Source: Geosiphon pyriformis (Eukaryota > Glomeromycota > Glomeromycetes > Archaeosporales > Geosiphonaceae). From it: DNA of 38,566 nt. The stretch covers positions 1,796 to 40,361 of the forward strand of contig JAAOMT010000048.1 in the NCBI GenBank assembly GCA_016748015.1. The letters are read 5' to 3'. Numbering within the stretch: the first letter of the stretch is position 1; the number at the start of each line of letters is the position of its first letter. A model generated the notes under the pieces. It was not told the DNA's origin. It saw only the letters and a program-made list of their open reading frames with translations, and ran no database searches. Below are positions 1 through 38,566 of this stretch, piece after piece. The position numbers were made by a program, and so were the translations under genes.

Positions 1-3000
1 TTTTTTTTTTAAATGTCAATAATGTTTCAATAAATAATTGTATATTTAATATTTTTTGCTTAAGTGAGTGTAGCTCTACTATTATCTACTAATATAGTTA
101 TGTAAATATTAAAAGTAAATGTTACTTGCACATTTTTCTATGCATAATTACCATCTGAACAGTTAAAATTACATTATATTACATTAAGCATTTTTATGCT
201 AATTCTGATACCAAAAAGTATTTTTGGTATTTGTAAAAAATATTTATTATTTTTATAACAAAGCAATTTAATTATTCATTTTAATTTTTTAAAATAAAAT
301 CTTTAAAAATGGTTTAAGATTATAAATTCAAAATAATACCAAATTAATTGTTAATTACTTTTGAAATTTATTTTAAAAGTAATTAATATTTATTTATATT
401 TGTAATTAACAAATTTAAGATATAATTTAATAAAAATAAATTAAAAGATTTTTTATTTTAAGTTTTAATTAATAACAATATAATAATAAAAATATTTGTT
501 GCTTTTTTTTGTTATTTTTTATCATGCTTTCATAAAATGTAATTAAACAACTATTTAAATACACTTATTTAAATACACTCAAAATGTTTATTTTTACATA
601 AAATATAATTTATGTGTTTTTTACATATAAATAACCATTTAAATTTACGTTAAAACCATATTAAGTTAGATATTAAACCTTGCTTAATTACTTAAATTTT
701 TTAACAAAAATATATTACTAATTTAAACTATTTTAGTTTTTTATTGCATTTTAATCCCAAATTTTTTTATAAGATTTTAATTAATAACAATCAAGTTAGG
801 CAAATATTACAAAAAACTTTTATTTTTCAATTTTTATAAAAAGTCTTTTAGATATTAAAGTACTAAATTTTGTATTTTTTGTATTTAACTTATTTTTATT
901 TTTAAATATAATCTAAAACTAAACAAAATTAAAAAGAAATTATTATTTATGGCTTTGTAATTTAATTAGTTACTTGAACATATAACTTAGATTTAATAAA
1001 TTGAAGCCAAATAATTAAAAGTTTTTTATAAATACAAGTTTTAACAATAATAATATTAAGCATTTTATAAATTATAAAAATTATTATTACATATATTTAA
1101 CAATAACTAAACTTAAATAACAAAATAATAAAATATATTTAATCATAATTTAATTATTTATTAATTTATTTATTAATTTATGTAAATAAAGTTTTATTAT
1201 TAATATTATTGCATTTATTAAGTATAATTCAATTACAACTTAATAATATATAATATATAATTTTATTATCTATAAAAGCAGTCTATAAACTTTTTATATA
1301 TAATTAATTATTTAAACTAATTAAAACTATATTAATTAATTATACAAAACAATAATTAAAAGCAAAATTATCTAATTTTGATAAGTTTAAAAATATCATA
1401 TTAGATATAATATAAATAACTTTTTTTTAATCTTAAAACTTAATTAATTTATAATATAATTGTAAAATCTGATTGCTTTATTAAATTTTTATTAAATTAT
1501 TGATTTTAATTATGTTTTTTTTTTGCCTTGGTTTTAAGTTTGGCTTAAAATTTTAAATTTTTTTTATAATAATTATTTAGTATATTTTTGAATAAAATTT
1601 GCAACTTTTAAGTTAACAATATATAAAAATAAATAGTTAAACTATTTTATTTTTATATCAGATTTATTATATATTTTTTAATAAAATTTTATGTAATGTT
1701 TTTATTATGTAAATTATAAATCTGCTGTTTTTATGTTTGTTTAATAATTAATTATATTATTATTAAAACGCCAAATTATGATTTTGTATTTTTAGTTTAT
1801 TTTGTTTTTTAAATTTTAAGTTTAATAATCTATATAACTTATAAAAGTTTTGTTTGGTGTATAATACTGTATTAAAAAGTTTTTTTATATATTTTTTAAT
1901 ATTGTATAATATTAGCATATTATAGTAATTAAACAAATAAATAAAAAAATTTAATAAATAATAAAAATCATTTTTTTAGCCAAATCTATTAAACTGTTAG
2001 CTTTTTTATTATCAAAATTGTCTAAATAACTCTTATATTACTTCAAAAAAAATCTATTGTTAATTTAATATTATTTTTCTTATTTAAAACATTTATATTA
2101 GTCTTGATTTTCTAAATTGGCAAATCTTAATTATATATTTATTATTAATAAATATATTGTACTTTTTATTTAATAATACATATTTAAATATAATTTTTAT
2201 AGCTTTAATTTTAGCCACTATTTATAATATTATTTTACGTATTTTAAGATAGACATACTTGTTTAAAATATTAAAATAAGCTATAATTTTACTTAAAAAA
2301 AGATTCATATTAAGATATTTAACTTATTTATTTATGTAAATATTGATTTTTATTAATTGATTTATTTTTAAAATCTTTATTATCTTTTTAACTCGTGTCA
2401 AAATTTTTGAAAGCTGGCACAATTATAATACACTTAATATTCTTTATTATTAAATCAGTTATTATTTAAATATAAATTCTTTTGAATTTAATCTCTTTTT
2501 TTTTTAAATTTAGTTCATTTTATTACTTACTTTTTTTTATGTAATAATTTAATTAATAAACATAATTCTTTTTCTTTTAAATTAACTTTTAGTTTTAAAA
2601 AAAATATCAAAATTTAATATTTTAAATATTAAACTTTTTTTTTAAATCTATTTATTAAAATATTTGCCAAATACAAATTACACTTGACTAATATTTATAC
2701 TATTTTTGCAAAAAATATATATAATTGAATTTATTTTTAATGTTATAAACTTGATTAACAGATTGTTTAAAAACCATTTTATAATTTTTAAAGCCAAAAT
2801 TTTATACTTAAACAAAAATTTAATTAGATTAAAACTATTAACAAATTTAATAATAATAAAAATCTTACTTTTAACTTGTATCTGTTTGAATGTTTTTAAC
2901 TTATACATATAAGAATAATAAATAGCTTTACTAAGAAAATCTTTTATAAAAGAATTAAATTTTGTTAAAGCATAAAACAAATATATTAAAATATAATAAT

Positions 3001-3500
3001 ATGAAAAAATAAATAAATATCATATTAATTACATTATTAAAAAATAGTTTTTCAATAAATGTTAAATTTATTTAAAATATTTGTTTATATAAATATTTGT
3101 AATTCTAATTGTTTTTTTAAAACTATTTTTGTTTTCAAATTTAAATAAAATCTTAAAATAATTTCGAATTAATTATAAAAAAATTTGTAAAAGTGTTAAA
3201 AAAATTGTTTTTATTTTGTTTGTTTAAAAAACAAAACGTATAATTTTTTGGGATAAATAGACATTAGATTATAGATTAAATAAACACTTTAATTTATTTG
3301 CTATTTATATAAACAAACAGTGAATTATTTTAATTACATAATTATACATGAATATTATAACAAAAAAATATTGCTTATATAAATTTTTTGTATAAAAATG
3401 TATATTACAAATATTAATCAATAAGTATTATTATATGTTAACAAAAAATTAATTTTAAATTATAATAATCTGTAAAAATTACATCTTAAGTTAAACTAAC
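1..3500. other. AT-rich gene-less block 1
   Basis: This stretch is almost entirely A and T, with long A and T runs. The few G and C bases recur in short GCC or GGC triplets. Open frames here (for example about 2680-2980 on either strand) consist of Ile, Lys, Asn, Phe and Leu codons only and show no domain, so I treat them as chance. Composition returns to roughly one-third GC at about 3.5 kb. I see no RNA gene or recognisable transposon. Confidence 0.8.
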
Positions 3501-3961
3501 AATCATTTACTTCAAATAAAATGAAATAGCTTTATACTTTTTATCCACTTTGAAAGAAATAAATAGAAAAGAGAATTAACTGATAAGGTTGAAAATAGGA
3601 AAATTACCAATCGATAGCAAATAGGCTAATACATAAAAAGAAAAAAATTAAATGTAAGAATAGCATAATCTAAATATCTATAGGGGTTTTAAAACCTTAA
3701 TTTTGATGGTCCCAATTTCGGATCATTGGTAAAATAACTGAAAATAGCAAATTCATGTGTTATGAAAACTTTAATCTTCTGACCAAAAATGGATGATTCC
3801 CATTTGAAAATTATAAATATTTCCTCTGGCTTACGAAACTTCAAAAATTCGAAATGTTAGTGTATGAATTAATGGATTTAAAAATTTTCGAAATGAGCTT
3901 TATAGTAATAAGTTTAATATTAAAATTCCTCACAAACGATCCAATCAAGCAAAAAAATTGC

Positions 3962-5442
3962 TTAGACCTTTCTAACTTCCTCTGTATTACTATTATAGAT
4001 AACAATATCCTGGAAAATCATGAAATTATTGAAAACTATTGCACATCCAATAACTATTAGGCAATTGAATATGAACAGCGCTGGAAAGTTTTTTTTGATT
4101 GATGTTTGAAACGAAGGATGACTTTCTTTGCAAGGGGATAGTCTAACGTAATCAATATCCTGAAATAAAATTTCACAATATAAAATTATCAGGTAGAGAA
4201 TAATGAAGTATAAGTTTTGTATAACCTCAAATTTAAGAAACCTACCAATCCTGAGAATGTATTTGGAATATCAGCGGCTATACCAACCATTACAGTTTTT
4301 GCTGAAGGTTCAACAATTATGGTTGTTGGAACACAGTATTCGACCCATTTATAGTGCGCAAAGTGTGCTTCTAATTCTCCCATTTTGGGACAATATTGAA
4401 TTGGAAGTGTTCTCTATATATTGATGATAAATTTTTTTTTGCTTTTTTCCATTATCATACTTGAATTGAAAACTCAGAAAAGCTTACCTGAAAATTACTA
4501 ATATTTAAAATAAATTTAATTCCTTTTATGCATTGAACTTCCTTCGTTCGTAAACGCCAGACCACATGATAACTACCTGGAGAAACGTTCTCTAAGCTTG
4601 TCCATATCTAGCAAAAAATCTCAATATAGGCCCAATGTAGTGTAAAATCAGTCTGATAATCATTCATTAAAAAACATTTCTCACCGAATTGAAAGAGGAC
4701 ATAGATGGTAGTTGAACAATTCGACCTAACAAACTTGAATGGATAAGATTATTAAATATTGTAATTTATCTGGAGAAATTCGAATCTGGTAATTGAAACC
4801 CACCCCGAGCTATCTTTTCTCACAAATTTCTCTCGCGCATATTCTTGAGTTAAACTATGATGGGAATTTGATCCAATGATCGTTCCAACTGAGATAAATG
4901 GAAAAAATCTTCGCTCTGCAAGGGTCAAACCAAAATTAAATTTTACAACATTTAAACTTATCTTTTATAATTTTCAAAATTGCAAAATTTACTATACCAA
5001 GTGTTAAGCTCACACTTTTCCATTTAGGCAGATCCAATTTTTTTACAACCTCGTGACCGTGTGAATCTTGACACTTTAGGTGACACGTACTAATTTTCAT
5101 TTGGTAATTATCTAAAAACTTGGAAACTTGATCCATTAACTCGTCTTCATATTTCTCGCGACCTATTTCTCGCCAAAGGTAATCATCCTGACTATGTAAT
5201 CTCAAGTTTCTATTAACCTAATTTTTATGTGACGTTTACGTTAATAAAACCAATGCTCAATATATCATAGAAAATATCGTGGTTATAAAGCAAAAACTTG
5301 CCTGTGCAAATTTCAAAATTTCTCTTGGCTCCAGATACCTTAAAATAATGCAAATAACTTCGTGCGGAATCCTTTCAAAAATATCTTTATCGCTTTTTAG
5401 CTTTAAAATACCTCCATTAAATCTTGATATATTTTGACCCAT
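3962..5442 (-). CDS. F-box protein with a PP2/Nictaba-like C-terminal domain
   Basis: The proposed exons, in reading order, are 5442-5302, 5217-4998, 4915-4804, 4733-4685, 4607-4488, 4413-4246 and 4159-3962. Together they close in frame at 335 aa. The start is the ATG of MGQNISRF, just before the F-box. The F-box covers about residues 22-65 (IPHEVICIILRYLEPREIL, then VNRNL and DDYLWREIG), which in known proteins binds Skp1 in an SCF ubiquitin ligase. The C-terminal half contains SPGSYHVVWRLR, KWVEYCVPTTIIVEP and FSGL-DIDYVRLSP, a pattern I associate with PP2/Nictaba-type carbohydrate-binding domains following an F-box. Intron 1 appears to use a GC donor (CAG|gcaagt). Boundaries of exons 2 to 4 are the least certain; those from 4607 onward are good. 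MGxxxS at the N-terminus could allow myristoylation. The last 50 residues match nothing I know and might be mis-modelled. The substrate is unknown. Confidence 0.65.
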
Positions 5443-8210
5443 TTAAAATGACTCGTGCAAAACAAAAAAAATAACTTTGAAGAAGAGTTATAATTTTTGA
5501 AAATTTCATTCCCAATGGTGTACTTTAATAGAAAGATGTTAATCAATTTATTTAAAGAAAGCACTGTTTTATGTAGATAAGGAGATAATTGCTTCATTAT
5601 TCTGTCATCAATTTCGGCTTGGGTACAACTGATAGAACGAAACACATTATGATCATCATAAGGTTTTTGCTCAATGGAGATTTTCCGAATGAGAGGGACG
5701 CTGATTAAACTGATTCGCCTTATGCATCATTATTAAAAATTGGTTCTTTAAAGGCTTTCATTATTTCTGAGCTTCCAGTCCGACTTGAATGGGGCTGATA
5801 TTGCATGATTCTTAGAAAACTCTATTACATGTACTCCTTATGACATGAATATTATGATTTTGAATAAATTACTAGTTAATATCCTTCAAACATGAAACAC
5901 TTTGAAATCCCTGAGCAACATTGGGAAACAAAGAAAAATAGAGATTTTTTCAAAGAATTTACTTGTTTCATTGCTCACACGCAGATAATTCTAATATAAA
6001 TAGTGACATATTAACCACGCCTTGAATTCTTCTCTTAAACGGAATCAAATGAAGTAAAATTTTAGTCACATTTTTACTTTAAGCCATAAATGGAATGAAA
6101 ATATTAAAAAATCCAGATTAATCTCCAACTTTCATTAATATTTTTATGAATAGAAGTGAAATCCAAAAAATTTTCTATATATTAATTAATTTTGGGAAAC
6201 TGTTTAAATTCAAGCCCTTATAAAGTTAGATAGTGTAGCTTATCTAATTAAATCGATTTAATTTATCATCTTAGCCTTAAAGAAGAAAATGACGAAATCA
6301 ATTTATGGAGGTTTATCAGTTTTTAAATTTTCTCAATTGCATTTTATTAGTTACTTTTTTGTGGACAAATATTTTAGATGGATTAGTGATTGAATTTATT
6401 GAGAAAATGTTAAAGAAAATTTTTAAATAAAAATTTGAAATTTGAAAAATTAAACAATAAATTTACCTTTGAAATAGATTTTTTATGAAAGTTTTTGACA
6501 TAAAACTTTTAAATTTTCAGTTGAATATTCCCAAAAAAATTTATAAATTTCTAATGTTAAAGTCTTTTTGCTCTGTTAATATTTTGGAAGCAGCAAAACC
6601 TTTAATAATTATACAATACATGTGAGTTTTAAGAAAATCTCGATTGAAATACAGATTAAAAAAAAATAAACTTTACTTTATTATTGACACTTTACTTTCG
6701 GGGAAATTATTTTGATTTGGAAATAATTATAATGATTTGAAAGTAATTATGTCGACGATTTTTATTAAACCCTCTAGCGGAACATTTTATCCCAAGTTCC
6801 CACTTTCATCTACCTATGGCTTTGAAAATATCACTCAAGAATATTGTCATCATTTAGTAGGCCTAAATTGAAAAAATTGGTTTTCTTGTCTATTCTCATT
6901 TAATCGATTCAAAAAAGGGAAACTTTGATTTATGTCAAAATTCACATTCTTTGATTTCTCAGTTTTGTACAAAAGAAATGCCATCTCATCATTTCTACTT
7001 TAATCTCATAATGGGTGGCAATCGTTTAATTCAGGTTTTTTTTGGAGTGACCTATTGGCGGTAGCTTCTTACCCTTACTTTTTTAGTAGGTTTATAAAAT
7101 TTATTTTAAGCAGAAAATTGAGACAATCCGCATGAAAAATCAATTCATTCACTATAACAGAAATTTAACTTCTATCTTAATTTTTTTGCTATAATTTTGA
7201 TTTTTAATTGTTTTTCGCTCCCACTTTGTCACATGGTAACCATAATTCTAGCATTGTTGTGCTTTAGAAATCCTCTTGAACTAATATAATAATTTTTACA
7301 TCCAATTGGGCCAATTTTTTTAAAAAATTGAGGATTAATAGGTGAATTTGCAGTGAAAAGACTTTGCTTTCCGATGATTGTATCAAATGAAAGCAGATGT
7401 AGTAATTTCTTTTTCTATAGATTGATCAAAGCATTTCCTAATAAAATAATAAAGGATCACAACAAGAATCAGAATTGAGGGCTTATTTTTTGTTCACTCA
7501 AAACCAATGCATTGCAGAAATTAAATGCAAAGAACCAAATAAGATTGATGTTATTGTTTTTATAGCTCCCAAAACTTATCTGTCCCAAATTTCAATAATC
7601 ACGCAATCCGAGATTTGACTTTAAAATACGAAATTTTCATTGTAAAAGTTCCCCTTCCCAAATCATTTTTCATGCCGATAATACATGCAGAGTATCCCAT
7701 TCAATGAAAAAGATTAATGTGCTTTTTCCGGTTAGTTAGCCAACATTGTGAAATGATTCAAAATAGATTCCTCACAAAGCCTTCCCAAACCATCTTCTCT
7801 TTGCTTTTTTTTTTACAAAAAGGAAGACCAAGATTTTGTAATAACCTGCATTTGAAAAGACCAAAAACCCCCAGTTGAAAGGAATTTAACCAATTTAAGG
7901 GTTTTTTTTAGATTGAATTTTTCTTAAAGCGTAATTTTATTTATCAGGAATATCTTGGTTGAGATCAACACAGGATGCTTTGTTCCCATCATTATCTATG
8001 GATAAACATTGGGTGTGCTAAATTTCAATTTCTTAATGCGAAGATACAATGTGTGACAAGGAGACTTAACCACATTTCACAAGGTATGCATACTGTTGCA
8101 GTTTTTTCGAACATTCCAGAAAAATTACACTTTCGTGTTATTTGATTACAATGATAATGTAACTGTTTATTTAATTTTATATCTAACATACACAAATCAG
8201 GTTAACTTAT
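5443..8210. other. Intergenic region without a recognised gene
   Basis: Base composition is intermediate, clearly less AT-rich than the flanking blocks. I found no open frame with a recognisable domain and no inverted repeats, RNA gene or transposon ends. The 5403-5645 minus frame overlaps the F-box start region and has no homology that I recognise. The stretch may hold the F-box promoter near 5443-5700. Confidence 0.5.
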
Positions 8211-11200
8211 GGTGTTTTAATAATAATGAACCATCTTAAATAATGTGACAAGCAATTCTACTTTTTATAGATATAAAAACCAATGGTAACAACCTATTTA
8301 AAAGGCAAAAATTTAAATTACTAGCAAAAAAATTTTGAACAACTATTAATAATATTAATGATTATCCAAAAAATTGGTTGTATTATTTTAAATCAAAATT
8401 TTTAAAATAAATTTTTTTAGAAAATAAAAGTTTGATTTATGATCTTTTTTTTAAAATCTTAATGTTAAAAACAAAATTAGAAAACTCATGAAAATTTACT
8501 TTCTATTGTTACAGTGTTTGTAACATAACATAATGGTTTATATTTAATTAACAACTACAAAAGATGAGCACTTTTTAAAAAATTAAAGTAATTAAAAAGT
8601 ACTAATAAAAAAGTACAGAAAGTTCAATTCTATTTAAATTTACAAAAAAAGCAAATTTTTAGAAATGTACAATTAATAGATTATTATAATCAATAAAAAT
8701 TATTTAAAGTTTAAAATATTATTTTATATTACAAAAACTTTTTAAAAAATTATTGTTTCATATCTAAAACATCAAAATATGCTTTTTTATAATTATATCT
8801 TTTTATTTAAATATAAAATGTTTTTTGGATTTTTTTGCAAAGCTTAAATGTAATAGCCATCTTATAATAAATTATTTGAATAAATTCTATTTGAGCATAT
8901 TGCAATTATTTAATATGTAACCTAAAATTAAAACTTTATTAAAAAAAACATAAATATTATATTTTCGAATTCTTATATAGATATATTTATAATCAGTTAT
9001 AATTTTAATAAAATAATAATTAATCAAAATATTAATTAGAAATATTTTTAATAATGTTATTAAAAGAATGTTTTTTGCTTGATTTTTTTAAGATATACAC
9101 ATATTTTTAATAATTAATTCGCATGAAATCTTATTTTTAAAATATTTTTAACTTAATTTGTTTTCATAAATTTTAATTTAATAATCTATGTTTCAAGTTT
9201 AAAATTAAAACAATAATTAATTTTAAAAATATTAAGTATTTTAAAAAAAATTTCTAATAAGCATTTTTAAAATTGAAATTTATTTTGTGTTTATTAACTT
9301 CAATAAAATTGGTAATTATTATGAATCTTTAAAGTATTATAAACTTTTCCAAATTGTCTTATCTGTTTTTCTGTCATAATAGTTTTATATGCTTTTTATT
9401 TGTAAAGCAAATTAATTTTATTCAGGTTATTCAAGCTTTTTGTATTGTTTAGCAAAAAAATACTTATTTAAAAAAGTCTTTTATACAAATTATTTAAATT
9501 ACTTTACTTCAATCTATATGCTTGAATCTAAAATTAATTTGTTTGAAAAATTTTACAGTAATTATTTAAAGTTTTAAGATTTTGTTAATTGAATCTGACT
9601 TGTTATACAACTTTATTCTTATTATTACTTAAATAATATAACCAAGTTAAACTTGTTAACATATCTTTTATAAGTACTGTTCTTACTTAATTTGCCTTAT
9701 TAATTAAAATATCTTTTCTATTACTCGAAAACTTTAAAATTTTTGAAACAACTTTTAATGATACAAATAAAGTTTGCGTTTTAGCTAATTTTTTATGTTA
9801 CTTTTATTAAGAAAATTGTTTTGTTATAATATATATTACTAAATTTTGTTAATTAAAGAGAGAAACTTTGATAAAATAATTCTATTTTAATTTTTCAGTT
9901 TTTAGTAATAGATTAATTAATATTTACATTATATAATAATTTAATTTTAATTAATACAACTTATTTTAAGTCTTTTATAGAAGCTAGAAATTAAATATTA
10001 TTAAATCAACAATTTTTTGTTTATATTATAAAGACATTAGTTAAATTGTTTACTAATGTTTTATTAAATTAAACAATAAAGTTATTACAGTTTTATTAAA
10101 AAATAACTCAATTTAGACGTAATAAAACTAAGTATTTAAATATTTATATTTAGATTTTTAGTGTTCAAAACTCTGTTGATATAATAAATCAAATTTCTTA
10201 TTTGTTTTAATTTTACCTTAAGTTCCAATTTTAAATTAAAGTTTTTACCAAGTTTATATTTTAGTTTTAAGAAAAGATTAAGTTTCAGTCTTTGTTTGGA
10301 TTCTAGTTTTAATTTTGTGTTATGTTTAAATCTTATAAGTATTTTGTTTAAATTTCTGAATCAAGTTTTAGTATTATTATAAAAACATTCATTAATTCTA
10401 ATAAAATTTTTTGTTTTATTAATAAAGTGTTTATAAATTTACATGATATTCCAGTTGCAAAAAACGGCATTTTATTTTATTAAAATTTATTAATAATTAG
10501 TCAATTGTCTTTGAAAATATTAGCTATAAAACTCAAAAATGGTTTTTTTTATTAATAATTACTAAAAAAAATTGGTTTCAATATTATTATTCTGAACCTA
10601 CTATAGTTACAATTAAATAATTTTTTAATTTATTAATAATTTTGAAAAGTTAAATTTGCCAATGTCTTGAAAGTAATAATTATTTGTTATTCAAAAAAAA
10701 CTATTAAATTTTTTTAGACGTCTCAACTATATTATAAACAGTCTAAACTAATTTAGCATTTGTGTTTTATATTATGCCAGTAGAAAAAACAAAGTAAAAT
10801 TTGTTAAAAAATTTAAATTACCAGATAAATATTAAGAATATGTTAATGTATTTAATAAAAGAAAAGTTAATTTGCTTTTCACATATTGTTTGTGAAATTG
10901 TCTTATTAATTTAAAAAAAGCTTAACCACTTTTATTTGAATCTATTTATAATTTTTCTAAACCAAAATTTAAAAAAGATTTATTTATTATTTTAAATTTT
11001 CAACGGATGCTTTAATATTGTTTATTAAAAAGAAAAATAGTTTTTTAGACTTTATGTTAATTATTAAAGCCTTAATTAAATTATTAATAATAATTATTAT
11101 CTATTGTTTGTAACTTCAAACCTATTAGATTAATTACATTTTGTTTAAATGTTTGCTAAAATTAATCTTTAAAATCCTTATAATCTGGTACATATGTATA

Positions 11201-11850
11201 AAGACAACAAGTAAAAAACAGCTTTTTGAACGCATTACGATTATTTTAACTATCTAGCTATGTCATTTGGTTTGAAAAATACATCTATTGTGTTCTAATA
11301 TTTGATGAATAATATTTTTAATAATTATTTGAATCAGTTTATTGTCTATTATCTTAATAACGTTCTTATCTATTTCAAAAATAAAAGAATTATGATAAAC
11401 ATATATGTTTGTTTTTAAATAGTTGTAAAAGTAATTAGCCAATTGCAGAATTATTAAATTTAATCATAAAAAATCAAATTTAAAAAGTAATTTTTATTTA
11501 AAATAAAAATTAGTTTCAGTGACTTATAAAAATTTCAGCAAAATCTTCTAAAAAAATTTTTTGAAACATTCAAATTGTAATAAATTTTTAATTATTAAAA
11601 AATTCAAAATATTATACAAATTAATTTAATTATTGCATTTAATTATATTTGTAAATTTTTACAGATTATATTATTGAAAATAAAATAATTTAAATGAATC
11701 AAATAACTAGTAACTAATAATATTAGTTTCTACCATGAACATAATAATATTTAATACCATCCATAACAAGATAAATAAACACAAGTGTTACCGATAGTTT
11801 ATAATAATTGAATACATAAATATCTTTATATTATCTATTATAGTTTACAA
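8211..11850. other. AT-rich gene-less block 2
   Basis: This is a second block of nearly pure A+T, with borders near 8.2 kb and 11.8 kb where ordinary composition resumes within about a hundred bases. There is no open frame of note on either strand, and CpG is nearly absent. No transposon structure can be recognised. It may be a heavily decayed repeat or a structural AT-rich segment. Confidence 0.75.
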
Positions 11851-11941
11851 CATGTCACGATATGTATATGTGTTGCAAATCACAATTATCCTTAATCAAA
11901 ATTCGATAGGGATATGGCTAAAATTAGGGTTATAGTTAGAA

Positions 11942-12306
11942 TTATTGTTGGAAGAATGATTGATATTTAGGTTTGGGGCACGAAACTACACATCTCAATT
12001 GTCCATGAGGGTAAATTTGTAATTCAGGGCACAACATATATCTGTCGTTTGGCAAATGATTATTATTACAAGCTTGCCAAATAACTTCTAAAATTATGAG
12101 GTCATCAGATATGAATAACAATGCATTTGCTCTAAGACTACCCAAGCAAAATGTACATACTCACATTTTTGCTTTTGCCAGCATCTAATCCATAAGACAC
12201 GCAAGTGCCATGGTGTCAAGCAGTTAGTTGTACGGAAAAATCCACAAGTTTTACTTGTGGATTCTGTGGTCACATTCATTTCAATAGGAATATTAATCGT
12301 GCTCAT
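11942..12306 (-). CDS. Uncharacterised small frames, possible gene fragment
   Basis: Two overlapping frames lie on the minus strand: one starting MSTINIPIEMNV and one ending in a Cys-containing tail, LCPELQIYPHGQLRCVVSC. A good donor (gtgagtatg) follows the first near 12160, and possible acceptors lie near 12140 and 12087, so an intron could link them, but the simplest junction makes a stop codon. I recognise no domain and no signal peptide. It could be a small Cys-rich protein gene, a remnant or chance. It lies about 430 bp downstream of the ZIP gene stop, on the same strand. Confidence 0.2.
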
Positions 12307-12738
12307 AGCATTCTCCTTTGCTATCTTACTATAAATGAGGTCTACCCCGTTATAAAACTTACATATTACGTAAATTGGTAATATGAAATTTAATTAGAAA
12401 TGTATAGGTTTTAACATAGGCTATGCACACATATGTGAACGATGAAAGCTATCGAGTTAGTTTTTTAAATTCTTAAATGCTTTATTGAAATATATTTGGC
12501 GGAGTAGCATTAAATGCATATTTTGAAAACTGAAAAGGCGATAAAGAAGGATGATGTTTTTGTTTTTCAAGAGATTTGGCGGTAATGACACAAGAATAAT
12601 ATTGTCTTGCAATAAAAGGGATCTATAATAAACCAACAGCTCGAAGAATGATCATGAGGCAATCTCTATCTTTTTTCTAAATTATTCCCCATGATATGAG
12701 ATGTCGTGTACACGACCTTCAAAAACGAATCCAAGTTC

Positions 12739-14079
12739 TCAAGCAAGATCAAAAAGGGAGTTTACAATACCGAAAAAAAATATTCCGATAAATGTGAAAT
12801 AGGTGCAATAAAAATTTTCTGGGTCATAGGATCGAGCCAATGGTAACATACCATGCAAAACTGTGTAAAGCAATATCCCGGTGACTATCGAAAACAGGAT
12901 TCCAGAAACCCCTTCGTTCCAATATGAGACGAAAACAACGTAGCCGCATAAAGCACCTAACATAGTTGAAATTGCCCCAGCTGCAGCAGCAATTAGGAAT
13001 GCCTGCCATTTTGATCGAGTGGCGTAGTAGATAGGTAAGGAAATGACGAGTCCTTCAGGCAATTTGCTAAAATAAAAATAAATAATTTGACATATAAATA
13101 AATTTAAAGTGAGATATTTTATATAAAAAACAAAGCATGTCATTAAAAAAACAGATATTTATTACTGTAAGATGAGAGCAATCGCATAGACTGTGCCGAT
13201 ACGAGTAGACGCGATTGTTGTGGTGAACAAGGCTAATCCTTCAGGAAAGTTGCTAAAAAAGTAAGTGAACAATCAGATTAAAAAAGATAAAACAACAAAA
13301 GAGGATCTAAAAATATCAGAATATGACGATTCAAGTACATACTGGATCACTAAAGCAAGTGTAATTTGAAGGCCAAGACGTCGTAGTCTTGCTGCATCAT
13401 ATTGTGTGGCAGCGAGGTTTTCTGGTAACTCCAATTTCGATTGCTTTTCATCACCATTGTTATTAGATGTGGGCGAAGGACCTGACTCATTTAAAACAAC
13501 AGCGATCTCGCTATCATGACTATGATCATGTTGAAATATTTTCGGCAAATATCTTTTTGCCAAAAATATCAAACATACCGTCAAGATAAAAATAGCTGTA
13601 GCTACAATGGAACTGTACTTTTTGTCGAACCAGCCTGATTCACGAAAAGAATTTCCAGCTTCTGGAAATAAATCGCCCAATGAAAGATTCAATAAAATAC
13701 CAGCTCCAAGAGCTAGTGAGCCCGCCATAAATCCTTTGGATGTTGTAATCCGAAATTCCTTAAACCATGAAAGGTAAGGAAAGAGAGAGTCCAAAAAAGG
13801 GATGGCTGACCCAAGGACACAAGCTACAGCAGCGAGAGCAGTTAGCCCAAATCCAAGTTTAATATTTCCTTGGGCTATTGTTTCTTTACTCGAATCTTGG
13901 AGGAATACGGAAGGAATTTTTGATTGATCACTAAGATTTGATTCATTATCTGACAAACCACCATGTGCATATATTGTTCTTGGGAAAAGTATCAAGAGCA
14001 AAAGATATAACAAAACAGCATAAAGAGAGTGATTTTTTGCTCTTACAAAATTAAATAAATTCATATATATGGTCGTCAT
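12739..14079 (-). CDS. ZIP family metal ion transporter, probably zinc (ZupT/Zrt3-like)
   Basis: The exons are 14079-13343, 13252-13166 and 13066-12739, giving 1152 nt and 383 aa in frame. ZIP proteins move Zn2+, and sometimes Fe or Mn, into the cytoplasm across plasma or organelle membranes. The protein begins with a hydrophobic segment (about residues 18-38), then a short His-Gly-Gly lumenal stretch. Three membrane segments follow, including LALGAGILLNLSLGDLFPEA. A His loop HDHSHDS lies at 184-190. The two ZIP signatures are HNFPEG (His246) and HKLPEG (His275), followed by SLPIYYATRSKWQAF and a C-terminal pair of membrane segments. The order and the motifs fit the ZupT/ZIP11/Zrt3-like branch. 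Both introns split the signature His codon as CA|C. Splicing is required, because the unspliced frame lacks the first HxxPEG. I chose the first ATG; Met6 is an alternative. Confidence 0.9.
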
Positions 14080-14134
14080 TATAGTGACTTTAGAAGGTGT
14101 TTAGTGTTAAGGTTGTAGCCGTCAATAATTTTAA

Positions 14135-14344
14135 TTGAGCATGAAAAGGCTTTTACAAAAACTGAACAAGAGAAAGGAGAATATTATTAATATACTATGC
14201 TCGAAAAAATGCAGCATAATGAGTACCCCAAAAGTTGTCGGGCTGAAAATTTCAAAGCGTCATACCACCCAGAATAGGAATAGGCGACCGAGTACTAAAG
14301 CGAAAGAATATATCGCTGGTAACACTGAATCACGGGTGAAATGA
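14135..14344 (+). CDS. Small basic open frame, doubtful
   Basis: A 69-codon frame rich in Lys and Arg starts 55 bp from the divergent ZIP start codon. It has no recognised motif, membrane segment or signal peptide, and no clear continuation by splicing. It could be a tiny gene sharing the ZIP promoter, but chance is at least as likely. The stretch from 14345 to 14870 that follows shows nothing further. Confidence 0.15.
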   Translation: MSMKRLLQKLNKRKENIINILCSKKCSIMSTPKVVGLKISKRHTTQNRNRRPSTKAKEYIAGNTESRVK

Positions 14345-14872
14345 GTACCCGAGAAGTTACTGAAAAAAATCGTTTCTTTCATAAAATATTAATTATAAAA
14401 CTGGTAAAGAGTTATTTGTTCACAAATTTTACTTTTATTGCGTGTGTAACTTGTTCACAGATAATTTGAAAACGCGCAGTTGAAACAAATACACAAAATT
14501 TTCGTAAACTTTTAAAAAAGAGGAGAGTTTTATGTAATCCAACTACCTTTACAAGATCTAATAGCAAAGATCTGGTCTTTTTAAATAAAAGTTCTTACCA
14601 ACTGTGTCAGATGAACTAACCCATTCTATCACTAATGCCAATAGTATCTGGACACATATAGTCAATCTTGAGACAGGGTGTCTTTGAAGAACCTCTAAAA
14701 TCATGACCATTTTGATATTGGATTAATATAATATTTGATAATATTTGAGTTGCCTATTGATTGGTTTCCAAGACTATATGCCAAAATTTGCAAAATATAA
14801 GATTTTAAGTAAAGAAAAAAGCAAAAATACAAAGACTTTGAAATTTCTCTTGAAAATTATGGTTTAAAGGTA

Positions 14873-14900
14873 CAGAGGGTGTCCAAAAGTTTCCGAACAA
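14873..14900 (+). repeat. Left terminal inverted repeat of the Tc1 element
   Basis: These 28 bp are identical to the reverse complement of 16260-16287. They are preceded by TA at 14871-14872. Similarity between the two ends stops within a few bases after the repeat. Confidence 0.95.
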
Positions 14901-15121
14901 ACTTTGGAGTAACATTCCACATGCTTGAATAATTAGAAAAGCACGAGTTTATTACTAAATTAAGTTAGTTAATTATTTAATTACGCGTTTTTTATTTTTT
15001 AAACACGCGTGTATAATGTTTTTTCGCAACACGCATAATCGATTTTATTCATACTCGTTTTTTTATAAAAATGAAATGTAACGTGCATATAAAATTTTTT
15101 CGTCATTTTTATTAAAACAAA

Positions 15122-16159
15122 ATGGGAGCAAAAAAAGATTTAACGATTGCTCAGTGTAATACTATATGCTTATTACAACAGCATGGCAAGAAATATCGTG
15201 ATATTGCCAACATAGTCAATTGCAGCTTGACAACAGTTTCGGATACAATAAAACGATTTAAAGAAACTGGTTCAATTGATTCAAGACCTCGTTCAGGACG
15301 TCCACGTTTATTTACTCACCAAAAATATCGCCGACTTAAACGTTTAGTAACACTTAATGGAAAAAATCGTCGTTTATGTATTGCAAATATACGAACTCTT
15401 TGGAAACGAAAAACAAAGCAAACTATTTCTCTTAGAACTCTTCGGCGTGCTCTTAAATCGGTTGGATTACGAAATCGTTATGCAAGAAGGAAACCTTTAA
15501 TCTCACCAGCAAATATAGCAGCACGTCTTGCTTGGTTTATTAAACATCAAAATTGGACAAATCAAAAATGGGCAAGAGTATTATGGAGTGACGAATCAAC
15601 TTTCTCTCAATTTCAACACAATCGGTCTAGTAAAGTATGGCGTGAACCATCTGAAGAATGGCAATTGTCTTGTGTATCAGCAACAGTCAAACATAGTACA
15701 AGTCGAATGTATTGGGCTTGTTTTTCACGACAAAACATTGGACCAATTGTACCATTATATCAAACGGTAAATGGTACTAGACATGTTGAAATTCTTAACC
15801 ATTATGCCTTACCAACTTTACACCGCATGTTTCCTAAAAACAATGGATGGTTTCAAGAAGATAATGCTACCCCTCATCGATCAAAAACTGCCAAAGAATT
15901 TCATAGCAAAAACAAGTTACGTATTCTTTCTTGGCCTCCTCAAAGTCCAGATCTCAATCCAATTGAAAATTTATGGGCTATAGTAAAATGTAATATTCGT
16001 AAAAAAGAAAAACCGCCAATTACTCTTAAAAAACTTGAAAAGTGTGTTAAAGAAGCTTGGAAAGCAATTCCTAAATCAACGATTATAAAATTAGTTGATA
16101 GTATGCCTCGACGTATTCAAGCAGTAATTATAGCACAAGGAGGACCAACAAAGTATTAA
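15122..16159 (+). CDS. Tc1-type transposase, DD34E, intact
   Basis: This single exon of 345 aa catalyses cut-and-paste transposition by binding the inverted repeats. The N-terminus has two helix-turn-helix segments: LTIAQCNTICLLQQHGKKY to about residue 55, and a second near TISLRTLRRALKSVGL. A GRPR-type linker (SRPRSGRPRLF) lies between them. The DDE domain shows Asp157 (LWSDESTF), Asp247 (FQEDNATPH) and Glu282 (SPDLNPIENLW). Exactly 34 residues separate the last two, which is the Tc1 spacing. Length matches typical Tc1 transposases (about 340 aa). All three catalytic residues are present and there is no stop, so activity is plausible. The ATG used lies directly after an AT-rich leader; no better start lies upstream. 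Confidence 0.95.
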   Translation: MGAKKDLTIAQCNTICLLQQHGKKYRDIANIVNCSLTTVSDTIKRFKETGSIDSRPRSGRPRLFTHQKYRRLKRLVTLNGKNRRLCIANIRTLWKRKTKQTISLRTLRRALKSVGLRNRYARRKPLISPANIAARLAWFIKHQNWTNQKWARVLWSDESTFSQFQHNRSSKVWREPSEEWQLSCVSATVKHSTSRMYWACFSRQNIGPIVPLYQTVNGTRHVEILNHYALPTLHRMFPKNNGWFQEDNATPHRSKTAKEFHSKNKLRILSWPPQSPDLNPIENLWAIVKCNIRKKEKPPITLKKLEKCVKEAWKAIPKSTIIKLVDSMPRRIQAVIIAQGGPTKY

Positions 16160-16259
16160 AAGCTTAATAGAAAATTTAGAAAATTACTATAAAATTATAA
16201 ATATGTTGTTTATTTTGTTTCATTTTATAAAAAAATAAATATTATTGTTAAATAAAATC

Positions 16260-16287
16260 TTGTTCGGAAACTTTTGGACACCCTCTG
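16260..16287 (-). repeat. Right terminal inverted repeat of the Tc1 element
   Basis: This is the perfect reverse complement of the left repeat at 14873-14900. It is followed by TA at 16288-16289, completing the target-site duplication. Confidence 0.95.
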
Positions 16288-16289
16288 TA

Positions 16290-18322
16290 TCAGTTAAAAA
16301 CTCATATAGTTCAATGAAAATCCGTATATTAGTTTTCAAAACCTCTTGATAATTTAAAATAGTCCAATAAAAATTAAAGAATTTTATTGAACTTGTGAAT
16401 TTGAATTATGCGCCAGGCTGCAAGTTAATTACCCTTTGGATCTTATTTGATTTGGATTGAAAAAGTTTTATATATGCTAATTTTTTTAGTCACACACTTT
16501 ATATATCGATATTGTTACTTTTTATAACATAATCCCCTAAAATGTGGCTTTTTTGAGAAATCAAGCATTCTCGTTCTTTTATTGATAACCAAAGATGTCC
16601 TGTATAAAGAATTTGAAATTTTTTATGAAATAATAATGATACATGTAGTAATCAATAAATTGTTTTTTTTTTTCAAGAAAATTCTTAAACATGTGTCATG
16701 CGGTCTATTATTTATTAAGACGCTTAATAGCATAGAAGCTAAAAGAACATGTATAAACGATTTACATATTATGAGAATCAAAAAATTACCTACTAAAAAT
16801 TTTAATGACCAATATTTAGAAGTGAGAACCTAAAAATTTTGATTTCATATTGTAAAGCAAAGCAAAAAATATGTGTATTAGATTATTGAAAATTTATTAA
16901 ATTTAAAAAGTGTTTATAGTATTTTCAGCTGAGAATTGCTTTGTTATTATTTCTGATTAGAGTTTTTTTATTAAAGTTCAAACAAGTTTCAAAACTTGAT
17001 ACATAAAGGAAAGGGTATGTAAAACATGAAAGAAATTTTCAAAAAAGTGGTTCAAAAAGTTTGATTCAAGTTCTATCAATAAATGTTAACTCATAAAACA
17101 TTTGATAAAAACAGGACTTGTTTAGATGGCTCCTGAATTTACTCTAACAGGAAGGTGACCTTTTCATGCAAGTTCCTATCTTATTTGGGTCAATTGAGCT
17201 GCCACTTTAGCAAAAACTAATCGTTATCTGAAAATTTATTCTTATCAGACAATTGCATGAAAATTCATAACAATTTGGGCTTTAATGTAAATAGATATAG
17301 CAGCCAGTAATGATCCTGAGAATTTTGAATTATAGCTGATTCACTTTTAGTATGGTTTTGATTGTGAAAATAATTGGACTTCCAGTAATGGGAATCTAAC
17401 ATAAAAAACCTAGATTTCAGGTTTCTTACCATATTTTTTCCATTCAAAAACTTCGGGACATATATCCAAGTAATTTATTAGAACAAATCATATTCAATTT
17501 TTTCGACTGAATTATTAAGCAATGCCGAATGATTGTGGGTCCGTTATGAAGGTCAGCGTGAATAAGATTGGTTTCAAAAATATGACAAAGTCAATATTTA
17601 TTGCCAAACTGGGGTCTTGAAATGAAATAAAATTTTGAAAATAGTTTTTTAATGAATGAAAATACCTACAAAAGAAAAGATATTGCATTAGTAAAAATAC
17701 TTATTCCTTGGGGTATTGCAAGAAAAGTAAGCTAAAGAGGCTAGTAAAAGTTGCTTTAATTACAAAAATTAAAGTCCTATGAATTTATTGAATCAAATAT
17801 AACAGACTCGAAAAGTTAAATATATCAAACTACAGGGTTTTTAATATACAAAATATCAATTACCTAAATTATTTCATAGTTTTCATAAAAATTTTAAATT
17901 TTACTGGTTTTTAATGACCATATTACTGCAATAAAATGAATAATTAGCAATCTATTTAAATAGATTGAAAATTTTATTTTTACTTTTAATATATGTACAA
18001 ATGAAAAATATTTAAATAAAGATGTTATTTGAGTCTAATTAAAATAATTGGTTCTCTCATTAATTTTGCTCGAGAAAGCTTTATTCCAATTTAATATTAT
18101 CTGTCACTATGTGTCAACATGATTATCAAGTCTGTTCGTAGGCAAAATTTTGGTTCCCTAAAAAGTAAATTAAATAGAAAGGGATTTTAGAAAAGAAAAA
18201 AAACAATTTAATTGCATAATATATCAACTATTTTCATTCTTTTGATTTCATCATCCCACCCCCAGAGTTTATTAAATAACTAAATTTCAGGATTCTAGTA
18301 GCAAAACTGTGGTTTAAATGAG
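16290..18322. other. Intergenic region without a recognised gene
   Basis: Moderately AT-rich, with scattered short frames (for example 16582-16833 on plus and 17265-17447 on minus) that show no domain, no conserved pattern and no convincing splice partners. No inverted repeats or RNA gene were recognised. Confidence 0.5.
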
Positions 18323-18330
18323 TATAAATA
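18323..18330 (+). promoter_or_regulatory. TATA-like box of the BTB pseudogene
   Basis: The motif tataaata lies 33 bp before the ATG of the BTB pseudogene. The intact BTB relative at 23214-24092 also has a TATA-like motif at a similar distance, so the promoter context may be shared. Confidence 0.4.
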
Positions 18331-18363
18331 TTTGGCAAGTGTTTAATTCTCAAGCACTTCATA

Positions 18364-19183
18364 ATGGTACGAGAAACTATGGAAAAAAACATCAACCCAC
18401 ACTTTTATTTCGATGGTGATCTGATAATTAATTTCCACGGAGTCCCTCAAAAGTCATTCAAAGTTCACCGCAATGTTTTGGAGTTATCCTCCCCAGTTTT
18501 CAAAGAAATTATTCTTTTCTACCCCCCCCCCCCTAACTCAAAATACTAGAGGATTTCCCGTTTTAACGTTACATGAATCACCAGAACATGTGGAGGATCT
18601 TTTATCCTTTATTTATCCGGCCTCATATTTGTCCATCAAATGGGAAAACATTTCATATATGCTTTCTCTAGCAATTAAATATGTAATAAAAGGCCTGAAA
18701 GAAGCTTGTGAAGAATTTCTTGACCGGTGTGCGCATGAATAACCGCTCTTATTCTTGCAGATCAATACAACTTTCCAACTGCATTCAAAAAATCATCTAA
18801 ACTCGTGCTTGAAATACAGGGAATAAGTCGATTTCCAGACTCTTTCCTTAAAAGCTCGAAATAAGTTCCAAAATAGATATATTGATTTTGTGACAGCAGT
18901 CGGAAAGTTACCGATACTTAGTAAGAGCCTTCCCGCTTTTACAGGCAATGACGTTAAAACGATATTCCAACAGAGGGTTAATGAAATCTTGAAAAGTGCT
19001 GGAATTAAACCCTCAGAATTAAGAGCTTCGCTTTTGGACCCGCATTTGGAACGGGGTTATAGCTATGTGGCATTTAGACCTGAACAAATCTCACAGCACT
19101 CTGGACAATTCGAAAATTTGAATGCTCATTTCGGTGAAAACTCTGATGCTTTTTACATTTTTGTTGAATTATCATCTAATTGA
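18364..19183 (+). pseudogene. BTB-domain protein pseudogene
   Basis: Reading across frames gives a protein collinear with the intact BTB gene at 23214-24092. The BTB start (FYFDGDLIINF, FKVHRNVLELSSPVFKE) is in frame 1. The reading then shifts at a run of 12 C (18522-18533) to TLHESPEHVEDLLSFIYPAS in another frame. It shifts again near 18738 to ALILADQYNFPTAFKKSSK, and once more near 18850 to NKFQNRYIDFVTAV and the C-terminal part ending at 19183. Three frame changes make decay the likeliest reading. The poly-C break alone could be a sequencing error or slippage. BTB proteins commonly act as Cullin-3 adaptors; no BACK or Kelch repeats are visible here. Confidence 0.8.
18522..18533 (+). repeat. 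Run of twelve C in the BTB pseudogene
   Basis: This homopolymer lies at the point where the BTB reading frame changes. In such AT-rich DNA a C run is unusual. It is a likely site of replication slippage or of a read error. Confidence 0.85.
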
Positions 19184-19659
19184 TGGATGTTAAGGCTTCT
19201 TATTCTCATGCTAAAGACAAATCTTGACTAAATTGGAACGTTCTTTAAAAATCCTTTTTATCATCCGGTTTACAAGAGAAAATATTCACTTATGAAAGCT
19301 GAAAAGATCAATTTTAATTGCTTATAATTGGGGCAATACTAGTTGCAAGGCTGATTTTGAATTGATGCATGCATGTGCTATGTTTTATCGTCACTTTGTG
19401 AAATTGAAGAATCGGGGTCTTTTGATTTCAAGAAACTGACTAGAACCACCCTGTCATATTCATTATCACATTACTCATATATTTCAATAGCTTATCTTAA
19501 CCTAATTTTAAGTTTATATCATTATATGACCTAGATAGCTAAAATAAAAGCTTGAAAAGAATAAAAAGGAATATTTTTTGAAAAAACAAGATATAAGTCT
19601 GGGACAACCTAACCAATTCGGGGCCGATTTGCATTCTGTTAAAAAAAAAACCTTTGAAA

Positions 19660-19870
19660 TTTCGGGTTTCCAAGACAGAAATGCAACGCCAAGCCGTATT
19701 ATATTTGTGGAAGGAGGGTATAGAAAGTGCAAGCTCGAAAAAACGTCCCTCTCACCACAATCTATTGCTTATTAAAAAGCTAGAAGAAACAGGAACAGTA
19801 AACCATGCGGGTGGAAATGGATGGATATTACCCGATCTACCCTAATCAGGTTAGCAGGATCGATGAAGCG
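19660..19870 (+). pseudogene. Remnant of a transposase N-terminal helix-turn-helix region
   Basis: The frame reads MQRQAVLYLWKEGIESASS, then LLLIKKLEETGTVNHAGGNG, followed by stop codons. This resembles the N-terminal DNA-binding part of IS630/Tc1-like transposases (a helix-turn-helix, then ETG and a glycine-rich GRP-like linker). No catalytic domain follows within the next 300 bases, and no inverted repeats were found. It is a short relic, different in sequence from the complete Tc1 element at 14873-16287. Confidence 0.45.
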
Positions 19871-20196
19871 GCGTTGCGAACTAATTATAGAAGGAAATGG
19901 TAATCGAATTTCCTATTAAAAAGATTTAAATATAAACTCTGGTTTTTTAGCCTTAAAAATAAGATATTTTTTATTTAATTTGATTTTTTAATTGAGATAT
20001 TAAAGCCATTTAATTAATTTCTATTTTTTTTTGTATATTTTTTAAAGTAAAACGTCGCGAAACCTGTTAAAATATTCGTAATGAGTGGATAACATGATTT
20101 GAAATACGTAGATAATGATTTAAGAAATATTAAGAATTTCGACCAGCGTATATTTTATAAAAATGTTTTTACTTGATCAATTAGTACAGCCAAGAA

Positions 20197-21953
20197 TCAA
20201 CAATTATCCTTCTCTTTTGCAAAATTTCCATTTGAAAGTTCTTCCAATGATCGACCTTTTGTTTCTGGTATAAAAGTAGTGACTAAAAGTCCAAGCAACA
20301 TGAAGAATGCAAATAGTTGCAAGAGATGAGGCATAAATTCATTGGGACCTCCAATGTCTTTAAGTTGAGAAAATCCAATTTGGGAAACAATTGCACCCAG
20401 TTTTCCAGAAGCTGCTGAAATACCATGACATGTAGACCGATATCTTGTTGGAAAAACTTCTCCAGGTATAATAAATGTTGTTGTATTTGGACCAAAATTT
20501 TGAAAGAACTTGAGGCAATTGATAGAATATAAGTGTTAATTATTAGAGAAAATTATAACATTCAAGCCATAAACTTATAAAATTTACCTGAGACAAAGTG
20601 AATAAAATAATGAATAATACAGTCGAGGATGATATAATGATGTTGTACAAGAAGCCGAGAATGAGAAATAGTAGAGTCAAAATGCTGAACCCCAAAATTT
20701 GAATTCGTTTACGACCCCATGAATCAATCAAGAAAACCGTAAACCAATAGCCGGGTACCGTCCCCATTACTGTGATAATCAAATTTCCCAGGGCGATTCT
20801 TTGAAGAGTTTCATAGGCATTTGAGCCCCCAGAATAACCAATGGCATTCAAGATAATTGCATTATTCAACCCAAGACCATAATATGCGATATCAACGCAA
20901 AACCAAGCGACCGTCGTTCCAACCAAAACTTTACCATTTCTCCATTTACCAAAATATTCGCAGAATTCTTTAAATCCGCTTTTAGGAGGCTCACCAGGAC
21001 GAACTGAAACATCTGGATTTCTTTCATGCTCTGCTTGTTTAACAATCCCCTTAACATCCATAACATAACGAGGAGTTTCCGAGATTGTAAGACGAAAGTA
21101 AAGTGCAATAATGGCCGGAATTATACCAAGCCCAATAATCAGCCGCCAGCAGTAATCAATATACATCGCATCTCTCCTTATATCATCTTTGTAAATGGCC
21201 AAGCTCACGACCGAGACAATAGTGCCAGCTAATATCCCAAAGCCTTGCATGGCAAACACAGAAGCCATCATTGCACCCCTTCTCGCGGTTGTTGCATATT
21301 CGGATGTGATAACAGCAGATAACGGATAGTCACCACCAACTCCCAGACCTAAAATGAAACGCCAAAAGATGAGCGTGCCATAAATCCGAATCGCAAATGA
21401 TTCTGCTGCCAAGGCTGACCCGATAGTTGCAATTATAATGAGAATTAATTCTACTCCATAAATCTAAAATATTCAAGGAAAAAGTAATAGACAGAAAAGA
21501 CAAAATCTTGGTAAATTCAAAGGTTTCTAAAGTCAAATAAAAATTACAATTTTCATTTAAAACAACATTTACTCGTTTACGACCAAAATGATCTGCCAAA
21601 AACCCGAATAGCAATTGTCCAATAAAAGTGCCAATTGCGGCTGAACTTTTTAATCCCAAATCGATATTGTTTGGCACTACATTATCCTTATCAGCAAAAT
21701 ATATATATCCAAGCATAGCGGAGACAATGTTAATTGCAAATAAATCATACGCATCCGTAAAAAATCCGATTCCAGCTATCAAAGAAGTCCGAATATGGAA
21801 CCAGCCAAAATTTTCATTATTCATCTCTGCAAGTGTTCCTCGTCGTCTTTGATGGACTTTTTGTGATTCAGGTAATTGAATTTGGTCGATCAGGGGATCA
21901 TTCTTGTGTTCCATTTCCACATATTCTGTATTTGAGTTTTTTAATTGGGACAT
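20197..21953 (-). CDS. High-affinity phosphate:proton symporter (Pho84/PHS family)
   Basis: The exons are 21953-21573, 21463-20588 and 20508-20197. All junctions are phase 0, and the total is 1569 nt and 522 aa, the usual family length. This major facilitator protein takes up inorganic phosphate with protons at the plasma membrane. A cytosolic N-terminus of about 55 residues precedes the first membrane segment (SLIAGIGFFTDAYDLFAINI). The PHS signature GVGGDYPLSAVITSEYA lies near residue 170, and the MFS loops DHFGRKR and DSWGRKR are present. The large central loop carries ETPRYVMDVKG. The last exon has NFGPNTTTFIIPGEVFPTRY and the closing PETKGRSLEE. About 12 membrane segments are expected. 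The start MSQLKN fits the family. A BTB pseudogene lies about 1 kb beyond its 3' end and the intact BTB gene about 1.3 kb upstream. I saw no convincing phosphate-response motif upstream. Confidence 0.93.
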
Positions 21954-23213
21954 TTTTCAAGGTCCAAGAAGAAATATATTTTCCTGTCTCTTAAAAAGTG
22001 ATCAATTGACTTTTTCTGATTGTTATTTGGATCTCTAAGTGAAGAAAAGAAATTAAAAGTCTTTCTATTTATTTGAATATTTAACTGCGATCTTTTTCCG
22101 CCTTTAAATGAGATAAGGAATACATAATTGATTAGGGAGTAGCATTCTAAAAAATAATTTCTTGAAACGGAATTTTTTATTCCGTTATATATTTATGTTT
22201 ATATATGTGATTGTAATTTGATTACATTTTTTTAGAATTTTTACCAAATATTTGGCAAGGCAAAAATATTATATATCTTGTTTGGCTTTCTTCAACCCTT
22301 CAGATAAAGGAGCTTAAATTTTTAATTAATCACTGAATTATTTCAAATGACTTTTGTTGGTGTGATATACCGATTTTAATCGCTCCTTTAAACTCATGAA
22401 TTATTTTTTAATGGGCTGTGGGAGTTTGCTTTTGAAAAGGTTTTCTCTTTCAAAACTCAAAAGATATGCTATTAAATTAGGAAGGTATCACGATCTATGA
22501 TTCAAGATTTAAAAGCATAGGAAACTAAATAATCATTTTGGATAGCTGAAGAAAGTTGCCATGAAGAAATAATATTTTGAAATAAGTGCTAAAAATCATT
22601 CTAAAAAAATGATTTTTTTAAAATATTCAAGATTTTTAATGTGTGAAAATGTTCGAGATTTTGTTTTTTTTTCTGTTCAGTCTAAAGTTGTTTATAAGTT
22701 GAAACCGACGAGTTTTTATCCAATGAGTTTTCTTTTAAGACAAAACCCCCCATTAACATTAAAACAAAGTAGCAGAGACTTCAATTTCTTTTATCAGGTA
22801 AGTTACGTAAATTCGTGGCGGAAAAGAGTAAATAAAAATTAATTTTTTAAAGTAACGTGTCTCTTTTGAAGTTGAAACCAAAAATTTTAAAATTTGTGAT
22901 TTTCCCACGAAAAAAGGAGAAATTTTTTTTTTGTTTTTATACCAATTTTTCTGATAACTTAAAAATGTGCCAGTTGCTCTATCATAGTGATTAGATATAC
23001 TTTTTCTGTTAGAATAAGGTCCGATTTTGTTCTTACTTATTCCGACATCTTTTCGAAAATATTCTACTTTGAGTAGGATGTTAAACCTAGAGATCTTGAT
23101 GAAAGGTAGTCATAAACCAAAGAATTTTGTTTAGTTCTAAAGTTTGGTGATATTTTACATTCGACGAATTCTTAGCTGCAACATTGATTGGCTTCAAAAT
23201 AAATATCCTCAAA
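21954..23213. other. Intergenic region between the phosphate transporter and the BTB gene
   Basis: This contains the promoter of the minus-strand phosphate transporter at its left end and the 3' flank of the minus-strand BTB gene at its right end. The 22609-22842 plus frame is Lys/Phe-rich without a recognised domain. No repeat or RNA gene was seen. Confidence 0.5.
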
Positions 23214-24092
23214 TCAAAGTTCAATGTAAATGTAATGATTAAAATTGGATAATCTGTCGGGATAGGCTTCTAATTTCTCGAAATCTCCCAAGTGTTCCAA
23301 TAATTCTTTTTTAATATGTCTTTCATATATATAATTTTCACAATTTCCTTTACCCTCTGCAGCAAATTCCGAAAAAGTTTTCCACAATTGGGAAGGCCTG
23401 ATATCCACATTTTTTTGGATCTTCTCAATCAGTTCCATAACCCTCCTTTTAGACGCCTTTCCGTGTTGGTGTATATCCCCATGCCAGCATGTAGCATGGC
23501 AAGATCTTGGGATGTGGCATAAAGAACTCTTGGTCACATTTCGAATTGCCTCGATAAAGTCGAGATAATAATTTTGTAGCTTGTCTTTGGTTTTCAAGGA
23601 AATTTGATAAAACAAGTGTCTCGTTCTGTATTCAAAAAAATCATCAATAATAATTTTTGATGAATCTTTATATGCTTTTGGGAATTGGTACTTTTCTGCC
23701 AAAAAAAGGGTTTCAAGGGGGTTTTCATAGACAGAACTTTCGAGAAATTCACAGCAAATTTTCGTGAGACTGTTCAACTCATACTTATCCGATAAAGGAA
23801 GCAGGTACAGGACGTTTTCCCATTGAATCCTTAGGAAAGAGGCTGGGTAAATAAAGGTTAACAGATCCTCAATATAATTGGGTGCTTCATACAATGTGAC
23901 AGCCTCAAGAGAACGTTCATGATTTTCTATACTGTTACAGCTCTGAAACATAGCCTTGAAGACGGGAGAAGCTAATTCCATGATTTTTTTATGAACTTTA
24001 AAAACGGCTAGCGATTCATTGATATTGATTAAAAGATCACCATCTTCGTAAAAGTGGGTCCCCTGATCAATTTTATTTTCTCCAGCTGTCAT
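23214..24092 (-). CDS. BTB-domain protein, intact single-exon gene
   Basis: This uninterrupted frame of 292 aa has a BTB/POZ fold at about residues 15-120: FYEDGDLLINI, VFKVHKKIMELASPVFKAMF, VTLYEAPNYIEDLLTFIYP, then an alpha-helical stretch to about residue 150. The rest has no Kelch, MATH or zinc-finger repeats. It ends with a conserved-looking segment shared with the nearby pseudogene (IRPSQL, LGDFEKLEAY, HYIYIEL). BTB domains dimerise and often recruit Cullin 3. The partner or substrate cannot be read from this sequence. The start ATG is well placed before the BTB, with a TATA-like motif 43-48 bp upstream. It probably belongs to a lineage-expanded family, since a broken copy lies 4 kb away in opposite orientation. 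Confidence 0.85.
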   Translation of the reverse strand: MTAGENKIDQGTHFYEDGDLLININESLAVFKVHKKIMELASPVFKAMFQSCNSIENHERSLEAVTLYEAPNYIEDLLTFIYPASFLRIQWENVLYLLPLSDKYELNSLTKICCEFLESSVYENPLETLFLAEKYQFPKAYKDSSKIIIDDFFEYRTRHLFYQISLKTKDKLQNYYLDFIEAIRNVTKSSLCHIPRSCHATCWHGDIHQHGKASKRRVMELIEKIQKNVDIRPSQLWKTFSEFAAEGKGNCENYIYERHIKKELLEHLGDFEKLEAYPDRLSNFNHYIYIEL

Positions 24093-24134
24093 TTCTATAA
24101 GGTTTTTGTCGTTAAGAGTTAATCGAGTTCAAAG

Positions 24135-24140
24135 TTTATA
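24135..24140 (-). promoter_or_regulatory. TATA-like box of the BTB gene
   Basis: TATAAA on the minus strand, 43 bp from the ATG of the BTB gene. Its position resembles the tataaata before the BTB pseudogene. Confidence 0.4.
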
Positions 24141-24639
24141 TCTTCTTAGTTACTAAATAATTTTTATTAGCTGAGATAAAGATAGCATCTAAATAGGTCG
24201 CACTTTATATCTTTTCAAAGTTGCAAAAATGTGACACATTTATTAAGGTATTATCTTTAGCTAAGATCATTAGTTTGCAAAGATAATTTCATAAATCTTT
24301 GGTGAATCAAGAATAAAATGATTTATAACATGTCCTTGCAATACGGATAGTGAGTCTAATTTATCTTCCAATTAGTTTATTATCTAGTACAGTGGCTCAC
24401 AAAAGTTATCATATTACCCGAGATAATTTATTAAATTTTAGTATCATGTCAGATAAATCTTAGATTTTTCTTCAATATCTATTTTTGTACATATATCAAT
24501 CAACATAAACCAGACTTTCAGGTGTATAATTTATTTATGTTTTTAGAACCCTTATATAAGTTACATAGTAACGAATATGGCATTTATTTTACTTATTCAT
24601 GAATATGTGTGTAGATATGGTTACGATAAATAGTTATAT

Positions 24640-25091
24640 TATGCTTCTATTATGTTACCCCTTAACCTTTAAAACATCCGCTATTCTATTGGGAATGAAT
24701 TCAATTAGTATTCGTCCAAACTTCCATTTCAATATTATTCCAAATGCATTGAATTTTTTCCGACAGTTTTTCCTTGGTATGCACTTGCTCAGGTAGATGG
24801 CGAAGACGTCGATCAAGCTTATTCCACAAGTGTTCAATGGGATTTAAGTCTGGAGATTATGGGGGCCAAACAAGAACATTAATATTATTCTTCTCAACCA
24901 CTTCTTGGTAAGTTTTAGGGTCATTATCCTGTTGGAAAATAATACCTTGTGTATCCAAACCAAATTGGTTTAAGACTCCAATTAAATCATCTATAAGTAT
25001 TTTTCTATGCCCTTCACCGTTCAAATTTCATTCAATATGACAAAGATTGCCAAGGGTGTGTATTGTAAAACAACAATACCACCCCCCACCA
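24640..25091 (-). pseudogene. Decayed Tc1-like transposase
   Basis: The minus strand reads GGGW, FTIHTLGNLCHIE, GIIFQQDNDPKTYQEVVEK, then LVWPP-stop-SPDLNPIEHLW and KLDRRLRHLPEQVHTKEKL, a typical Tc1 catalytic half. Internal stops interrupt the frame, including a TAA exactly where Tc1 proteins have Gln in WPPQSPDLNP. The second catalytic Asp (QQDNDP) and Glu (NPIEH) positions are still readable. The N-terminal DNA-binding region is missing, and the sequence runs into the AT-rich block at about 25.1 kb. It is a different subfamily from the intact element at 14873-16287. Confidence 0.8.
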
Positions 25092-25129
25092 AATTTACTG
25101 TTGATTGTACAACACTAACATTAATATTA

Positions 25130-28100
25130 TTGTCGATTTGATTTTATTTAATTTTGAATTTCTACTGCTGTTGAACATTCTTGGGTAGAAATAGTAATCA
25201 AGTTAATAACTAAGTTAATAAATCATACTAACAATTTATTTAAAAAATAAGATAGTTAATATATATAACTAAATATAATTAGATAATTAATATAACTAAA
25301 AATTAAAAGATTTAATTATAACATTATTTTTTTCCAAAAAAAGTATAAAAAGCATTTTGTATATTTTAAATAAAAAAATATTTTTTTATACTAAACAAAA
25401 ATATATCTGTTTTAAAACTACAATAATTCTGCTTATATTTATTTTGGTATTTTATTAATTAATATTATAAATATTATAATAATTAATAACTAATTAAGTC
25501 TTTTGTAATATTTTTAATTTATGTATTATAAACAAATTAATTATTAAATACTATTTTATATTAGTCTTATAAGATATAAGATCTATTGTTTAATATTTTG
25601 TCAATTATAAATAGTTTTTTCTATTAACTTGAAAATTTATTACTAAAAATATTGTTTTATTTAATTAATTTTCAAGAATTATGTTACTAATTTATAGAAA
25701 AAGTGTTTTATATATTTTTATTTTTTATAAGCAATTATTTGTATTTTTATTAAAAAATCTAAAATTATTTAAAGTTTTTATTGTAATATGTTTTTGTAAT
25801 TAAGTTTTATTATTTCTTTAAAAAGTACTGTCTTAATATTAATTTTAATAAGTAATATTGTCATATATTTATAAATTAAATAAAAAATTTTATAGTCAAT
25901 TATATTATAATTGATTATTAAATAAGCAAAAATATTAAAGACAAAAATTTGTCTTATAAATTGGTTTTTTGCTGGTTTTTATTAAGATTTTACAAAGTAT
26001 TTGATTAAAATATTTTACTAATTTATTTATTTAAAGATAATAAGAAAAAAAAAATTTGTAATATACTTTGAATTTTTTAAAAGATTTTTTTATTTAAAAG
26101 TAATTTTAAAATATTTAAAACAGTATATAATTTCTTATATATAAAGTTATTAATTAAAATAATCGTTTAATTTTATTTTATGAAGTAATTTGTTGTTATA
26201 ATAATAAATTTGTTTAATTATATTAATTTTAATATTGTTAAAAAGTTAATCAACAAATATTAAATAAATATTTTCTTTTTAATTGAGTTTTTTTGTTAGT
26301 AAATATTAAAGATTTAAATATATTTTGTTATCTTCTTTCTTAAAATTACCTAATAAATTTTATTAATATTTTCTAAATTATTTTTGTTTTTTTAAATTAT
26401 TTTGTCAATAAGTCTGTTTGTATATTTTATATCATAATTTCTTTTTTCCAAATTATAATTTTTTGGTTTTTTTAATACAATTGGTTTTGGTAAATTAAAT
26501 AAATTTGAATGTTTTTACAAATATTCTCTTTGTTATTAATTATAATTTAATGAATATTGTTTTTTATCTAAAAATTTAGTAAATATTAAATAATTTTTCA
26601 AGTTTATTATTATGTTTAATATTAAACAAAATATTAATAAAGTTTTTGCTAAAAAATTTTATTATAAAATTATTAATAATAATAAAATATTTGTATTTAA
26701 ATTTTTTTTTTAATATTTAATTTTGTAATTGTATTTGTCTAATTAAAAAATTCAGTAAATGATTTATTTATGTTTTAATTTTATTTTATTATATAATTAA
26801 ATTAAAACTTAATATAAATTTTTAAGAAATATTAAATTTAATAATTAATTATTTAATAATAATATAATTTTGTTTAATAAAGAATATTGTTTTGTTTATA
26901 TAAACAATAACATATTTTTTTGTTATTGTTTAATTAAAATAGAATAATATTTAATTAATATTTTAATGTATTAATATAAAAAATAAAAATTTATCTAAAT
27001 TAAATTGTTTTAAGATAAGTTTAAAAATTCAAAATATTTTTTAAACCAAGATATATTTAAAGAAAACTTAAAAAATACATTTTTTGTAGTTTTAATTAAA
27101 ACAATAAAGTAAGTATTTATTAAAAAAAAAATTTATTTATATAGTTTAAAAATTATTAACATTCAAAATTAGAAAACCAATTTACTTAACAAATATATAT
27201 TTAACAAATTTAATAAACTTAAAACAAATTTATTATAATATTAAACAAATTAACAGCTTTATTATTTAGAAAATTTTTAATTACAGCTAACGATTTTTAA
27301 TATTTTATCTTTTTTATTATTTTAAAAAATACTGTATTATTTATATAGTTTAATAAGATATATTGATAATATTATAACTTAAATTTTATTTAAGATTATT
27401 TAATTTTTAGTTTATTTTTTTATAATCTTATTAATCTTAGAATTAATTTTATTAACTTTCAAAATTAATTTATTATTTATAATTAAATAATCCACAACAA
27501 ATTTTTAAAACAGATATTTTAGATTACTTTTATTACAAGTAAAATTTTTTATATATTTAGTAATAATTAATTTAATTTTGAATTTTTTAATCATCTGTAA
27601 TTTATATAGCTTAAATATTTAATAAACTTTTTTAATTTTTAATTTTTAATTTATTATATTTTAAATATTTAAAGCTTTTAAATTATTTGGAAAAAACTAT
27701 ATACATAAAAGTTTTATGTATTTATTACTAAATTTAAATTTAAATTTTTTAATAATTTTTAATACAAAAGCTTTAATCTATAAAATTTAAAAAAAAATTT
27801 GTTTTTTTTAGTTTATTAAACTTATTTACTGTATTAATTGTTTTTAACTAAGAAAAATTCTTGATTTTTTCTATTTAAAATCTTTAATTTTGTATTTTTA
27901 ATAGTTTTAATTTGTTTAATTTTATAAAATACTGAATAAAATATTTAATAAACTATTTAAACTAATTAATATAAAAACAAATTTGTAATTAGTATTAAAA
28001 GACTTTTTATATTTTGTATTTTTTACTTAATTATAATATTAATTAATAAATCTAAATTTAAACATTTATTATTTAAAATCACAAATAAATTATTATTAAT

Positions 28101-30404
28101 TGTCTTAATAATTATAGTATTAATATTAACAGTTTGTTTTTATTTAACTATAAAAAATATATTTATATAAAAATCTAAAACAATAACCAAAAATTTATTT
28201 TAAAAAAACAAATAAATAAACAAAACCAATTTAATATATTAAAATTTTTGCAAATATGCTTTGTTAAATTATTGTTTAAAATAATTAAAATTTAAGCCAA
28301 AAATAAAAACTTTAATTTTGTTAAATTTATTTATTATTTAAAATCAAATTTGATTTTTTAATTGTATTTTAATAACAATAAAAATCAAATTATTTATATT
28401 TTTATGTTATTTATCATATTTTTTTGCTTAGTAAAATTGTTTATATTATATATTACATATAATTATTTTTTAAATTAAGTTGATTATTAAAACAGTAATT
28501 TGTTAAATCTTAAAAACAAAAATTGTTTATTTTTATTATTAAGTTTATTATTATATTTATAAATTTCTTAATATTTAATTTTTTTTTAAATCAAATAATT
28601 TTTGGTTATTAATAGTCTTATTATTAATAAATATATACAAACTTTTTTTATTGTTAAATTATTTATTTAATTTTGCTTAAAAAAGATTTTTAATAACTTA
28701 TATTTAAAACAAAACTAAAAAAATATTAATATAAATATATTTAATTTCTTTGTCAACTTATTTATATATTTTATAAAATTAATAAAATTGTGTTTTAGAC
28801 TAACAATTATAATTTTAATATTCTTAATAAACAAAAAAAATAAATTCTTATAAAAAAACCAATGATAAAAAAGATTCAAAAAATAATTAAAAAACAAACT
28901 TTTAATAATTAATATTCATTAAAAAAACAGAACGAAAAATAAAAGCTTGTTTTTTTTGATATATATATGTATTAATTATTGTTTAATAATATTAAAAATA
29001 TTTTTTTATATTTAACTAAAAACTTTTTTATTAGAATTATATTTATTAATAATATGTTTAACTTATTTATACTTGACTTAAAAAAATATTATTAAATTAC
29101 TCCAGCACAATATTGTTTTTTTTATAAACAAAAATTATATAAAAAGCATTTTTTTAAGACTTTTTAATTTTAAAATACATAATTATATATTTAATATAAT
29201 TATAAAATACAAAGTTCTAATTAATTATATTTATTTTTATAATATAAAATTAAAAGATTAAAAGATTATAAATTATTATTTTTATTAATAAAATATGAAA
29301 AAATGTTTAATACAGATTTCTTAATATTAATTTTAATTTATTAATATTAATTTTTTTTATATATATTAAATTTTTTTTATTTAAATAAATTTATTTAGAT
29401 ACTATTAACTAAATAATATTATTATTGGCAAATTTTATTATAGTTTTTTATTATAAATTAATAAGTTATACTTTAATTTACATTATTTTACCAAATTTAA
29501 AAAAAAATTAATTCTAAAAAAATTAATTAAGATTTTTTTAATAATTATTTTTATATTTTAACTAAATATAATTTAGTTAATAATTAAAATATAAAATATT
29601 ATTATTTTTAACTATTATACTTATTTATTTGGTAATATTATTTGTATTTAATTTAATTTTAAAAGTTTAAAGCTTTTTAAAATCATTATTTGATTAAATA
29701 GTTATTTATTAATTTTATTATTAAAAATATTTATATTATATTTTTAAGTTTATATATCTTTTTGAATTTATTATATTTTTTATATATTTTATATATTTTA
29801 TTTTTAAAAACAATTTTTTGAATTTTAATACACTTTTTATTTATTTAAAAAAATATTAATTAATTAACCAAAAAAACCAAAATACTAATAAACTTAATAA
29901 TAAATTTAATTAGTAAACTTAATATAACCAATTTAAATTTTAAAAAACCAATTAAAAACTAACAAAAAATTAACAACATTAATAATAGCAAAAATAAGCA
30001 AAAATATAATAATAAAAAAAACCAAAAAACAAATATTTTAATATAAAACTTAATATTAATAAAACAAGATTCAAAATTTTAAACCAATTACAAATTTAAA
30101 TAAAAACTTAAAAAAAAAATAAGAACATCTTATAATTTAAAGCCAAATAATTAAAACTTTAATATTTAAAACAATATTAATAGTTAAAATTTTTTATTAA
30201 ATATAATATTTTTTTAAAATATCTATTTTAATAATTATAGTTTCAAATTTTTTTAAAAACAAAAAATAAATTAAAAAAACAAAAAATAAAACAAATATAA
30301 TTATAAACCTAAAAAACCAATTTGTTAATTTTAAAAACAATATAATTAAAAAATTAATTAATTTAATCTTAAATAATTTTATTTTATTTTATTGTAAGTT
30401 TAAC
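25130..30404. other. AT-rich gene-less block 3, left part
   Basis: Over 5 kb of nearly pure A+T. By hand count, 29881-30360 holds 39 C and 9 G (10% GC) with C strongly favoured on the plus strand, while 25741-26220 holds more G than C. No frame in it looks coding; the 28715-28897 frame is poly-Phe/Ile/Asn. The block starts right after the decayed Tc1 copy and ends at the LINE remnant. Confidence 0.8.
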
Positions 30405-31797
30405 AAATAAAGTCTAACTACTATTTAGTATATAGAACCAAACTAAATGGAACTAACTAAATACAGCTCATGTATTTATTACATATGGCCAGCCACTTGG
30501 GTCAAATAAAACAACACTATATGTCTATATTAACAAATGTATTACCACCTAAACCAGAAAAAAAATAACACAACTTGTACTTACTAAATCCAACAGCAAA
30601 AAATTCTATAACTTCAAATATACAGACAACTTCAACCAACAATATAGAAACTAAACAGTAAAACAAGCCCAAAATCACATCATTATTTCCTACCAAGCCA
30701 GTCTTTTTTATATTTACTCTATGTTTGGCTTTGACAACTCATATCTTGGTATGGTACAATTCCACCAAAAATCTACTGAATTTTACAAGGGCAAGAGCAG
30801 CTTTTTTTTTCCCTTCAAAAACCAAAACAGTCTTGGCATACCAATTTCTTAACACAAAGTCTTTACAAATAGCTGTATACAAGTTCATATTTAAAAAGCA
30901 CATAGAAAATGACTGCAAAATTGCAAAAACAAATGAGCATAAAATACCAGACAATAATGTCTATTTACTGATAGCCTCAGCTAAAATGTTTCCACAAAGA
31001 CCAGATTTATCAGAACAAGTAAAACTATGATTAGACAATTCCATATTGTCACACAATAAGCACAACACCTTAGGATAACACCTGTTATACAATCTTTTTC
31101 TAACTGTTACTAGTAGTCATCTATAAACAGTTTTTATCAAATATGTATGCAAATTGGCCGACTTTCTACCAGTAAACTTAGAAAGCATGTGTAAATTAGG
31201 ATGCCAAACCTCTGTAGTAGTTTTTTACTCAATATCTTTAATCATAATACCTGGAATTATGTTATAACCAGGACCAGCTTCTCAATAAGCATAGCAAATT
31301 GATCAGTACAAATTACAAACAAAGTAATAAGCATTACCAAACACAACAGTTTTTTCAGCAATCAAATATCTCTTCTGAATCCTAGCCAGCAAAGAGAAGA
31401 GTAAAAACATGGTTTTACTAACCAATGTATTAGCCTTAATATTGCCAAGTATACCAAAATGTCTTTTAATTTTCACTCACTTAATAAAAATGTCTTTATC
31501 CTTAAGAAGATTGACTATCTGCAATCTTTTGATTTAACATTAGTTATGGAAGTCGAGCACAGTAAAAGAAGCCTCAGATGTATAGACATTAATTGCAAAT
31601 TGGCTATCTAAGTACAGAACTACAGCACATGAAAACAGAACACATTCCAAAGCCAAAGCAATAGCCTGTAATTCAGTTAAAGTAGAAGACCTAAGTCCAG
31701 CTACCCTAATCTCAATATCTGTATCTACAGCTGGAAAGTAAGCAGTTGTCATATCTGCCACCTTATTGGAGCCAGCACCTTTTAAGAAACCATAAAT
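30405..31797 (-). pseudogene. LINE-like retroelement remnant: RNase H and downstream C-terminal region
   Basis: From 31797 down to a stop at 30517-30519 the minus strand reads as one frame with nine internal stops and no net frameshift. It opens with an RNase H domain (TTAYFPAVDTDIEIRV, TLTELQAIALALECV, VVLYLDSQFAINVY), retaining the Glu and second Asp motifs. A long C-terminal part follows (AEVWHP-like TEVWHPNLHMLSKF, RCYPKVLCLLCDNMELSNHS, CKDFVLRNWYAKTVLVFEGK). The stops fall at TGG-, CGA- or CAG-like positions, as expected from C-to-T or G-to-A changes. Reverse transcriptase and endonuclease are absent; the left boundary passes abruptly to AT-rich DNA. The family resembles, from memory, elements common in Rhizophagus and Gigaspora genomes. 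The last 110 bp are 3' UTR shared with 32366-32520. Confidence 0.8.
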
Positions 31798-32365
31798 AAT
31801 TTATAAAAAACAAATAATTTTTTTTAAATTAATAAAAAAAATTCTATTATTATTTTTTTAAAATTTTAAAATAAATAATAATATATTACCAAATATTAAC
31901 AAATTTTAATGTAATTTAAAAAATCTTATCAAAAATATTAAGAACTGTTTTAATATTAATAATAAAACCATTCTTAAACATATTATATAAAGCAATAACA
32001 ATAAAAAAATATAAACTTAAAAATTATTAAAGATTTAACAATTTTAAAAATAAAAAAAACAGATAAAAATAGCAAATTTAATTTAAAATACAGTATTTAA
32101 AAAAACTTAAAAAACAAATTTAATATAAAACAACTTTATATTATTTTTAAATATTAATTTAATATTAATAAAATTATGTATAAACTAAAAAATATGTTTA
32201 ATATAAATTAATTTTAACTTAAAAAAACATTAAAAATTAAAATAAAACTACTTACTTAATAAATTTTTAATATTTAATAATTGTTTTTTGCCAAAAATCA
32301 GAAAAAAATAGCTTTAATTTTTATTTAATTAATTTAATTCTTAAAATTTAGTAATTTAATAAGTT
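31798..32365. other. AT-rich stretch between the two LINE pieces
   Basis: Nearly pure A+T with more C than G on the plus strand (27 C and 10 G by hand count over 31861-32280). It may be the further-decayed upstream part of the minus-strand LINE or unrelated AT-rich sequence; I cannot tell. Confidence 0.55.
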
Positions 32366-32520
32366 AAGATTCTGGTGAGTGTGTAATATTGCCTTGATGG
32401 GTCCGAGTGGCTGGTCACATGTAGTAAGTACATGAGCCACATTTAGTTTGAAATATTTTGCTTTATCTCTGTATGCTAGATAGTAGTTAGGCTGCATTCA
32501 TTAATTAATAAAAAAAAAAA
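32366..32520 (+). mobile_element. 5'-truncated LINE 3' end with A-tail
   Basis: Sequence from the very end of the LINE coding region through the 3' UTR, ending in a run of eleven A (32510-32520). It matches the reverse complement of about 30405-30525 along its length (shared blocks gtggctgg, tacatgagc and atagtagttag). Most differences are transitions, with G or C more often kept here. A short 3' fragment with an A-run is the usual product of incomplete target-primed reverse transcription. No flanking target duplication was discerned. Confidence 0.7.
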
Positions 32521-33480
32521 CAAGTTAATTTATTAAAAATATATGTAAAAAAATAATTTAGTTTGTTTTTAAGACTAGTAAAAATTAATTAAACACTAAT
32601 ATATTAAGTAATACAACCAAAAATTAATTTAAATCAAAATTAATTAATGTAATTTTATTGTTATTATTCAAAATAATATTTTTTTATTTACAATTATAAT
32701 AAAAATTTAATAATATGATTAATACAAATAATATAAAATTAATTAAAAACCAAAAAAAACTAAATAATATTTTAAAATTAATAAAAAGCTGTTTAATAAT
32801 TACTTTATTTAAAAAAAAATTTTTTATAAAATATTAAGCAAATTTAACAATTATAAATGTTTAATTATAAAAATATTATTTATTACTTTAAAAAAACAAC
32901 TTTTTTACTTTTTGCTTTGATTATAATTATAAAAATATAAAAAAAAAAGTTTTTTTAATAAAAATAAAAATAATTTTATTATTTAAATTAATTATTAATT
33001 ATTGATTATTAATTTTTAAGCTTTAAAAAACTTTTTAATATTATTAATTAAAAATATTTAATATTTAAATTATACTTATAATTTATCATAAATCGAATTA
33101 TTAATAATAAAAATAATTAAATATGTTAAATAGTATTAATAAATTAAATTATTGAATTTTAGAAATTTTATTACTATTTTATAATATTATTGTAAATAAA
33201 ATATAATTTAATAATAAGCATTTTTTATAATAAATTAGTTATTATTTAACAATTAAAAAATCTTATGCTTAAATATAAAAATAAAGTAAATAAATTAATA
33301 AAAAATTTTTACATAATATTGGTTAAAAGTTGGCAAAAATAATTAATTATATATAAATTGTTTTTAATATGTAATATTTTTTGTCACGTATTTTTAAATT
33401 AAATTTAAATTACATTTAAATAAATAAATAATACTGTTTGGAAATTTGTATATAAATTATAAAAATATATATCATTAAAT
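32521..33480. other. AT-rich gene-less block 3, right part
   Basis: Nearly pure A+T with no coding-like frame. Composition changes sharply at about 33.48 kb, 170 bp before the next gene. Confidence 0.75.
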
Positions 33481-33646
33481 GTGATAAAAATCTTGTTATT
33501 TGATTGGTCATTATAGAATGATCGCCACGATTCTCAGATTTAGATTTTTTGCAGCATATGTAGATTTTTTGATAAGCATTTTATTAATCCTCCTGTTTCA
33601 CCCTCAATGGCGTCATCACGCTTTGGCGGAATTCTGAGTTCCTTAT

Positions 33647-36364
33647 ATGGTAATTAGGGTAATAGTAAAGTCTCCCACTGTAAACCATTACACGGTTACA
33701 AGACACAATGCCTACAATCTTGTTTCCGAAAGGTATTTTTTACTTTTACTTTTTTTTCGCTTTTCCGATCACTTTACACTAGCTCCCTGTTTATTTTGTA
33801 AAATTATTTTCCTTGCGGCAAAAAGATCAAAATCTCACACCCCAACTCTGTTAGATGTGTTTATCAGGCTGAACCCAGCAGACGTTAACGATGGAACTCC
33901 ATCGCAAGGTATTCTGTTCGGGTTGCGAGAAAAAAGCCTAGATCAAGGCTTGATCGTTCACGTTAAGGTACATTTCAACTTTCAATCTGGAAACTTGTCA
34001 CGATCGTCACTCAATTTTCTCAACTTTTAGGGTTTTGTCCCATATATATCTAATTCACAAGATTTAGTCAGTACAATTGCCAAATACATGAATTGGAATG
34101 GGCAAACAGTCTTAGGCTGGTTTGCGGTAAGTTTAACAAAGGAAATTATGTGACATTGTTATTTTTCAGGAAGTATTCACCGCCACCACTGATAGTAGTT
34201 GTCAATTTCAATAGGCACCTACCATGGACGTACTTCAAATTTGTGATGCCACAAGTATAGCATCTGCATATTTTCGCTCCGTTCAATCTGCGATGCTTCA
34301 AGTAATTGCAGCGAATCATTTAAGTCGACATATTGGTAAGAATCCTCTTTACCGTAATAGTCACATTTCATGACTCTCTTTTGAAACGGGTTGTTATTTG
34401 TTATCCCTTCTCTAATATTATTGATTGAAAAAGTCATTTAATAATATTGAACTACCGACGCAACAATCAAAGAATATGACGTTAAAGAAATCCCCAATCT
34501 GATTGCCCAGGAATCATATAACCTTTTTCAAGACCTCATCGGAATTGTCATTGGTGGACATACCATTTCTACGAATAAAACGACAAATTCTCCCGCAACA
34601 GACATACTGAGCACTAGAGCCCAGGCATTCGTATCCACCCCAACGTTGATTCAGGTTCTAAACCAATTGCAATCATTAGCAAAGGAACCTGAAATCAATA
34701 CCAATGAGATGCAACAACATGCGTCTGATCCCCTTTCTACTGAATTTGACGGACTTGCTTTGCTTGCTGCAGCGGTAAGTAGCACTATCAGCGATAATCA
34801 TGATACTGATGTCATTTCGAAGAATGATAGTGAGGAGGAAGGTGGTAAATTGGGTGAATTGAATGCCGTTTGGGGACATGGCCTGCCATCTACCTCCATC
34901 GGTGGGTCAAAAGTCAAGCAAAGAACAAGGAGAGCGAGTACCACTGATATAGTTGATTCTCGAAATTTGAGAACTACTATCAACACCTTGGAGCTTCCGA
35001 ATGGTAGTAGTAAAAAGAGAAAGGATATCGAGGGAGTAAATTCTGGACGTGTTTCCAAGAAAAAGGTGTGTTTTTTAATGAATTCCCATCTACTATGGGC
35101 CTTGGGGTTAGATAATTTTGTACTCTAATCTGTGATTATTTGATCAGACCAAAACAGTAATAACAACGACTACCGATGATGTTAAACCTGTTCCTTTTAA
35201 CATCATTTCTGGCCAAGGATCAGAATACTTGCATGAATCCCATAGTGCCAACAGGCAAGAAAAGAACAGCGAAAAGAAATTTGCTTCGCTTTCATCATCC
35301 AAAGCTAAGTTAACCCACCATAAATTGTTGATATCAGTTTCTATCATTCCACAGAGTTTGACGAATCGGTCTTCCCAACACTCACGGCGTCCTTTTTCAC
35401 CCCCATCGAGAATAGTACAATATCAACTCAAGAATATGAGATTTTTGCTAACACTGACGTATGCACTCCTGCTGAACAACGTATAAAAACTGCCTTCAAT
35501 GCGATCACATATCATCTCACGACTCACACACAAGAAAAAATTGAGCTATATGAGAAATCATGCAGAGAATATGAAATGTTAATGAAAATTCTCGAAGGGC
35601 TAGGTAAAGCGGAAGAAGACGAGGCATTAGTTAAAAGATTGGAATCATCAATGGATACTGGCTCACGTCGCAAAGAACTAAAAAGTGAAATGGAATCAGC
35701 TGAAGTCACCAAAGAGGAAAATCTTCATACATCGATAGAAAGTTTCCTCCATGGCGGAGAGAAAATAAAGAAAGAGATCTTGGCGAAGGAACTTGAGATG
35801 CCATCTAGCGAGAATCTCCTTCAAGAAAATATAATAGAGGGAGAACAGTCTGGAAAAAACTCGGTTTCCAAGTTGAATAAGGCTTCCGAATACCACATTA
35901 CGGGAACCGAACCTCCAAACTCGGACAAGGAGGTAATAGAAGAAATTCCTGAAATAATTATAGAAAATGGGAAAAACCGTAAAAGTGAGGAGGAAGAGGC
36001 CGACATGAAACCAGAAGAGGGCGAAGTTCTTGACGAAAGGCTTTTAATTGTTTTATTAAAGCCTGATAAGTCCAATCAAAAAAGTGGAAATGGTAATATC
36101 GCAGAAACTATTTTGTCTTCTACAGAAGATGGGGAAATTGATGATGACGATCCTGGGATTTTTACCAAATCTCGACCACGATTGCAACGTTCTCCAATCT
36201 TTAATGTGAAACCAACATCTCACACTAACTCAAAAGAAGTAAGGCCATCATTCACTTCAATTCCAAAAGAAAGCAATAGTCGTCAACTAGAAATACCGAA
36301 GGAAAAATCAACCACTAGAATTAAAAGCCCTGATTGGGCTTGGGATGATGAAGAGCTCGGATGA
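33647..36364 (+). CDS. Protein with MPN-like N-terminus, possibly Abraxas-type, and charged tail
   Basis: The proposed exons are 33647-33732, 33826-33967, 34031-34126, 34170-34200, 34261-34335, 34473-35065, 35148-35308 and 35338-36364 (736 aa, phases consistent). The segment GILFGLREKSLD, VHVKGFVPY, TVLGWFA resembles the catalytically inactive MPN domains of Abraxas/FAM175, which scaffold the BRCC36 deubiquitinase. HIEYDVKEIPNLI may match the segment after the MPN core. No JAMM metal motif is visible. The rest is low-complexity and charged: Ser/Lys-rich, a possible coiled coil near YEKSCREYEMLMKILEGLG, acidic stretches, and the C-terminus SPDWAWDDEELG. Exons 1 to 3 and 6 and the last exon are well supported by open frame. 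Exons 4 and 5 and the 29-nt intron are weak; a 110-nt intron 35245-35354 would also restore frame. The start ATG at 33647 is a guess. Confidence 0.5.
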
Positions 36365-36791
36365 AAAATATTTTATAGAATAGTGTCATGGTGAAACAAT
36401 TTTGTTCAGAGCACTATTCCATATTTTCTTCAGTTTAAGTCATTGCACTTTTCCTTCTCAGCATTTACAGCTCTCCTATTACCTGCCATTCCTTCATTTT
36501 TGCTTTAAAGTTAATTTGTACGCAAATCCCATTGGTTTGGAAGCTTTTCGATTCTATAAATTTTACATAAGAATCAAGCCCAATTTGGATGGTTAGTTGG
36601 TTCTTTTATAGATAATCTAATATGATTCTTCCGTATATATCTGGTCTAAGCTTAAATTACCTTTTTAAACAAGAGAGCAAAGCAGAATTTAATTCAGAAA
36701 ATTTTGAACTAAAATGTAAAACTAATGATTAAATGATTGTCATTTGCGTACAAGTACAAACAGACTTGGATTAAGCCACACTTTAATCAGA
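36365..36791. other. Convergent intergenic region
   Basis: The 3' flanks of the MPN-like gene (plus) and the mL59-type gene (minus) meet here. No further gene or RNA was recognised; the 36402-36596 plus frame is a likely chance frame in the 3' untranslated region. Confidence 0.5.
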
Positions 36792-37403
36792 TTAGTAAGG
36801 TAAATTAGGCTTGTTCCTCTCTTTTTCCGCGCGTTTCTCCTATGAAGTTGAAATAGAACCAGGATTAAATAACATGCATAAAATCTACTCGAACCGATAA
36901 TCCGGGCCAAATTTTACTTACCGCACGCCATTTGGCGACAGTTTGCGGCATTTCTGCCAATGCCTTTTCAATCTTGGCAATCCTAGAGGTGTATGAAATG
37001 AATAAATTCAGTAGAAAATCAATCATTTATATCCAGCATTGCAAATACTCAAAAACTCTTCATGCCATTACCTGGCTGGTAACTCTCGTTCCCATTTGTG
37101 TCCCTCACGTGGGGTATCTCTCGGCGGTTTCCTCGGCGGCTTGTCAGGCATTCCTATACTTGCTGGATCAATGCCCAAGTAGAGACAGTTTTTTCGCATA
37201 TCCCCTTGTTGACGAAGTGGAATGCGAGGACCAAGCCATCTCCGGCGGTTAGTAACTTTATTAATGAGCCAGCGAGGTTTAAAGTCTTCTGGTTTATAGA
37301 TTTGTTGAATATGGGCGAGTTTTTTGGGTGAAATATACTTTTTACCAAAGCCTCTTATAAAATTCAGGGCCGGCGTAACAGCTTTTTGGAGAGGTTGCGT
37401 CAT
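36792..37403 (-). CDS. Mitochondrial large ribosomal subunit protein, mL59-type
   Basis: The exons are 37403-37072, 36982-36922 and 36839-36792, giving 441 nt and 146 aa in frame. Introns have clean gtaatg/ctag and gtaagt/atag borders. The protein is small and very basic. It contains an Arg-rich middle (PRIPLRQQGDMRKNCLYLG), then GHKWERELPAR joined across intron 1 to IAKIEKALAEMPQTVAKWRA, and a Lys-rich tail ending KPNLPY. The GHKWER...MP..V..W pattern is what I recall of fungal mL59 (yeast Mrpl25). A Pro-Arg-rich linker precedes it. It would act in the mitochondrial matrix as part of the large ribosomal subunit; the basic N-terminus could serve as an import signal. It is divergently paired with the peroxidase gene, 134 bp apart. 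Confidence 0.7.
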
Positions 37404-37537
37404 TTTTGGAGAAAACTTTTTAATCGATCGGTTGGCCCTGATTCAAATTAATGTAAGATGCATCTGATCGAGATACATTATATCAGCATCATCATGCAGA
37501 TTATTGCGACTAGCCTTCTTTTGACTTACCTTTTGAT
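37404..37537. promoter_or_regulatory. Shared divergent promoter region
   Basis: These 134 bp separate the mL59-type start codon (minus) from the peroxidase start codon (plus). Both genes must draw promoter elements from it unless an upstream non-coding exon exists. In the peroxidase frame an upstream stop (TAG at 37511-37513) precedes the chosen ATG. No clear TATA box was identified. Confidence 0.5.
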
Positions 37538-38566
37538 ATGTTAGGCACAAAGGGAGATTTTGCAGCCGTACGAGAGGCCATTAAAGAAGTGCTGCCACAA
37601 CCCGGCTATGACGACGGTTCCGCTGGTCCGGTATTCGTCAGATTAGCCTGGCACGCCTCTGGTACATATGATCTCCACACCAAGACGGGTGGTTCCAACG
37701 GTGCTACTATGCGGTTTGCGACGGAAGCAAATGACCCGGCGAACGCAGGTTTGGAACGCGCGAGAGAGTTTTTGGAACCTGTAAAAAAGAAGTTTCCTTG
37801 GATTTCTTGTGAGTTTCTAGGTTTAAAAGAGAAAGGAAATTTTAGATCTTGAAAAATATTTCTTTCAATGAAAATTTACAATTTAAATCTCATCTGTGAT
37901 CCATCTTTTTGCTCCCATCTTTATGAACAATTTGAGAGGGTAGATGTAAAAATATTATTGTAGCATCAATTCACAAATATTGATCGTCTTTTGGTTTCTA
38001 GACGCTGATTTATGGACTATTGCTGGTGTCGTTGCAATTGAAGCTATGGGTGGGCCAGTTGTCCCATGGAAGCCGGGTCGAACAGACAAGACCAAAGAAA
38101 GTGAATGTCCATCAAACGGTCGTCTTCCGGACGCTGCTCATACCCAACAACACGTGCGTGATGTATTTTATCGAATGGGTTTCAATGATCAGTGAGTTTT
38201 TTCGCTCACTTGACTGCCATTTGAATATGCTCTCTTATTTTTCTTATAAAGATTTTCGTTTTTGAAGGCCTCAGTTAATTAAGCATTTTATTCGATGATA
38301 GGGAGATTGTTGCGCTGATTGGTGCGCATTCAATTGGTCGTTGTCATAAGGACCGTTCAGGGTACGATGGTCCATGGACGTACACTCCTACCCGGTTTTC
38401 AAATCAATAGTAAAGCATTTCTATTTCAAAATATTATTGCTATTTCGTGTTTAAAAGTTCCTTTACATAATCATAAAAGTTTGTTTCATTTTAATTTAAT
38501 CAGCTTCATCCAATTATTAAAGCAGAACTGGTCACTGAAAAACGTGAATGGGAAAATACAATTTAA
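37538..38566 (+). CDS. Cytochrome c peroxidase (class I haem peroxidase), 3' end beyond the window
   Basis: The exons are 37538-37808, 38002-38191, 38302-38409 and 38504 to the window end; 210 residues are visible. The enzyme reduces hydrogen peroxide using ferrocytochrome c. The distal haem site is Arg35, Trp38 and His39 ([11 protein letters not shown]), and the proximal ligand is His163 in [19 protein letters not shown]. The 124-residue distance fits yeast CcP. WISYADLW and [12 protein letters not shown] are restored exactly across the introns. The proximal Asp and the Trp that carries the radical lie further along and are not visible. The N-terminus starts [12 protein letters not shown] with no evident presequence, as in short cytosolic-type fungal forms. 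An upstream leader exon ending at a tag near 37513 or 37541 cannot be excluded. Confidence 0.93.

What the first reader, a model, noticed from the sequence alone, without database searches (positions are those of the whole stretch)
30517..31797. LINE coding region destroyed only by substitutions, no net frameshift
The RNase H and C-terminal frame stays in register over 1.28 kb: the distances between its open segments are exact multiples of three. Yet it carries nine stop codons. The stops sit where Trp, Arg or Gln codons are expected, so each can arise by C-to-T or G-to-A change. This is the pattern of a RIP-like process or of methyl-cytosine deamination, not of ordinary neutral decay with indels. 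RIP is not, as far as I know, established for this lineage.
Basis: partly seen in the sequence, partly recalled or inferred. Interest (0 to 1): 0.72.

Follow-up and report, generated by a model that had tools for sequence, protein, structure and literature searches.

The report
Transposons killed by targeted C-to-T mutation
In this genome some copies of jumping genes were peppered with C-to-T changes while sister copies of similar age were left almost untouched, which points to a targeted mutation defence like the one known as RIP rather than to slow decay.

Summary
The frame (minus strand, 31797-30517) is a 5'-truncated LINE with nine premature stops before its natural stop. All nine can arise by C:G to T:A change. 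It aligns without a gap to 4 of its 8 closest copies.

In a younger LINE family 1131 of 1299 changes in 40 copies are C:G to T:A, spread evenly over codon positions. The decisive test is a Tc1 element in the same window and its 612-bp derivative. Of 29 derivative copies read, 24 carry 0-3 C-to-T changes and five carry 36-80, while other changes, used as a clock, are about as rare in four of the five. The nine long Tc1 copies show the same contrast, with two intermediates. A gene duplicate has an ordinary spectrum.

So this looks like episodic hypermutation, as in RIP. It differs from Neurospora RIP: CpG is hit most, a 5' pyrimidine is preferred, and none of six readable methyltransferases has RID's motif VI. 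The lineage is unproven, no methylation data exist, and steady methyl-cytosine decay is not fully excluded.

The parts
30385..31838 (-). 5'-truncated LINE copy, hypermutated; the 5' boundary lies somewhere in 31793-31838
   Evidence: Homology to other copies ends near 30385 with an A-rich tail and near 31793-31838 upstream
30517..31797 (-). RNase H and C-terminal reading frame of the LINE with nine premature stops
   Evidence: PF00075 on related copy L019
30517..30519 (-). natural stop codon TAG of the LINE ORF
   Evidence: TAG in 6 of 8 clade copies (2 gapped) and 7 of 8 long-ORF relatives
31540..31542 (-). premature stop TAA; CAA in 8 of 8 clade copies
31534..31536 (-). premature stop TAA; TGG or its C:G to T:A products in relatives
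31477..31479 (-). premature stop TGA; TGG in outside and long-ORF copies, stops in 7 of 8 clade copies
31303..31305 (-). premature stop TGA; CAA, CAG, TGG or CGA in relatives
31282..31284 (-). premature stop TGA; TGG in 6 of 8 clade copies
31225..31227 (-). premature stop TAA; TGG or its products in relatives
31117..31119 (-). premature stop TGA; CAA, CAG, CGG or TGG in relatives (AGG in 7 of 8 long-ORF copies)
30961..30963 (-). premature stop TAG; TGG or its products in relatives
30739..30741 (-). premature stop TGA; TGG or its products in relatives
14871..16289 (+). unmutated Tc1-type transposon (44-nt inverted ends; transposase ORF 15116-16159), whose other copies and 612-bp derivative give the decisive comparison
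   Evidence: DDE_3, HTH_Tnp_Tc3_2
32366..32500 (+). about 135-bp 3'-terminal fragment of a related LINE in the opposite orientation
   Evidence: aligns with LINE 3' ends

Best explanation
The segment is a dead LINE copy inactivated by a RIP-like process: a host activity that strikes individual transposon copies, in one or a few episodes, and turns many C:G pairs into T:A on both strands, in every dinucleotide context but most at CpG. Shown here: the spectrum, its even spread over codon positions, hits on both strands, its action on LINE, Tc1 and MITE copies, and loads in the MITE and Tc1 copies that do not follow the number of other changes. Inferred: that the cause is enzymatic, that it goes through cytosine methylation and deamination, probably with one of the DNMT1-superfamily enzymes encoded in this genome (a compact enzyme, or the pair closest to 9baq/9bap), and that copies are recognised by repetition or by silencing marks.
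For: Private changes of this copy: 73 C:G to T:A, 24 reverse, 8 transversions, codon positions 32/32/41. Younger LINE family, 40 copies: 1131/92/76; C>T 0.057, G>A 0.048, T>C 0.0025 per site; C-to-T codon positions 419/375/337, others 52/29/87; 37 of the 40 have no gap. MITE, 29 copies read: 24 with 0-3 C-to-T (37 in all, beside 65 other changes) and five with 36-80 (318 beside 19), Fisher p 8e-34; C-to-T per C/G site 0.009 against 0.384, other changes per base 0.0046 against 0.0067, or 0.0041 without L140. Nine long Tc1 copies, C-to-T/other: 2/6, 5/2, 4/6, 4/4; 31/5, 22/5; 86/7, 115/6, 105/3. The five mutated MITEs share almost no other change (one, in one pair) and their sites are shared about as context rates predict. 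Seven unmutated copies with flanks read lie in AT-rich flanks much like those of the mutated ones. Gene-duplicate control: 31/19/25 and 5 gap openings.
Against: The 21 young LINE copies with fewest changes have loads of 19-42 with variance/mean 0.91, as a clock would give; I picked them for low counts, so this figure is biased low and decides nothing. Two Tc1 copies are intermediate and mainly CpG-hit (19 of 31 and 15 of 22), as plain methyl-CpG decay would give. Mutated MITE L140 has more other changes (9 in 428 bases) and may be older. Mutated and unmutated MITEs came from different queries, so their proportion is not measured. Nine of ten pairs of mutated MITEs share slightly or moderately more sites than expected or about as many (z 0.3 to 1.9, one -1.3), and L137 and L140 share a neighbouring repeat. 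A gene duplicate of about 1.2 kb was not hit. No enzyme, timing or methylation was shown.
Confidence: 0.8

Rival explanations
1. Steady deamination of 5-methylcytosine in silenced transposons, at CpG mainly and with dense non-CpG methylation, without a special mutator.
For: CpG is the most mutated context in every set; two lightly hit Tc1 copies are mainly CpG-hit; CpG is nearly gone from the old LINE copies; DNA methyltransferases are encoded.
Against: At the same number of other changes, MITE copies differ about 40-fold in C-to-T per C/G site. CpA, CpC and CpT are also hit at 0.23-0.62 in four of the five mutated MITEs. Unmutated MITEs sit in equally AT-rich, CpG-poor flanks (seven of 24 checked).
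Confidence: 0.14
2. Ordinary neutral decay under the strong A+T bias of this genome.
For: Intergenic stretches have 8.5-15.6% G+C; C to T is usually the commonest change.
Against: Gene duplicate 31/19/25 with 5 gap openings in about 1150 columns; unmutated MITEs 37/17/48; fourfold-site G+C of eight reading frames taken as host genes 0.25-0.49.
Confidence: 0.02
3. Strand-specific cytidine deamination of retroelement RNA or cDNA (APOBEC-like).
For: T before C is preferred (TCA 0.083 and TCC 0.088 against ACA 0.0225). Neighbouring changes are somewhat more often on one strand than expected (0.577 against 0.533 in the LINE, not corrected for shared ancestry; p 0.013-0.29 in five Tc1 copies).
Against: C>T and G>A are about equal; the G-over-C skew of the sense strand is already present in the eight long-ORF copies (0.27-0.33); DNA transposons are hit as well.
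Confidence: 0.03

Closest known systems
Repeat-induced point mutation (RIP) of Neurospora and other Ascomycota
   Same: C:G to T:A almost only, both strands, repeated DNA, heavy hits on some copies while the substitution clock of those copies is not raised
   Different: CpG is hit most and CpA is not preferred; RID's EQT/EET motif VI was not seen in six readable methyltransferases; a gene duplicate of about 1.2 kb was spared
CpG/TpCpG-biased C-to-T mutation of transposons in Microbotryum and other Basidiomycota (PMC4352252, passages)
   Same: C-to-T bias in transposons with a CpG preference, without a RID gene
   Different: Here CpA, CpC and CpT are hit heavily too, and copies of one family were compared against a clock; the enzyme set differs (two genes closest to 9baq/9bap besides a DNMT1-like one)
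Dim2-dependent mitotic C-to-T mutation in Zymoseptoria tritici (PMC8016269, passages)
   Same: C-to-T in transposon DNA linked to a DNA methyltransferase, without need of sex
   Different: There more than 98% of the C-to-T changes fell at CpA; here CpG is hit most. Whether it happens in mitosis is unknown here
Composition signals of RIP in Entomophthorales (PMC11105155, passages)
   Same: A suggestion of RIP outside Dikarya
   Different: That one rests on window composition indices, with caveats stated by its authors; this one rests on per-copy spectra against other changes. The lineage here is unproven

Membership tests
RIP (Neurospora type) | Nearly all changes C:G to T:A, on both strands | tested here: met
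   318 of 337 changes in five mutated MITEs; 1131 of 1299 in 40 LINE copies, C>T 0.057 and G>A 0.048
RIP (Neurospora type) | Preference for CpA | tested here: not met
   LINE: CpG 0.157, CpC 0.055, CpT 0.038, CpA 0.035; in mutated MITEs CpG exceeds CpA in 5 of 5
RIP (Neurospora type) | Discrete episodes rather than accumulation with time | tested here: met
   MITE: 24 copies with 0-3 and five with 36-80 C-to-T at similar counts of other changes; Tc1 has two intermediates
RIP (Neurospora type) | Any duplicated DNA above a length threshold is a target | tested here: inconclusive
   LINE, Tc1 and a 612-bp MITE are hit; one gene duplicate of about 1.2 kb is not
RIP (Neurospora type) | Requires a RID/Masc1 enzyme | tested here: inconclusive
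   Motif VI is ENV in six of seven PF00145 loci and unreadable in the seventh; a RID gene missed by the search is not excluded
RIP (Neurospora type) | Acts before meiosis | not testable with these tools
   No crosses, lineages or expression data
RID/Masc1 (compact enzyme at C318:788280, locus L060) | EQT or EET triad in motif VI | tested here: not met
   ENV in the translated exon; hallmark read in passages of PMC6709928
RID/Masc1 (compact enzyme at C318:788280, locus L060) | No BAH domain | tested here: inconclusive
   Only one 151-residue exon was scanned with Pfam; it shows PF00145, no BAH; the upstream ORFs were not scanned
DIM-2 (loci L064/L150 and L065/L151) | BAH region plus a methyltransferase domain closest to DIM-2 | tested here: inconclusive
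   BAH over the cut-off in L064, below it in L065; best solved match 9baq/9bap for both, which I take to be DIM-2 from memory of its length
LINE (non-LTR retrotransposon) | Endonuclease, reverse transcriptase, RNase H; 5' truncation; A-rich 3' end | tested here: met
   Exo_endo_phos, RVT_1 and RNase_H in a long-ORF relative; truncation and tail
Tc1/mariner and its MITE | DDE transposase and inverted ends; the MITE keeps both ends with an internal deletion | tested here: met

The most novel reading that the evidence does not exclude
A RIP-like hypermutation system works outside Dikarya, in an arbuscular-mycorrhizal-type fungus, without a canonical RID enzyme and with its own target rule (CpG plus cytosines after a pyrimidine). 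It strikes copies of LINEs, DNA transposons and MITEs in discrete episodes, and its old targets may make up much of the 8-15% G+C deserts of the genome.
Probability: 0.42. Interest if true: 0.87.

Novelty: new variant of a known kind. Interest (0 to 1): 0.76.

Why it matters
RIP is described as confined to Dikarya or Ascomycota: a k-mer screen of 1,239 genomes found repeat-enriched signatures only in ascomycetes (PMC12543289, abstract and section 9), and RIP was reported as not detected in Gigaspora margarita (stated in a passage of PMC8647823). A process that favours CpG and YpC would be weak in indices built on CpA. Comparing C-to-T load with other changes copy by copy is a simple test that does not depend on such indices. 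If the host is a supposedly asexual mycorrhizal fungus, which is not proven here, discrete hypermutation episodes would bear on whether it has a hidden sexual or parasexual stage.

Tried and rejected
Strand-specific editing was suspected from the G-poor plus strand; disfavoured because long-ORF copies have the same skew and DNA transposons are hit too. UV-like damage was suspected from the TCC/TCA contexts; tandem CC to TT changes are not in excess (6 seen, 7.2 expected). The idea that the MITE escapes by shortness (a 244-bp comparison of 30 sequences gave 33/14/27) was dropped when its full length proved to be about 612 bp and five mutated copies turned up. The idea that 29860-30380 is LINE 3' UTR was dropped.

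Lineage: two recalled primer sites for arbuscular mycorrhizal 18S rDNA gave no match, one of them with up to 2 mismatches allowed, and the 18S family search returned an error twice. The resemblance of the LINE and gene content to Glomeromycotina is recalled, not tested. A look for long ORFs of other transposons in the fetched flanks gave no seed for a further family. The scripts stopped with an error; one search had printed the 80%-majority counts used here before it stopped, and its singleton table is incomplete.

Rows left out: the tool scored only the best 40 of 838, 149 of 5190, 40 of 1125, 40 of 69 and 40 of 56 candidates. Of 29 near-intact MITE copies 23 were read at full length; with L137-L142 that makes 29, three of them partial (L140, L148, L153). 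Shorter Tc1 pieces listed were not read. The 21 LINE copies were the ones with fewest changes. Motif VI could be read in six of seven methyltransferase loci.

Full report
What is there. The window lies in a 124.7-Mb assembly of 406 contigs. On the minus strand, 31800 to 30520, one frame has 9 stops in 427 codons, against 29 and 50 in the other two frames. It is the RNase H and C-terminal part of a LINE: related copy L019 gives PF00075 at E 1.2e-12, and a relative with a 1285-codon ORF carries RVT_1 and RNase H, with an endonuclease ORF before it. Homology to other copies ends near 30385 with an A-rich tail. Most of the 20 best copies go on upstream with G+C of about 0.3, whereas the window turns into an AT desert at about 31793-31838, so this is a 5'-truncated insertion. 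TAG at 30519-30517 is the natural stop. The nine others stand where relatives have CAA, TGG, or mixed CGA, CGG, CAG, CAA and TGG codons.

This copy and its relatives. The DNA search scored 40 of 838 candidates; I read 39 other copies. In the best frame all 40 copies have 4 to 27 stops, the natural one included where it is reached, and CpG observed/expected of 0.00-0.19. Against its eight closest relatives this copy has 212-251 substitutions and 0, 0, 0, 0, 1, 1, 2 and 3 gap events; all pairs of the nine together have 8061 substitutions and 63 gap events, shared ones counted repeatedly. Changes private to this copy, against a 70% majority, are 73 C:G to T:A, 24 reverse and 8 transversions, at codon positions 32/32/41. 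The nine copies together give 607/240/48. The strictest setting (all others agree) gives 9/8/5 for this copy and 117/51/23 for the nine; it removes the mutable sites. Of the 24 apparent reverse changes, 15 show the same base in at least 3 of 29 outside copies and are probably retained ancestral bases; the other 9 are not explained that way.

An unsaturated LINE family. Eight long-ORF relatives have 42-47% G+C and CpG observed/expected of 0.25-0.52. One of them was used as query: 40 of 1125 candidates were scored, 91-96% alike to it. In these 40 copies 1131 of 1299 changes are C:G to T:A, 92 are reverse and 76 are transversions. C>T is 0.057 and G>A 0.048 per site; T>C is 0.0025. Contexts are CpG 0.157, CpC 0.055, CpT 0.038 and CpA 0.035, with T before C favoured (TCC 0.088, TCA 0.083; ACA 0.0225). 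C-to-T changes lie evenly over codon positions (419/375/337) while the others do not (52/29/87). The C-to-T changes therefore mostly came after insertion, and the rest look largely inherited from working elements. 37 of the 40 have no gap. The 21 copies with fewest changes have loads of 19-42, variance/mean 0.91; because they were chosen for low counts this figure is biased, and this family cannot separate a clock from one shared event.

The decisive comparison. The window also carries a Tc1 transposon (14871-16289). Searches with an unmutated and with a mutated copy found nine long copies (in one search all 20 candidates were scored; shorter pieces were not read). Against the majority of the four unmutated ones, C-to-T and other changes are 2/6, 5/2, 4/6 and 4/4 in those four; 31/5 and 22/5 in two; 86/7, 115/6 and 105/3 in three. 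A 612-bp internally deleted derivative gives the cleanest result. Of 29 copies read, 24 have 0-3 C-to-T (37 in all, beside 17 reverse and 48 transversions) and five have 36, 58, 68, 76 and 80 (318, beside 4 and 15); nothing lies between. Per C/G site the rates are 0.009 and 0.384. Other changes per base are 0.0046 and 0.0067, or 0.0041 when L140 is left out. The mutated copies came from a search with a mutated query and most unmutated ones from a search with the window's element, so the proportion is not measured. The five share mutated sites roughly as their context rates predict (ten pairs, z -1.3 to 1.9, nine of them positive) and only one pair, L137 and L140, shares another change; that pair also shares a neighbouring repeat. 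At least four were therefore probably hit independently. Mutated copies and the seven unmutated ones with flanks read lie in similarly AT-rich flanks (0.11-0.22 and 0.14-0.27 G+C).

Control. Two copies of a methyltransferase gene segment about 32 kb apart differ at 75 sites: 31 C:G to T:A (read from L060 to its truncated partner L066), 19 reverse and 25 transversions, with 5 gap openings. This is a near-ordinary spectrum, and it shows a non-transposon duplicate that was not hit. Fourfold-site G+C in eight reading frames taken as host genes is 0.25-0.49, against 0.12 in the Tc1 transposase. A mutation pressure acting on the whole genome does not explain the LINE.

Mechanism. A steady methyl-cytosine clock would have to run about 40 times faster in some MITE copies than in sisters with a similar number of other changes, and in every dinucleotide context. 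An episodic activity fits better. The contexts (CpG first; CpA and CpC next, CpT least in most mutated MITEs; 5' pyrimidine favoured) differ from the CpA rule of Neurospora RIP. Two lightly hit Tc1 copies are mainly CpG-hit (19 of 31 and 15 of 22), which plain methyl-CpG decay could also give. Weak same-strand runs (0.577 against 0.533, p 0.008 without correction for shared ancestry; p 0.069, 0.291, 0.017, 0.013 and 0.175 in five Tc1 copies) would fit a processive enzyme but are not strong. PF00145 finds ten exon matches in seven loci: one with a weak BAH match (C96), two BAH-region genes closest to chains 9baq/9bap (C355, C327), which I take from memory to be DIM-2, two that look DNMT2-like to me (C307, C346), and one compact DNMT1-superfamily gene with a truncated duplicate (C318). 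The six in which motif VI can be read have ENV, not the EQT/EET of RID/Masc1 (hallmark from passages of PMC6709928). PMC8298701 (one passage) states, citing other work, that the arbuscular mycorrhizal clade has DNMT1, DNMT2, DNMT5, DIM-2 and RID; whether the compact gene is that RID could not be tested.

What is in print. Seen as abstracts, sections or passages only: RIP-like k-mer signatures only in ascomycetes (PMC12543289, abstract, section 9 and passages); RIP not detected in Gigaspora margarita or Mucoromycotina (PMC8647823); C-to-T bias in transposons called widespread, with CpG signatures in basidiomycetes (PMC4352252); observed only in Dikarya, with a tentative case in Entomophthorales (PMC11105155); not in chytrids (PMC6572847). 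Among the titles listed by the ten literature searches (several lists were capped) I saw no report of such a process in arbuscular mycorrhizal fungi. The species of this genome is not proven: primer searches found nothing and the 18S search did not run.

Noticed in passing
29860-30380: Strand-asymmetric stretch next to the LINE: 44 C but only 9 G on the plus strand (298 A, 170 T). It is not LINE 3' UTR.
   Followed up: partly
32366-32500: A 3'-terminal LINE fragment of about 135 bp keeps more G+C than the 1.4-kb copy beside it; it may be too short to be hit.
   Followed up: partly
25001-30000: Desert of 8.5-15.6% G+C, CpG observed/expected 0.28 over 25500-30000; it may be old, fully mutated transposon DNA.
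   Followed up: no
L007:801-3011: Two partial LINE copies follow each other head to tail within 2.2 kb.
   Followed up: no
L060:1929-3266 and L066: The compact DNA methyltransferase gene has a truncated inverted duplicate about 32 kb away on the same contig.
   Followed up: partly
23214-24128: The BTB gene of the window has no second DNA match in the genome at this search's sensitivity (1 candidate, itself).
   Followed up: no
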